The notes under the pieces: generated by a model
What the model was told of the DNA's origin: nothing
Seen by the model: the letters and a program-made list of their open reading frames with translations, nothing else
Database searches by the model: none
Position numbers and translations under genes: made by a program
Shown here: positions 1-64,000 of the stretch, in pieces
How positions within the stretch are numbered: position 1 is the stretch's first letter
Layout: the number at the start of each line of letters is the position of its first letter
Assembly: GCA_905233385.1 (NCBI GenBank)
Contig: CAJOEH010000006.1
Coordinates: 71,313 to 135,312, forward strand
Direction of reading: 5' to 3'
Source of the DNA: an uncultured Oscillospiraceae bacterium
Lineage (GTDB): Bacteria > Bacillota > Clostridia > Oscillospirales > Oscillospiraceae
DNA length: 64,000 nt

Positions 1-267
1 GCGGACGCAGCCTTGCTGACGCAAGGCAAGGACAACAAGCCGAAAAGGACCGAAAAGAGCCGCGCAGAGACGGTTTGAGTTCGACTCTCCTCAGCTTATC
101 CGTAATATGATGCAAATGCGAAACTTGCGACGGACAGATTCCCTTGCCTGACTTCGTCAGGCGGGAATGACAGAAATGATAGATTTTGCATACAACGATG
201 CAAGGCGCAAACCTGCAACGGACAGATTGCACCCGCAATACCCGCAATACCCGCAATACCCGCAAGG

Positions 268-455
268 GGCACGCCGCATCCGTAAGGCAGCAGAGCTGCC
301 AACGGCTGTGCAGGGGGTACGCCGCATCCGTAAGGCAGCATAGCTGCCAACGGCTGTGCAGGGGGCACGCCGCATCCGTAAGGCAGCAGAGCTGCCAACG
401 GCTGTGCAGGGGGTACGCCGCATCCGTAAGGCGGCAAAGCCGCCGACGGCTGCGC
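268..455. repeat. Four tandem ~48-bp units, each with a GGCAGC-nnn-GCTGCC palindrome (REP/BIME-like)
   Basis: gggggtacgccgcatccgtaaggcagcatagctgccaacggctgtgca repeated four times; last unit carries GGCGGCaaaGCCGCC, a compensatory stem change. Preceded by a 9-bp repeat (cccgcaata) at about 232-266. A reverse-oriented unit lies near 3117-3155. Confidence 0.85.
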
Positions 456-635
456 AGCCCGAACAAGTCGGGCAATGACAAAGGTGAGACTTTTCATGAT
501 TTTCGATACGTTATTCCAGTCCTGCAACGGACAGATTGCTTACAAGCTGCGCCTTCCGCGCAGCTTTTTTCATTGCACTTTTTCATCAGTTGTGGTATAA
601 TATTTCCAAATTTGCGGAAGAAAGGGAGGAAGGGC

Positions 636-1052
636 GTGAAAAAGAAAGCGTTTTGGGTCTGGCTTGTGCTGAGCGTCCTGTGGATCGGCGTGATCTTCTG
701 GCATTCCTCCCGCGTCGCCGCGGACAGCGACGCCGAGAGCCTCGGCCTGCTGTACTACATTCAGAAGATCCTCCCGTGGATGACGAACAACCTCCTGCGC
801 AAGTGCGGACACTTCGCGGAATTCTCGATCCTCGGCCTCCTGCTGACGGGGATGTTCCGGCAGCTGCGGAACTACCTCCTGCTCAAGCCGGTCGCCTGCG
901 CGTTCTTCGTCGCCCTGTGCGACGAGACGCTCCAGCTCTTCGTCGAGGGCCGCAGCGGCAACGTCCGCGACCTCTGGATCGATCTCGCCGGCATCGTCTT
1001 CGGCGCGCTGATCCTCTCCCTTATTTTCCGCCTGCGGAAAAAGAAATCGTAA
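636..1052 (+). CDS. VanZ-like family membrane protein
   Basis: GTG start after aggagg-like RBS; MKKKAFWVWLVLSVLWIGVIFWHSSR...KCGHFAEFSILGLLL...DETLQLFVEGRSGNVRDLWIDLAG matches the VanZ-like pattern. Upstream part of the 186-1052 ORF is repeat DNA. Confidence 0.8.
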   Translation: MKKKAFWVWLVLSVLWIGVIFWHSSRVAADSDAESLGLLYYIQKILPWMTNNLLRKCGHFAEFSILGLLLTGMFRQLRNYLLLKPVACAFFVALCDETLQLFVEGRSGNVRDLWIDLAGIVFGALILSLIFRLRKKKS

Positions 1053-1070
1053 GGAAAGAAGGAACGTATC

Positions 1071-3020
1071 ATGTGTGATTCCTGCAAGAAGAAATTCTAT
1101 ATCACGACCCCGATCTACTACCCCTCGGACAAGCTGCACATCGGCCACTCCTACTGCACCGTCGCGACCGACGTGATGGCGCGGTACAAGCGCCTGCGCG
1201 GCTACGACGTCATGTTCCTGACCGGCACGGACGAGCACGGCCAGAAGATTGAGACCAAGGCGAAGGCCGCCGGCGTCACGCCGCAGGAATTCGTCGACCG
1301 CATCGTCACCGGCGAGAAGGGCGTCATCGATCTGTGGAAGCTGATGAACATCTCCTACGACCGCTTCATCCGCACGACGGACGACTACCACGTCGCCGCG
1401 ATCCAGAAGATCTTCAAGGCGATGTACGACAAGGGCGACATCTACAAGGGCAAGTATACGGGCATGTACTGCACGCCCTGCGAGTCCTTCTGGACGGACA
1501 GCCAGCTCAAGGACGGCAAGTGCCCCGACTGCGGAAGAGAATGCCAGCCGGCGGAGGAGGAAGCCTATTTCTTCCGCCTCACCAAGTACGCCGAGCCCGT
1601 GCGCAAGCTCCTGACCGAAACGGACTTCCTCGAGCCGCGCAGCCGCGTCAACGAGATGGTCAACAACTTCATCGACGCGGGTCTGGAAGACCTCTGCGTC
1701 TCCCGCACCAGCTTCACCTGGGGCGTGCCGGTGGACTTCGATCCGGGCCACGTCGTCTACGTCTGGGTCGACGCCTTGTTCAATTACACCACCGCCCTCG
1801 GCTTCATGAACGACAAGTACGACGACTACAAGGACTTCTGGCCCGCCGACGTGCATTTCGTCGGCAAGGAGATCGTCCGCTTCCACTCGATCATCTGGCC
1901 CGCCATGCTGATGAGCATGGGTATGCCGCTGCCGAAGAAGGTCTACGGCCACGGCTGGCTGCTCCTGGACGGCGGCAAGATGTCCAAGTCCAAGGGCAAC
2001 GTGGTCGATCCCTACCTGCTGACGGAGCGTTACGGCACGGACGCGCTGCGCTTCTTCCTGATGCGCTCGTTCCCGTTCGGCTCGGACGGCAACTTCTCCA
2101 ACGAACTGCTGATCTCCTGCATCAACACCGACCTCGCGAACGACCTCGGCAATCTGGTCTCGCGCACCGTCGCGATGGCGCAGAAGTACTTCGGCGGCAA
2201 GCTGCCTGCCGAGCAGGAGGCCGATCCCGCCCTCGACGATGCACTGATCGCCATGGCGAGCGAGCTGCACGCGAAGTATGAGGAGCAGATGGAGCGCTAC
2301 GCCTTCCAGAACGCCCTGAGCGAGGTCTTCGCCGTCATCTCCCGCGCAAACAAGTATATCGACGAGACCGCGCCGTGGATCCTCGCCAAGGACGAAACCA
2401 AAAAGCCGCGCCTCGCCCGCGTGATGTACAATCTGCTCGAGACCGTCCGCATCTGCGCCGGCCTGCTGATCCCCTTCATGCCCGCGACGGCGGAGGAGAT
2501 CCGCAAGCGCATCGGCGCAAGCGATTACAACTGGGACGACCTGTGCGCCTACGGAAAACTCGACCCGGAAACGACGGTCACCGCCGGACCCGCCCTCTTC
2601 CCGCGCATCGACGCGGAGAAGGAGCTCGCGGAGCTGGAGGCGCTGAAGGCCGCGCCCGAAGCGCCCGCCGAGGACCCGCTGCCCGAGCCCCTGCCGCCCG
2701 TCTCCTTCGACGAGTTCTGCAAGGTGGAGATGACGGTCGTGAAGGTCCTGACCTGCGAGAACGTCAAGAAGTCCGAGAAGCTCCTGAAGTTCACCCTGAA
2801 CGACGGCACGGACACCCCGCGCCAGATCCTCTCCGGCATCGCGAAGTTCTACAAGCCGGAGGACCTGATCGGCAAGACGCTCGTCGCGGTGACGAACCTG
2901 CCGCCGCGCAAGATGATGGGACAGGAGTCCTGCGGCATGCTGCTCTCCGCCGAGCGCGGCGACAAGCTGCACCTGCTCATGCTCGACGACAAGATCCCGG
3001 CAGGAGCAAGATTGGTATAA
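1071..3020 (+). CDS. metG: Methionyl-tRNA synthetase with C-terminal tRNA-binding domain
   Basis: ITTPIYYPSDKLHIGHSY, KMSKSKGNVVDP (KMSKS), C-terminal EMAP-like domain. Confidence 0.97.
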   Translation: MCDSCKKKFYITTPIYYPSDKLHIGHSYCTVATDVMARYKRLRGYDVMFLTGTDEHGQKIETKAKAAGVTPQEFVDRIVTGEKGVIDLWKLMNISYDRFIRTTDDYHVAAIQKIFKAMYDKGDIYKGKYTGMYCTPCESFWTDSQLKDGKCPDCGRECQPAEEEAYFFRLTKYAEPVRKLLTETDFLEPRSRVNEMVNNFIDAGLEDLCVSRTSFTWGVPVDFDPGHVVYVWVDALFNYTTALGFMNDKYDDYKDFWPADVHFVGKEIVRFHSIIWPAMLMSMGMPLPKKVYGHGWLLLDGGKMSKSKGNVVDPYLLTERYGTDALRFFLMRSFPFGSDGNFSNELLISCINTDLANDLGNLVSRTVAMAQKYFGGKLPAEQEADPALDDALIAMASELHAKYEEQMERYAFQNALSEVFAVISRANKYIDETAPWILAKDETKKPRLARVMYNLLETVRICAGLLIPFMPATAEEIRKRIGASDYNWDDLCAYGKLDPETTVTAGPALFPRIDAEKELAELEALKAAPEAPAEDPLPEPLPPVSFDEFCKVEMTVVKVLTCENVKKSEKLLKFTLNDGTDTPRQILSGIAKFYKPEDLIGKTLVAVTNLPPRKMMGQESCGMLLSAERGDKLHLLMLDDKIPAGARLV

Positions 3021-3215
3021 AACTGATATAAGAAGACCGGCACCGTGCAGACACACGGTGCCGGTCTTGGCGCAAATCTTCCAATCTTGTCATTGCGAGC
3101 CGATGAAACCGGCGCGGGTGCGCAGCCGTTGGCGGCTTTGCCGCCTTACGGATGCGTCCTGCCCCCTGCGGGTACAATCTGTCCGTTGCAGGTATGGCAT
3201 GTGCTCGTATTACGG

Positions 3216-3447
3216 TAAGCTGAGGAGAGTCGAACTCAAGCCGGTTTTCACGGGCGGCGATCCGCCAATCCTTCGCAAACCGCCTTGAAAATCCGTCAAG
3301 GATTCCCTGCGGCGTCTGCGTGAGCTATTTTTGAGGGATTTTCGGTGCGGCGGACGCAGCCATGCTGACGCAAGGCAAGGACAACAAGCCGAAAAGGACC
3401 GAAAAGAGCCGCGCAGAGACGGTTTGAGTTCGACTCTCCTCAGCTTA
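3216..3447. mobile_element. MITE-like element with ~28-bp terminal inverted repeats
   Basis: taagctgaggagagtcgaactcaagccg (3216-3243) is inverted at 3420-3447 with 27/28 matches; right half also present at 1-98. Confidence 0.55.
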
Positions 3448-3522
3448 AAGTGTCCCATATCGATACGCACGGATTGCCACGTCGCTTCGCTCCTCGCAAT
3501 GACACGGATAGGAGACTGCGTC

Positions 3523-3557
3523 AAAAACCGGCTGAGAACTTTTCTCAGCCGGTTTTG
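3523..3557 (-). terminator. Rho-independent terminator of the aminotransferase gene
   Basis: aaaaccggctgagaacttttctcagccggtttt hairpin. Confidence 0.7.
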
Positions 3558-3565
3558 TTATGCAC

Positions 3566-4756
3566 TTATCTGTTATTGTACTTCTCGATCGCCAGTTTCA
3601 GCAGGTCGAGCGCGCGCTCGAGTTCCTCCGCGCAGCGGACGTAGGCGATGCGGATCTCGCTCACGCCCGCGCCGGGCGTGGCGTAGAAGCCGCTGCCTGG
3701 CGCGAAGGTCACGGTCTCCTTGTTGTCCTCGAACTCGTTGAGCAGGAACATCTGGAAGTCCTCCGCGCTGTCCACGGGCAGCTTCGCCATCGTGTAGAAC
3801 GCGCCCTTCGGCTCGGTCGTCACGACGCCGGGGATCTCCATGAGCTTGCGGTAGCAGACGTCGCGGCGGCGCTGGTATTCCTTGCGCGTCGCCTCGAAGT
3901 AGGACGGATCCACGCCGTAGAGCGCGGTCGCGCCGATCTGGTCGAGGGTCGCGACGGACAGCCGCGCCTGCGCGATCTTCGTCGCCGCTTCGATCAGGGC
4001 GCGGTTGCGGGAGATCAGCGCGCCGATCCGCGCGCCGCAGGCGCTGAACCGCTTGGAGATGCTGTCGATCAGGATCAGGTGTTCCTTCATGTCGTCGAAG
4101 CAGCCCGCAGTGGTCAGTTCGCCGCCGTCGTAGATGAACTCGCGGTAGACCTCGTCGCAGATGAAGTACAGGTCGTGCTCCTTCGCGATGTCCGCCAGCA
4201 GGCGGAGCTCCGCCGCGGTCAGGACCGTGCCGGTCGGGTTGCCGGGGTTGGTGACCAGGATCGCGCGGGTCTTTTCGTTGATGAGCGGCTCGATCTGCTC
4301 GCGCGAGGCGTAGCGGTAGCCGTCCTCCGGTCGGGTCTGTACCGGGCAGATCGCGCCGCCCGCCGCGCGGATGAAGGTGCTGTAGTTCGGATAGAACGGC
4401 TCGGGCACGATGACCTCGCAGCCTTCGTCGAGAATGCACAGCATCGTCATGAGCAGGGCTTCGCTGCCGCCGGTGGTGACGAGGATGTCTTCGGGATCGA
4501 GCTGCACGTCCAGCCGCTTGTAGTAGCCGCGGATCGCTTCAATCAGCACGGGGATGCCGGGCGACGGCGCGTAGGCCAGCACGTCTTCCCGGAACGCGGC
4601 GAGCGCGTCAAAGTAGACGGGCGGGGTCTGCACGTCCGGCTGCCCGATATTCAGCGCGTGGATCGTGACGCCGCGCTGTTCCGCAGCGACCACGTAGGGG
4701 TAGAACTTGCGGATCGGCGACAGCTCGCACAGGTCTATCTTTTTGGAGAGATTCAT
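3566..4756 (-). CDS. Class I/II PLP-dependent aminotransferase (aspartate aminotransferase-like)
   Basis: NIGQPDVQTPP, VTNPGNPTGTVL, SISKRFSACGARIG (PLP-lysine region). Confidence 0.92.
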   Translation of the reverse strand: MNLSKKIDLCELSPIRKFYPYVVAAEQRGVTIHALNIGQPDVQTPPVYFDALAAFREDVLAYAPSPGIPVLIEAIRGYYKRLDVQLDPEDILVTTGGSEALLMTMLCILDEGCEVIVPEPFYPNYSTFIRAAGGAICPVQTRPEDGYRYASREQIEPLINEKTRAILVTNPGNPTGTVLTAAELRLLADIAKEHDLYFICDEVYREFIYDGGELTTAGCFDDMKEHLILIDSISKRFSACGARIGALISRNRALIEAATKIAQARLSVATLDQIGATALYGVDPSYFEATRKEYQRRRDVCYRKLMEIPGVVTTEPKGAFYTMAKLPVDSAEDFQMFLLNEFEDNKETVTFAPGSGFYATPGAGVSEIRIAYVRCAEELERALDLLKLAIEKYNNR

Positions 4757-4782
4757 ATGGATGGCCTCAATTCAGAGAGGAT

Positions 4783-5943
4783 TTATGCTTTGGCAAGCAG
4801 TTTTTCGATCGCGTCCGTCTTCTCCCACGGCAGATCGAGGTCGGGACGGCCGAAGTGGCCGTAGGCGGCGGTCTGCTGGTAGATCGGGCGGCGCAGGTCG
4901 AGGGCGGAGATGATGGCGGCGGGGCGCAGGTCGAAGCATTCGCGGACGAGCTCGCTCAGGCGCAGATCGTCGAGCTTGCCGGTGCCGTAGGTCTCTACGA
5001 GGACGGAGACGGGATGCGCCACGCCGATGGCGTAGGCGAGCTCGATCTGGCAGCGCTTCGCAAGGCCGGCGGCGACGATGTTCTTCGCGACGTAGCGGGC
5101 CATGTAGGCCGCGCTGCGGTCGACCTTCGTCGGGTCTTTGCCGGAGAAGCAGCCGCCGCCGTGCGCGGCGTAGCCGCCGTAGGTGTCGACGATGATCTTT
5201 CTGCCGGTCAGGCCGGAGTCGCCGACGGGTCCGCCGATGACGAAGCGGCCGGTCGGGTTTACATAATATTTCGTATTTTGATCCAGCAGGTGCGCAGGCA
5301 GGGTCGGGCGGATGATCTCTTCGACGATCGCTTCGCGCAGGTCGGAGATGGAAATGTCGTCGGCGTGCTGGGTGGAGATGACGACGTTGTCGATGCGCTC
5401 CACGGTGCCGTCCTCGGCGTACTGCACGGAAACCTGACTCTTTCCGTCGGGGCGGAGCCACGGCAGATGGCCGTTCTTGCGCTCAGCGGCGAGCCTGCGG
5501 GTCAGGCGGTGAGCGAAGGAGATCGCGGCGGGCATCAGCTCCGGCGTTTCGTCGCAGGCGAAGCCGAACATCATGCCCTGATCGCCCGCGCCGAGGGTGT
5601 TGGGATCCTCGTAGGAGTTGTCCACGCCCATGGCGATGTCGCCGGACTGCTCGTCGATGGCGGTCAGGACGGCGCAGGTGTTGCCGTTGAAGCCGGCGGC
5701 GGGGGAGTCGTAGCCGATCCGGCAGAGGGTTTCCCGCGCGACGCGGGGGATGTCCACGTAGCACTCCGTCGAGATCTCGCCCATGACCAGCACCATGCCG
5801 GTCGTGGCGATGCACTCGCAGGCGACGCGCGCGTTTTTGTCCTTGGAGAGGATGGCGTCCAGTACGCCGTCGGAGATCTGGTCGCAGACCTTGTCGGGAT
5901 GTCCTTCGGTGACGGACTCGGAGGTAAAGATTCGTTTCTGCAT
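4783..5943 (-). CDS. metK: S-adenosylmethionine synthetase
   Basis: [41 protein letters not shown]; start trimmed from the ORF-track start, which lies in leader RNA. Confidence 0.97.
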
Positions 5944-5988
5944 GGCAAGAGTTTCCTTTCTGTATTTTTCACAACCCTTGTCGATACA

Positions 5989-6014
5989 AAAAATACCCTG
6001 TTTTCGACAGGGTA
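5989..6014 (-). terminator. Expression-platform terminator of the SAM riboswitch
   Basis: Minus strand taccctgtcgaaaacagggtattttttg. Confidence 0.8.
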
Positions 6015-6023
6015 CGGTCATGT

Positions 6024-6121
6024 CCTCATCTGTCGATCTTCATCGCCGGAATTGGCACCTTGCGGTTTCCCGCAGGTTGTCGGGCTTCATCGGGCCGGTC
6101 CCTCCGCCACTCTCGATAAGG
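6024..6121 (-). promoter_or_regulatory. SAM-I (S-box) riboswitch upstream of metK
   Basis: Minus strand ccttatcgagagtggcggagggaccggcccgatgaagcccgacaacctgcgggaaaccgcaaggtgccaattccggcgatgaagatcgacagatgagg, near-canonical S-box core with P1 pairing. Confidence 0.96.
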
Positions 6122-6168
6122 TTATGAAATTATAGTAATTTTAGCATAAATATTCAGAAAGTCAAGAA

Positions 6169-6197
6169 AAAAATCACCGCGTTTTGCGGTGATTTTT
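6169..6197. terminator. Bidirectional-type hairpin terminator
   Basis: aaaaatcaccgcgttttgcggtgattttt. Confidence 0.7.
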
Positions 6198-6526
6198 CGG
6201 TTGCCTATAATACACGACATTGTATGTGTCCACCTCATTCGGCTCGCTTGCGCTCGCCACCTTCCCCTCGAGGGGAAGGCTTGAGAGGCGCACGACCAAA
6301 GGCTTCCACTTGAGGGCAGCGAAGCGTCCGCGCGGGAGTGAATGACAGTCCTGTGGGGACGTTTGCGACCGCCGCCTGTGGCGGAGGCAAGGGAGCAAAA
6401 AGGAGTGGCAGCCGCAGACAGAGCCGTTGTTGCAACAGGACTATCAGAGCCGCGCGGTGACCGAGCCGCAGCGAGACAGCTGTCATCGACGGCGTCAGCC
6501 GGCGATGACTGATGAGGTGTTCATTC

Positions 6527-7162
6527 TCACGGCAGCGAGACGGCGATCTCGGGGGTATCTTCGTCGACGGTCACGCGGCACTGCGCGACGCCGTTCTCCT
6601 CCAACGTATATTCGCCGTAGGGAACGCCCTCGAACGTGCAGGTCAACACCTCGCGCGGTTCCGTGCAGCGGACGACCTCGCGCAGCCGCGTCGTCTCGTT
6701 GACGAGCGTATAGTCCACCCAGCCGCCGTCTTCCGTTGCTTCGAGGGCGGAGGACAGCCGTTCCACGGTCACGGCGCCGACCCGCTCGCTCGTCAGCCAG
6801 AGCCGCGTACCGTCGGCGCGCCCGCAGCCGCCCGTCACGCGGACGGAGCCGTCCTCGCGCAGGGTGAACGCCGTGCAGCCGCGCTCCGTCGCGGCGAAGT
6901 ACGTTCCCGGCTCCAGCAGCCCGCTGACCGCCGCGCCGTTCGTCGTTTTGAGCGTCTGCGCGGGCTTGCCCTCCCGGTCGTAGAGCCGGATCTCCGCGAC
7001 GGCGGGATCGGCATACAGCCGCAGCCGCGCCCAGAGATACGTCTCCTCCTGCGGCGCGGAGCTCGCGCCAGCGGACAGCGCGCTCATCAGCCCGACCGCC
7101 AGCGTCAGCGCGATGCCGAGCAGCAGGCAGGCGCTGCAAATGCGTTTTCCCGACCGTTTCAT
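6527..7162 (-). CDS. Secreted protein, possible Cna-B/SpaA-like fold
   Basis: N-terminal signal/TM segment; GTYFAATERGC, VPYGEYTLEENG motifs. Confidence 0.6.
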   Translation of the reverse strand: MKRSGKRICSACLLLGIALTLAVGLMSALSAGASSAPQEETYLWARLRLYADPAVAEIRLYDREGKPAQTLKTTNGAAVSGLLEPGTYFAATERGCTAFTLREDGSVRVTGGCGRADGTRLWLTSERVGAVTVERLSSALEATEDGGWVDYTLVNETTRLREVVRCTEPREVLTCTFEGVPYGEYTLEENGVAQCRVTVDEDTPEIAVSLP

Positions 7163-7267
7163 CCATCATCCCGCCTTTCCGCTTCCATGATAGCGCGGCG
7201 AAAAAGAATAATCCGTCGGAAAATTCAGGTATAAAAACATTTTTCGCTGTCGATACTGACATCGGAG

Positions 7268-7942
7268 GTGCTGAAAATGCAAAACAACGACAAATCCAAG
7301 GGCTTCCGCAGCTTCGTGAAGGAGAAGGGCTACTACATAGTCCTGCTGCTTTGCGCGGCGGCTGTGGGAGTATCCGGCTATTTTCTTCTGACGGCGGACA
7401 GAACGCCGTCGACCCCGATCGAAGCGGTGGAAACGGAGGCGGCGCCGACCGCGCCGACCGTCAACGCGCCGACGCAGCGCGCGGCGAACGCGGTCGCCAC
7501 GCAGGGAGCGGAGCCGACCGAGCCGACCTCGCCGGTGCGGCTCGCGACGGTGCGGCCGACCGGCGGCGAGACCGTGAACTCCTTCGCGGCGGACCACCTG
7601 GCCTACAACGAGACGACGCGCGACTGGCGCACGCATGAGGGCGTGGACTTCCGCTGTGACCTCGGCCAGAGCGTGACCGCAGCGGCAGACGGAACGGTCT
7701 ACACGATCTACGAGGATCAGAGCTACGGCATGACCGTCGTCCTGCAGCACGCGAACGGCTACACGACGCACTACGCCAACCTGTCCGAGGACGTTCCCGT
7801 GACGGTGGGGCAGAAGGTCCGCGCCGGCGAGGTGATCGGCACGGTCGGCAACACCGCCTGCGTCGAAACGGCGCTCGAGCCGCACCTGCACTTCGCGGTC
7901 TACAAGAACAACAGCCCCGTCGACCCGGAGGAATTCTTCTGA
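7268..7942 (+). CDS. M23 (LytM/SpoIIQ-like) peptidoglycan peptidase-domain protein
   Basis: Single TM; HEGVDFRCDLGQSVTAAADGTV, HYANLSEDVPVTVGQKV, ALEPHLHFAVYKNNSPVDP. Confidence 0.9.
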   Translation: MLKMQNNDKSKGFRSFVKEKGYYIVLLLCAAAVGVSGYFLLTADRTPSTPIEAVETEAAPTAPTVNAPTQRAANAVATQGAEPTEPTSPVRLATVRPTGGETVNSFAADHLAYNETTRDWRTHEGVDFRCDLGQSVTAAADGTVYTIYEDQSYGMTVVLQHANGYTTHYANLSEDVPVTVGQKVRAGEVIGTVGNTACVETALEPHLHFAVYKNNSPVDPEEFF

Positions 7943-8000
7943 AACGCGGGCGGCCACCGGCCGCCCTACATATCACTTATCACTTCCTGCACACCGTTTT

Positions 8001-8063
8001 GAGTGATAAGCTTTGGGCTTTGAGTGATAAGCTTTGGGCTTTGAGTGATAAGCTTTTAACCCC
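8001..8063. repeat. 21-bp tandem repeat, three copies
   Basis: gagtgataagctttgggcttt at 8001, 8022 and 8043. Confidence 0.85.
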
Positions 8064-8300
8064 TGCCGTGTCATTGCGAGGTCGCGCAGCGACCGTGGCA
8101 ATCTGTGCGTCTCGATGCGGGACACTTTCCATATTACGACAAATGTGCCATACCTGCAACGGACAGATTCCCACGGAAGCTGACGCTTCCTCGGAATGAC
8201 AATACAGAAAGACTTTCTGTCAAACGACACATCTCCCAAATCTGCAAAGGACAGAACGCACCCGGCTGCCCGCAGGCAGCCTCGCGATGACAGGATAACG

Positions 8301-8336
8301 CAGAACAGGCACGGCCGAAGCCGTGCCTGTTCTGCG
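8301..8336. terminator. Hairpin terminator
   Basis: cagaacaggcacggccgaagccgtgcctgttctg. Confidence 0.65.
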
Positions 8337-8355
8337 TTCAGAGATACGGTGCTGT

Positions 8356-10950
8356 TCATTCCAGCGGGACGAAATTGTAGCCCTTTTCCAGCGCGAGCTC
8401 CTCCACGAAGGAGCCGCTCCAGCCGTGGACCGTCACCTTTTTCGGATCGCCGAAGGGCGAACAGTAGACCGGATTGCGGTCGTTGTCGTGGTGCGAGGCT
8501 TTCACGGCAAAGAACGGATTGACGATGTAGAGATCCGTCAGGCCGCTGGTGTCCGCGTAGCCCAGTTCCTGATCGTATTCCTCGGTGCAGAACGCCAGAT
8601 CGGCGATCGAGTAGATCTGTATCGGCAGGACCAACGTCTTGATGCTCTCACAGCCGTCGAATGCGTTCTCCGAAATATGGGACAGCGCGACGGGGAACTC
8701 CACGGTTTTCAGCGACTTGCAGTTGCGGAAGAAATCGTGCGGGAGTTCTGTTAAGCCCGCCGGCAGCCGCACCTCCTCCAGCGCGGTGCAGCCGGACAGC
8801 GAACCGATTGTAGGCCCGGTCGTACTACCATAATATACGTACTCCATAATCAGTGAGTCGGGGAAGAAAATCTTTTTCAGACCGGTGCAGTCCCTAAAGC
8901 AGCCCGAAACAGCGTACACGCCCTCGGGCAGCACGACCTCCTCCAGCGCGGTACATCCGCAGAAGGCGCCCGGGTAAATCTTAAGTCCTGCCTCCGGCCA
9001 GCGAATGTTTTTCAGCGACGTGCAGTTCATAAACGCCTTTTGGCCGATATTGTGGACGCTGTCCGGCAGGATGACGGTCTCCAGATTAGGGTAGTCCCGG
9101 AACGCAGATTCGCTGACCATCTCTACACCGCCGAGGACCTTGATCGTCTTCGTCCGATCGATATACTTGCCCCACGAATCTTCGGAAGCGCCGGGTATGA
9201 TGCCGCCGTCCTTGCCGAAGACCAGCGTGCCGTCCGGGAAGAACGCCCATTCGATCATCACGACGCTTTCGTCAGCCCAATGCGTGACAATCCCGCTTGC
9301 CTCCGCGCCGGTCGTGTCGAGCGGCTCATACTTCATCGAAGGATCGACGTTTTTGAGAAAGCGCATCAGGATCGCGGCGACCTGCGCGCGCGTCGCGCTG
9401 CCCTGCGGGTCGAGCAGGAGCTGATTGCCGGATCTCGAGCCGCCGATATAGCCTTCCGCGACGCACCAGCGGATCGCGTCGTTCGCCCACGCGCTGACCT
9501 TCGCCCGGTCGGCAAAGCCGCCGAGTTCGGCTCTGGCGGAAGTGTCCTCATCGATCGTGCCGGCGTAGCGGTAGAGGATCGCCGCCATCTGCTCGCGGGT
9601 GATCGTGTCGTTCGGGGCAAAGCGGCCGCCGCCGACGCCGTCGACGATGTGGTTGTGCGCCGCCCACGCGACCGCGTCCGTGTACCACTGCCCCGCCGGA
9701 ACGTCGGAGAACTTGTTCGCGCCCTCCGCGGGCGAGCCGGCGTAGCGCCAGAGCACGGTCACGAGCATCGCGCGGGTCATCGTCTCGTCCGGCTTGAAGC
9801 GCGTGGGACTGACGCCGTTGAACAGGCCGCGCAGGACGGCGCCCCTGACGGAGTCGTAATACCACTGGGATTCCGGAACGTCGTGCAGCTCGTTGAAGAC
9901 CGTGACCGTCAATTTTCCGATGTCGACTTTCGAGGTATAGCAGTCCGGACAGTAGTACAGCGTCGCATCGGCAGCATATTCTGTCGCATTGCGAAGGACG
10001 GTCTGCTCGGCGTGGTGGCCGTCCTTGTTGACGCAGACCTCCACGTCCAGATGGAACGAGCCGAGATTGCTGTAATTCGGCGTGATCGTCAACTGCCCCC
10101 AGCCGTACACCGACGGATAGCCGATGATCAGACCGGCATACTCAAAGAAGTTTCCGCCGACACTGCCGTCTGTGCCAAAACCAATATCCCGCACGTCCGT
10201 GGCGATCGCCGGCTCGTGCCTGATATACACGTAGATCAAATCCGAGCCGTCCGTGATGCACTTGCTCAGGCGGTTGCCGTCCTCGTCGGCAAAATAGTAG
10301 GACGTGACGGGAGCGTAATGGTCCAGCACGTAGACGTACTCCGCGCTGGCGGTGCCCTCGACCAACTCGTACCGGTTGAAGTTGAGCGCGGCGGTGCAGG
10401 TGACGGCGGTGTAGGTGCCGACGCTCGCGCTGTCGGTATCCCACCCGACGGTGCGCTCAAAGATGCCTTCCTCCAGCGGGAACGGCTCGAAAATGGTATC
10501 TACGGGTTCGCCGGCGACCTCCTTGCCTTTGAAGATCAGGATGACGGCCGCCTGATTGGGCTTGTCGGTCTGATAGCAGATGAGCGGCAGCCACATTTTG
10601 TCGCCCTTCTTCGCGGCGCAGCCTTCCATCAGCGGGCCGGGCATGACGAGGTTGTCTTCCGGCGGCTGACGGGTAAGCGGGGCTTCGATTTCTTCTTCGT
10701 CTTCCGGCAGTTCCAGCCCATGTGTCTGTTCGGGATGCGCCTGCGCGTAAGCCAGCGCGTCGCGGAGCGCCGTCTCGTCGATGACAGGCGCGTCGTCCTC
10801 CGGCACGTCTGCGGAAGCCAGCGCGTCGCGGAGCGCCGCCTCGTCGATCACGGGCGCGTCCTCCTCCGGCACGTCTGCGGAAGATGCCGCCGGGACGGCG
10901 GAAAGCAGCAGAACGAGCGCGAGGAACAGACTCAAAACTCTCTTTTTCAT
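8356..10950 (-). CDS. SLH-domain surface protein with BspA-like leucine-rich repeats
   Basis: MKKRVLSLFLALVLLLSAVPAASS signal peptide; three SLH motifs (FNGVSPTRFKPDETMTRAMLV...); LRR_5-type repeats (FRDCTGLKKIFFPDSL). Confidence 0.88.
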   Translation of the reverse strand: MKKRVLSLFLALVLLLSAVPAASSADVPEEDAPVIDEAALRDALASADVPEDDAPVIDETALRDALAYAQAHPEQTHGLELPEDEEEIEAPLTRQPPEDNLVMPGPLMEGCAAKKGDKMWLPLICYQTDKPNQAAVILIFKGKEVAGEPVDTIFEPFPLEEGIFERTVGWDTDSASVGTYTAVTCTAALNFNRYELVEGTASAEYVYVLDHYAPVTSYYFADEDGNRLSKCITDGSDLIYVYIRHEPAIATDVRDIGFGTDGSVGGNFFEYAGLIIGYPSVYGWGQLTITPNYSNLGSFHLDVEVCVNKDGHHAEQTVLRNATEYAADATLYYCPDCYTSKVDIGKLTVTVFNELHDVPESQWYYDSVRGAVLRGLFNGVSPTRFKPDETMTRAMLVTVLWRYAGSPAEGANKFSDVPAGQWYTDAVAWAAHNHIVDGVGGGRFAPNDTITREQMAAILYRYAGTIDEDTSARAELGGFADRAKVSAWANDAIRWCVAEGYIGGSRSGNQLLLDPQGSATRAQVAAILMRFLKNVDPSMKYEPLDTTGAEASGIVTHWADESVVMIEWAFFPDGTLVFGKDGGIIPGASEDSWGKYIDRTKTIKVLGGVEMVSESAFRDYPNLETVILPDSVHNIGQKAFMNCTSLKNIRWPEAGLKIYPGAFCGCTALEEVVLPEGVYAVSGCFRDCTGLKKIFFPDSLIMEYVYYGSTTGPTIGSLSGCTALEEVRLPAGLTELPHDFFRNCKSLKTVEFPVALSHISENAFDGCESIKTLVLPIQIYSIADLAFCTEEYDQELGYADTSGLTDLYIVNPFFAVKASHHDNDRNPVYCSPFGDPKKVTVHGWSGSFVEELALEKGYNFVPLE
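10750..10881. repeat. 66-bp in-frame tandem duplication within the SLH gene
   Basis: Encodes repeated ADVPEEDAPVIDEAALRDALAS. Confidence 0.85.
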
Positions 10951-11291
10951 GCTTTGTTCTCCTTTTCTTAATTGGATAGAACGAAAAGGCTTCCCCTTGA
11001 GGGGAAGCTGTCATCGGAGGCATCAGCCGACGATGACTGATGAGGTGTTCTTTTTGAATTATGCGCTGCGTATCAGCGCCGCCGGAGGCGGCGACCACCT
11101 CATCCGCCTCGCTGACGCTCGGCACCTGCTTAATGTTGTTGCCAGTTCCGCCGGCATAGCCGTCGCAACGGCTATGAAATCCACAACAATCCCCCGGATT
11201 GTTGTGCCCCTCAAGGGGAAGGCTTATGGGGTGCCGCAGGGGCGGGAGGGGAAACCCCGCACCCTGCGGCTGCTATGGAGGCAAGGATTCG

Positions 11292-12767
11292 TTACGCCGG
11301 GAGGTTGGCCTCGATGTAGTCGAGCAGGCGGCAGAGCATCGCGGCGATCTCCGCGCGCGTCGCGTAGGCGCGCGGCGCGACCGTGGTCGGGCTCTTGCCG
11401 TTGATGATGCCAGCGCCGACCGCCCAGGAGATCGCGTCTTTCGCGTAGCCGGAGATCTGGTTTTGATCCGCGAACTTGCTCAGATCGCCGTCCGCTCTGC
11501 AGTCGATGCCGCAGAGCGTCGCGAAGCGGTAGAGGAAGGCGGCGAGCTGCTCTCTCGTGACGGGATCGTTCGGCGAGAAGGTCGTCGCGCTCGTGCCGTT
11601 GCAGATGCCGCCGGCATACGCCCAGATGACCGCGTTGTAATACCATTTATCGTATTCGACGTCGGTGAAGATCTTGTATTCCCCGAACGCTTGCTCATTT
11701 CCCGCGAGATTGTAGAGTACCTGCACGACCATCGCGCGGGTCGTCGTGCCGTTCGGCTCAAAGGTCGTGTCCGTGGTGCCTTTCATCAAGCCTGCCCAAT
11801 AGATATCGCACACATACGGATAATACCAGGCATTCTCCTGCACGTCGGCGAAAGGCGTCTTATCAATGGGAGCAAAATTCAGTTTATGCTCCTGCGCATA
11901 CGTTTCGGCATAACCGCCGCTCGTGGCATAGAGAGTGCAGGTATATTTCTTCGGGAAAAAGTCCGCAGGCAGATACTCGATGCAGTCCGGCACGTAAATC
12001 GCATTGGGCGAGAATCTTGAATCAAATGTACCGTCTTCTACAACGCGGACGTTGTCTCCGAGCACGACAGTCGGATCGTCGATCCTGCAGGATGCTGCGA
12101 CGCGAGTAACGGGAGTGCCGTCGAGTTCCGCCGGAACGGCACAATTGTCCGTCAGCAGAATGATCGTGTATTCTTTCTCGTCCAAACGGTACATTCCGCT
12201 CGCGGCCATCATCAGACGTTCTTCCGGGATGCCGTCGACTGTGACAAGAAGGCCCGGATCCAAGTATTCCTTGTGCTTCTCATAGCCGACATACTTGCTT
12301 GTTAGGATCATAGAGGCTTCTTCTCTGCATTCTTCCGAGAGGGAAAAGCCTTCGGGTAAAAAGCAGTAGCTGACATAGTAATTCAGCGTATACTTCTGCT
12401 GAATGGTGACCTCGTTGTTCGGCATACAGAGGAAGAGCCTTCTGCCGTACTCGTCGGAGCATATCGCATGCTCGCCGATAAAGGTGAGCGTATCCGGCAG
12501 GATAATGCCTCTGCAGTGGATATAGGACAAGGCATAGGAGACAAGCTCCGTTACGCTGCAGCCGTCCACCGTCTCCGGAAGCACCAGGATATCGTCCAAC
12601 TTGTCCGGCTCGCAGCCGGCGATGATCGCCTTGTTTTCGGCCGGATAGACTTGATAATACACGCCGTCGACCTCTTTTTCATAAGAGGTCCCTTCCGCGC
12701 TGACCGCAGGAACGACGGAAAGCAGCAGAACGACCGCGAGGAAGAGGGACAGAACTCTCTTTTTCAT
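11292..12767 (-). CDS. SLH-domain surface protein
   Basis: Signal peptide MKKRVLSLFLAVVLLLSVVPAVSA; C-terminal SLH repeats (FADVQENAWYYPYVCDIYWAGLMKGTTDTTFEPNGTTTRAM). Confidence 0.85.
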   Translation of the reverse strand: MKKRVLSLFLAVVLLLSVVPAVSAEGTSYEKEVDGVYYQVYPAENKAIIAGCEPDKLDDILVLPETVDGCSVTELVSYALSYIHCRGIILPDTLTFIGEHAICSDEYGRRLFLCMPNNEVTIQQKYTLNYYVSYCFLPEGFSLSEECREEASMILTSKYVGYEKHKEYLDPGLLVTVDGIPEERLMMAASGMYRLDEKEYTIILLTDNCAVPAELDGTPVTRVAASCRIDDPTVVLGDNVRVVEDGTFDSRFSPNAIYVPDCIEYLPADFFPKKYTCTLYATSGGYAETYAQEHKLNFAPIDKTPFADVQENAWYYPYVCDIYWAGLMKGTTDTTFEPNGTTTRAMVVQVLYNLAGNEQAFGEYKIFTDVEYDKWYYNAVIWAYAGGICNGTSATTFSPNDPVTREQLAAFLYRFATLCGIDCRADGDLSKFADQNQISGYAKDAISWAVGAGIINGKSPTTVAPRAYATRAEIAAMLCRLLDYIEANLPA

Positions 12768-12851
12768 TGGTGGTTCTCCTTTCGTGTTTCAGGGAGTGCC
12801 GCAGGGGCGGGAGAGGAAGCCCGCGCCCTGCTGCTGCTATGGAGGCAAGGA

Positions 12852-14831
12852 TTACTTCTTTGTGATATTTTCAATAAAACGCATCAGGATCGTTGCGACC
12901 TGGGCGCGGGTCGCGTTGCCCTGCGGCAGGAGTTTGCCGTCGGAGCCTCCGATAATGCCCTCGGCGACCGTCCATGCGATCGCGTCGGTCGCATAGGCGC
13001 TGACTTTCGCCTGATCGGGGAACACGCTCAGATCGCCCTTCTTGCTCGTATCAAAGCCTTTTTTGTTCGCGTAGCGGTAGAGGATCGCCGCCATTTGCTC
13101 GCGGGTGATGTTGCCGTTCGGATCGAACTTTCCGTCGCCGACGCCGCCGACGATGCCGTTATGCGACGCCCACGCGACCGCGTCCGTGTACCACTCTCCG
13201 TCCGGCACGTCGGTAAACTCGTTCTTGCCCTCCTTCGGGCTGTTCTCATACCGCCAGAGGACGGTCACGAGCATCGCGCGGGTCATCGGACTGTTCGGCG
13301 CGAATACGAATTCACTGACGCCGTTCATCAAGCCGTTTTTCAGCGCATAGTAAACGCTCGGCGCAAACCAGTCCGTGTCATTTACATCATTCATGCCCTG
13401 CTTTTTGCCGCACACAACGCAATTGCCGTTCCATTCGGTGTACTCGTGCCCGGTTGCAGGCAGCTTCAGGACCCGCTGCCGCTCTCCGCAGGCGCAGACC
13501 GTGTCGACCCAGCCCTCAGCGTAGCAATTCGGCTCCAGGTATTCAATACAGAAGTTGTGAACGTGCGTATCTGCTTCCCAAGTCCGGATAAGGTTGCTTG
13601 GCATCTCCGTCCAGCCGGTGCTGTCCTTGCGAGTGAACAGCTTCATGCCGGGGATCGGATAGGTATCGTTCAAGATGGCAAAGCCGCCATTTTTGTCTGC
13701 GGCGACGCCGGAGCAGAAAGCGTTTTCCCCGATCGCAGGCGCGTCGCCTTCAAAGTAGACCTCCTTGAGATTGTTGCAGAAGTAGAATGCCGCCTCTCCG
13801 ATACTTTTCAGCGAAGCGGGAAAACGAACCGACTGCAGATCAAGGCTTTCGTTGAACGCGTAGATCCCGATGCTTTCCAGGCCATCGTTGAAATACACGT
13901 TTTTCAAATGACTGCCAATGAACGCAAAATCTCCGATCGTCTTGAGGTTTTTCCCGAATGAAATGTACTCTAATGAGGAGAATGCACGATTACCTATCGT
14001 GATCAGGCTGTCGGGCAGATAGATCGCCTTCAGCGCAGAGCTAAGGAACGCGCCGTCCTCGATCGTTTCCACACCCTCCGGCACGGCATAAAAGGTCGGC
14101 GCCTGACCGTAAGAGTTGTCCGGCGAGAGATAACGAACGAGCGATTTCCCGTCCGCGGAAAACAAGCAGAGCCCTCTTTGCACTAAGCAAGCGTTTTCCG
14201 CTTCGGAAAAATGCACATTGCCTTTACACGTCAGCGAACCGATACTGAGATACCGCAGGGAAGCCGGCAAATATACATCGCGGATTCTGTCTTCCACAGG
14301 ATTATACAGCGCAAGCGAGGCGATGCCGACGGTTCCCTCTGCGATTTGGACCACGCCCTTCGAGTCGAGAGACGGTACGACCTTTACCAGCCAATTATCT
14401 ACATACCACGCCTCGTCCCGATACACGGGACACTTCCCGGCGTCGTCGAACTCGCCGAGCGTGCGAAGACTGTCGGGCAGGTCCAGCGAAGTCAGCGCGT
14501 TGCATCCCTTGAATGCAGAATCGCCGATATAAGTGACCGTTTCGGGGATCGTGACCGAGGCGAGCACTGCGCAGTCTAAAAAAGCGTATTTCAGGATTTT
14601 TGTGACCTTGACGCCCTCGATCTCCTCCGGGATCGTCACCGCAGTCACAGTTTTGTCGCAATAGATGATGGCGCCATAGTCTTTGTCAAAGTAGATCACG
14701 CCGCCTTCCGCAGGATATGTCGCGTCGTAATTGCTGAATGACGCATCGTACAACTGTCTGGCGGATGCCGCCGGGACGGCGGAAAGCAGCAGAACGAGCG
14801 CGAGGAACAGGGACAGAACTCTCTTTTTCAT
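12852..14831 (-). CDS. SLH-domain surface protein with BspA-like LRR
   Basis: Signal peptide MKKRVLSLFLALVLLLSAVPAASA (start trimmed); LRR_5 repeats; three SLH motifs. Confidence 0.87.
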   Translation of the reverse strand: MKKRVLSLFLALVLLLSAVPAASARQLYDASFSNYDATYPAEGGVIYFDKDYGAIIYCDKTVTAVTIPEEIEGVKVTKILKYAFLDCAVLASVTIPETVTYIGDSAFKGCNALTSLDLPDSLRTLGEFDDAGKCPVYRDEAWYVDNWLVKVVPSLDSKGVVQIAEGTVGIASLALYNPVEDRIRDVYLPASLRYLSIGSLTCKGNVHFSEAENACLVQRGLCLFSADGKSLVRYLSPDNSYGQAPTFYAVPEGVETIEDGAFLSSALKAIYLPDSLITIGNRAFSSLEYISFGKNLKTIGDFAFIGSHLKNVYFNDGLESIGIYAFNESLDLQSVRFPASLKSIGEAAFYFCNNLKEVYFEGDAPAIGENAFCSGVAADKNGGFAILNDTYPIPGMKLFTRKDSTGWTEMPSNLIRTWEADTHVHNFCIEYLEPNCYAEGWVDTVCACGERQRVLKLPATGHEYTEWNGNCVVCGKKQGMNDVNDTDWFAPSVYYALKNGLMNGVSEFVFAPNSPMTRAMLVTVLWRYENSPKEGKNEFTDVPDGEWYTDAVAWASHNGIVGGVGDGKFDPNGNITREQMAAILYRYANKKGFDTSKKGDLSVFPDQAKVSAYATDAIAWTVAEGIIGGSDGKLLPQGNATRAQVATILMRFIENITKK

Positions 14832-15341
14832 TCGTGGTTCTCCTTTGCTTGTTTTTGAGGATTCCCCTTGCGTAAACGATGATGAAATCCCTCGACCTTT
14901 GCAGAGCAGTGAGATCATCGCAGCCCTCTTTTGCTTAAAAGAGGGGCAGGGGAGATTTAACCTTAATCGCTCGCCGCAGGCGGTTTCAATTCATTTTGTC
15001 TGATTATACACTATTCTCCGTAATTACATAAAGAATCAAAATTTGAAGAAAGAATTGAAATGCCCTGCGGGCGGCAGAAAAGGTTAAATCATCCGCCCCG
15101 GTGCGCACACCGGGGCACCTTCTTTTGACAAAAGAAGGCTTTGGGCGCCGCCTGTCAAGCCCGTGAAACGCCGCTTTTTGTGCGGGAACGGTACGAGCTG
15201 CCAACATCGCCCATCACCTATATAGAGCCTCGAAAAACGGATCTGCAACCGATTTTGACAATATTTTTTCGTCGATTGACAAGGGGATTTTTTCATGCTA
15301 TGGTAGCCCCAGATACAACTTTTGACGCAGGAGGATTTGGC

Positions 15342-15911
15342 ATGTTTCCTCTGATCATTCTCACAATCGAGGACGAAACCAGCCGCGATTTTTTGCTCCG
15401 TTTCTATGTGAACAGCGTGACGCGGATGTATCTGGAGGCCGTGAAGTACGTCTCCGATAAGGAGGCCGCCGAGGACGTCGTCTCGGAAGCGGTCGTCAAG
15501 CTGGTGGAGAAGGCCGATCTGCTGCAGCAGCTCGATGCGGACAAGCGGCTCCCTTACGCGATCACGACCGTGCGCCACATGGCGTACCGTCATCTGCGGC
15601 AGGAGAACCGGCTGAAGCTGACGAGCTTCGAGGCGCTGGAGGAGCTGCTTCCGTCCGAAGACGGGGAAGCGACGGACGACAAGATCCTGAAAGAACAGCG
15701 CAAGGCCCGCCTGCGTGAGCTGCTCGCCGCCATTCCCACGGAGGACCGCCTGCTGCTGGAAGAAAAGTACGTTTTGCTCTGGTCGGACGAGGAGATCGCG
15801 AAGACGCTTGACATCCTGCCGAACAGCGTCCGCATGCGGCTCACCCGCGCCAAGCGACGCGTCGCCGACGCGCTGTCCGCGCAGGGCTTTCGCCTGAACG
15901 ACTGGGTTTGA
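15342..15911 (+). CDS. RNA polymerase ECF-type sigma-70 factor
   Basis: YVSDKEAAEDVVSEAVVKLVEK; EEIAKTLDILPNSVRMRLTRAKRRV (region 4); RBS aggagg upstream of ATG. Confidence 0.85.
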   Translation: MFPLIILTIEDETSRDFLLRFYVNSVTRMYLEAVKYVSDKEAAEDVVSEAVVKLVEKADLLQQLDADKRLPYAITTVRHMAYRHLRQENRLKLTSFEALEELLPSEDGEATDDKILKEQRKARLRELLAAIPTEDRLLLEEKYVLLWSDEEIAKTLDILPNSVRMRLTRAKRRVADALSAQGFRLNDWV

Positions 15912-15927
15912 GACAGGAGGCGGAACG

Positions 15928-16938
15928 ATGAAAGAAGTAATCAACAGCGAAACGCTGTATGAGCGCTATGCCGACGCGGTGACCGCGCTGGTGATGGATC
16001 GGTATGTGACCGCGCTGGCCGAATCTCTGGCGGCGGAGGACCGCGCGCCGGTCGAGATCAGCGCGGCGCTGGATCAAAAGTGCCGGCAGATCATCAAAAA
16101 GGGCTGCGCAAAACAACTGCGCCGGAGCATCGGGAAAAAGCTGCTGCACGGCGCGCGCGTGGCGATGTTCGCATTCCTGATCCTGTGCGGCGTGTTTGCG
16201 ATCCTTTTCTCGACCGTCGAGGCCATCCGCGACCCGATCGTCAAGTTCTTTATCGAGCAGAAGAAAGAACCTCCCGAGGTCCCTGCCGAGGAGCAGAAGG
16301 AGTACGACCGCAGCGAGGACGTTCTCGCGGGCTTGCTGCCGGAAAGCTATGAGCCGGTGGAATGTGTACGGTCGTCCGACGGCGATCTGACGATCCGCTA
16401 CGCCGACGACGGCGACGGTATCGTCTCCTATGATGAATATGTTTTGGAAAACGGGACGTATCGGAACGATACGGAGGACGCCGCGACGGAAGACGTCAAC
16501 GTCGGCGGACGGGACGCGCTTCTGGTCGAAAGGGACGGATTTCAGGTCGTTTGGCACAGCGCCTCGGGCGACGCGGTGTGTTGTTTGGAGGGCAACCGGT
16601 TGAGCCGCGAGGAGATCCTCGCGATCGCCGAGGCGATTGAAAGCGGCAGAGAGGAAACCACGTCCGCCGAAAGCGACGGCGAACACGCGGAGCCGGTCCT
16701 GCCGGAGCGGAAAGCGGCGGCCGATTACGTTATCACGACGCCGTCACACGGCAAGCTTCATATCAATATCGATCAAATCGATATCAACAGCGTGGATATC
16801 AAGGACGTCGTTTCCGGAAACATCACGTACCCCGGCCTCGACGCGGCGCTGATAGAATCGGGCAGCCAATTCGTGTGGAACAGCGCAGACGGACAGCAGA
16901 CGGGAAACGAGTCCGGCGGCTGGCCGGTCCTTCCCTGA
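15928..16938 (+). CDS. DUF4367-type membrane protein, putative anti-sigma factor
   Basis: Cotranscribed with the ECF sigma gene; single TM; C-terminal VGGRDALLVERDGFQVVWHSASGDAVCCLEG...LSREEILAIAEAI. Confidence 0.75.
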   Translation: MKEVINSETLYERYADAVTALVMDRYVTALAESLAAEDRAPVEISAALDQKCRQIIKKGCAKQLRRSIGKKLLHGARVAMFAFLILCGVFAILFSTVEAIRDPIVKFFIEQKKEPPEVPAEEQKEYDRSEDVLAGLLPESYEPVECVRSSDGDLTIRYADDGDGIVSYDEYVLENGTYRNDTEDAATEDVNVGGRDALLVERDGFQVVWHSASGDAVCCLEGNRLSREEILAIAEAIESGREETTSAESDGEHAEPVLPERKAAADYVITTPSHGKLHINIDQIDINSVDIKDVVSGNITYPGLDAALIESGSQFVWNSADGQQTGNESGGWPVLP

Positions 16939-16973
16939 GCAGAGCGGCAATCGCCGGCATACCCAAAACAGCA

Positions 16974-17012
16974 TAAAAAAGACGGCTGCGGATGCAGCCG
17001 GCTTTTTTATGC
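16974..17012. terminator. Bidirectional terminator between convergent genes
   Basis: aaaaaagacggctgcggatgcagccggctttttta. Confidence 0.8.
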
Positions 17013-18041
17013 CTCGGCGAGCAGGCGCGCGCGTTCGCGCTTCGCGGCCTGCAGCTCGACCTCATCGGTGAAGCCCCACTCGTTTTCCAGCAGATCGACG
17101 ATCCTTCCGTAGGTCTCCGCGGCCTTGACGCGGTCGCCCGTGATCTCATAGATGTCGGCGATCCCCATGAGCGCGTCCTGATATCTCGGCCGCTTCGGAT
17201 CGGCGGCGAAGGCGCGCTCGTAGCAGTCGATCGCTTTGCCGTAGTCGCATTTCGCGGCGTAGTACTGCGCGGCCTCGAAGAGGACGGCGTCGTTCTCCGG
17301 CTGCTCCTGCAGCAGTTCTTCGATGATCCCGTCGGCGGTCGGCGCGTCGAACCGCGCGAGCGCGATGTACGCGCGGTAGACCCGCTTCATGACGGGGTGC
17401 GCCTTTTCCAGCCTGCAATACCGCTCTAACCACAGCTCCGCCTCGTCGGCGCGGTGGTCGGCGAGCAGATTGTCGATCAGATACATGTACGGCAGGGCCA
17501 CGGCGGGGTTGGCTTCCACGATCTCACGGTAGAAGTCGATCGCCTTGCTGTGATTGGCGACGTTCCAGTCCCAGACGGCGTGGCGCTCCGCCTGCGCCAG
17601 CTCCCAGTACTTGCCCTTTTCGCCCGGGGAGCGGCGAATGGCGTCCTTCGCGTAGCGGCGGACCTTCTCGGCATACGCGTTCATGCGGTGCCAGTAGAGG
17701 TAGGAGAGCAGCTCCGTCGCCCGCTTCTGATAAGCTTGCGCGGCAAGCTGTTCTTTCAGGAAGTCCTCAAACTCCCGAAATACGTCCTGCGGCAGCTCCT
17801 CCTCGACGTCCATGCGGTTTTCGATGCGGTTGAGCCGCTGCTCGACCGTCAGATCGAACAGCTCGTCGATCGTGACGCCGAAGATCTCCGCCAACAGCGG
17901 CAGCGCGGTGATGTCCGGCATCGCCACGGCGTTCTCCCATTTGGACACGGACTGCGGCGCGAGCCCAAGCTGCCCCGCGAGCTGTTCCTGCGTCAGCCCC
18001 GCCTTGCAGCGCAGCTGTTTGATTTTCTTTCCGAGTTCCAT
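17007..18041 (-). CDS. XRE-family regulator with TPR-like repeats
   Basis: MELGKKIKQLRCKAGLTQEQLAGQLGLAPQSVSKWENAVAMPDI; C-terminal TPR-like helices. Confidence 0.88.
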   Translation of the reverse strand: MELGKKIKQLRCKAGLTQEQLAGQLGLAPQSVSKWENAVAMPDITALPLLAEIFGVTIDELFDLTVEQRLNRIENRMDVEEELPQDVFREFEDFLKEQLAAQAYQKRATELLSYLYWHRMNAYAEKVRRYAKDAIRRSPGEKGKYWELAQAERHAVWDWNVANHSKAIDFYREIVEANPAVALPYMYLIDNLLADHRADEAELWLERYCRLEKAHPVMKRVYRAYIALARFDAPTADGIIEELLQEQPENDAVLFEAAQYYAAKCDYGKAIDCYERAFAADPKRPRYQDALMGIADIYEITGDRVKAAETYGRIVDLLENEWGFTDEVELQAAKRERARLLAEA

Positions 18042-18280
18042 TGTATGACCTCCTTGCGGCCGTTTTGTGTTTCTGTGCTCATTATACACGGACGGCGCGA
18101 GAGATGCAATCACGCAGATCGCGAGCCCGCTCGCCTGACGGTGGAATCACATCGGGAGCGCGAATAGAATCTGACCGTAGGGAGGCATGCCCACATGCCT
18201 CCGCGAAAAACAGAGCGCGGTCGGTACCGAGACACGGAGGCGTCAGGGGACGCCTCCCTACGACCGGCCGGAACGATTTG

Positions 18281-18318
18281 AAACGGAGGCGGCTTCCGAA
18301 AGGAAACCGCCTCCGTTT
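18281..18318 (-). terminator. spoVT terminator
   Basis: aaacggaggcggcttccgaaaggaaaccgcctccgtttt. Confidence 0.75.
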
Positions 18319-20484
18319 TCAGCTTTCCATCTGCTTGCCGAGGAAGCCCGCGACCGTCTGCGCGAGCTTCTGCTCGGACTCGGTCGGCGCGCTGTCGTTC
18401 TCGTTCAGCAGGAGCATCACGCAGCCCATCAGATCGCCCTCGGCGATGATCGGCGCGGCGACGCCGAGATGATACCGCTCGACGGATTCCGCGGGCTTCA
18501 ACCGCGCCTCGCCCGCGCGGTAGCGGTAGCTCTTGCGCTGCTCCATGAGCTGCTCCAGCTCCGCGGAGTTGCGCTTCTCCAGCAGGTCGCGCTTCGGCGC
18601 GCCCGCCACCGCGATGATCGAATCCCGGTCCGACACCGCCGCGATGTGCCCCGTGTTCTTCCCGATGGACTCGCAGATCTGCGCCGCGAAATCCTGCAGG
18701 TCGCCCATCGGCGAATACTTCTTGAAAATGACCTCCCCGTCCTTCTCCGTATAAATCTCCAGCGGGTCAACGTCGCTGACAACATTGGCGTCGAAAACCT
18801 TGTCCGCCGTCTTTTTGGAACGTTGGACAATGCGGCATTTTAAGCTGTTTTCGGCGCCCTCAGGAAAATTTACGGTGTCCTCAAAATCGCCGCAGCGCAG
18901 CAGCGCGTCGATGTCCGGCTTGAATTTGATTTCCAGATGATCTTCAAAGACGAGAATGCGGTCGATGAGCAGTTCGAGGTCATTGCGGTCGAGCTTTTCC
19001 TTTTCGATGATGTCCGCGAACAGCTCCAGCGCGGTCTTTGCCGTGCGGTTGACCTGAATGATCGTGTTCCGCTTGTCGGTCAGCAGATCGATCTGGTGAT
19101 TGAATCCGTCGATCTTCTTCTGCAGATCCGCCTCGATCTCATCGTACATTGGCTCGACGGTTTCCGCACGCTCCGGGTACTTTGTGATCTCGCGGATGCG
19201 CTGGCGCTTGGTGACTTTCAGTTCTTCCTCCAGCCCTGCCAGAACCTCTGCGAGATGATCGGCGGACAGTTCGGTTTCCTCGACTTGCTCCTCGCCCTTT
19301 TCCAGCTCCGTGTTGAGCGGTTCCAGCATTTCGCCGCAGCGTTCCGCCAGTTTCTGAAAGTAATACTTCAGAAATTCATCCAGCGTTTTCACGTGGATGT
19401 GATGACTGGTGCAGCCCTTGCGTCCGCGGCGGTGATAAGTGCCGCAGGTGTAGGCGGGTTCGAGATCGCGGCGGCTCATGGCGAACATCGGGCTGCCGCA
19501 GTCGCCGCACTCTAAAAAACCGGAGTACACGTTGTCGTTGATCTTCACGCCGCGGTAATTGGTGCGCGACCGCTTCTCCCGCAGGGCGCGGGTGATCGCG
19601 AAGGTGCGGTAGTCGATGATCGCCTGATGGTGGTTCTCAATGACGATCTGCTCGTCCTCGTCGCGGCGAACGTCCTTGCCGTTAATTTTGACGCGGGTGT
19701 ACTTCGCCTGACGGAGCGTGCCGATATAGAAGTCGTTGTCCAGAATTCCCTGGACGGTCACGATCGCCCATGCGGCTTTGGCACGCGGCTTGTAGTCTCT
19801 GCCTTCCGCGTCCTTGCGCATTTCCTCGGACATCCGCGGCGTGGGAACGCCCTCCTCGGTCAGATAATTCGCGATCCGGTTGTAGCCCCAGCCGGCGTTG
19901 TTGTACAGATCGAAGATCTTGCGGACGATCTCCGCCTCCGTGGGAACGATCTCAAACTCCTTCCGCTTGTTGATGATATAGCCGTAGGGCGCGGCGCAGA
20001 GCCATTGACCGTCCTGCTGCCGCCGTTTGATGACGTTCCGCACCTTGCGGGACGTGTCGGTCACGGGCATTTCGTTGACAAGGAACTGGAACTGGATCTT
20101 CAGCCAGTCGTCGTCGTTCGGAAAGTCGATCCCGTCGCCGACGGAAATGATGCGAACGCCGGCGTCGCGCAGGTCTTCCAGCTCGACAAGGCCGCGGCTG
20201 TTGCGGCGGGAGAAACGCGAAAAGTCCTTGACGACAAGGATGTCGAATTTGTGCGCCATCAGCCCGCGGCGCATCTCCTGATAGCCCTCGCGCTGTTCGA
20301 AGGTATAGCCGGAGCGGTCGCGGTCTTCAAAGAAGGTAAGTTTGCTGCCGGGGAAGGTACGTTTTACGTAGTCCTCGATGATCAACTTCTGGTTTTCAAT
20401 GGAAACGTTCTTTTGATCCAGTTCGTCGTCCACCGAGATGCGGGCATAGCCCGCGATGTCAAAGATTTCGTTCGTTTGTGTCAC
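18319..20484 (-). CDS. Large serine recombinase fused in frame to the C-terminal 147 aa of host SpoVT
   Basis: N-terminus YARISVDDELDQKNVSIENQK (resolvase), KDFSRFSRRN, recombinase and zinc-ribbon domains (CGDCGSPMF...CGTYHRRGRKGCTSHHIH), coiled coil. After VVSDVDP the sequence becomes LEIYTEKDGEVIFKKYSPMGDLQDFAAQICESIGKN..., aligning to the SpoVT C-terminus. Confidence 0.93.
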   Translation of the reverse strand: MTQTNEIFDIAGYARISVDDELDQKNVSIENQKLIIEDYVKRTFPGSKLTFFEDRDRSGYTFEQREGYQEMRRGLMAHKFDILVVKDFSRFSRRNSRGLVELEDLRDAGVRIISVGDGIDFPNDDDWLKIQFQFLVNEMPVTDTSRKVRNVIKRRQQDGQWLCAAPYGYIINKRKEFEIVPTEAEIVRKIFDLYNNAGWGYNRIANYLTEEGVPTPRMSEEMRKDAEGRDYKPRAKAAWAIVTVQGILDNDFYIGTLRQAKYTRVKINGKDVRRDEDEQIVIENHHQAIIDYRTFAITRALREKRSRTNYRGVKINDNVYSGFLECGDCGSPMFAMSRRDLEPAYTCGTYHRRGRKGCTSHHIHVKTLDEFLKYYFQKLAERCGEMLEPLNTELEKGEEQVEETELSADHLAEVLAGLEEELKVTKRQRIREITKYPERAETVEPMYDEIEADLQKKIDGFNHQIDLLTDKRNTIIQVNRTAKTALELFADIIEKEKLDRNDLELLIDRILVFEDHLEIKFKPDIDALLRCGDFEDTVNFPEGAENSLKCRIVQRSKKTADKVFDANVVSDVDPLEIYTEKDGEVIFKKYSPMGDLQDFAAQICESIGKNTGHIAAVSDRDSIIAVAGAPKRDLLEKRNSAELEQLMEQRKSYRYRAGEARLKPAESVERYHLGVAAPIIAEGDLMGCVMLLLNENDSAPTESEQKLAQTVAGFLGKQMES

Positions 20485-20535
20485 CTCCTAAATATTTCCT
20501 ATGCGTCTGCGCCGATTTCACTCTATACAGACGTT

Positions 20536-20564
20536 ATTGTATCATGGAAAACAGAGAAATGCAA
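20536..20564 (-). promoter_or_regulatory. Predicted sigma-A-type promoter of the recombinase gene
   Basis: Minus strand TTGCAT-17 nt-TACAAT. Confidence 0.55.
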
Positions 20565-20664
20565 GAGCAATTCGGAGCAAATATGTAAAAATGACAGAAT
20601 TCACAGTTGATTTTTCACGATACCGTGATATAATATAAGTGACCACATAAAGGAGGGTTCAAAT

Positions 20665-20919
20665 ATGCCGGTATTGTCCAGGTTCTATGGGATCATTATT
20701 CGTATGTACTTTCAGCAGGCGGAGCACAATCCGCCGCATATCCATGCTCTTTACGGCGAGGATATGGCCGCCATCGACATTCAGACGGGTGAAGTGCTGG
20801 AAGGCCATCTGCCGCCCAAGGCGCTCGCTATGGTCCGTGAATGGGCGTCGATTCATAAAGACGATCTTCTGCATATGTGGGAGACACAGGAGTTCAAGGC
20901 GCTTTCTCCCCTTGAGTAA
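20665..20919 (+). CDS. DUF4160-type protein
   Basis: ISRFYGIIIRMYFQQAEHNPPHIHALYGEDMAAIDI-like sequence. Confidence 0.85.
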   Translation: MPVLSRFYGIIIRMYFQQAEHNPPHIHALYGEDMAAIDIQTGEVLEGHLPPKALAMVREWASIHKDDLLHMWETQEFKALSPLE

Positions 20920-20931
20920 GGAGTTGATACT

Positions 20932-21372
20932 ATGTTCCATAAAGTAAAGGCGGTAAACGCTCTGCCGGACTATCGCCTGAGCGTGCAGTTTGCGGAGGGC
21001 GTAACAAAAATCTATGATGTAAAGCCCTTGTTTGCAAAATGGGCGGCGTTCAAAGCGCTGGAGAATGCTCCCGAGGTGTTTGCCGGTGTGGGGGTTGACG
21101 TGGGCGGCTACGGGATCATCTGGAATGATGACCTTGACTTGTCGTGCGACGAACTTTTTGCAAACGGCGAGACGGTCAAGACACCCTTTGACGGGCTGAT
21201 CGCATTTACCGATGCCACCCAGCTTTGGGGGCTGAATGAAAGCACGCTGCGCAAGGCAATTGCCTACGGCAAACTTGTCAATGGTGTAGATGCCTGCAAA
21301 TACGGAAAGCAATGGGTCGTTTCGATGAATGCAATGAAACGTGAATACGGTAATCCGAAAGAACGCTTTTGA
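20932..21372 (+). CDS. DUF2442-type protein with C-terminal HTH-like region
   Basis: PDYRLSVQFAEGVTKIYDVKPLF...GVGVDVGGYGIIWNDDLDLSCDELFANG; then LNESTLRKAIAYGKLVNGVDACKYGKQWVVS. Confidence 0.85.
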   Translation: MFHKVKAVNALPDYRLSVQFAEGVTKIYDVKPLFAKWAAFKALENAPEVFAGVGVDVGGYGIIWNDDLDLSCDELFANGETVKTPFDGLIAFTDATQLWGLNESTLRKAIAYGKLVNGVDACKYGKQWVVSMNAMKREYGNPKERF

Positions 21373-21457
21373 AATAACAGACAGTATTCTGTGATGTAAG
21401 CGGCTCTATTCCACCGGACAGGTGGAATAGAGCCGCTTGTTTGTTATGAAGGAGTCC

Positions 21458-21721
21458 TCAGCGTTCTGCCGCCGGCTGCATTTTTGCGCGGCGGAGTTCC
21501 AACTCTGCGAGCCGTCGGCGGTTAAAGAGAAGCAGATCGCGGGTAAGCTCGTACAGATCGCCCTCGCCGGATTCAAACACCGCGACCAGATACTTCTTTG
21601 CCTTGTATTCGGCGCAGATCGGTTTCAGGCGTTCCCGGACAGCCGGATCGTTCTTCTCTGCCTTCGTCAGCCAGATCGCTACGTGCTTTTTGTCTTCGTG
21701 GACGTCAATTTCCATAGGCAA
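21458..21721 (-). CDS. Small conserved-type protein next to the relaxase
   Basis: 87-aa ORF MPMEIDVHEDKKHVAIWLTKAEKND..., same strand as mob. Confidence 0.65.
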   Translation of the reverse strand: MPMEIDVHEDKKHVAIWLTKAEKNDPAVRERLKPICAEYKAKKYLVAVFESGEGDLYELTRDLLLFNRRRLAELELRRAKMQPAAER

Positions 21722-21748
21722 CTTTCTCCTTTTCCCTCTCTATTTTCC

Positions 21749-22696
21749 TCATCTTTCCTGCGCTTTATACTTGGCGACGCGCTTTGCCGCATCCAGAATC
21801 TCGGGCGGGATCGCTCCCACGAGCTGCCGAAGCTCTTCCAGCTCTTTCTGCCGCGTGGCTTCTTCCAACCGGCGTGCGATACCGCCGCCTTTTGCCTCGG
21901 CAAGCTCCCGCTTCAGCGACTTTTGCTCCGCGGTCAGATCCTGCAAAGCGTTGCCGTAGCGCCGCAGCTCTGTCTGCATTTCCTCCACGCCGAGCACGTA
22001 CTTGTTGATGAGCTTTTCCACCTGCGCGACCTTCTCCTTTTTGTTGAACAGATTGACGTCTTTCAGCATTTGCAGGATGCGCTCGCGCATCTTGTCCAGA
22101 TGATATGCCTCCTTGAACAGCCGCGGCGGAACGTGGGCGCGGCCGGTCTTGCTCGCGCTCTCGCCGCGTTCCAGGTCGGGGTATTTCTGCACCATCGTCT
22201 TCCAGAAGCCGTCCTGCCACCGGGTCAGGTTTTTTCGGTTGCCGATGATCTCTTTTGCGCAGAGCCGCTTGTCTTCCGTCAGCGGGACAAAACAAAGGTG
22301 CATATGGGGCGTTTTCTCGTCCATATGCACCACGGCGGACAGGATCGTCTCTTTCGACTGATTCTTTTCGATGAAGCGCAGAGCGAGCTCAAAGTATTCT
22401 CTGACCTCGGCGGGCTTTTTGCCCTTGAAGAACTCCGGGCTGGCGGTGATGAGCGCTTCGACCACGCGAACGCTGTCCGAACGGGTGCGGCAGCCGGCTT
22501 CGGCGATCTGCCGTTCCGCCTCGGCGCGGTAGCTCTGCTTCGGCGTGATCAGATGAATGTTGAGGTGACTGCGGCTTTTGTCCACGTCGGGATTGCTCGC
22601 GTAGGTCTCTTTCGTGCGCTCGTTGTGCGCCTCGATGCGCCCGATCTCCGGGCCTTTGTATTTTGCGAATCGCAGGATTCCGTATTGAGGTTTCAT
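21749..22696 (-). CDS. MobV-family relaxase (Pre/Mob)
   Basis: SNPDVDKSRSHLNIHL, VHMDEKTPHMHLCFVPLTEDKRLCAKEI (HxDExTPHxH motif). Confidence 0.93.
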   Translation of the reverse strand: MKPQYGILRFAKYKGPEIGRIEAHNERTKETYASNPDVDKSRSHLNIHLITPKQSYRAEAERQIAEAGCRTRSDSVRVVEALITASPEFFKGKKPAEVREYFELALRFIEKNQSKETILSAVVHMDEKTPHMHLCFVPLTEDKRLCAKEIIGNRKNLTRWQDGFWKTMVQKYPDLERGESASKTGRAHVPPRLFKEAYHLDKMRERILQMLKDVNLFNKKEKVAQVEKLINKYVLGVEEMQTELRRYGNALQDLTAEQKSLKRELAEAKGGGIARRLEEATRQKELEELRQLVGAIPPEILDAAKRVAKYKAQER

Positions 22697-22790
22697 TTTG
22701 ATTTCCTTTCTAAAGTGAAAATTGTCCATCCCATCCGCCCATCCGTCACGAACGGGATGTTTGGGATGGGTGGGATAGAGAAAAACGGGC

Positions 22791-24083
22791 TTACAGCGTG
22801 TTTACCGCTTCGATGCCCCAGAAGCCGTTCACGCGCTTTCCGAGGGCGTTCTGGATGTGATTGTCGTGTTCCAGACCGAACTCGTCGGCGTGCTTTTTCA
22901 GCGTCATGCTGACCGTCCGCGCCGAAAGCGGCTTGCAGGCGTTGTCGCCGCACCAACGGGTGTAGATATCGTACAGGTCGGCGGACGTGATCGCTCCGTC
23001 GGCTTTCAGACGGATATATCCGTCGGAGCGCAGGAACGGCAGAACGTTGTCCGCCTCCTGCCGCGCGTCTTCACGGTTGCTTTTGGTCTGACTGCTCTCG
23101 GTGAAGCGGAAGTTGTTCGCGATCAGCCGCCGGAGTCCGTCCAGACACCACAGAAAGATCCCCTCGGCTTCCGCGCAGAGTTTGTCCGCAAGGTACGGAT
23201 CGTCCTCGCGGTCTGCCGCCTTCTTTTTGACCGACAGGATAAGCTGCCGCTGGTAGAAGCCGTCCGTGTGATCGTAGAGCGATTCCAGATCTCCGTTGGA
23301 GAACGCGAGAAAGCGGACGTAGATATCGCCCTGATAGCTCTGTTCGCCCTTCCGTTCCAGGTCCATCGGCATTTCCGCAGAGATCAGCGATTTGAGATAG
23401 TGCGTGGATTTCAGCGCTTCCATCTTCATATCGTCGTCCACCATCAGCAGTTCGTCTTCCAGATCGGCGCGGGCGAACGGGCTGTGTTCGACCTTCGCGA
23501 TGCAGCCGTTTTTCAGGTTGCTGCCGAGCAGCTTCTGCATCACGATGCCGATGCGGCTCTTGCCCTCGCCGCCATTGCCCTTGAGCAGCAGCATCGTCTG
23601 TCCGCGGTTCGTCGGGATCAGGCAATAGCCCAGATACTCCTGCAGGGTGAGCGCGTCTTCCGGTTCGAGCAGCTCAGACAAAAACCGCAGCCAGATTGTC
23701 GGCTGCGGCGCGTCGGGATCGTATCGGACGGGAAGACGGTTGCGGCAGAATTCCTTGTCCGGCACAAATCTGCCGTCCAGAAACAGCGTGCCGTTGGCGA
23801 CGTGGAGCCGGTCCTCCTGCATGGGCAGGCCCGGCGCGTAGCATTCCAGACGGAGCAGTTCAAGCAGATTCGCGACGCGGCGGGTGAGCCCGTTCGCAAA
23901 GTGCGGACGGAGCATTTCGTAGATCTGCCTGCGCACGCCGTCCTCGCCGCTGACGCGGCCTTCCGTGGTGAAGAACCTGCCGTTGACGCAGACCATCGGA
24001 TGCGCCAGCAGGAAGTCTTCGCAGAACTGCGCCTCGTTGAAGCTCTTGTCCTGCAGCCAGCGTGGTGTTTCAGCTTTCATCAT
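22791..24083 (-). CDS. P4-family primase/SF3 helicase-like protein
   Basis: LLKGNGGEGKSRIGIVMQKLLG (Walker A), LLMVDDDM (Walker B), D5-type C-terminus. Confidence 0.88.
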   Translation of the reverse strand: MMKAETPRWLQDKSFNEAQFCEDFLLAHPMVCVNGRFFTTEGRVSGEDGVRRQIYEMLRPHFANGLTRRVANLLELLRLECYAPGLPMQEDRLHVANGTLFLDGRFVPDKEFCRNRLPVRYDPDAPQPTIWLRFLSELLEPEDALTLQEYLGYCLIPTNRGQTMLLLKGNGGEGKSRIGIVMQKLLGSNLKNGCIAKVEHSPFARADLEDELLMVDDDMKMEALKSTHYLKSLISAEMPMDLERKGEQSYQGDIYVRFLAFSNGDLESLYDHTDGFYQRQLILSVKKKAADREDDPYLADKLCAEAEGIFLWCLDGLRRLIANNFRFTESSQTKSNREDARQEADNVLPFLRSDGYIRLKADGAITSADLYDIYTRWCGDNACKPLSARTVSMTLKKHADEFGLEHDNHIQNALGKRVNGFWGIEAVNTL

Positions 24084-24660
24084 CGCTCTCCGCCATGAAC
24101 TGCCGGACGCGTGCCTGCATCTGTTCCAGCCGGTCGTCTTTCAGAAGCAGTTCGACCGCCTCGGCGCGTTCCGCGTCCGTGCCTTCGTCCAGCGTTTCCA
24201 GCAAGTACTCCACGGCGTCCGTCATCCTGCACGCCTCCGCAAAGCGCTCGTCCGGTACGTCGTCCGGCGACGTCGGCGCGCAGGTGTGCCGCCAGTTCTG
24301 CAGAACCTGCAGATAGTCACGCAGGACGCTTTTGCAGAGCCGTTCGTTGTTCTGCTGCGCCGTGTACCGGTGCAGCTTTCCGAGCAGGGATTCCTTTTCC
24401 TCGGCGATCCCGAAGTCCGCCGCCAGCAGTTTGGCGGCCTCCGCGACCGGAAGGTCAAAGAGCCTCGCGGCAAAGTCGATGACGTCCCCGTGCGCGCCGC
24501 AGCCGAAACAATGATAATGATCGTCGTACAGCTTCATACTCGGCGTATGATCGTCGTGGAACGGACATCGGAGCATCCCATTCTGCCCGACCGGCAGACC
24601 GTAGCGTTCCGCCGCCATCCGTGGGGTGACGGCGGATTTGATTGATTCAAAATGGATCAT
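24070..24660 (-). CDS. CHC2 zinc-finger primase-type protein
   Basis: RCPFHDDHTPSMKLYDDHYHCFGCGAHGDVIDFAARL. Confidence 0.9.
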   Translation of the reverse strand: MIHFESIKSAVTPRMAAERYGLPVGQNGMLRCPFHDDHTPSMKLYDDHYHCFGCGAHGDVIDFAARLFDLPVAEAAKLLAADFGIAEEKESLLGKLHRYTAQQNNERLCKSVLRDYLQVLQNWRHTCAPTSPDDVPDERFAEACRMTDAVEYLLETLDEGTDAERAEAVELLLKDDRLEQMQARVRQFMAESDDES

Positions 24661-24760
24661 GGCATTTCCTCCTTTCTTGAAAATTTAACAGGTGATCGTT
24701 CTGTCGGCGGGAGTATACGGAGAAAATGCCGACAACCTGCCAAATCAGGCACAAATGCAA

Positions 24761-24818
24761 GAAAAAAGGAAAAGCCCGCCGGAAATCTTGCAGAAATGCA
24801 AGCCGGCGGGCTTCATAT
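24761..24818. terminator. Hairpin terminator
   Basis: aagcccgccggaaatcttgcagaaatgcaagccggcgggctt. Confidence 0.6.
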
Positions 24819-24896
24819 TGAATTGGCGAAGCGAATCTGATATAATGAAGGCAGATGACAAAACGCACCTCTAAGCATACGAAGGAGGAGTTGCAG

Positions 24897-27146
24897 ATGA
24901 AAACACGAATTCTTGCGATTCTGCTGGCGGTCTTGCTGTTGTTGAGCGTACTGCCGACGGCGGCGCTGGCAGCGCCGGACGACGCAGGAGCGGACATTCT
25001 GGTCGAGGGCGATACGCCCCATCGCATCCATTGGACGATGTATCGGGACGGTACGCTCCGCCTTGAGCACACCGACAAGTATTCCTGTCTGGATCCGAAT
25101 GACCGTCCTTGGGTTGCCACATTCATAGTCGACGGACATGAAATCTATGGGGATTGGCATATCCGCACACTGGTGATCGAGGACGGAATAACGTATATTC
25201 CGGAAAATATGTTCCGGGAACTTCCGGCGCTGGAAAACGTCATCGTGAACGGTTCTCTGACGGAGATCGGGGAAAACGCATTCGGAGGATGCCAGGCGCT
25301 GCGCGATGTAACGATCCACGGAAACGTGGGCGGCTTTGACGGCGACGCCTGCTGGGGCGGCGTCCGCGCGAACGCCTTTTATCTCTGCAAGTGCATGCAG
25401 GGCTTCTACGTGGACGGACGCATTGCCAACGTCGGCGAAAGCGCGTTTTCGGGCGCAGACCTGTCCGGCATTTTCCCGCTGGTTTGCGGCGACATCGGAG
25501 CAGGGGCGTTTAAGAACAACCCGTCTTTCTACACCCTTCCTCCGGTCCGCGGCAGCGTCTGCGAAGACGCATTGAAAGGCACCACTATGAAAAACGAGCC
25601 GGTTTTCGTGGTATCCTCCCATCACGGGGATCTGAGCGGATTGGAAATTACGCGAAAGGCTCCGGTATGGAGCAGCTTTACGCAAAGTGTCTTGATGGTT
25701 GATGAAGATGCTTCTCCACGCATCTATTTTACCGGCACAGAGGCGGAGTTTCAGGCGAATTTCAGCAAGTACAAACGTTCCCACGAAGTGCAGCATCTGG
25801 GCGAACACGTCACCTGGGCGCTGGACGAGGAAACCGGCGTGCTGACGATCAGCGGCTACGGCTCCTGCATCGACCTGCTGTATATGGTTGAGCAGCCGTG
25901 GCTGAACATCCCGGGCGGGACCTGGGACGAAAACCGCGAGCGGATCACAAAGGTCCGCGTGCCCTACGGTCTGCGCCTCGGCGCGCATTACCTCGATCAG
26001 TTGGAAGATCGGGTAGAGTACTACTACGACCAAAGCGGAACACTCGGGACTGTGAACTGGGGGATTTCCGCCGGCAAGCTCTTCGTGAGCGGCACGGGCG
26101 CGATCCCGAGCCTCTATGGCAGGGAGAACGACGCCTGGATGCCGTATCGGGGAGAGGCCAGCGAGGACGTCAACGGAAACGGGATCAACGAGATCATCAT
26201 CGGGGACGGGATCACCGCGATCGGCTTCGGCGCGTTTATGAATTGCCCGAACCTGGAGCGGGTTACCTTTGCCGACAGCATCACGTCGGTGGAAGGCGCC
26301 GCGTTCTACGGCTGCCGGAATCTGAACAACGTTTCTCTGCCCTACCATCTCAAAACGATCGGGCGCAACGCATTCACCGACTGCACGGGCTTGCAGCGCA
26401 TTTTCATTCCGGAAACCGTGGAGACGATCGGCCCGCAATGCTTCGACCGCACCGGACTGACGGATATTTTCTACGGCGGCACGACGGAGCGTTGGAACGC
26501 CTTGAACGTAAGCGGCGTGAGCGGCGCGTTCGTGTACATGTCCAGCCCCGGATTCCCGCCCGGCGCGAGCGCAGCACCGACGCACGAGCCCAATTTCTTT
26601 GAAGATGTTTCCGAGGACGCGTACTACTTTGACGCGGTACGCTGGGCGGTGCGTGAGGAGATCACCGCCGGCACAGACGAAACGCACTTCTCGCCCGATG
26701 CGATCTGCACCCGCGCCCAGATGGCGACCTTCCTCTGGCGGACGGCGGGCGAGCCGGAGCCGCAGAGTACCGAAAATCCGTTCAAGGACGTTGCGGAAAC
26801 CGCCTACTATTACAAAGCCGTCCTCTGGGCGGCGGAGGTCGGCATCACGAAGGGCGTGGACGAAAGCCACTTCGCGCCCGAGGCGACCGTCACCCGCGCG
26901 CAGGCGACGACCCTCCTGTGCCGCGCCTTCGGCGGCAAGGCGGAGGGCGACAATCCCTTTGCCGACGTACCTGCAACTGCTTACTATGCGGAAGCAGTCC
27001 GCTGGGCGGCGAAGACCGGCGTGACGAACGGCACCGACGAGACGCATTTCAGCCCCGACGCGCCGTGCCTGCGCTGCCAAATCGTGACCTTCCTCTACCG
27101 CGCCGTGCAGAATCTCGAGCCCATCGAGGACGCGCCGGTTGAGTAA
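24897..27146 (+). CDS. SLH-domain BspA-like surface protein carried within the element
   Basis: RBS gaaggaggag; signal peptide MKTRILAILLAVLLLLSVLPTAALA; LRR_5 repeats; three SLH motifs (FFEDVSEDAYYFDAVRWAVREEITAGTDETHFSPDAICTRAQM). Confidence 0.88.
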   Translation: MKTRILAILLAVLLLLSVLPTAALAAPDDAGADILVEGDTPHRIHWTMYRDGTLRLEHTDKYSCLDPNDRPWVATFIVDGHEIYGDWHIRTLVIEDGITYIPENMFRELPALENVIVNGSLTEIGENAFGGCQALRDVTIHGNVGGFDGDACWGGVRANAFYLCKCMQGFYVDGRIANVGESAFSGADLSGIFPLVCGDIGAGAFKNNPSFYTLPPVRGSVCEDALKGTTMKNEPVFVVSSHHGDLSGLEITRKAPVWSSFTQSVLMVDEDASPRIYFTGTEAEFQANFSKYKRSHEVQHLGEHVTWALDEETGVLTISGYGSCIDLLYMVEQPWLNIPGGTWDENRERITKVRVPYGLRLGAHYLDQLEDRVEYYYDQSGTLGTVNWGISAGKLFVSGTGAIPSLYGRENDAWMPYRGEASEDVNGNGINEIIIGDGITAIGFGAFMNCPNLERVTFADSITSVEGAAFYGCRNLNNVSLPYHLKTIGRNAFTDCTGLQRIFIPETVETIGPQCFDRTGLTDIFYGGTTERWNALNVSGVSGAFVYMSSPGFPPGASAAPTHEPNFFEDVSEDAYYFDAVRWAVREEITAGTDETHFSPDAICTRAQMATFLWRTAGEPEPQSTENPFKDVAETAYYYKAVLWAAEVGITKGVDESHFAPEATVTRAQATTLLCRAFGGKAEGDNPFADVPATAYYAEAVRWAAKTGVTNGTDETHFSPDAPCLRCQIVTFLYRAVQNLEPIEDAPVE

Positions 27147-27179
27147 GCGCCTGCCGAAGACGCACCCTAATTGAAACAA

Positions 27180-27224
27180 AAAACGCCCTCCGGTTGCATC
27201 TGCAACCCGGAGGGCTCTTTCTAT
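27180..27224 (+). terminator. Terminator
   Basis: gccctccggttgcatctgcaacccggagggctctttct. Confidence 0.75.
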
Positions 27225-27317
27225 GCGATTGAAAAAGAAAAATTTAGACCGTTTTATTGGACACAAAAGATGATAGTATGTGAACAGACAATAAAAGTGT
27301 GACTTGGAGGGAGTAAT

Positions 27318-27488
27318 ATGGCATTTGCAGAGGAAAACCACTTGAAAGGCACTTGTGAGAACCAGACCGCCGCGGAATGGATCGAAGATTGGCTGAAGGA
27401 GTTTCCAGAAGACAAAGGATTGGTCCAGAGGTTGCGAGATTTAGGAGATACGGACGAACAAATTAAGGCGTTTCTTGAAGGGATTTAA
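27318..27488 (+). CDS. Small 56-aa protein
   Basis: cttggaggg RBS; MAFAEENHLKGTCENQTAAEWIEDWLKEFPEDKGLVQRLRDLGDTDEQIKAFLEGI, directly before the XRE gene. Confidence 0.55.
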   Translation: MAFAEENHLKGTCENQTAAEWIEDWLKEFPEDKGLVQRLRDLGDTDEQIKAFLEGI

Positions 27489-27506
27489 TCAGGAGGTGTT
27501 GCAGTA

Positions 27507-28307
27507 ATGGAACAGACATTTTTACACGGGACGATCCGCGAGCGGCTGCAGGATCTGATGAAATCCAGAAAGGTATCGCAGGCGGAACTTGCAACGCGGA
27601 TCGGCTGCACGGAGAGTATGCTGAGCCGCTTCATCAGCGGCAGGACGGATAAACTCGGCGACGAGAGCATCATCCGCATCGCGCGCGTGTTCAACGTCTC
27701 CACCGACTTTCTGCTCGGCGAAACCGACGTGCCCGACCGCGTGACCTACGACGTCTCCGAGCTCGGCCTTTCCGTACAGGCAGCGCGAAATCTCTACACG
27801 CAGAAGGTCAATCCGAAGGTGGTGAACGCCCTGTTGGAGAATCCGGAATTCGCCGAAACGACGGAGCTGATCTATGGCTATCTGAACGACGAATTTGCGA
27901 AGGGCTTCGCGCTGCAGAACGAACTATATTCGCTCGTCGGCAGGATGGTGCAGGGCGTGCCGGAAGCGGCTGCGGACGTCAGGCGGCTGGAGACGCCGCC
28001 GCATCAGTTCGACCTGACGCGGATTCAGGAATCGTTTATGGCGGCGGTCCGCTCGGTCAAAAACGAGGTCGGCTGCGACCTGAACGCCGACAACGAATTG
28101 ACGGCGCAGATGATGAAACGGATCTATGCCGAGGTGGCGAAAGGGCAGCACCGGCGGCAGAAAAAAGTCTCGCCGAAGGACGTCGGCGCGGCGATCGCGA
28201 AGGCACTGCAGCTTCCGCCCGGCGAAAAAACGCAAGCGGTCATTCAGCAGTTTTTGAATCTGACCGAGGCGGTCACGAACGATGAATCGGGAAGAACTGT
28301 CCAATGA
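27507..28307 (+). CDS. XRE-family transcriptional regulator
   Basis: RERLQDLMKSRKVSQAELATRIGCTESMLSRFISGRTDKLGDESIIRIARVFNVSTDFLLG. Confidence 0.92.
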   Translation: MEQTFLHGTIRERLQDLMKSRKVSQAELATRIGCTESMLSRFISGRTDKLGDESIIRIARVFNVSTDFLLGETDVPDRVTYDVSELGLSVQAARNLYTQKVNPKVVNALLENPEFAETTELIYGYLNDEFAKGFALQNELYSLVGRMVQGVPEAAADVRRLETPPHQFDLTRIQESFMAAVRSVKNEVGCDLNADNELTAQMMKRIYAEVAKGQHRRQKKVSPKDVGAAIAKALQLPPGEKTQAVIQQFLNLTEAVTNDESGRTVQ

Positions 28308-28920
28308 GGAACTCTGCGCGCTGGCGAAAAACGGCGACGCCGATGCGCTGGAGCAGCTCGTAAAAAACAATCTCCCGTTCATCAAAAAACGCGCGAAAGA
28401 AATCTGGGAATCGAAGCAGGCGCTGAACGAAACGCTGGGCGTCGACCGCGACGATCTGGAGCAGGAAGGCGCGATCGGATTGCTCAACTGCGTCGAAAAG
28501 TTTCAGCCCGAGCGCGGTTTCAAATTCCTGACCTATGCCGCGCCGGCGATCCGGAACGCGATGTATGATTATTTCGACGTGCAGGAAGCTGTCTTTGAAA
28601 AACGCGACGTGGATCTCGTAGATTCGCTGGATGAAATCGTGCGCGACGAGTGGACGACTCGGCACAATTTGCTTCCCGACCCGACGCGCAAAACGCCGGA
28701 ACAAATCTATCTGAAGAAGGAATGGCTCGGCGAAATTCATAGCGCACTGGACGAGGTTTCCGACAGAGAAAATCAATACCTGCGTTATCGTTTTGGTTTC
28801 GAGGACGAGACTGCGCATCCGCTGATCGAAACGGCAATTCATTTTCATCTTTCAGAAAGCCGCGCGAAAATTACGGAGAGGTCTGCGCTGAAAAACGTGC
28901 GATCGGCGCTGCCGTGGTGA
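28282..28920 (+). CDS. Sigma-70 family RNA polymerase sigma factor
   Basis: LEQEGAIGLLNCVEKFQPERGFKFLTYAAPAIRNAMYDYF (region 2); overlaps the XRE gene. Confidence 0.88.
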   Translation: MNREELSNEELCALAKNGDADALEQLVKNNLPFIKKRAKEIWESKQALNETLGVDRDDLEQEGAIGLLNCVEKFQPERGFKFLTYAAPAIRNAMYDYFDVQEAVFEKRDVDLVDSLDEIVRDEWTTRHNLLPDPTRKTPEQIYLKKEWLGEIHSALDEVSDRENQYLRYRFGFEDETAHPLIETAIHFHLSESRAKITERSALKNVRSALPW

Positions 28921-28989
28921 AAGCGAAAGCTGCGTCGCTGCGGCGGGCGTATATCCCTTTTGCGCCCTCGGTGATGCGCCGTCGCTGCG

Positions 28990-29640
28990 GTCTGCGACCT
29001 TCGCTTCGCCGCCTCACCTGCGCCCGAAGGGCGGGTATCCGTCAGCGTGCGCGCTTCCGAATACCCGCCCTTCTTCAGCCGCGGAAAACTTGCTGTTGTC
29101 GTCGTCACAAGCTCCGTATCGTTCGTCCTGCCGCAAGCGGCAGGACTCATTCACTCCGCTGTTCCTCCTCTCCCCACAAAACTTCGTTTTGCGGGGACCC
29201 CATCGCAGCAGCACCTTTTCCGCGTCCGCGGCCGCAAAAGGTATAACACACTAGACCTTGCAGGCAAGGTCGTGTGCCAATGGGACGCCGTCCCCTTTGG
29301 ATTCCCCCGCCACGAAACCGTCCGGTTTCTTTGAATTCTTCCCCGCAGCAGAATTGTGAACGCAGTCGCCCTCGCTCACAACTCTGCTGTCCAAAAGGGC
29401 ACCGCCCCTTTGCAATCCCCGCCAACGAAACCGCAGGTTTCTTTGGATTCTTCCCTGCAGCGAACGGTCGAAATGCCGTGCGTGATTGCCTTTCGCCGCT
29501 TCGCCGCCAAAGGAGCGCTTCCCCTTTGAACTCCGCCAACGAAACAAGTGTTTCTTTGGAATCTTCCCGCAAAAAATCAGAGCGAGACATTCCTCGCTCC
29601 GATACTGTTATATCCCAAAAGGGAGAAGCCCCGTTTATGC
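28990..29640. repeat. Hairpin-dense noncoding array containing ~110-bp degenerate tandem units
   Basis: Units begin with ccaa at 29277, 29391, 29507 and 29615; each of the first three has GAAAC(C)-loop-(G)GTTTC and GGG-CCC hairpins with stem changes; many further hairpins upstream. Confidence 0.75.
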
Positions 29641-30076
29641 CCTAGCAAATTGCTAATTGGCCTTCTAATGCTTCTCGCTGAAATAGCGATACATTTTTCA
29701 ATTACTGTCATTCAGGAATGTGGTTGCGATTGGCCAACTAATCATTGCTGATAAGATTAAATAGAATACACAAAAAGCCTTAAGGTTGAAAATTGGCGAG
29801 AATCCTGCTATATTATTTTTGAGATTTGTGATAGTGCAGAGGGGTAAAGCGAAAAGGTTTTGGACACTAACCGCCGAAGAGAATCTCCAATAGCCACTTA
29901 AAGTATAAAGCCAAGAACACTCATTTTGTAATAGTCAAACTGTTTAAAAATGGATTTTTTTGAAACATTGAAAAGCACTGCAAGAATGTGAGACGCACGA
30001 TAAAGCGGTATCGTGAGATCTGTGCCAAAGAAGAACGGTGTTAGCAATCATTATTTGAGATATAAAGGAGAACAAT

Positions 30077-30283
30077 ATGAGAGAACATATCATTATTGAA
30101 AAAGCAGTAAAGTATTCCGTTCCAGATCAGAGCCCGACGCCATACGGGTGCACATATAAAACCCAAGAGGGATATTGGGTAGAAAACCTTTCAAATACTG
30201 CGATGATGAAAAGCGACAATCCCCAAAAACCAACAACAAAAAAGTGCGATATCGAAACGGGAGAAGATCAGAAAGGTGAATGA
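30077..30283 (+). CDS. Putative graspetide (ATP-grasp RiPP) precursor peptide
   Basis: 68 aa with RBS aaaggag; MREHIIIEKAVKYSVPDQSPTPYGCTYKTQEGYWVENLSNTAMMKSDNPQKPTTKKCDIETGEDQKGE; Thr/acidic-rich C-terminus; stop overlaps the ATP-grasp start. Confidence 0.75.
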   Translation: MREHIIIEKAVKYSVPDQSPTPYGCTYKTQEGYWVENLSNTAMMKSDNPQKPTTKKCDIETGEDQKGE

Positions 30284-31241
30284 TATTGAATACTTAGTTA
30301 TCTCTTCCTCCATCGATTATTCTACCGATCTTGTTTGCTTTGAGTTGCACGAGCGCCAAAAGTCATATTTGCGGCTAAATCGTGATAGTTTTGGAGATTA
30401 CGATATACTTTATTCGTTATCGGATCGGAGGATGGTAATAACAATTGGGGATGATGTTTATTCACTCAGGAATGATAATCTGAAAGGCATTTATTTTAGA
30501 GCGCCAGTATTCTTGCGATCTCACAAAAAATACAACATAAACGAACAATTGATTAGGAGTCAATGGAGTTCATTTATAAGAAACCTTGTCGTATTTGAAA
30601 ATGCAAAATGGATTAATCATCCGGTAAATACATATAGAGCTGAAAACAAAATGTATCAACTCCACTGCGCACAATCTGCAGGACTGTTAACCCCGAAAAC
30701 ATATGTTGGGAATGTATTACCAAAGAATATTATTGGCACGCAAGAATATATTGTTAAACCTTTGGATACTGCGTTGTTTTATAATGAATCACAAGAATAC
30801 TTTACATATGCCTCAGTTGTTGGAGGAAGCGAACTAATTGATTCAAATATTAAAGACGCACCTGTTATCTTTCAAGAATTCCTCGAAGATAAACTGGATA
30901 TTAGGGTTACAGTGATTGGTAATATGGTTTTTCCTGTTAGCATTACAAAGCAAGGGAAAAACATATATGGGGATTGGAGGGTGAACCCTAAGGACTCTCT
31001 GCAGTACACAAGTATTACACTTCCAAAAGGGATTACCAATAGAATAATTGGGCTTATGAACAAACTGGATCTTACGTTTGGTGGAGTTGATTTGGCACTA
31101 TCTAAGGGGAAATACTACTTTATTGAAGTTAATCCGACAGGAGAATGGGGCTGGATAAGTCCGTATTGCACAATGCCCTTAGAAATAGCTATCGTAAATG
31201 AATTAGTTGGGGAGGCATCTGATGAAAAGAGTCCTTTATGA
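30276..31241 (+). CDS. ATP-grasp ligase, putative graspetide synthetase (MvdC/MvdD-like)
   Basis: GIYFRAP, YIVKPLDTA, DIRVTVIGNMVFPV, DLALSKGKYYFIEVNPTGEWGWI (ATP-grasp catalytic C-terminus). Confidence 0.85.
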   Translation: MNDIEYLVISSSIDYSTDLVCFELHERQKSYLRLNRDSFGDYDILYSLSDRRMVITIGDDVYSLRNDNLKGIYFRAPVFLRSHKKYNINEQLIRSQWSSFIRNLVVFENAKWINHPVNTYRAENKMYQLHCAQSAGLLTPKTYVGNVLPKNIIGTQEYIVKPLDTALFYNESQEYFTYASVVGGSELIDSNIKDAPVIFQEFLEDKLDIRVTVIGNMVFPVSITKQGKNIYGDWRVNPKDSLQYTSITLPKGITNRIIGLMNKLDLTFGGVDLALSKGKYYFIEVNPTGEWGWISPYCTMPLEIAIVNELVGEASDEKSPL

Positions 31242-32085
31242 AATAATTCCTGCAGTATCTTTATATAGAGCAAATAGGGCACTAACAGAAAAGATAAATA
31301 GCGAAGAAAGCCAAGCCAACGTTGCCTATTTAGATAATATCAATGCGATACCAATTGACAGCTTTAGGCAGAAGTATGCTGAATCGTTTGAAATGAAAAA
31401 CCGATTCGAGGACAAAGCAAAAACAAATGTTTTTGGAATCACTATTGCCATTTCTGTGATTATGGGGGCAACGGGATTGACTGGCTCATTGATAAATAAA
31501 TATCATTCTCCCATTCTCAATTGGATAGTGTTTTTTATCCTTCTGGCGGCGATTGTCTATCTGCTTGCTTCGGGAATAGATGCAATTAAAGTACTCTTTA
31601 AGGAGAACACCATGTCAACAGTAGCTTTATCCGATTTGTCAACAGATAGTTTTGCTACAAAAGAAAAGTACGATGATTGCATAAACAGAAATATATATCG
31701 TAATACTATTAGAAACAACTATTTGCATTCGTCTTTTTTATGCATCAGAAATTCGCTAATATGCCTGATGGTCTTATTTATCCTTGTTTCTGTTCCAATC
31801 ACGGCAAAGAACTCCATAAGCACAACAGCCGTTGTCGCAACTCCATTCAGCGATTCGTCAGTTTCATATTCCTCAACTGTGATTATTCCAGATGGGCTAG
31901 TTGTTGCAAAAATCAATGAAAGCATTTTTCAAGACTTAGCAGAGCGAGACGTTATAGAAGAAAATACAGTTTACAGTTTTGTGAATATTGCGGAGAAATA
32001 CTTTGTACAATACAGATGCTATAAATCGGATATTATTGTAACGGCTTTTTCTTGTTTTGATAGGGTGCATAACGAGGGTCAATAA
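31222..32085 (+). CDS. Multi-TM membrane protein of the RiPP operon
   Basis: ggagg RBS; start overlaps the ATP-grasp gene; hydrophobic segments at VFGITIAISVIMGATGLTGSL, ILNWIVFFILLAAIVYLLASG, SLICLMVLFILVSVPITA. Confidence 0.75.
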   Translation: MKRVLYEIIPAVSLYRANRALTEKINSEESQANVAYLDNINAIPIDSFRQKYAESFEMKNRFEDKAKTNVFGITIAISVIMGATGLTGSLINKYHSPILNWIVFFILLAAIVYLLASGIDAIKVLFKENTMSTVALSDLSTDSFATKEKYDDCINRNIYRNTIRNNYLHSSFLCIRNSLICLMVLFILVSVPITAKNSISTTAVVATPFSDSSVSYSSTVIIPDGLVVAKINESIFQDLAERDVIEENTVYSFVNIAEKYFVQYRCYKSDIIVTAFSCFDRVHNEGQ

Positions 32086-32420
32086 TGTGGAAAACAGCGG
32101 CAGGAAGGAATCCTGCCGCTGTGAGTTTGTTAATGCGATGAAAAGCGTCAATGATGTGTTTCTTTCTAAATGATTTGCGTTTGCAATGCCGCATTACTTC
32201 ACTGGAGTTTGTTGCAGAGCAACCACAATTACTTATGAGTGTTATGCTACCCGAATTAAACTGTTATGGCAATCCCTTCGCGCTGCAAGAACATTTCACC
32301 ATATTATTTCGCACATTAAACAATCGGCATTTCAAATAATTCAAACTATTCATCAATTAGCAAACGGGAGAATTCGATGTGTGGTTTTTCTTTGAAAATG
32401 TCATTATCAGATGATGATCC

Positions 32421-32663
32421 CTATTTGATTTCCTGCTCCAGACCATCGAACAGAGGAGAATCGAAAAACTCGCGCAGACTGATCTCCCAGCCGTCGCAAA
32501 GCTTCTTGATCGAAACGATGCCTGGATTCTGACTTTTCTCGTTCAGCATACTGTAAATCGTGGACGGAGAAACGCCGGAGATATTTGCCAGCGCGTTGAT
32601 CGCCATATTCCGCTCCTTACAGATCTGGATGATTCTTTCGGCCACTGCCTCTTTGGTGTTCAT
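32421..32663 (-). CDS. Small XRE-family regulator
   Basis: MNTKEAVAERIIQICKERNMAINALANISGVSPSTIYSMLNEKSQNPGIVSIKKLCDGWEISLREFF. Confidence 0.88.
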   Translation of the reverse strand: MNTKEAVAERIIQICKERNMAINALANISGVSPSTIYSMLNEKSQNPGIVSIKKLCDGWEISLREFFDSPLFDGLEQEIK

Positions 32664-32677
32664 ATCAAACCTCCGCT

Positions 32678-32773
32678 TACGATATATCGCTAAAAGCATA
32701 TCCAAACTTGCGATAAATCGTGTGGGATATATCGCAATTTTTCGGACTACATGCTATAATTGCGATATATCCC
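32678..32773. promoter_or_regulatory. Divergent operator region with repeated GCGATATATCSC-type sites
   Basis: 16-bp perfect inverted repeat gggatatatcgcaatt (32724-32739) / aattgcgatatatccc (32758-32773), plus related sites near 32680 and 32708. Confidence 0.7.
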
Positions 32774-32792
32774 AAACGCGGGGGCGAATGAT

Positions 32793-33230
32793 ATGACCTG
32801 CACGTTCTTTGGACACCGCTATGTGCCAAAAGAAATAGAGCCGACCTTGCGGTCGACTCTGATTGATTTGATAGAAAACCTGGGAGTAGATCTGTTTTAC
32901 GTCGGCAATCACGGAGAGTTTGACGCGATGGTTCGCCGCATGATGCGTGAACTGTCTGCCAAATACCCAATTACATACCGCGTGGTCCTGGCGTATATGC
33001 CGGGGAAGAAAGATGTTTTCGATGCTGTCGATTATTCCGACACAGTTCTCCCGGAGGGCATCGAGACCGTACCGAAACGTTTTGCGATCAACTATCGGAA
33101 CAGATGGATGATCGAACAGTCGGATTTCGTCGTCACCTACGTCGTCCACGATGCCGGCTCCGGCGCAGCACAGTTTAAAAAACAGGCTGAACGGAAAGGG
33201 AAATCGGTGATTGAGCTGAGTCCGGACTAG
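32793..33230 (+). CDS. SLOG/DUF1273-like protein
   Basis: MTCTFFGHRYVPKEI...LFYVGNHGEFDAMV...VVLAYMPGKK...SDFVVTYVVHDAGSGAAQF. Confidence 0.75.
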   Translation: MTCTFFGHRYVPKEIEPTLRSTLIDLIENLGVDLFYVGNHGEFDAMVRRMMRELSAKYPITYRVVLAYMPGKKDVFDAVDYSDTVLPEGIETVPKRFAINYRNRWMIEQSDFVVTYVVHDAGSGAAQFKKQAERKGKSVIELSPD

Positions 33231-33263
33231 TAATGGTTCGCATTCAGAATCATTAATGCTTAA

Positions 33264-35066
33264 TTAACTATTTTTCGATAGTATTGAAGTGATGAATTGA
33301 GAAGGTTGCTGATACTTCAAATCACCCCAGGGCATCTTTTTATATTCAGCATATGAAAGGAAACAGAGTCTCTTGGCGCGTGTAACAGCCACATACATAT
33401 TGTTTTTTTCCTGCTCCATTTCTTTGCCGCCTGCATTTACAGCTCGATAATCAGGAAATGTCCCTTGCGACAGTCCAATTATATATACCACTTCAAATTG
33501 TAGCCCTTTAGACATATGCGCTGAAAGCAAAGATACGCCGTTGTTATTATCTGTCAATTGCGTTTTTCCTAAAGATACATGGTTTCTGAAGGATACAATT
33601 GTCCGTTGTTCCGAGGTGACCTGACTTGAATACTTTTGCCAATGCTTTTTCCACATACTACAGTCATTAAGCGCCATATACTTATCGTCATCGGAGATTT
33701 CAAGATTCTGAATCAAAGTTTCCAATTTATTCAACGCGCTTTTCAATTCAAACGGCTCAATGTTGATTTTCAAAACAATGTCATGAATCGTGGCAAAAAA
33801 GTCATCGGTTGCACCTGCAACAATGCTTTCCAGTTCTCTCGAATGAAGGATATCTTTAGGGTTGGCTATAAGTCTTAACTCCAAATCAAATGCTTTAAAA
33901 TAATCCGACTCGCTTTCAATACCCGATGCCGTTTTTTTGGAATAATAGGGTATTCCATGACGGCTCAGCTCTTCTTCAATTGCAGAAAATACATATTTAT
34001 TTCTTGCTATGATGGCAAAGTCGTCATATTTTAACGGTCCTTCGATGTCTGGATGACCGTTTTTCATTAAGTATTCAATTGAAGAACGAATAATCTCGGC
34101 TTCTTTGTTTTCATTAAAATAAGAATTTGCTGTTAGCTCGCCTTCATAAAAGCAATTCGGAATACCGGATGATTGCTCGAGAGTATTTGCAAATTGAACA
34201 ATCTTTTTTGCGGATCTGAAGTTTTCGTCTAGTCTAAAAATATGCGGATTAAAATCATTTTTAAATGCTACAGACATTAGTGTGCTGTCTGAGCCGTTGA
34301 AACCGTATATAGATTGGTTTTCGTCTCCGACCATCATTATGTTCTTGAATGATTCTCCGCATAGCGCCTTTATAACCATGTACTGAGCAAAATTCAAATC
34401 CTGAGCCTCATCAACGCAAATATATTTATATTGCGTTGTATAAAGCTTTACTATATTGGGGTTTTCAGACAGTATTCTATAGGCATAAAAAAGTATATCA
34501 TCAAAATCTATTCCACCTTGTGTTAACAATTGCTCGTTGTACAGTTTGTACATCAAAGCGTTGTTATCATTGATAGTGGGATTTGACGGAGAGATGAACT
34601 TTTTTTTGTAATCTGATATCATGGCCAGACAATCCGATAGGTATGATCTCTCTTGAGCATGTCTCTTTAAGACTTCACTCAATGTGTAGTTTTGCTCAAT
34701 TGCAGATAATAGTATTTTTTTCCTATCTTCAGCGCTTTCGAACAAAGACAAGTTTGAGTCAAGACCGATAAGAAATCCACGGCTTTGAACCATGTCTAAA
34801 CAAAATGCGTGAATTGTGCCTATTGTGGCATTATTAATTAAATCGTCTATATTTGAATCCTCTTTTATACGATCGCGCATTTCTTCTGCCGCCATATTGC
34901 TGAATGTTAAGGCAAGAACTTTTACTCGCGGCCCCGTTTGTAACAGCCTCTTAATTCTTTCTATTACAACGCGAGTTTTTCCGCTTCCAGGGCCGGCCAT
35001 AACCAATAATGCACCATCATTATAATCAACAATCTCTTGTTGAGCTTTTGAAAGTTTAATGCTCAT
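33264..35066 (-). CDS. gajB: UvrD-like helicase, GajB of a Gabija-type system
   Basis: VMAGPGSGKTRVVIERIK, VDEAQDLNFAQY, MMVGDENQSIYGFNGSD, SAHMSKGLQFEVVYIIGLSQG, YVAVTRAKRLCFLSYA; start abuts gajA stop. Confidence 0.87.
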   Translation of the reverse strand: MSIKLSKAQQEIVDYNDGALLVMAGPGSGKTRVVIERIKRLLQTGPRVKVLALTFSNMAAEEMRDRIKEDSNIDDLINNATIGTIHAFCLDMVQSRGFLIGLDSNLSLFESAEDRKKILLSAIEQNYTLSEVLKRHAQERSYLSDCLAMISDYKKKFISPSNPTINDNNALMYKLYNEQLLTQGGIDFDDILFYAYRILSENPNIVKLYTTQYKYICVDEAQDLNFAQYMVIKALCGESFKNIMMVGDENQSIYGFNGSDSTLMSVAFKNDFNPHIFRLDENFRSAKKIVQFANTLEQSSGIPNCFYEGELTANSYFNENKEAEIIRSSIEYLMKNGHPDIEGPLKYDDFAIIARNKYVFSAIEEELSRHGIPYYSKKTASGIESESDYFKAFDLELRLIANPKDILHSRELESIVAGATDDFFATIHDIVLKINIEPFELKSALNKLETLIQNLEISDDDKYMALNDCSMWKKHWQKYSSQVTSEQRTIVSFRNHVSLGKTQLTDNNNGVSLLSAHMSKGLQFEVVYIIGLSQGTFPDYRAVNAGGKEMEQEKNNMYVAVTRAKRLCFLSYAEYKKMPWGDLKYQQPSQFITSILSKNS

Positions 35067-36962
35067 TTATTCACCATCCCCAACGTTCAAACTCTCTTTA
35101 ACTTCGTTAAACAATTCATTCAGTTTTGACGGAATGCACAGCGTCTTATCTGATATGCTAACGATTTTCTCTGCTATACATTCAGCGTATTTTGCTTTGT
35201 CTTTTTTTAGACAATCAACAATAGCGCGTTTTCTCCCGTCTTCACCATCGTATTCATATAGAATTTGTTCTTTTTTTTGCAGTCCGCAAGTTGGACAAGG
35301 TTCCCCTGTGCTTTTTTGCCCTGCTACTTTATGATTATTAGTTGCAATGAAACGATCAAAGAACTGTACCGGATCTCGTGCAGCCCCTTCCGGATCAGAT
35401 TCCATCCGAAGAATATGTTCGTATTCATTGATAGCTTCAACTATATATTTACCGTAGCCGGATGATACGAGATATTGTTCATAGTATTCCCCATTATCAA
35501 GTACGATTACATTAGAAGACTGTTCTAACTCTTTCCCGGTCGCTTCAACTAATGCCTTATTAACTGTAGCGATGGTTTTTGTTTCACCATCGCTAAAGAT
35601 AAAAAATGGAATATCGAAGTCGACAAACAACTTGAGAAAAGAGCGGTAGTTTTGTCCACCTATTCCAAGAATATTGATCCCCAGCGAACTTGGATCACAT
35701 TTAAAAAACTTAGTAAAATAAATAGGTAGAGCAAGCTCCTCAGTAATGCCTTCAGCCAGAATAACTGCGCTGGAGAATAACAGGTCTCCTTTACTCTTTA
35801 TAAATTCTCTTTGAATCTTGGCGAGTTCCTCAGTTTGATATTTGGTATTATCAATTCTGTGTGCAAAAGTGGACCCATCTTTTTTGTAAATATGGATAAA
35901 GTCTTTGATATCTGCCTGCGCCAATATATTTGATGAATGTGTACTTACGATTTTTTGTCCAGTAAAATTCATTATCTGCTTATATAGTTTTTTTTGAGCG
36001 CAGGAATGTAGATGAGCTTCCGGTTCCTCCATGGTTAGTACCGAAAACATCTCTGCGTCAGGATCTTGTTTTTGAATACACGTTAGTAAATGCTTAACAT
36101 AAGCTCCCAAAGTCAAAAATGATACCCAACTGCGTGTTCCCATACCATGTTCTGATAAAGAAATCACTGGACCGCTTCCGTCTTGAAATTTTACATCAAT
36201 GCCTTTATGTAAATCGCTGATTTTTCTGCTTAGTGGTTCAATTTGAAGTGTGCTTGCAGCTGATCCGATAAGATTTCCTATCTCAGATAATTGAACTTCA
36301 GCTTCCCTAAGTGTCGGAGTGTTATCAACTATTTCTTTATTAATTTCATCCAACTGCTGTTCCAGTTTTTCAACAATTTCGGAAGGAATCTCACTGTTAG
36401 AAGTCGCTCTGCCAAAATACGATTTCTTATCTCTAATATCTTCCGTGATATCTCGATGAGCATCCATATAAAAGCAGGAAATATACTTCATCATATCTTG
36501 AGTGAAGCTTTGTTTCTTGCAATCGGCATTGTCAGCACTTTCGCCCCACTGTTTTATTACATATTTTGAACATCTGTAGTTATCAAACTCAATGTCATAT
36601 TGTATTATTGTCCTAATGCCTACAAAATCATTTGAATTGTCATCTGTAAAAATCCATTTTTCAGAAAAAACAGTTGTCCAAAAAGCCGAAAATGAATTTC
36701 TACCACTCTCGTCTTCGCCCGGGGAAATCATGACATCGATTATTGCAGCTTTATCTTTTTTCAGAGCTTCGCCGTTTTTTACAAATATGTCTTGTTCCGA
36801 CACAAAATAAGTAGTATTAAGTGCCACGTTAATAGCTCTTAGTATATTTGACTTTCCGGCATTGTTTTGTCCGAAAATCAAATTGTTGTCGCCTAAAACA
36901 ATCTCCAGTGACTCGATAGATCTAAAATTTTTGATACGCAATCGAGAAATCTTTAGTCCCAT
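35067..36962 (-). CDS. gajA: OLD-family ATPase/TOPRIM nuclease, GajA of a Gabija-type system
   Basis: LRIKNFRSIESLEIVLGDNNLIFGQNNAGKSNILRAIN, LTMEEPEAHLHSCAQ, STHSSNILAQAD, AVILAEGITEELALPIYF (TOPRIM). Confidence 0.88.
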   Translation of the reverse strand: MGLKISRLRIKNFRSIESLEIVLGDNNLIFGQNNAGKSNILRAINVALNTTYFVSEQDIFVKNGEALKKDKAAIIDVMISPGEDESGRNSFSAFWTTVFSEKWIFTDDNSNDFVGIRTIIQYDIEFDNYRCSKYVIKQWGESADNADCKKQSFTQDMMKYISCFYMDAHRDITEDIRDKKSYFGRATSNSEIPSEIVEKLEQQLDEINKEIVDNTPTLREAEVQLSEIGNLIGSAASTLQIEPLSRKISDLHKGIDVKFQDGSGPVISLSEHGMGTRSWVSFLTLGAYVKHLLTCIQKQDPDAEMFSVLTMEEPEAHLHSCAQKKLYKQIMNFTGQKIVSTHSSNILAQADIKDFIHIYKKDGSTFAHRIDNTKYQTEELAKIQREFIKSKGDLLFSSAVILAEGITEELALPIYFTKFFKCDPSSLGINILGIGGQNYRSFLKLFVDFDIPFFIFSDGETKTIATVNKALVEATGKELEQSSNVIVLDNGEYYEQYLVSSGYGKYIVEAINEYEHILRMESDPEGAARDPVQFFDRFIATNNHKVAGQKSTGEPCPTCGLQKKEQILYEYDGEDGRKRAIVDCLKKDKAKYAECIAEKIVSISDKTLCIPSKLNELFNEVKESLNVGDGE

Positions 36963-37076
36963 TGTTTTACAATCTCCTTTGTATAACCTGCTAAATAGGC
37001 CCCAAACACTCTGTTTTCTTCTGAGACCGTTATGACAAAACAACCGTCTACGTTCTTTTATACAAAGATTAACAAG

Positions 37077-37841
37077 CTAATAGTTCACCAATTTCGAATT
37101 ATGATACTCTATCATTTCTTTTGAAGGAAGAAACTTGCCGGGAAGAGCAATGCGCTTGCCCTCATACTTTTCAAAAAAGTCATAAAACACGTCGGAAGAA
37201 TACTTTTCTTTTGCCGCCTTTGAAATCAGGATATTGTAATCTGTATCAATGGTAAAAATGCCTTCATCAAAGGCTCTGTGGTGCAGGTAGTTGAGGCATA
37301 GTCCGTTTGTGGGGTTGTTCCGTTCGGTTGCCGGATCGCTCGCCGACCAGGATTTGATATGGCTTGCCTGAAGCAGTTTCGGGATGTCGATTCCGGTAAT
37401 ACAGCAGGTGTTATTATATGCTGAAAGAACGGTGCTCCGGAAAAACGCTTGTCCGCGACGAGAAGATCCTCTCGTTTCCACATTAACGCCTTCCGGGATA
37501 ATCAGCTCTGTTTGCTCGTCCGAGGTCAAGAGGATATCGCTTGAAGCAACGGCTCTCTCTGCTTCGTTATACAGACGTTCCATATCCTGATGAAATTCGT
37601 CCCATATCGCTTGATCCAGCTTGCTCCCATGCTGAAGCCCTTTGACGCCGCGGCTGGAGAGTTCGGGGTCGAAACGCCCGAAGTTGCACATCTTCATGGA
37701 AAGAGCAGAGGGGTTTCTTCCCATAGATGCAGCCAGTTTTTGTATTTGGGGGTTTGATTTGCTGATGCGCCCGAATGGGATTTTGCAGTACAATGCGAGC
37801 GCAAGAATTGTTTCTTCTCTTGTCCAATTTCGTCGTTCCAT
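37077..37841 (-). CDS. HNH endonuclease
   Basis: YNNTCCITGIDIPKLLQASHIKSWSASDPATERNNPTNGLCLNYLHHRAFDEGIFTID. Confidence 0.88.
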   Translation of the reverse strand: MERRNWTREETILALALYCKIPFGRISKSNPQIQKLAASMGRNPSALSMKMCNFGRFDPELSSRGVKGLQHGSKLDQAIWDEFHQDMERLYNEAERAVASSDILLTSDEQTELIIPEGVNVETRGSSRRGQAFFRSTVLSAYNNTCCITGIDIPKLLQASHIKSWSASDPATERNNPTNGLCLNYLHHRAFDEGIFTIDTDYNILISKAAKEKYSSDVFYDFFEKYEGKRIALPGKFLPSKEMIEYHNSKLVNY

Positions 37842-37858
37842 GTTTCACCCCATAAAAA

Positions 37859-38293
37859 CTAAAGATTCTGACCGGCCCTAATCTGTTCGGCAAGATGGTT
37901 CAGTGTTTCTTCTGCTGTATCCGCTTTCAACTGACATTCCCAAACCGTTAACACTCTCCAGCCGAGGCCGTTGAGCAGCTTTGCATTCTCTGTATCACGC
38001 TCGGCGTTTTTTTGTATTTTGGGAATCCAGTATTCTGTGTTTGACGAAGGCCAGACAAAACGCGGACAATCGTGTTTGTGCCAAAAGCAACCATTGACAA
38101 AAACAACTGTTTTATACTTTGGGAGCACAATATCCGGCTTGCCGGGCAGATCCTTGGCATTCTTTCTGTACCGAAACCCATTGGAGAATAAATACTTGCG
38201 CACCAGTTCTTCTGGCTTGGTATTTTTGCTTCGGATGCGTGACATATTCATGCTGCGAATCTCTTTTGAATGGTTATCTGCCATAGAAATCAC
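37859..38293 (-). CDS. vsr: Very-short-patch repair (Vsr) endonuclease
   Basis: MSRIRSKNTKPEELVRKYLFSNGFRYRKNAKDLPGKPDIVLPKYKTVVFVNGCFWHKHDC. Confidence 0.95.
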   Translation of the reverse strand: MISMADNHSKEIRSMNMSRIRSKNTKPEELVRKYLFSNGFRYRKNAKDLPGKPDIVLPKYKTVVFVNGCFWHKHDCPRFVWPSSNTEYWIPKIQKNAERDTENAKLLNGLGWRVLTVWECQLKADTAEETLNHLAEQIRAGQNL

Positions 38294-39228
38294 CCCAAGA
38301 GAAGCCCGATTCTCTCCGCAATTCTTCTAACAACAGGGACACAAACTGAATTGCCGATCTGTTTATATGCGTCGTCAAGTGAAATGGTATTCGGGAAAAA
38401 GAAACTTTGCGGGAAACCTTGAAAATCAAGGCATTCCCGCAGTGTCAGCTTCCGTATTCCGAAATCATCCCAAACTATGGGAACTCGATCAGGATACGTG
38501 CCCATATTTGCTGTCAGCGTCGGACACATGCGGTTTTTCGTTAAGCGCACTTCATTATCTGTTGGGCGATATATTGCTGACTTGTCAAACATTTTGCCTG
38601 CAAAATAGGAAAACAAATCATTTCCGTTATAATAATAGATTTCATTCTGCCGCACATCTCTGTGAATGATATCCGATGACTGTACGGTCAAAGCAATCGG
38701 CTCAGGATGGCTGTAACCTTTGCTTACGCTGTCGTGAACAGCGGTTATGTAAATACGCTTTCTTATATGAGGAAGATTACCATATTCATTGGCATACATC
38801 ACTTTGTAATAAACCACATAACCGAACTGCGCTAAAGAGTTGAATATAACGAGAAATGTTCTTCCGTTGTCGTGCTCAACAAGATTTGCAACATTTTCAA
38901 GGAATACCACTTTGGGACGCTTCGCATCGACAATTCTTGTGATCTCAAAGAACAGATTGCCTCGCTTGTCGCCAAACCCTTTCTGCTTTCCTGCTATGGA
39001 GAAAGGCTGACATGGGAATCCGGCTGCCAGAACATCAAAATCAGGGATATCGTCAGCCTTGACTTTACGAATATCCTTTTCGACAAGCTGCTTCTCGCCA
39101 AAGTTGCGGCGATATGTTTCGCAGGCGGCGGCATCTTTTTCGTTAGCCCAAACGATATCGAACCCGGCTTGTGAAAAGGCAAGATCAATTCCGCCGATAC
39201 CTGCAAAAAGACTGCATACACTCAGCAT
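38290..39228 (-). CDS. DNA (cytosine-5) methyltransferase
   Basis: SLFAGIGGIDLAFSQAGFDIVWANE, AAGFPCQPFSIAGKQKG, VFLENVANLV, QIGNSVCVPV. Confidence 0.95.
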   Translation of the reverse strand: MLSVCSLFAGIGGIDLAFSQAGFDIVWANEKDAAACETYRRNFGEKQLVEKDIRKVKADDIPDFDVLAAGFPCQPFSIAGKQKGFGDKRGNLFFEITRIVDAKRPKVVFLENVANLVEHDNGRTFLVIFNSLAQFGYVVYYKVMYANEYGNLPHIRKRIYITAVHDSVSKGYSHPEPIALTVQSSDIIHRDVRQNEIYYYNGNDLFSYFAGKMFDKSAIYRPTDNEVRLTKNRMCPTLTANMGTYPDRVPIVWDDFGIRKLTLRECLDFQGFPQSFFFPNTISLDDAYKQIGNSVCVPVVRRIAERIGLLLG

Positions 39229-39638
39229 CAAACCCAAACTCGCTCAATAACTATATCTGTTGGGCTTGTCCAAGTAACCCGAACAACAGTTCCGACTTCT
39301 GCTGCAATAGAATCATACCAGGTCTTTAATGCGCGCAGATTTTTGTTTACTGAAAACTGTTTGGCGAAAATATCTCCTTTTTTAGAACTGCCTTGTGCTT
39401 TAAATACTGCTGCAAATGATCCATCCTTTGACGTACAGTTAAAAATATTCTGCCCCAAAATATCCATTCCGCCGGTAGCATTTGAATTGAAAATTTGAAA
39501 ACTGGTTGCTGCGGTTCTGGGAATTGGCAAATATCTTTCTCCTTCAATGTGGGGGCGTGTGTCCGTATATCGATGCGTTCCCCAACCCAAATGTGAAGCT
39601 TTCAATTCTACGGTGTACGTATCACCTGTATTCGCCAT
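39228..39638 (-). CDS. Small uncharacterised protein within the R-M cluster
   Basis: 136-aa ORF MANTGDTYTVELKASHLGWGTHRYTDTRPHIEGERYLPIPRTAATSFQIFNSN...; abuts flanking R-M genes on the same strand. Confidence 0.7.
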   Translation of the reverse strand: MANTGDTYTVELKASHLGWGTHRYTDTRPHIEGERYLPIPRTAATSFQIFNSNATGGMDILGQNIFNCTSKDGSFAAVFKAQGSSKKGDIFAKQFSVNKNLRALKTWYDSIAAEVGTVVRVTWTSPTDIVIERVWV

Positions 39639-39651
39639 TATTTGTTCTCCT

Positions 39652-41211
39652 TTATATGTCTGATATTCTTACCTTGCGGTTTACGGAAAACAGATTCCTA
39701 ATCTGCGCATGGGAGTAGGGTACACTCTGCTGTTTTTCAACCATCTGGATCACATTAGAAACAGTTACAGCGCTCCCATTGACACCTGTTTCGTTGACAA
39801 TTCTCATCAGCTGACTATCAATATTTGAGCCAAATCCGCCTGCGATATATGAAAAGAAAGACAAGGGAATATGCGCAGGGCAGTAATTGTGAAAGCCCTC
39901 AATATAGTTATGAACCATTCGGTTGTGATGATCATTGCTGATGGTATATTTACTGTATGCTTTGTTATCGATTATACCCGCATATCCTTCAGAATCAGAT
40001 AGGAGCAGTACATCAGGAGTTAATCCTATGGGCCCGACGTGATGCGTTTCAAAGCCGAATACTTCGCGGAAAAGCGTCACAGTTGCCTTTTCAAACTCAG
40101 TAGCTTCATCTCTTCCTTTGAATGCCATGTCGAAATACTCTGTCATAAAGGAGCCGATTGCACCGTGAGGATATAATTTCAACAGAGCCTCTTCGACAAA
40201 GTGGCCATCGAGCCCGGTCTGCTGAACGATCTTGTCGATCAGTTCAGAAGTAATTCTGGTGATTGGTGTTTTAAGTGATTCAGCAACGAAGGCCTGTTTT
40301 ACTTTCTGCTCAGCAATCATTTTGGCGGTGATTGTCTGCGTTTGGGATAGATTGCGGGTGTCTTTTTGATGCTTTGGGTCCAAGCCGTATTTGCGCTGGA
40401 AATACTCATGCTGCTGGGGCCGGTCAATAAATGAAGGAACGACAGAAAGGATATGCCTAATCTCATCAGCCTTTTCTGGGATGACTCGCAGAAGACGATC
40501 TTCTTCGGAGCGCTTAGCAAGCTGTGTGTATTCGAGCCAGTTAATAAATGTATTAGCGATGTCCGTCAAATGACTGAAAGGATGATCTGGATTAACTTTG
40601 CCGGTTTTTGGCGCATATTTTTCGGTAAAGCCTTCTTCTAAAACTCGATCCCCGTAATGTCGGAAAGCAAGCAGCTTGTTGACAACTGCTTCATAACACT
40701 CTTTCGTTTCGTTTTCGGCGTCGGTAATGATGATCTTTGCCAGTTCTTCTTCCGAAAGATGCTCAACACGTTCGTCCATCAGCAATTTCAGCATGAATCT
40801 GAAAGGCCTGATTTTGAAACGTGACGAAACATCGACTCCCCTGCTCAGTGAAAAAGAGGACGGAAACTGATATTTTAATACCTGGCTCTTTAAAACAGCA
40901 ACTGGAGAGTCACCATTCATGATTGCTTCGCCGGCCAGAGTAAGCTTCAGCTGGCCTGTCGATTCTTGAGTGAAAACCAAACCGAGACTTGATATCCAAG
41001 CGAGATATGTTCTTGCGCCGCCGCCTGTTTGATCTCTTCTTTCACCAACACGCTTCAGGCCGGCTTCTTCAAGTGCTTCCTCAAGGGAGAGATGTGTATC
41101 ACGCTGTCCTCGCCATTCCTGGTCCAGTGACATTTCAGCAACAGCGGCAAGGACTTCTGGAACAGAGTTTAGTTTTCTCTTCGGACGTGTAGCCCACCAT
41201 GTATTTATCAT
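39652..41211 (-). CDS. Type II (AlwI/type IIS-like) restriction endonuclease, PD-(D/E)XK
   Basis: MINTWWATRPKRKLNSVPEVLAAVAEMS...; TPDVLLLSDSEGYAGIIDNKAY matches a PD-(D/E)XK-type core; lies between two methyltransferases. Confidence 0.72.
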   Translation of the reverse strand: MINTWWATRPKRKLNSVPEVLAAVAEMSLDQEWRGQRDTHLSLEEALEEAGLKRVGERRDQTGGGARTYLAWISSLGLVFTQESTGQLKLTLAGEAIMNGDSPVAVLKSQVLKYQFPSSFSLSRGVDVSSRFKIRPFRFMLKLLMDERVEHLSEEELAKIIITDAENETKECYEAVVNKLLAFRHYGDRVLEEGFTEKYAPKTGKVNPDHPFSHLTDIANTFINWLEYTQLAKRSEEDRLLRVIPEKADEIRHILSVVPSFIDRPQQHEYFQRKYGLDPKHQKDTRNLSQTQTITAKMIAEQKVKQAFVAESLKTPITRITSELIDKIVQQTGLDGHFVEEALLKLYPHGAIGSFMTEYFDMAFKGRDEATEFEKATVTLFREVFGFETHHVGPIGLTPDVLLLSDSEGYAGIIDNKAYSKYTISNDHHNRMVHNYIEGFHNYCPAHIPLSFFSYIAGGFGSNIDSQLMRIVNETGVNGSAVTVSNVIQMVEKQQSVPYSHAQIRNLFSVNRKVRISDI

Positions 41212-42281
41212 GAATCAGACTCCTCTTTCAGCGAAGGCTCAATGCTCTCATATTCAATGCCTGCAAAGGTTTTTAGAATTGCTTCAAATATGATTTCTGC
41301 GCCCTTGCACGGAACGGCCATACCGATTTGCTTTCGAACTGATTCTTTAGAACCCTCAAAAACAAAGTCATCTGGGAACGTCTGAAGTCTGGCGCGCTCT
41401 CTGTTTGTTAATGCTCTCGGCTCGCTCCAATGGTAGATGTGTGTCCCGCCGCCGCCGGAACCAGTAACGGTATACGCGGGTTTCGCTGGATCAAGCCTTT
41501 TATATATCTGGCTGATTTTTGCACCATGAACATTTAGTTTCAGCTCATCCGGAAGATCGGCGTTAAATGCGTTTTGTCCTGGTTTAATATATTTCAAACG
41601 TTCGACAACAACTGGTGACTGCTTTGTCTGCTCGTTATTAGGTGCATCGGGCAGAATAGGGGGGTTCTCTATTGCATTTCGGCACGAAACATCCGCATTA
41701 ACATATGGCGCATAACTTGGGATTTTGAATTCAAAAGGCAGATCGTTTCTTATTCCAACGATAATGACTCGGTGCCGAGCTTGAGGAACACCATATTTTT
41801 CAAAGCAGTATAGATTTGGATAGATTCTGTAGCCTGCGTCTTTTAAGTCCGCAAGGATCTTCTCAAACGCATTTCCTTCGTTAGCACTTCTGAGACCGCC
41901 GACATTTTCGGCTAAAAACCAATCTGGCTTGTGCGTTTTCAGCACTTGAACGCCATAGGTATACAGCGGGCCATATGTACCGTCAAAGCCCTTTTGTTCT
42001 CCAACAACGGAGAAATCGTTGCAGGGGAAACCAAAAGCCAACGCATCTATTGGGGGCAATGCGGTTAAGTCAAGCTTTCTTACGTCGCCGCAGATAACGC
42101 TTTCGGGATCATTTGGGCAAATGTTTTTGATATATGTCCTGCAGGTATCTGGGTCATAATCATTGGCCCACTGATGAATAATTCTATAGTTATCGGCGGG
42201 TCCAACGACTGCATTCATCGCACCCCAAGCCAAGCCGCCGGGACCGCAGAATAACTCGCCTAATCTAAATCTAACTAACAT
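41208..42281 (-). CDS. DNA (cytosine-5) methyltransferase
   Basis: GELFCGPGGLAWGAMNA, ALAFGFPCNDFSVVGEQKGFDGTYGPL, FLAENVGGLRS, KQIGMAVPCKGAE. Confidence 0.95.
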   Translation of the reverse strand: MLVRFRLGELFCGPGGLAWGAMNAVVGPADNYRIIHQWANDYDPDTCRTYIKNICPNDPESVICGDVRKLDLTALPPIDALAFGFPCNDFSVVGEQKGFDGTYGPLYTYGVQVLKTHKPDWFLAENVGGLRSANEGNAFEKILADLKDAGYRIYPNLYCFEKYGVPQARHRVIIVGIRNDLPFEFKIPSYAPYVNADVSCRNAIENPPILPDAPNNEQTKQSPVVVERLKYIKPGQNAFNADLPDELKLNVHGAKISQIYKRLDPAKPAYTVTGSGGGGTHIYHWSEPRALTNRERARLQTFPDDFVFEGSKESVRKQIGMAVPCKGAEIIFEAILKTFAGIEYESIEPSLKEESDS

Positions 42282-42323
42282 ACTGACACCTCATTCTTCC
42301 GTTTGTCTCTTTATCTTGTTGAT

Positions 42324-42542
42324 TTACATTCCCATGAACAGCTCGCTGAGGGAAACGCCGAGACCGTCGGCGATCTTTTTGATGTTGATAATGGAGATGT
42401 TGCGCCTGCCGGCTTCCACGGAAGCGAAGTAGGTACGATCCATCTCGATCTTCAAGGCGAACTTTTCCTGAGAAAGCCCGGTGCGCTCTTTTCTGAGCTC
42501 TTGTATCCGCTTTCCCAAATCTTTTGTAATCATGGCAAACAT
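42324..42542 (-). CDS. XRE controller (C) protein of the R-M system
   Basis: LGKRIQELRKERTGLSQEKFALKIEMDRTYFASVEAGRRNISIINIKKIADGLGVSLSELF; upstream AGATATCTGTAGATAT-type C-box. Confidence 0.9.
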   Translation of the reverse strand: MFAMITKDLGKRIQELRKERTGLSQEKFALKIEMDRTYFASVEAGRRNISIINIKKIADGLGVSLSELFMGM

Positions 42543-42924
42543 CCTCCGACAAATATCTACAGATATCTAATTAGAATTGTAGCCGTCCACGGGTTATGAT
42601 ACAACGGATTATAAGCAACATGGCGCGTTTATTGATCCACTTTTACACGGAGATCATTTCAACATGGAGGATACTAATTGGCAGAGCAATAATAGACAAC
42701 ACGAAAGTGCTGTGGTATAATAATATTCTATTAATTAGGTTGCTGAATACGGCATAAAACCACAATTCGAGAAATTTGCAATTCTGCATCAAAACGGCAG
42801 AGATATCTTAGAGTAAATAGCAAAACAATACTTGGAAATAAAAAGCGCTCAATTTGCGATATTGCTGCAAAGCGTTGATAGGCGTGCATGATTAATAGGA
42901 CATTTTAGCGTAAGGAGCAATAGA

Positions 42925-43821
42925 ATGAACAGCTTAGTACTTGATCTTCAAAAAGAAGTCATAAAACCGGACTGCGATATTGTGAATGTGTTACGTAAGG
43001 CGCACTTGATAGCGGTTAAACTTGACCTCAAAGAATTTGACAAGTGGATTACCTGTGAACTCTATGGGTATGGGAAAAATGACACCGTTCCAAACTACCG
43101 TGAAGTTATGGGGGAATTAGAGGCGCTCAATCCATACCGTGGTTGGGATGCAGTATTAATTAGGTCTACGCAAACCCAAAATAGTATTTGCAGACGCAAG
43201 ATTCGTATCTCAATTTCCGAAATCAAGGAACTTTATAAAAAGAGCAATAATACAGTAGTTCTTTCGCTGTCAGGAGATCAGCAGGCAGAATTAAACCGTA
43301 TATCTTCTTTCCCATTAGAAACACAGTACAGGATTGAATTTTCAATTACTGCAGTTGGAAATATAATGGAAATGGTTAAGAACACCATTTTGGAATGGAC
43401 GATAAAGCTCGAAGCGGAAGGAATTCTTGGCGAAGAAATGCAGTTTGACGCAACAGAAATAGAAACTGCAAAGAAAATGCCACAAACAATTATCAACTAT
43501 TATGGCAATACTAACGTGATCAATGCGCCAATGGAGCGTTCTGCTGTTATTGCAGGTAATGATAATTCTGTTGAGTTAACAAATGATAGAGCAAAAGACA
43601 TAATTGCAGAGGTTGAAACTTCGTTGAAAGAGGAAGATATTCCCTCCGAGGATCGAGAGAACGCGATGGAAATGTTAGAAGAAATCAAAGTAAAGGTTTC
43701 TGAAAAGAAAAAAGCTCGCGTGATTAAGGCGGCACTTGTGGGGCTAAAAGATTACTTAATCGGCCTTGGTGCCAGCGCAACCGTCGCTCTGATACAAGCA
43801 AAAATGCAGGGCCTTTTATAG
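42925..43821 (+). CDS. AbiTii-domain abortive infection-type protein
   Basis: LVLDLQKEVIKPDCDIVNVLRKAHLIAVKLDLKEFDKWITCELYGY matches the AbiTii N-terminal pattern. Confidence 0.75.
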   Translation: MNSLVLDLQKEVIKPDCDIVNVLRKAHLIAVKLDLKEFDKWITCELYGYGKNDTVPNYREVMGELEALNPYRGWDAVLIRSTQTQNSICRRKIRISISEIKELYKKSNNTVVLSLSGDQQAELNRISSFPLETQYRIEFSITAVGNIMEMVKNTILEWTIKLEAEGILGEEMQFDATEIETAKKMPQTIINYYGNTNVINAPMERSAVIAGNDNSVELTNDRAKDIIAEVETSLKEEDIPSEDRENAMEMLEEIKVKVSEKKKARVIKAALVGLKDYLIGLGASATVALIQAKMQGLL

Positions 43822-44046
43822 GTGCTACTTTCGCACTTTTCGAGAAACGATTCTGAAACAGCCGACTACATATAGCCGCTTAACTGACGACAATGACTTA
43901 TCAAAGAGCCATTAAGACGTCGCTTTATAGCAATAGATAGTTGCCATAAAGCCGATTTATTATGCTAAACGGCTGTAATTACAAGTATCTCTAATTTGGC
44001 AGATGTTACGCTTGCTGAAACTGCAGTATTTATGCAATTGAAAACC

Positions 44047-44084
44047 AAAAACGCGTTATCGGCATTTGCCGATAACGCGTTTTT
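44047..44084. terminator. Hairpin terminator
   Basis: aaaaacgcgttatcggcatttgccgataacgcgttttt. Confidence 0.8.
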
Positions 44085-44156
44085 GATAAGTGTTGATTTC
44101 TTATATCATTAAGTAACATAATAAGAAGCGGGTGCAAAAAGATATTTAATACTCCG

Positions 44157-45302
44157 CTACGTATCCTTCCTGAGAATATCCAGATACTCATCATAGGTAA
44201 AAACGAGCGATTTTCCGGATTTGGCGGAGTATTGCAGGATGCCCTTATCGCGGAGGATCGTAATATAGTTCGCAGTGCCATTTCTGGAAAACCCGAGCGC
44301 AGCGGCTGTTTTGACTGTTTCGATGATCGGGTTTTGCTCAATATAGGTGAACAGATCCAGGATGCGCTGGCGTGAGCGGGTCGGAACATCTGCCAGCTTT
44401 GCTTCGTTCTTCTGGTGCAGCGCATTCAGACGGTCGATGGTTTCCGTTGCATCTTCGGCAGTTTCAGCGATCCCGCGCAGGAAGAATTTTACCCATTGCT
44501 CGTAATTGCCGCTCTTGCGAATCTCGCTCATTCTGTCATAATACTCGATCCGGTTCAACTTAAGATAGCAAGATAGGTACAGCACGGGAGAGGATAAAAC
44601 GTTCGCGCCCATCAGGAACAAGGTGATCAACAGCCTGCCAACACGCCCGTTGCCGTCAAGGAAGGGATGGATCGTTTCAAACTGGTAATGAAGCAGCGCT
44701 GCTTTGATCAGCGGGTCCATCGCGTCGTCGTCATTCATAAATCTTTCAAAGTCCGCCATACACTCGGCCATATCCTGCGGATTGGGCGGAATATAGCGGG
44801 CGTTTTTCAGCGTGCTACCGGGAGGACCGATCCAGTTCTGCGATACACGGAATTCTCCCGGCGTTTTATCACTGCCGCGTACACTGTGCATCAGCACTTC
44901 GTGTGTTTCCCGAATCAGACGGTTGCACAGAGGCAGTTCCTCCAGCCGTCGGATAGCATAATTGATCGCACGGACATAATTCACGACGTCGGAAACATCA
45001 GCGTTTGCGTTCTCGTCGATCTCCGGGTCCAGTACGTCTTCCAGTGTGCATTGCGTTCCTTCGATCTGCGAGGAGACCAGCGCTTCCTTCCGGACGTACA
45101 TGGAGATAAACAGATCCTTATTCGGAATGCGGTCAGATAAGCCGTTGAGCAGCGCCAGTTTCCTGTGCGCATCGACCAGGAGCTGTTGCATCTCGGTATC
45201 GATCTCAATATTCGGCTCCGGTGGCAGCGGCTGTGGATAGAATGAAGTATACTGCAGTTCGCCGCTGAGGTTCTGTACCGTTGTTCCCGCACGATTCTTC
45301 AT
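44157..45302 (-). CDS. Fic-family protein with winged-helix C-terminus
   Basis: HYQFETIHPFLDGNGRVGRLLI (Fic motif); N-terminal SSQIEGTQCTLEDVL inhibitory-type motif. Confidence 0.95.
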   Translation of the reverse strand: MKNRAGTTVQNLSGELQYTSFYPQPLPPEPNIEIDTEMQQLLVDAHRKLALLNGLSDRIPNKDLFISMYVRKEALVSSQIEGTQCTLEDVLDPEIDENANADVSDVVNYVRAINYAIRRLEELPLCNRLIRETHEVLMHSVRGSDKTPGEFRVSQNWIGPPGSTLKNARYIPPNPQDMAECMADFERFMNDDDAMDPLIKAALLHYQFETIHPFLDGNGRVGRLLITLFLMGANVLSSPVLYLSCYLKLNRIEYYDRMSEIRKSGNYEQWVKFFLRGIAETAEDATETIDRLNALHQKNEAKLADVPTRSRQRILDLFTYIEQNPIIETVKTAAALGFSRNGTANYITILRDKGILQYSAKSGKSLVFTYDEYLDILRKDT

Positions 45303-45318
45303 TGCGAAACCTCCAATT

Positions 45319-45427
45319 TGCGTTTTCTGCCGGTAGTATAGCATAGAAAACGCACAAAATCAATAGTTTGTGAGTTTTCCAAAGATAATTGTTTTAGAAA
45401 ACGCAAAAAATCGACAGTTTGTGAGTT
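45319..45427. promoter_or_regulatory. Repeated operator-like sequence upstream of fic
   Basis: tagaaaacgcacaaaatcaatagtttgtgagtt (45344-45376) and tagaaaacgcaaaaaatcgacagtttgtgagtt (45395-45427), 51 bp apart; inverted tgcgttttct at 45319-45328. Confidence 0.65.
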
Positions 45428-46033
45428 CGTCTAAAGCGGACAGAAAAGAGCGTTTCTTTCCGAGGAAAGAAGCGCTCTTTTGGGATATAGAGATAGAAAC
45501 TTGTGATAAATCCGGAGAGCTATCATATCGTCAATGTACTGTTTTTTGCCCCAATGTACTGTTCTTTCAGCTCGCCGCTGATGTGCATTGTCCGGTTGTG
45601 CAGCGGGTTGTTTTCGCCGAGCAGGAGATTTCTCATAAACAATTCAAGGTATCATATTATTAGTGATTAGCAATTGAACGTTGCATATGGTTTGCGTCTG
45701 AATACGGCGCAGAAATAAGCAGCACTAATTTTTCTGGAGAAGATGCGGCTCAAAAATTAGCGTTGCTAATTTTTCGGCAGATGCGGCAGATAGTTTACTT
45801 GAATTCTGATGAATCAGAAATATAACATCACCTTGACAAAAGGGGATAAAAAAGGGGGATAATACGGCGTAAAAAGGCTGGAAAAACGATGCCGGGGTAA
45901 TACTGCCGCTGCCTGCAATCAATGATTACGCGTTTCGGTTGCGTTTCGGCGGCTTCGGCGGTATAATCAGTACAGAACGAACGCTTCGCAGAGGAAAAGC
46001 ATCCCGGCAGATCGGGATTTGTGGTGGCAAAAA

Positions 46034-46954
46034 ATGCAGAAACGAATACGCATAATCACAGGATTTCTTGCTGGTGTAATAGTTATTTCGCTGGCCGCTT
46101 GTTCTGCAAGCAAAGAGGAATCAGTGTTCGACGAGATCAAAGAGAGTCAAGCTGCAAAGATGGAATCATATGAAGCGACGCTGTCTGATCTCCCGGTGTA
46201 CAGTTACACCTGGAGGATGGCAGAAGCCCTCGATGATTCATCTTATGATGAATACATGCATGATGACGGTCAGCGGTTTCATAGTCTTATGTCATTTTCT
46301 GAAAAGTTGCGGTCCTCGGAAGAACTTACATTTACACCTTATACAAGCAATCTAGTGGAGCTGCTCAATCTCACGATTCCGGATCAATGCATGGTAAACT
46401 ACGGAACAGAGTTCGCCGGAGAGTCTGTTTATGAAATAGAGGGCGAACCTGCGGTAGCGGCAGAGGCTGTACAGGTGACAGAAAACTTCTTTGATCTGTT
46501 TCCTTTGCAGGTTGCAGAAGGTCGTGGATTCACCGACGATGATTATGACTACCTGGGTAAAGGGAGGATTCCTGTAATTCTCGGAACGACATACAAAGAA
46601 ACATTTTCAATTGGTGATACGTTTGAAGGATATTACATTTTTGAACGTTTCACCTTTGAAGTAATAGGTTTTGCGGAAGGCGGAAGAGCTTTTTACAGCA
46701 GCGGCGACCGTATGCCTGTATCATACGATCGTTATATCATTATGCCTTTTGCTTCCATTTCCGAAGATTCTGAAATCAGCCGGATCATACTACTGCAGCA
46801 AATCTGTGGATTGATTACAGATGGGGACGGAAGACAGGAAGCGCTGAATCAAGTTAATGAATTGCTCGCAGAAACCGGTCTGAAGGATTGGATTGGTCAA
46901 ATCTATATTACGGACGACAGCTTAAGGACGATTATTCAATATTACTTGAACTAA
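46034..46954 (+). CDS. Lipoprotein
   Basis: MQKRIRIITGFLAGVIVISLAACSASKEE lipobox LAAC; resembles an ABC-permease MacB-like periplasmic core. Confidence 0.7.
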   Translation: MQKRIRIITGFLAGVIVISLAACSASKEESVFDEIKESQAAKMESYEATLSDLPVYSYTWRMAEALDDSSYDEYMHDDGQRFHSLMSFSEKLRSSEELTFTPYTSNLVELLNLTIPDQCMVNYGTEFAGESVYEIEGEPAVAAEAVQVTENFFDLFPLQVAEGRGFTDDDYDYLGKGRIPVILGTTYKETFSIGDTFEGYYIFERFTFEVIGFAEGGRAFYSSGDRMPVSYDRYIIMPFASISEDSEISRIILLQQICGLITDGDGRQEALNQVNELLAETGLKDWIGQIYITDDSLRTIIQYYLN

Positions 46955-47052
46955 CCTTCTCAAACAATCTCGGATGTTTAACAAATTCCGGTTTACAGAG
47001 GCAGGCAAATCATAAACGATCCCGGCAAATCGGGATTGCGGAGGTAAAGAAA

Positions 47053-47691
47053 ATGAAAGACGGAAAGACGCCTGATCCGAATATAATACATCCGATTGCA
47101 GGATACGATAAAGAAATATATGTGAAACCGACGATAAAGAATCCGAATATCGTTGTCGGCGACTTTACCTATATCGCCGATTCGGATTTTGAAAGCCACG
47201 TGACGCACTTCTACGAATGGAACGGCGACAAGCTGATCATCGGCAAGTTCTGCCAGATCGCAGCGGGTGTGGAGTTTGTGATGAACGGCGCCAATCATCA
47301 GATGAACGCGGTTTCGACTTTCCCGTTTTATACGCTTGCGGGTTGGGATATGGCGCCGCCTGCCCCGTCGGATATGCCGCTGAAGGGCGACACGGTGATC
47401 GGCAATGACGTATGGATCGGACAAAACGCCGTTATCCTTCCGGGCGTTCACATAGGCGACGGCGCGATCATCGGCGCAAACAGCGTGGTCGGAAGCGACG
47501 TTGAGCCGTACTCGATCGTGGTCGGCAATCCCGCAAAGTTCTTGCGAAAACGTTTTGGCGACGAATTGATCGAGTTGCTGCTCAGATTCAGATGGTGGGA
47601 TAAAAGCGTTGAAGAAATTAACGATTTGATCCCGATACTGACAAACAGCAATTTGGAGAAGGTTGAACAGGAACTGAGGACGAGAATATGA
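47053..47691 (+). CDS. Vat-like xenobiotic (streptogramin-type) O-acetyltransferase, left-handed beta-helix
   Basis: GDFTYIADSDFESHVTHFYEWNGDKLIIGKFCQIAAGVEFVMNGANHQMNAVSTFPF, DVWIGQNAVILPGVHIGDGAIIGANSVV, VVGNPAKFLRKRF. Confidence 0.88.
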   Translation: MKDGKTPDPNIIHPIAGYDKEIYVKPTIKNPNIVVGDFTYIADSDFESHVTHFYEWNGDKLIIGKFCQIAAGVEFVMNGANHQMNAVSTFPFYTLAGWDMAPPAPSDMPLKGDTVIGNDVWIGQNAVILPGVHIGDGAIIGANSVVGSDVEPYSIVVGNPAKFLRKRFGDELIELLLRFRWWDKSVEEINDLIPILTNSNLEKVEQELRTRI

Positions 47692-48209
47692 TAATTCTAA
47701 TTGCCGGTGCATCCCATACCGGGAAAACGCTTCTGGCACAGAAGATGCTTGAAAAGTATAACTATCCGTATCTGTCAATAGATCATCTGAAAATGGGTCT
47801 GATCCGCAGCGGCATTACCGGTCTGACACCGGAGGATGACGATGCTCTGACAGAGTACCTGTGGCCTATCGTCCGTGAGATCGTAAAGACGGCGATTGAG
47901 AATCGGCAAAATCTTATCGTTGAAGGCTGCTATATTCCGTTTTGCTGGAGGCGGGATTTTGACGAGCGCTATTTACCGTCGATCCGATTCATCTGCCTCG
48001 CCATGACCGGGAACTATATTGAGAATCATTTTGTTGAGATCATCGGCCATGAATCGGAAATAGAAGTCAGATTTGCAGATACGAATTGCACAAAGGAAGT
48101 GCTGAAAGCAGAAAACAGGCGTACGGTTGACGGATTTGAAAGTGCCGGAGAGCAGGTTTTGCTGATCGATTCCAACTATGAACAGGCAATAGAAAGAATA
48201 CTGGACTGA
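47688..48209 (+). CDS. P-loop kinase-like protein
   Basis: MIILIAGASHTGKTLLAQKMLEKYNYPYLSIDHLKMGLIRSG (Walker A). Confidence 0.8.
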   Translation: MIILIAGASHTGKTLLAQKMLEKYNYPYLSIDHLKMGLIRSGITGLTPEDDDALTEYLWPIVREIVKTAIENRQNLIVEGCYIPFCWRRDFDERYLPSIRFICLAMTGNYIENHFVEIIGHESEIEVRFADTNCTKEVLKAENRRTVDGFESAGEQVLLIDSNYEQAIERILD

Positions 48210-48368
48210 AAAAATCGGTTTACAGAGGCAGTAAATGACAAGCGATGCGGTAAATGTATGCATGCAAAGAAACATACTTCGCCGAACGGCTAATAAACAC
48301 ACTTTGGTTAAAAATCACGCCGTACGGCGAAGTCAGGTGAAAAAGAACAGATTTGCTTCAAAAAAGCT

Positions 48369-48449
48369 GTGCCCGCCGATGATGAATCGGCGGGCACGGT
48401 TTATGTATCGGTGACTAATCCATCAATCGGTGTTCGTGGTTGCCTTTCA
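48369..48449. repeat. 81-bp direct repeat copy A
   Basis: 79/81 identical to 50563-50643; includes hairpin gtgcccgccgatgatgaatcggcgggcac and the 3' end of a DUF6061-like gene. Confidence 0.92.
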
Positions 48450-48582
48450 TAGCGTTCTGCACCGCAGCACTCACCGCATCAGGCGACAATTATTTTGACC
48501 ATCTCTACGGTTTTTTCTGGCGTGGTTAGCCGCAGTTTATTCTTGTTATTGCTTTTTCCCACAGTATTTGATAGAATAATAG

Positions 48583-48742
48583 CGCCAAACAAACCCAAGT
48601 GCATATCGTTACAAGCTTGCGCTTTTCTCAGGTAAAAACGCAGGCTCTAATCCGCATGCTTGTAATGGTATGATGGGTTTGTTTGGCGACAGTGGAGCTG
48701 TGCGTTTTTCGGTGCGCAGCTTTGGCTGCGCACTTTTTGTTT
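48583..48742 (+). promoter_or_regulatory. Putative attenuator/riboswitch-like leader RNA
   Basis: 15-bp perfect stem cgccaaacaaaccca (48583-48597) / tgggtttgtttggcg (48674-48688), inner stem ttacaagc/gcttgtaa, then terminator gtgcgcagctttggctgcgcactttttgttt with an overlapping alternative hairpin. Confidence 0.65.
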
Positions 48743-48757
48743 GTGGGAGGAAGAGAA

Positions 48758-50488
48758 ATGAGTGACAACAACCCCATGACTGGCTATCCGTCTGTCGACA
48801 AACCATGGCTAAAGTACTACAGTGAAGAAGCGATTAATGCTCCGTTGCCAGAATGCACGGTCTATGAGTATCTCTATGAAAATAACAAAGCATATCCGGA
48901 TGATATAGCTATTATCTATCTTGGAAAGAAAATCAACTATCGTGAACTATTTTGGAAGATTGACCAATGCGCAAGCGCGCTGATTGCATTGGGCGTTCGT
49001 GAAAAAGACATTGTAACAATCGCCCTGCCCAGCATTCCAGAAGCACTGTATCTGGTCTATGCGCTCAACATGATTGGCGCAGTCTCTAATATGGTCCATC
49101 CGCTTGCTGGAGAACAGGAACTGCTCAACTATCTGAACGAAGTAGAGAGCAAGGTTGCGTTTCTGTTTGACGGCACATATCAGATTATTAAGGACGCCAT
49201 TCGGGAAACCGCCGTTGAGAGGGCAGTTGTCATTACAGCAGGAGAATCGTTGCCGCTCGGCTTAAAACAGCTATACTTTCTAAAGAATAAGCGGATTCGT
49301 TTCAACACTACTGTGTTTCAAGATTGGAAAACATTTCTTCGGAACGGCAACGCCACAGAAGCGCCCCAGGTGTCAAAGGATGCGCATACTCTGGCGTTGA
49401 TTTCCCATACCGGTGGCACCACCGGAGAACCCAAGGGCGTAATGTGCTCGGATTATAACATCAATTCGTTGATTTATCAGTCTTATTGCTGCTTTAAGCA
49501 TGAAGAACGTCAGCATGTAGCAGTTGTAGTTCTTCCACCGTTTGTGAATTACAGTTTAATTCAGTCAATGCTGGAAATGCTTTACCTCGGGTACAAAGTA
49601 GTTCTTCTGCCAAAATATGAACCAAATAAAATATGGGATTACTTTGGGAAGTATCAGCCTAATGTTGTTCTGTCAATACCTGCTTATTGGAAGATGCTGA
49701 TAAATGACAAGCCAAAAAAAAGAGTGGATCTGTCTTGTTTTGAGCAAATCTATTATGGCGGAGAAGCAATGAGCGAGGAGGCAGAGAAGGCCGTCAATGA
49801 AATACTAAGAAATAGTGGGTCGAACTTGGATTTGCTAAAGGGATTAGGAAGTACAGAATTGATGGCGGTAGCTTCGCAAACATATCCGTGGTGTAATGAC
49901 ATAGGAAGTGTTGGCATTCCTCTTGTAAGAATGAATTGCAAAATCGTTGAAATAGGAACATCTGAGGAAGTAACATATTTTGAACAAGGAGAAATCTGCT
50001 TTTCGGGCCCAACGGTTATGATGGGTTATTACCAAAACCAGGAGGCAACCGACCAGATTATTCGCATACATAAAGACGGACTAAGATGGCTACATACCGG
50101 TGATCTCGGATATATGACTAATGACGGCGTTTTGTTTGTTACCGGGCGGATCAAGCGAATCATCATGACGAAGGGAAAGGATCAACAGGTAACAAAACTA
50201 TTTCCAGATAGGATTGAGAAGGTGCTTAATGCACACCCGGCAGTTCGAGTGTGCTGCGTGATTGGTGTTCCCGATGAGCATCGGATTCATTTGGCAAAAG
50301 CTATTGTTGAATTAAATGACGGCTTTGCCCCCTCGGACAAACTGGTGGCGGAGATTCGCACGTTCTGCCAGGGAAAACTTCCTGAGTATCAAATCCCTGA
50401 TGAGATTTCCTTTATGGCTGTACTCCCAAGAACAGACCGCGGAAAAATTGATTACCGTGCGTTAGAAAAAGACGATTCGGCAAAATAG
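48758..50488 (+). CDS. AMP-forming acyl-CoA synthetase/ligase
   Basis: ISHTGGTTGEPKGVMCSD (AMP-binding motif), WLHTGDLGYMTNDGVLFVTGRIKRIIMTKGKDQ, PRTDRGKIDYRALEK. Confidence 0.93.
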   Translation: MSDNNPMTGYPSVDKPWLKYYSEEAINAPLPECTVYEYLYENNKAYPDDIAIIYLGKKINYRELFWKIDQCASALIALGVREKDIVTIALPSIPEALYLVYALNMIGAVSNMVHPLAGEQELLNYLNEVESKVAFLFDGTYQIIKDAIRETAVERAVVITAGESLPLGLKQLYFLKNKRIRFNTTVFQDWKTFLRNGNATEAPQVSKDAHTLALISHTGGTTGEPKGVMCSDYNINSLIYQSYCCFKHEERQHVAVVVLPPFVNYSLIQSMLEMLYLGYKVVLLPKYEPNKIWDYFGKYQPNVVLSIPAYWKMLINDKPKKRVDLSCFEQIYYGGEAMSEEAEKAVNEILRNSGSNLDLLKGLGSTELMAVASQTYPWCNDIGSVGIPLVRMNCKIVEIGTSEEVTYFEQGEICFSGPTVMMGYYQNQEATDQIIRIHKDGLRWLHTGDLGYMTNDGVLFVTGRIKRIIMTKGKDQQVTKLFPDRIEKVLNAHPAVRVCCVIGVPDEHRIHLAKAIVELNDGFAPSDKLVAEIRTFCQGKLPEYQIPDEISFMAVLPRTDRGKIDYRALEKDDSAK

Positions 50489-50562
50489 AACTCCATCTCT
50501 GCTGAGGAAATGTAGAGCGAATTCTCAGCGAATACTCGTTGAAAGCGAGTGAATAAGCGAAA

Positions 50563-50643
50563 GTGCCCGCCGATGATGAGTCGGCGGGCACGGTTTATGT
50601 ATCGGTGACTAATCCATCAATCGGTGTTCGTGATTGCCTTTCA
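50563..50643. repeat. 81-bp direct repeat copy B
   Basis: 79/81 identical to 48369-48449. Confidence 0.92.
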
Positions 50644-50854
50644 GGTAGTCGGGGACGCTGCCGTTGAGAACGTGGTAGGCGTACTCCAACGGATTGTTGT
50701 AGATCAGCCAGTCCAGCTCGGACCGGTTGGCGATGCTGATGTCATAGAGTTCCTCGACGGCTTCGCAGTCGATCGCGAGCATAATGCCGTCGGAAAACGC
50801 GGTTTCCACGCAGTTTGTGTCCATATTGTACGCGCAGGAAATGATGCGCTTCAT
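50609..50854 (-). CDS. Small DUF6061-like protein
   Basis: MKRIISCAYNMDTNCVETAFSDGIMLAIDCEAVEELYDISIANRSELDWLIYNNPLEYAYHVLNGSVPDYLKGNHEHRLMD. Confidence 0.7.
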   Translation of the reverse strand: MKRIISCAYNMDTNCVETAFSDGIMLAIDCEAVEELYDISIANRSELDWLIYNNPLEYAYHVLNGSVPDYLKGNHEHRLMD

Positions 50855-51076
50855 GGTTTTTGCTCCTTTCATAACTTTTTGCAGATAAAACACTGGGCAG
50901 AAATGGAAAGCACAAGTTTTTCGGCGGGATTTTTCGGTGCCGTTGCTGAAAACATTGAGAGAGTGAGAAATCGGCGCAAAGCGTTGCGGCGCAAGGGCTT
51001 GCGAGGGTTTTCACGCGGCGAAGCACCCCTCGCGGATACGTACGGAACATGAGCCGTCGATCGGCACTATGTACAA

Positions 51077-51250
51077 TTACCAGCCCTCGCGCTTGGCTAA
51101 ATCTAACAAAGAGAAACAGAAAATCTCGGCGTTTTTCAATGTTGTCAGGTGCGGGTCACCCTCGCGGATACGCAGGGTGCGGCGGATCTCCTTGGGGATC
51201 ACGACACGGCCTAAGTCGTCAATGCGCCTGACAATTCCGGTTGCTTTCAT
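51077..51250 (-). pseudogene. spoVT: 5' portion of spoVT (AbrB/MazE-like DNA-binding domain) truncated by element insertion
   Basis: MKATGIVRRIDDLGRVVIPKEIRRTLRIREGDP then element-encoded tail HLTTLKNAEIFCFSLLDLAKREGW stop; below the ORF-track length cutoff. Confidence 0.95.
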
Positions 51251-51549
51251 ATCTCAAACTCTCCTTTCTGATCTTTCTTGCGTTTCTATTGTCTGCAAAC
51301 AAAGGGGAATTATGCAACCGCACGGCGTTTTCGGAAAAAGCGCACGAGGCGCTTTCGCGCCTCGTTTTTCGCGCGGGAGAATAGTTTGGAATGTTTACAA
51401 GTATTGCACCGCACCGCGCAGCTTCAGCAAGGAAATTGCCAATATAATACTATAATAAAGTGTACAGCAATCATCGAATTGCCATCAAAATCTGATCGTT
51501 CAATGCAGGGGATATGTCAATAACTAACGAAGTTTTGCCGGATATCTAA

Positions 51550-52971
<1,422 letters not shown>

Positions 52972-52984
52972 AAATTTGGATTAT

Positions 52985-53022
52985 CAAAAACTCCGGCATT
53001 GAGAAATGCCGGAGTTTTTGAT
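52985..53022 (+). terminator. gdhA terminator
   Basis: aaaaactccggcattgagaaatgccggagttttt. Confidence 0.85.
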
Positions 53023-53056
53023 ATAATAAATTGATAAATTATGCGGAGGGGATCCT

Positions 53057-56000
53057 ATGCTCTATCAATCCTTACAGGAACGGCTGTCTTCCGGCATATT
53101 GCAGGAAGACGGCCTTTCGCAGCGTTCCTTGAAGCGCCTGCTGAAGGAAACGGAGTTCTTCGCCAACCTGCCGAAGCAGCTGCCGCAGACGCGGACGGTC
53201 TGCGCCGAGGTGCTTGCATGGTGCCTGCCGGTAATGGATCGACTCTGGCCCGCGCCGGAACAGGGCTGGCTGCGCGAATGCTATGACGAGCTTTCACACC
53301 GCCTCTATCCCGACCCGCAGCGTGCCGCGATGCCGAAAGCGCAGCGGCAGGCGCTGGATTTCTTCGTCACGGTGCTGTCGTGGTTCCTTGAAAAGGAAGC
53401 GGATCGGTTCCCCTACGATCCGCTGACGGACGTCCCCTCCGTGACCGAAACAGAACTGGCCGACAGCCTGATCGGCGAGGAATACCGCCGCTGGCAGGAC
53501 GCGATCCGAACGGCGCATTTCGTCGCCCTCATGCGGATCGGGCGGGAGATCATGCCCTTCGATCCCGCCTCGCATACGATCGGCGTGCACCATCTGGCGC
53601 TCCATATCGCGCGGCAGGCGGCGCAGGCCGGTCTGCCGGTGGATATCCCGATGGTCGGCGCGGCATCGCTCAGCCACGATATCGGCAAATTCGGCTGCCG
53701 CGGCGACGACGCCCGGCGCATTCCGTATCTGCATTACTACTACACCTATCAATGGCTGGAGCGGCAGGGCCTGCCGAAGATCGCCCATATCGCGGCGAAT
53801 CACTCCACCTGGGATCTGGAATTTGAGAATCTGACGCTGGAATCGCTGCTGCTCATCTACGCGGACTTCCGCGTCCGCGGGACGCGGGAAAACGGCGTCG
53901 AGACCGTGAAGATCTACACGCTGGCGGAGTCCTACGACATGATCCTTTCCAAGCTATTCGACGTGACGCCGGAAAAGAAGCGCCGCTATCAGACGGTCTA
54001 TACCAAGCTGGCGGACTTCGAGCGGATGCTGCTCAGCCACGGCGTCTGCACCGCGCCGGACAGCGCAGAGATGCTGCCCGCCGCGCCGCAGCACCCCGCG
54101 CTGCTCGGCGAGAACGAACTGCCCGGCGCTCTGTCGGACCGGATGTTCGAGAACAACATCCGCCTGATGTACATGATCACGAAGGACGTGACCTTCGGTC
54201 AGATGCTCGAGCAGGCGCGCGGCGAGAAGAACCTGCACCGCATCCGCACCTATCTGCGCGTGTTCGAGGAGTACAATACCTACATGACCGGCCAGAACAA
54301 GCGCCGGACGCTCGCGCTGCTCTATGAACTGTTGACGCATCATCAGGGCGACGTGCGCCGCCGCAGCGCCATGATCATGGGACAGATCCTCGCGAACAGC
54401 GGCCCCAAGTACCGCAAGGAGCTGCCCGCTTCCGCGCCCGTCACCGCCATGGTGCCGGCGACCGCGGCGTTTCTGGAGGAGGCCATGCAGCTCTGGGAAC
54501 GGTATATGGATATGTGCCTGCACCCCGATCACAAGATCGCCGCCAAGCACGCCCTGCGCATCTCCAATTCCCTGAAAATCATCGTCGCGAGTCTCGTGAA
54601 GAACTGCGACGCCCACGAGGTGCAGCACTTCCTCGACCCCCTGTTCGACCGTCTGCCGGATGCGAAAGGGGAGGCGCTGTTCGCCCTCGTGGACACGTTC
54701 CATTATATCCCGCCGGAGTTTCTGAACGGTGAGCGGATCGGGACGCTGCTGACGCAGTTCATCCGTCTCCTGCCTGCGGAGGAGCCGCTGGCGGTCTTAG
54801 TTCTGCGGCGGCTGGACAAGCTTGCGCCGTATCTGAACGAAGAACAGACGGCGCAGCTCCGCACGGCTGTGGAGACCCTGCCGGATAGGAAGAGCTTCGC
54901 GGCGGATTTCGTCGAAAACCGTATTCGCCGCCGGCTGGGTCTGCAAACCAAGCCGCTTGCGATGTCCGTGGCGCAGATCTACCTCTCCAACCTGAAAAAC
55001 GCCGTGCACTGGATGGTCAAACTCACGCAGATCGACGCGCTGACGGACGATCTGACCGAGCACCCGGAGCACGCCTTCCATACCGCGATGCACCTGTCGA
55101 ACCTCTTGTGCGTCAGCGAGCACCTGCCGGTGCGCGAGCGCGCCGGACGCGCCCTGCTGCAGATGCAGGACCGGCTGACCGTCGAGGAGCAGAACGAGAT
55201 CATCGTCGACCTCCTGCGCGAGCTGGAGACCGGACAGGACGAGATTTCCGCCTACATCCCGCGCTATCTCGGCGTGATGATCGCGCGGCTGCCCGCGAAG
55301 GAGCTCAACGAGTGCCTCGAATTCTTAGAGGGGCATATCCGCCAGTCCTCCGCGCGGACGGCGGCCGCGTGCCTGTCCACGGTGAGCCGCCTGCTGGAGG
55401 CGCTGTCAGAGCCGTCCTGCGAGCAGACCGACCGTCTTCTGGGTCTGCTGCTCGCCGGCGTGAGCCACTATGACGACACGATCCACGACACCGCGCTGAC
55501 CGTCCTCTGCGAGGACGTGCTGGCGAACGAGCGGATCCCGAAGGAGATTCGGCGCGGCTACTATTTCCGTGCCGGAAAGAAGCTCCTGACCCTGCTCTCC
55601 GAGCCGCGCGACGGCCGCTTCACCTTCTTCACCATGGCGGCGATGCTCAATCGCGTCTACCGCTTCTTAGTCGAGTGCCGCGTCGACGGAACGAGCTTCC
55701 TCCTGCCGGAGGCGAAGCCCGTGGCCTTCTTCCCGGGCACCTTCGATCCCTTCTCCGCGGGGCATAAGCGCGTCGTGGAGGAGATCCTCGCGCGCGGCTT
55801 CGAGGTCTATCTCGCGATCGACGAGTTCTCCTGGAGCAAGCTGGCGATCCCGAAGCTCCTGCGGCGGCAGATCGCCTCCATGAGCGTGGCGGACCGCATG
55901 GACGTCTATCTGTTCCCGGACGAGATCCCGATCAACATCGCCTATCCGTCCGATCTTAAGCAGCTTCGCGCCCTGTTCTCGAACCGCGAACTCTGGCTCG

Positions 56001-57697
56001 TGACCGGCAGCGACGTGATCGAAAAGGCTTCCGCCTACCGCGACCCCGCTCCCGGCAGCGCGGCGGATTTCGACCATATCATCTTCCTGCGCGACAGCTC
56101 CGTCCGCAGAGAAGAACTGGAATCACGCATTCGCGGCAGGCGGATCGTGCTCACCCTGCCGGAGTTCTATGAAACGGTCAGCTCCACCCGGATCCGCGAC
56201 TACGTGGACAAAAATATGGACGTGTCCATGCTGGTCGACCCGATGGTGCAGAGCTATATCTACGAAAAGAACCTCTATCTCCGCGCGCCGCAGTTCAAGC
56301 AGGCGATGCGGAAGCAGTCCTTCACGCTCGATTTTGCATGGAGCGGCCTGTGCTGCACGGCGACCCTCTGCCGCGCGGAGGACGGAAGAATCCTCGCGCG
56401 CGCGGACGGCAGGACGATCCGCAGCACGGAGCTTTACGGCGTGCTGGGCTCCCTGCCCGGCGCGGAATACCTGCGCCGCCACAGCTCCGGCAGAATGCTC
56501 CTGATCGAGACAGTGGTCCTTGAACCGGACGCGGACGCGGACTGCGCGCGTCTCGTCCTGACCGAGCTGCTGGCGCGGAGCCTGCCGGAGGATCACACCT
56601 ACGCGCTCTGCCCGACGGCGGGCAAGGAATGGCTGACGGAGACCCTGCGGGAGCTGGGCTTCATGGCGCTGCCGGAGCAGCCGGACGTGCTGGCGGTGGA
56701 TATGCGCACGCCGGTCATCCTGGTGCAGGATGTCCTGCGCCGCTTCAAGGAGCCGCACCGCAGCGACGACAAGGTGCGCGCCGCCGTGCTGGCCTCCCGG
56801 CCGCGCCTGCGGCGGACGATCTGCGACCTCTTCCCCGGCAAGCTCCTGCTCAGTTTTGACGCGGAGCTCCTGGACGCGGCGGTCATGGAGCGCGTGCGCT
56901 TCGCTGCGGGCGTGCGGCAGGCGCAGGAAGCAAAGACGCTCGGCAAGAGCATGTGCGTACCCTACGGCAGCATCCTCTCCGGCGAGATCGTCCCGAACGT
57001 CGTCACCAAGAGCCTGCACGTGGACAAGGCCTACGAAAACGACATCTATCATTTCCAAATCCGCGCTTTCCCGGGCTATTCCGACCTGCCGGGGCAGGTG
57101 CGCACCATCCGCGCCTTCCACCGGCCTGTCATTCTGGTCGACGACTTCCTGCACAAGGGCTACCGCATCGAAAAACTTGACCGCATTTTCCGGCAGGAAC
57201 AGCTGGATATCCAGCGAATCGTGGTCGGCATCCTGTCCGGCCGCGGCCGCGACCTCATGCAGCTCGAGCAGCGGGAGGTCGACTGCGAATACTTCATCCC
57301 GAATCTGCGCTATTGGTTCACCGAAAGCCTGCTGTATCCGTTTATCGGCGGCGACAGCGTCACCCGCGGCGACTCCATCGGCGGTTTGCTCCCGACGGCG
57401 AATCTGATCCTGCCGTACTGTATGCCGGACTTCCTGCGCGGCGTGGACGAGCAGTCCGTGCTGGAACTGTCCGAGACCTGCCTGCGCAACGCGCACGCGA
57501 TCCTGCTTGCTTTGGAGCAGTGCCACCAGCGCAGCTTCGGCACCCAACTCACGCTCGGGCGTATGGCGGAAGCCCTGATCCGGCCGCGCGCGCCCTATCG
57601 CGGCAGACATCTGCAATACGATTTGAGCGCTCTGCCGTCCGGTTACGTCGCGGACGATATCGAGGCGTTTCGCCGCCTGCGGAGGACGCAGCTATGA
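53057..57697 (+). CDS. 1546-aa fusion: HD domain, HEAT-like region, cytidylyltransferase (NadD-like) and PRTase-like C-terminus
   Basis: ASLSHDIGKFGCRGDD (HD), VAFFPGTFDPFSAGHKRVVEEIL (nucleotidyltransferase), SSTRIRDYV, VILVDDFLHKGYRIEKL (PRPP-binding-like). Confidence 0.82.
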   Translation: MLYQSLQERLSSGILQEDGLSQRSLKRLLKETEFFANLPKQLPQTRTVCAEVLAWCLPVMDRLWPAPEQGWLRECYDELSHRLYPDPQRAAMPKAQRQALDFFVTVLSWFLEKEADRFPYDPLTDVPSVTETELADSLIGEEYRRWQDAIRTAHFVALMRIGREIMPFDPASHTIGVHHLALHIARQAAQAGLPVDIPMVGAASLSHDIGKFGCRGDDARRIPYLHYYYTYQWLERQGLPKIAHIAANHSTWDLEFENLTLESLLLIYADFRVRGTRENGVETVKIYTLAESYDMILSKLFDVTPEKKRRYQTVYTKLADFERMLLSHGVCTAPDSAEMLPAAPQHPALLGENELPGALSDRMFENNIRLMYMITKDVTFGQMLEQARGEKNLHRIRTYLRVFEEYNTYMTGQNKRRTLALLYELLTHHQGDVRRRSAMIMGQILANSGPKYRKELPASAPVTAMVPATAAFLEEAMQLWERYMDMCLHPDHKIAAKHALRISNSLKIIVASLVKNCDAHEVQHFLDPLFDRLPDAKGEALFALVDTFHYIPPEFLNGERIGTLLTQFIRLLPAEEPLAVLVLRRLDKLAPYLNEEQTAQLRTAVETLPDRKSFAADFVENRIRRRLGLQTKPLAMSVAQIYLSNLKNAVHWMVKLTQIDALTDDLTEHPEHAFHTAMHLSNLLCVSEHLPVRERAGRALLQMQDRLTVEEQNEIIVDLLRELETGQDEISAYIPRYLGVMIARLPAKELNECLEFLEGHIRQSSARTAAACLSTVSRLLEALSEPSCEQTDRLLGLLLAGVSHYDDTIHDTALTVLCEDVLANERIPKEIRRGYYFRAGKKLLTLLSEPRDGRFTFFTMAAMLNRVYRFLVECRVDGTSFLLPEAKPVAFFPGTFDPFSAGHKRVVEEILARGFEVYLAIDEFSWSKLAIPKLLRRQIASMSVADRMDVYLFPDEIPINIAYPSDLKQLRALFSNRELWLVTGSDVIEKASAYRDPAPGSAADFDHIIFLRDSSVRREELESRIRGRRIVLTLPEFYETVSSTRIRDYVDKNMDVSMLVDPMVQSYIYEKNLYLRAPQFKQAMRKQSFTLDFAWSGLCCTATLCRAEDGRILARADGRTIRSTELYGVLGSLPGAEYLRRHSSGRMLLIETVVLEPDADADCARLVLTELLARSLPEDHTYALCPTAGKEWLTETLRELGFMALPEQPDVLAVDMRTPVILVQDVLRRFKEPHRSDDKVRAAVLASRPRLRRTICDLFPGKLLLSFDAELLDAAVMERVRFAAGVRQAQEAKTLGKSMCVPYGSILSGEIVPNVVTKSLHVDKAYENDIYHFQIRAFPGYSDLPGQVRTIRAFHRPVILVDDFLHKGYRIEKLDRIFRQEQLDIQRIVVGILSGRGRDLMQLEQREVDCEYFIPNLRYWFTESLLYPFIGGDSVTRGDSIGGLLPTANLILPYCMPDFLRGVDEQSVLELSETCLRNAHAILLALEQCHQRSFGTQLTLGRMAEALIRPRAPYRGRHLQYDLSALPSGYVADDIEAFRRLRRTQL

Positions 57698-58635
57698 CGA
57701 AGAACGGATCGCTGTACCCCGGTCGGACCGGCCTGCGGCTGACCCTCGTGGGGCTGGGCGACGTCGGCGGCACCCTGCTGACCGCCCTGAAGCTGCTTGG
57801 CGACGAGATTGACGAGATCGGTATTTATGACCCCTATGAGCCGCTGATCGACCGCTACTGCATGGAGCTCGGGCAGGTGCTCGAGCGCCCGTCGCCGAAG
57901 ATCGTGCGCCGCGCGCCGGAAGCCCTGTTCGACTGCAACGTCTTCCTCTTCGCCGCCTCGCAGGGCGTTCCGCCGGTCGGCGCGGAGGGCGACGTGCGCA
58001 TGGCGCAGTTTGCAGGCAACCGCGAGCTTCTGAAAAAGTATACAAGACAGGCGAGAGATACCGAATTTTCCGGCCTGTTCTGTCAGGTCTCCGACCCGGT
58101 CGACCTGCTCTGTCAGTGCGTCTATTGGCAGTCGAATTCGGACGAAAACGGCGCGTTTGACGGGCGCGGCCTGCGCAGGGAGCAGATCGTCGGTTTCGGT
58201 CTCGGCGTGATGGCGGCGCGGGCGCAGTACTACGCGCGGCAGCGGGGGCTTGATCCGGAAAAGATCGCCGCCTTCGGCCCGCACGGCGCGGGGCTCGTGG
58301 TCGCGAACGATCTTGAAAACTATGACGACGAATTATCCCGTGCGCTGACGGCGCAGACCGTGGAAGCCAACAGGGAAGTGCGCGCGCTTGGCTTCAAACC
58401 CTATATCGCGCCCGCGCTGTCCTCCGCGTGCATCAGCCTTTTGAACCTGATGCGCGGGCGGCCGTTTTACGGCGCGATCCCGACGGACGGCGTTTGGTTC
58501 GGTACGTCGGCAAAGTGGACGGAGCGCGGCGCCGCGCCGCTGTACGACGTTTCGGCGCTGCCGCCGCTGCTGCGCGGCAGAATCGAGGCCGCCATTCGGG
58601 AATTGAAGGAGTGGGAACCGCAATGCAAAACCTGA
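57694..58635 (+). CDS. Lactate/malate dehydrogenase-like NAD-binding protein
   Basis: RLTLVGLGDVGGTLLTALKLLGDEIDEIGIYDPYEPLIDRYCMELGQV; overlaps the upstream gene by ATGA. Confidence 0.75.
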   Translation: MTKNGSLYPGRTGLRLTLVGLGDVGGTLLTALKLLGDEIDEIGIYDPYEPLIDRYCMELGQVLERPSPKIVRRAPEALFDCNVFLFAASQGVPPVGAEGDVRMAQFAGNRELLKKYTRQARDTEFSGLFCQVSDPVDLLCQCVYWQSNSDENGAFDGRGLRREQIVGFGLGVMAARAQYYARQRGLDPEKIAAFGPHGAGLVVANDLENYDDELSRALTAQTVEANREVRALGFKPYIAPALSSACISLLNLMRGRPFYGAIPTDGVWFGTSAKWTERGAAPLYDVSALPPLLRGRIEAAIRELKEWEPQCKT

Positions 58636-59693
58636 CGATCCTCTCCTGCGGTCGTAACGACCGTTTAGAGCGGCTGCTTTCCGACATTCCCGCACTCAAC
58701 GGTGCGGAACGAATCGACGCGGCCGCGATCGGCGCGCACGACCTGCGCGGCAGACGACTGCTCTTCACCGTCGCGGTCGACGCTTACGGCGAGGACGCGG
58801 CGCTGTGCGAACTGCTCCGCTTCCTGCGGTCACACCCCGACTGCCTGCACGGGGCGACGGCCGCCGTGATCATCGACGGCGCGACCGAGCTGGACACAAA
58901 GGACATCGCGCGGCGGCTGATCTTCGCCGCGAATTTCGCCGGCTGCGCCTTTCCGGGGAAACCCCTCGTGGAGGCGACCGGCTCCCTGCAAAACCTTGCC
59001 GTCCTGCAAAAGAAGAACGGCCTGCCGGGCCTGGACGAGACCTATCGCTTCGCCGTTTCTGCCCTGCTGGAGCGGCTGCTTTCGGAAGAACCGGTCAAAA
59101 AAGACCGCCCGAAGCTGCTGGTGCTGCACGCCTCGGACCGCGAGACCTCCAACACCCTCGCGCTGGGCGAACTCGTCACACGGCAGCTTCCGGACTTCGA
59201 GATCGAAACGATCTCCCTTCGCAACGGCACGATCCACGACTGCCGCGGCTGTTCGTACACGATCTGCTCGCATTTCGCGGCGCAGAGCAGCTGCTTTTAC
59301 GGCGGCGCGATGGTGGACGAGGTCATCCCCGCTGTGCTGAACGCGGACGCGCTGCTCCTGCTCTGCCCGAACTACAACGACGCGGTCGGCGCGAATATCA
59401 CGGCGTTCATCAACCGCCTGACCGGACTGACCGTCAGCAACGCCCTCTACGGGCGCAGTCTGTACGCCGTCGTCGTCTCCGGCTATTCCGGCGGCGATCT
59501 GGTGGCGCAGCAGCTTTTAGGCGCGCTGTGTCTCAACAAGGCGCTGTCCCTGCCGCCGCGCTTCTGCCTGATCAAGACCGCGAACGATCCCGGTACGGCA
59601 CTGCAGCTCCCGGGCATTGCAGAGGAAACGCAGGCCTTCGCCGCCGCGATCCGCGCCAGACTGAAATGTGCTGCCATGAACCAAAACTGCTGA
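58623..59693 (+). CDS. NADPH-dependent FMN reductase/flavodoxin-like protein
   Basis: LLVLHASDRETSNTLALGELV...CRGCSYTICSHFAAQSSCFYGGAMVDEVIPAVLNADALLLLCPNYNDAVGANITAFINRL. Confidence 0.8.
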   Translation: MQNLTILSCGRNDRLERLLSDIPALNGAERIDAAAIGAHDLRGRRLLFTVAVDAYGEDAALCELLRFLRSHPDCLHGATAAVIIDGATELDTKDIARRLIFAANFAGCAFPGKPLVEATGSLQNLAVLQKKNGLPGLDETYRFAVSALLERLLSEEPVKKDRPKLLVLHASDRETSNTLALGELVTRQLPDFEIETISLRNGTIHDCRGCSYTICSHFAAQSSCFYGGAMVDEVIPAVLNADALLLLCPNYNDAVGANITAFINRLTGLTVSNALYGRSLYAVVVSGYSGGDLVAQQLLGALCLNKALSLPPRFCLIKTANDPGTALQLPGIAEETQAFAAAIRARLKCAAMNQNC

Positions 59694-59808
59694 CAATTTG
59701 GAGTTGGAAGAACGCTATATTCTTTACGGAAATCCGACATTTCTTGATAAGTATACTCAATTCCTCGAAACGCTGCATAAACACCGCCGTTTCTTTGAAC
59801 TCCTGACG

Positions 59809-59846
59809 CGAGCCGATGAACTGTAACGCTTATCGGCTCGTTTTTG
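59809..59846 (+). terminator. Terminator
   Basis: cgagccgatgaactgtaacgcttatcggctcgtttttg. Confidence 0.75.
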
Positions 59847-59850
59847 TCGT

Positions 59851-59925
59851 TCAAAGATCGTCAATGATTGAGCAAACAATAGTGCAGTATGGGTCAATGC
59901 GCCGCACGATTCCGGTTGCTTTCAT
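59851..59925 (-). pseudogene. Second truncated spoVT-like 5' end
   Basis: MKATGIVRRID then PYCTIVCSIIDDL stop; upstream ~75 bp nearly identical to the spoVT upstream region at 51251-51320. Confidence 0.8.
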
Positions 59926-60217
59926 ATCGTAAACTCTCCTTTGCTGATCTTTCTTGCGTTTCTATTGTCTGCAAACAAAGGGGAATTATGCAGCCGCGCG
60001 AGGATGGGATGATGAGATGGAGCGGCGCCGCTGATTTCTTCGGCAAATGCGGCAGCAGATGATGCGCTGAAATGATTCGGCAGACGAAGATTCGGATTTG
60101 CGATCAAAAGCAGCGGCGATTGCATTTTCACGGGGCTGGCAGTATAATCAGTACAGAGCAGCTGCTTCGCAGAGGAAAAACAACACGACATATCGGGCTT
60201 TAGAGGAGAAAGAGTCA

Positions 60218-60826
60218 ATGGATTTGAACAAAACGATCGCAAAAGTCGGCGCGGGGATCGTAACGGCGACAGTTTTTCTGTTTGCGCTGTTTTTGATCAT
60301 CAACGATCCTGCGGGATACTACTATGTGTGCCTGATCCTGCCGCTCGGGTTTCTTATGATGACGGCAGGCCTTCACAACGAATGCAAAAACGACCGCAAG
60401 GTCGCCGCGAATATCGGTTTGATCCTTGCGGCGGTGTACGGTACGTTTGCTATGCTGGTCTACTTTACACAACTGACCACAGTACACAACGAACAGCTGA
60501 CCGAACAGGCGGCAAAGCTGTTGGAATTCGGCAGGTTCGGGCTGATCTTCAACTATGACCTGCTCGGCTACGGTATCATGGCGCTTTCGACTTTCTTCAC
60601 AGGGCTTTCGATGAAGGCAAAGAACAAAGCGGACAAGTGGCTCAAAGCGCTTATGATGATACACGGAGCGTTCTTCTTCAGCTGTACGTTTATGCCGATG
60701 ACGGGAATGTTCTCAAAGATGTCGTCCGGCGGCGACGGCCTCGGCGGAAGGCTCGCGCTTGTTGCGTGGTGCGTGTATTTTCTCCCTGTCGGAATCCTGT
60801 CTTTTCTTCATTTCAGAAAAAGATGA
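60218..60826 (+). CDS. Multi-TM membrane protein
   Basis: Start MDLNKTIAKVGAGIVTATVFLFALFLIIND; several hydrophobic segments; aggag RBS. Confidence 0.75.
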   Translation: MDLNKTIAKVGAGIVTATVFLFALFLIINDPAGYYYVCLILPLGFLMMTAGLHNECKNDRKVAANIGLILAAVYGTFAMLVYFTQLTTVHNEQLTEQAAKLLEFGRFGLIFNYDLLGYGIMALSTFFTGLSMKAKNKADKWLKALMMIHGAFFFSCTFMPMTGMFSKMSSGGDGLGGRLALVAWCVYFLPVGILSFLHFRKR

Positions 60827-60860
60827 AATAAAGCGGATGAATAAGGCGTGAGGTTTTCGG

Positions 60861-61283
60861 ATGGAGAAACTGACAGAGAATATGATCCGTTGGGCTGAAA
60901 GCAAACTTGGCAGCCCAGAGTATGCAGGCTGGTGTCTTGCGTTTATCGAGGACGCGCTTGAAATCAGCAATCAAATCGAAATATTCGGCGGAGATTCCGC
61001 GAAGGAATCCTGCGAGATGTACAAGGACGCGCTGCGGGACGGCGTTCCGGAGCGAGGCGCGTTCGTATTCTACGACTGCCTGTGTCCGGGCGAAAACGGC
61101 CCGGTCAACTGGGGGCATTGCGGCGTCAGTCTCGGGGACGGCCGGGTGATCCACGCGTGGGACAAAGTCCGGATCGACGACTATCCGGCGATCGAAAAGC
61201 TGACGGCCCTGACCGGAGATCATCCGAAATACCTTGGCTGGGTGCCGCTTGAACGCGTATTAAATCAAAAACCGAGCGTGTAA
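60861..61283 (+). CDS. NlpC/P60 or CHAP-like amidase-type protein
   Basis: YAGWCLAFIEDAL...GAFVFYDCLCPGENGPVNWGHCGVSLGDGRVIHAWDKVRIDDY. Confidence 0.7.
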   Translation: MEKLTENMIRWAESKLGSPEYAGWCLAFIEDALEISNQIEIFGGDSAKESCEMYKDALRDGVPERGAFVFYDCLCPGENGPVNWGHCGVSLGDGRVIHAWDKVRIDDYPAIEKLTALTGDHPKYLGWVPLERVLNQKPSV

Positions 61284-61314
61284 TTTCACAAATCGATATT
61301 TATAGGGGGCGAGC

Positions 61315-61809
61315 ATGATGTTGGAATTACTGAAAGTGAGATTTTCAGAACAAAAGAAACTTCATCCGGATTTGGAATGGTCTGAGGTGGAGCAGAGGCT
61401 GCGCGAGGTTCCTGCTGCCATCACGATTTTGCAAAAAATGGAGGAAAGCGGCGGTGAGCCTGACACCATAGGGTATGACGAAAAGACGGGGAAACTCATT
61501 TTCTGTGACTGTGCAAAGGAATCGCCCGTCGGGCGCAGGAGCCTGTGCTATGACGAAAAGGCGTTGCATAGCCGCGCTAAAAACCCGCCGTCAAGCAGCG
61601 CCGAACGGAAAGCGAAAGAGATCGGCATATCGATGATGACAGAGGAACTCTATCGTCGACTGCAAAGTCTCGGCTCATTTGATCTGAAAACGTCAAGCTG
61701 GATCGCTACGCCGGAGGATATCCGCAGCAAGGGCGGCGCGTTGTTCTGCGAACGGCGCTATGATACCGTTTTTACTTTTCACATGTCTGAACACCGGACT
61801 CAACGATAA
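61315..61809 (+). CDS. DUF4256-like/hypothetical protein
   Basis: 164-aa ORF with RBS-like gggggcg; SGGEPDTIGYDEKTGKLIFCDCAKESPVGRRSLCYDEKAL. Confidence 0.65.
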   Translation: MMLELLKVRFSEQKKLHPDLEWSEVEQRLREVPAAITILQKMEESGGEPDTIGYDEKTGKLIFCDCAKESPVGRRSLCYDEKALHSRAKNPPSSSAERKAKEIGISMMTEELYRRLQSLGSFDLKTSSWIATPEDIRSKGGALFCERRYDTVFTFHMSEHRTQR

Positions 61810-62070
61810 AACTCCTGCAATTTATGGGACTGAAACATTGACAAATTCCGGTTTGCAGAGATGAATGGAAAGAAGCGGGCTGTGTGAAATCACATTGAAA
61901 AGGACGATGCTCCGGCGGAGCGTCGTCCTTTTGCGTATCTTGGCGGAAATATCTCTTGTAATTCCTGCGGTTTTTCGGTATGATAACAATAGTATAATGC
62001 ACGATTATGGCCCTGCGCAAACCGCCGCGGCCGGACGCTGCGACGATATTTCAGAATGGAGACACAGCCC

Positions 62071-64000
62071 ATGAAAAAGCGACTTCTTTCCATCCTCCTT
62101 GCGCTCGCCCTCTTCGCCACCCTCCTTCCTGCGGTGACGCTGCGGGGCGCTGCCGACACGATTGTCGGATACCACAGCACAGACGGCCAGACCTGGACGT
62201 CGTATACCAACACGACTTCTCTGATCAATACGATCCAGAAGCAAAACGGCACGCACTACGTGCGAATGGAAGCGGACTGGAATCTGAAATCGACGATCAG
62301 TGACCGCATCACCATCAATTCCTCCGCCGACGTCACGATCTATATGCAGGGGCACGTCATCGACCGCGGACTGACCAGCCAAGGCGCTTACGGAAACGTA
62401 TTTCTCGTCGAAGCAGGCGCAGCTCTCGTCCTGGACGGCGGAACAGCGGCGGAACAAGAGACGCGGCATCTGGATGGCAGCAATCAGCCCACGGTCAAGG
62501 GCTACAACGTCAGCACCGCCAGTCCCGGCACGCTGACGACGCTGACCGGCGCGAATGAGGTCAAAGGCGCGGTCCTCACCGGCGCCTACACGAAGCAGGA
62601 CGGCGGCTTGTTCGGAGCAGGCGCGTCCTATTACGGCGGTGCGATCCAGATGCTCGGGGAAGACACCTCGGTCAGGCTGATCAACGTGACGGTCGTCGGC
62701 AACCGGACGAATTTCGGCGGCGGCGCGATCAACGTGGACAACACGGGAAACACGGTCACGCTGGAAAACAGCAGGCTGATCTATAACTACGCCGGCGAAC
62801 ACGGCGGCGGCATCCGTATGAACGGCACCCAGTTCGACAGCATTCTGAACGCCTACACCTGCACCCTGAACATGACGAACAGCGCCATCAGCAACAACTA
62901 CTCCGGGCGAAACGGCGGCGGCGTCGAAACGGACGCCGTGTTGACGCTGAAAGGCGACGGAAACAGTTATATTTCCGACAACGTCTGCGCCGGGTACAAC
63001 AACGGCAGCAATTACGGCGGCGGCGGAGGCATCGACGTTTATAAAGGCGCGGCCTCGATCAGCGGCGTCATCATCGACAACAACAAGACGAACAGCTATC
63101 AGGGCGGCGGCATTCTGCTCGAAGGCTCCGCCGACAGCGAGATCAAAAACTGCATAATTACAAACAATACGGCTGCGGGCAGTTACGGCAAGGGCGGCGG
63201 CGTGTTCCTGAAATACGGCGGCAGCACGATCTCGGATTGCACGATTACCGGCAACAGCGCCGGTACGGGCGGCGGCGTGTATCTCGACAGCGCGGACACC
63301 GACGCGACCGTGAATCTCGGCGGCATGCTGAACATCTCCGGAAACACGACCTCGAATCTCTATCTCTCCGCCGGTACCTATCTCAGCCCGAGCCAGAACG
63401 GCTCGTCCGTCATCGGCATCACCGCGGCAGGCATCAGCGGCGACCGGCAGCTAAGCAAGGACGCCGGGACCTATCCCACTTCCCCCTACGTCTACGACGG
63501 CGGCGGATACGGCTTTCAATGGTTCAACGATCCGACGGACGCGCGGTATCGCTACCTTTATATCGTTACCTCCGGGGCGGACACGATGCCCGCAGAACAG
63601 TCGATTGCGCTCGATTATGCGGAGGAAGTCAGCGGCGGGTACAACAACGGCGCGTACAAGCTCATCAAGGCGGCGTATTCCACCTCCTCGGCGGCGGATT
63701 CCCTGAACGAAAACGACGCGGTCTGTTTCTATTCCGACGGCTATTTCTTCGACGATCCCACGGCGTACAACGAGCATCTTGCTTCCATGTCCATGGCGCT
63801 GGTGACCGCCGGCTTTACGACCAACTGGGGCGGCCTGAATACGCAGTATTATACCGGGACTACGCCGGACGACCCGCTGACCGCGGTGCGCTACAACAAC
63901 AAGCACGCCCATATTCGCCAGCTTCTTTCCAACCTCGGCTTCGCCGACGCGGCTTTCTACGCCAGTGAGATGGAGCTCTCCGAGCCCATGATGGACACGA
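62071..64000 (+). CDS. Secreted right-handed beta-helix surface protein, possibly with a lipase-like C-terminal region; truncated by window end
   Basis: MKKRLLSILLALALFATLLPAVTLRGA signal peptide; parallel beta-helix repeats (NNYSGRNGGGVETDAVLTL, NNTAAGSYGKGGGVFLKYGGSTISDCTITGNSAGTGGGVYL). Open to window end, so absent from the ORF track. Confidence 0.88.
   Translation, partial: MKKRLLSILLALALFATLLPAVTLRGAADTIVGYHSTDGQTWTSYTNTTSLINTIQKQNGTHYVRMEADWNLKSTISDRITINSSADVTIYMQGHVIDRGLTSQGAYGNVFLVEAGAALVLDGGTAAEQETRHLDGSNQPTVKGYNVSTASPGTLTTLTGANEVKGAVLTGAYTKQDGGLFGAGASYYGGAIQMLGEDTSVRLINVTVVGNRTNFGGGAINVDNTGNTVTLENSRLIYNYAGEHGGGIRMNGTQFDSILNAYTCTLNMTNSAISNNYSGRNGGGVETDAVLTLKGDGNSYISDNVCAGYNNGSNYGGGGGIDVYKGAASISGVIIDNNKTNSYQGGGILLEGSADSEIKNCIITNNTAAGSYGKGGGVFLKYGGSTISDCTITGNSAGTGGGVYLDSADTDATVNLGGMLNISGNTTSNLYLSAGTYLSPSQNGSSVIGITAAGISGDRQLSKDAGTYPTSPYVYDGGGYGFQWFNDPTDARYRYLYIVTSGADTMPAEQSIALDYAEEVSGGYNNGAYKLIKAAYSTSSAADSLNENDAVCFYSDGYFFDDPTAYNEHLASMSMALVTAGFTTNWGGLNTQYYTGTTPDDPLTAVRYNNKHAHIRQLLSNLGFADAAFYASEMELSEPMMDT

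Follow-up and report, generated by a model that had tools for sequence, protein, structure and literature searches.

The stretch of DNA analysed here (64,000 nucleotides, hereafter the window) carries a conserved, mobile, patchily distributed and obligate three-gene unit of graspetide type, made of a short precursor peptide, an ATP-grasp ligase and a three-transmembrane (TM) protein. Graspetides are usually studied as secreted natural products; here a core that is nearly constant over about twenty phyla, an obligate membrane partner and a setting among defence genes and in prophages point to a conserved task inside the cell, and suggest a so far unrecognised form of peptide-based anti-phage defence.

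Gene layout and the ligase

The ORF check of the window recovered three overlapping genes at 30077-32085, which form one unit. They lie exactly where the preliminary description of this DNA had placed them, and the precursor tail and the ligase end FIEVNPTGEWGWI that it quoted were both correct. The features of the unit are the following:

30077..30283, + strand: precursor peptide of 68 aa with ATG start and an AGGAG ribosome site just upstream, supported by the family alignment; a leader with HxxIxxA and GYW motifs is followed by the C-terminal core TTKKCDIETGEDQKGE
30236..30280, + strand: invariant tail (core) TKKCDIETGEDQKGE, the presumed crosslinking site (T/S at -6 and K at +6, each in 118/118)
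30276..31241, + strand: ATP-grasp graspetide synthetase of 321 aa with GTG start, overlapping the precursor stop
31222..32085, + strand: three-TM partner protein of 287 aa counted from ATG, with a GGGAGG site upstream and overlapping the ligase end; putative effector or target of the peptide, predicted N-in/C-out
32094..32122, + strand: terminator-like hairpin of 12 pairs closing the unit (a consensus match only, the regional count not being above shuffles)

The best NCBIfam models for the window ligase are TIGR04187 (167 bits, E 4e-49), MvdC and MvdD, and all its matches to NCBIfam graspetide ligases score under the curated subfamily cut-offs, so that it represents a branch of its own. A profile built from 49 relatives of the ligase matches the structures of MdnB, MdnC, CdnC, PruB and PsnB with E down to 4e-62, and the first 32 structural matches of the predicted structure (pLDDT 93) are solved graspetide macrocyclases, followed by RimK. 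Catalytic-type residues K161, D272, E284 and N286 are invariant in the family ligases, together with a D208xR210 pair; in PsnB the DxR pair binds the core. The ETGED-type ligases, named here after the precursor tail that accompanies them, fall in one clade (SH-aLRT 94 in a quick tree). By sequence, profile and predicted fold the window enzyme is a graspetide synthetase, and the HMM search that had been proposed as a check of this assignment agrees with it. Distant RimK-type ligases of the same order (L005-L008), which have neither the TM partner nor a tail precursor, were set aside.

The precursor tail and the cohesion of the cassette

The C-terminal end of the 68-aa window peptide conforms to [T/S]KKxDxETGEDxKG[E/Q]. 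Scans of genome contigs and viral contigs with the single sequence of the window ligase gave no matches, and it was a DNA pattern for the tail that succeeded: searched over the genome collection as KKxDxETGED, for which only a few chance matches are expected, it was found in at least 119 stretches, at least 105 of which belong to short ORFs ending in the tail, the remainder being mostly chance occurrences inside long proteins. Loci with a tail precursor span about 20 phyla and include 3 archaeal loci. Conservation was read in 118 distinct precursors at the positions that the pattern leaves free: position -6 is T or S in 118/118, position +6 is K in 118/118, G occupies position +7 in 113, and in 116 exactly four residues follow ETGED before the chain stops. 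The positions that the pattern itself fixes (K-5, K-4, D-2, E0, T+1, E+3 and D+4) also hold in the clade members found by way of the ligase and not of the tail (L004, L009-L013, L140, L141 and L143), 9/9 of which carry the tail. The same trio and tail are present in a relative from the same order, and rhizobial and Azospirillum plasmids likewise bear the trio with an ETGED tail.

The tail carries S/T/K donors and D/E acceptors, as graspetide precursors need, and the graspetide reading first given to the precursor is in line both with these residues and with the restriction of position -6 to T or S in all the unique precursors. The Phhx(1,2)h (PFFARFL-like) leader motif is absent from the family, whose leader consensus is HxLLxxA...YDxxxGxW; this motif is reported in Makarova 2022 (PMC8939145) for only about half of graspetide precursors. 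No conserved cleavage site of GG type precedes the tail in the family alignment. Of 75 members compared with the NCBIfam precursor models (e.g., TIGR04186) one gave a match, at E = 0.056, and the window precursor gave none; NCBIfam holds no model for a precursor with the ETGED tail. Tandem precursor pairs, about 215-250 bp apart and served by a single ligase, were observed at L024, L052, L063, L072, L075, L092, L127 and L134, and at several tandem loci of Bacteroidota type the two precursor copies belong to two distinct subtypes. The precursors of L082 and L123, one of which comes from a Bathyarchaeota bin, have a four-residue extension (MWR/MWS) past the tail.

Among the matches listed, a family ligase follows the precursor in 116/119 cases with room for it, so paired that the lone ligase homologues named beforehand as contrary to the graspetide reading did not occur, and a homologous three-TM protein follows that ligase in 89/92. 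Mining genomes for the three-gene synteny, another check that had been proposed, recovered the precursor-ligase-TM order in about 90 loci, and the trio is therefore not a chance arrangement. Of 399 Bacillota genomes, 4 have the clade ligase; these 4, and no others, also have the TM protein, the frequency of the cassette being about 1% of Bacillota genomes, and among the 60 near-relative genomes searched only the window genome has it. Mean identities are 40% for the ligase, 26% for the leader and 20% for the TM protein, and the tail does not diverge. The divergences of ligase, TM protein and leader are correlated (r = 0.76-0.81; the best of 999 permutations reaches about 0.12).

The membrane partner and its genomic setting

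The confident AlphaFold2 model of the TM protein (pLDDT 86) shows long helices at residues 45-93, 97-126 and 143-190, with a small beta part at the C-terminus. Lys and Arg account for 26% of the 15 residues that precede TM1 vs. 4% of the TM1-TM2 loop, hence an N-in/C-out topology is likely. Conservation sits in the cytosolic halves and in the TMs (K65 in 98%; also N166, N157 and an R at 58), and the exocytoplasmic C-terminal tail is variable or absent. The TM proteins constitute one family: three split-half tests recovered 39-40 of 40 held-out members at E < 1e-3. No credible match was obtained against Pfam, PDB sequences, PDB folds or viral folds, and for this reason the labels of pore, SLATT and PycTM, which we considered, are withheld. 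The protein has three TM helices and matches no Pfam family and, as the preliminary description had recognized, no standard exporter. The suggestion made there of an immunity or export role is nevertheless not favoured, given that no exporter or peptidase is conserved, that the exocytoplasmic part is variable and that the setting is one of defence islands and prophages; a sensing role is possible. On the whole, the graspetide reading made at that stage is well supported and the immunity or export one is not favoured; what had been missed is that the tail is near-invariant, that the family is broad and that it sits among defence genes.

Loss of the TM gene was seen in 7 of 69 loci vs. 5 for the ligase and is not clearly commoner; these counts are uninformative, and the idea that the TM gene decays preferentially, which would have hinted at toxicity, was discarded. 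Breaks or splits in the TM gene of L056, L102 and L141 (also of L025, L012 and L039) fall at nearly one place, within the linker that joins TM2 to the third long helix, and could reflect decay or gene fission. Damaged cassettes include L134 and L125, where the truncated ligase is followed by a transposase-like ORF and by a mobile-element replication gene, respectively, and L039 (Morganella), which has frameshifts.

The window cassette stands at the left end of a region of low GC (about 30-50 kb; 0.37-0.47 G+C vs. 0.53-0.64 around it), and to its right are found Gabija, an HNH nuclease, a restriction-modification set, AbiTii and Fic. These genes, with Gabija present as a pair, crowd into a dense defence island at 33264-45344, whose restriction-modification content consists of two C5 methyltransferases and a FokI/AlwI-like endonuclease. 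The interval between the cassette and Gabija (32421-33230) holds a small XRE-type HTH gene on the - strand and a 156-aa ORF starting TCTFFGHR, for which no Pfam match was found and which we presume to be SLOG/DUF1273-like. A surface protein of 763 aa, encoded at 24855-27146 of the window, combines three SLH domains with leucine-rich repeats of BspA type.

Across the family, 150 neighbours from 78 cassettes match 141 PADLOC models at E < 1e-15, including AbiEi/AbiEii, HmaA, LmuA, GajB, DrmD, a CBASS cyclase, BrxH, IetA, ThsB (ThsB_TIR was found twice) and endonucleases, vs. 2 models for 140 control ORFs, where the controls are Bacillota-only and from other genomes and the counts are of models and not of proteins. 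The cassette ligase and TM protein themselves match 0 families of PADLOC-DB 2.0.0, and the Pfam families that match at least 2 of the 150 neighbours comprise no ABC-transporter or C39-peptidase. Plasmid copies adjoin integrase, SIR2, AbiE or ABC-three-component genes. Two viral contigs (prophages) carry the cassette as a moron, in one just before the endolysin, terminase and portal genes and in the other between the gene of a minor head protein and that of a head maturation protease. E. coli hotspots gave no match to an Aeromonas copy. The cassette is thus found preferentially near known defence genes and on mobile elements, by comparison with a rough control, and qualifies as a candidate defence system.

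Proposed action, alternatives and comparison with known systems

According to the mechanism that we propose, the ATP-grasp enzyme would bind the leader of the precursor and join side chains within the tail [T/S]KKxDxETGEDxKG by ester and/or amide links; that the ligase crosslinks the tail is very probable. The modified peptide would then be neither cut out nor exported and would stay in the cytosol, as we infer from the lack of a conserved cleavage site, peptidase or exporter. The fixed tail would meet a partner that is itself fixed; the simplest candidate is the three-TM protein encoded with it, on whose cytosolic face the peptide would act to hold the protein in check or trigger it. An action of the modified peptide inside the cell on this protein appears likely, since conservation of the latter is cytosolic or within the membrane and its exocytoplasmic C-terminus is variable or absent. 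The unit would act in phage defence or superinfection exclusion, a role suggested by its setting among anti-phage genes and in prophages; we lean slightly toward this anti-phage role, bearing in mind that islands and prophages also accumulate other cargo, toxin-antitoxin modules included. The TM protein would be a membrane-acting effector, released when infection disturbs the peptide, the ligase or the membrane, but such gating by the peptide is put forward tentatively, the modelled fold being unlike any known pore or effector. The combined reading, taken in outline from leader binding to defence, falls just short of being probable to us, with the use of a distant homologue of the TM protein by loci with repeated-core precursors weighing against it. 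With more reserve we advance that a ribosomal peptide, crosslinked but never exported, could serve an anti-phage system as its signal or safety catch, in bacteria as well as archaea; such a system, with a membrane effector of its own, would be a RiPP-based form of intracellular immunity that none of the sources consulted describes.

The foremost alternative, which we regard as unlikely, is an ordinary secreted graspetide, e.g., a protease inhibitor or an antimicrobial, in which case the TM protein would be dedicated to its export, as a small transporter, or to self-immunity. The ligase family and the graspetide type of the precursor would suit such a product, and immunity or export proteins often stand last in graspetide-type operons. 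Transport is also what Makarova 2022 (PMC8939145) suggests for membrane proteins at thuringinin loci without known transporters. Nonetheless, no cleavage site is conserved before the tail, neither peptidase nor ATPase occurs in the unit or commonly nearby, the TM protein is conserved on its cytosolic side, and a core nearly constant over about 20 phyla, while leader and TM protein vary, is unlike an arms-race weapon.

An addiction or toxin-antitoxin module, in which the TM protein would be the toxin and the modified peptide its antidote with no dedicated anti-phage task, seems improbable. The cassette is indeed mobile and patchy, occurs on plasmids and in prophages, pairs a membrane protein with a small partner peptide and has Abi and Fic genes nearby; however, a three-gene unit with an ATP-dependent ligase would be an expensive means of addiction, toxin-antitoxin pairs diverge together whereas this tail has stayed identical across phyla, and breakage does not clearly affect the TM gene more often than the ligase. 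Quite improbable, too, is an intracellular regulator unrelated to phages, whose crosslinked peptide would inhibit or tune a membrane-bound process or a protease with the TM protein as its anchor: some graspetides do inhibit proteases, conservation of the TM protein is cytosolic and the fixed tail suggests a conserved target, but occurrence in about 1% of genomes and the defence-island and prophage settings are ill-suited to a housekeeping role. Very improbable is the case of no crosslink at all, where the ATP-grasp enzyme would add amino acids to the tail or the TM protein (RimK-like glutamylation), as RimK being the next structural neighbour of the ligase and a phage family match annotated as S6 glutaminyl transferase might suggest, because macrocyclases fill the first 32 structural matches before RimK appears and the T/S-only position -6, the lysines and the acidic residues are what crosslinking requires.

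Should the cassette, as we favour, protect against phages, immune chemistry would extend from nucleotide signalling to the crosslinking of peptides, and a function would be assigned to many genomic sets annotated as "RimK-like protein plus hypothetical proteins". The chemistry is of a known kind; what is new, to judge by the sources consulted, is that the tail is near-invariant across phyla, that the TM partner is obligate and that the cassette occurs among defence genes and in prophages. The literature searched contained neither an earlier description of the tail nor a defence role for graspetides; the precursor motif may already be among the graspetide groups that Lee 2020 and Ramesh 2021 reportedly define.

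The named graspetides (microviridin MdnA/B/C, chryseoviridin CdnA/B/C, plesiocin PsnA/B and prunipeptin PruB) share with the cassette the ATP-grasp family, the fold and the adjacent precursor, and likewise have hydroxyl or Lys donors and Asp/Glu acceptors at the C-terminus. Unlike them, the cassette has one core, near-invariant over about 20 phyla, an obligate three-TM partner and a defence and prophage setting, and is devoid of a GG-type cleavage site, exporter and peptidase. Repeated-core cassettes (TKTxVxxExDDD; L144-L146, L148-L151, the Leptospira phage L015 and the faecal phage contig L014) have a related ligase, and their membrane protein is remotely homologous to the TM partner of the cassette (hhalign probability 98%); they differ in their several repeated cores, in another leader and in ligases that fall outside the ETGED clade. 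Since distant homologues of the TM partner accompany this graspetide type, the partner belongs to a graspetide-linked family.

Thuringinin-type loci likewise combine in one locus a graspetide precursor, a ligase and a membrane protein of uncharacterised role, but their precursor is unlike that of the window family. Makarova 2022 (PMC8939145) mentions the uncharacterised membrane-protein clusters 18 and 40 at graspetide loci, suggests transport for one such cluster and does not propose defence; compared by hhalign with the window TM family, membrane proteins of this kind give probabilities of 26% and 6%. Graspetide group 10 often co-occurs with a DNA helicase, according to Carter 2026 (PMC13097080), and helicases are neighbours here too (GajB, DrmD and BrxH); group 10 may be the ETGED-tail family. 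Finally, CBASS and systems with Pycsar-type logic differ in that here the product would be a ribosomal peptide made by an ATP-grasp enzyme and the TM protein matches no known effector; the resemblance is solely in the way of working, with a small intracellular product and a dedicated membrane protein in defence islands.
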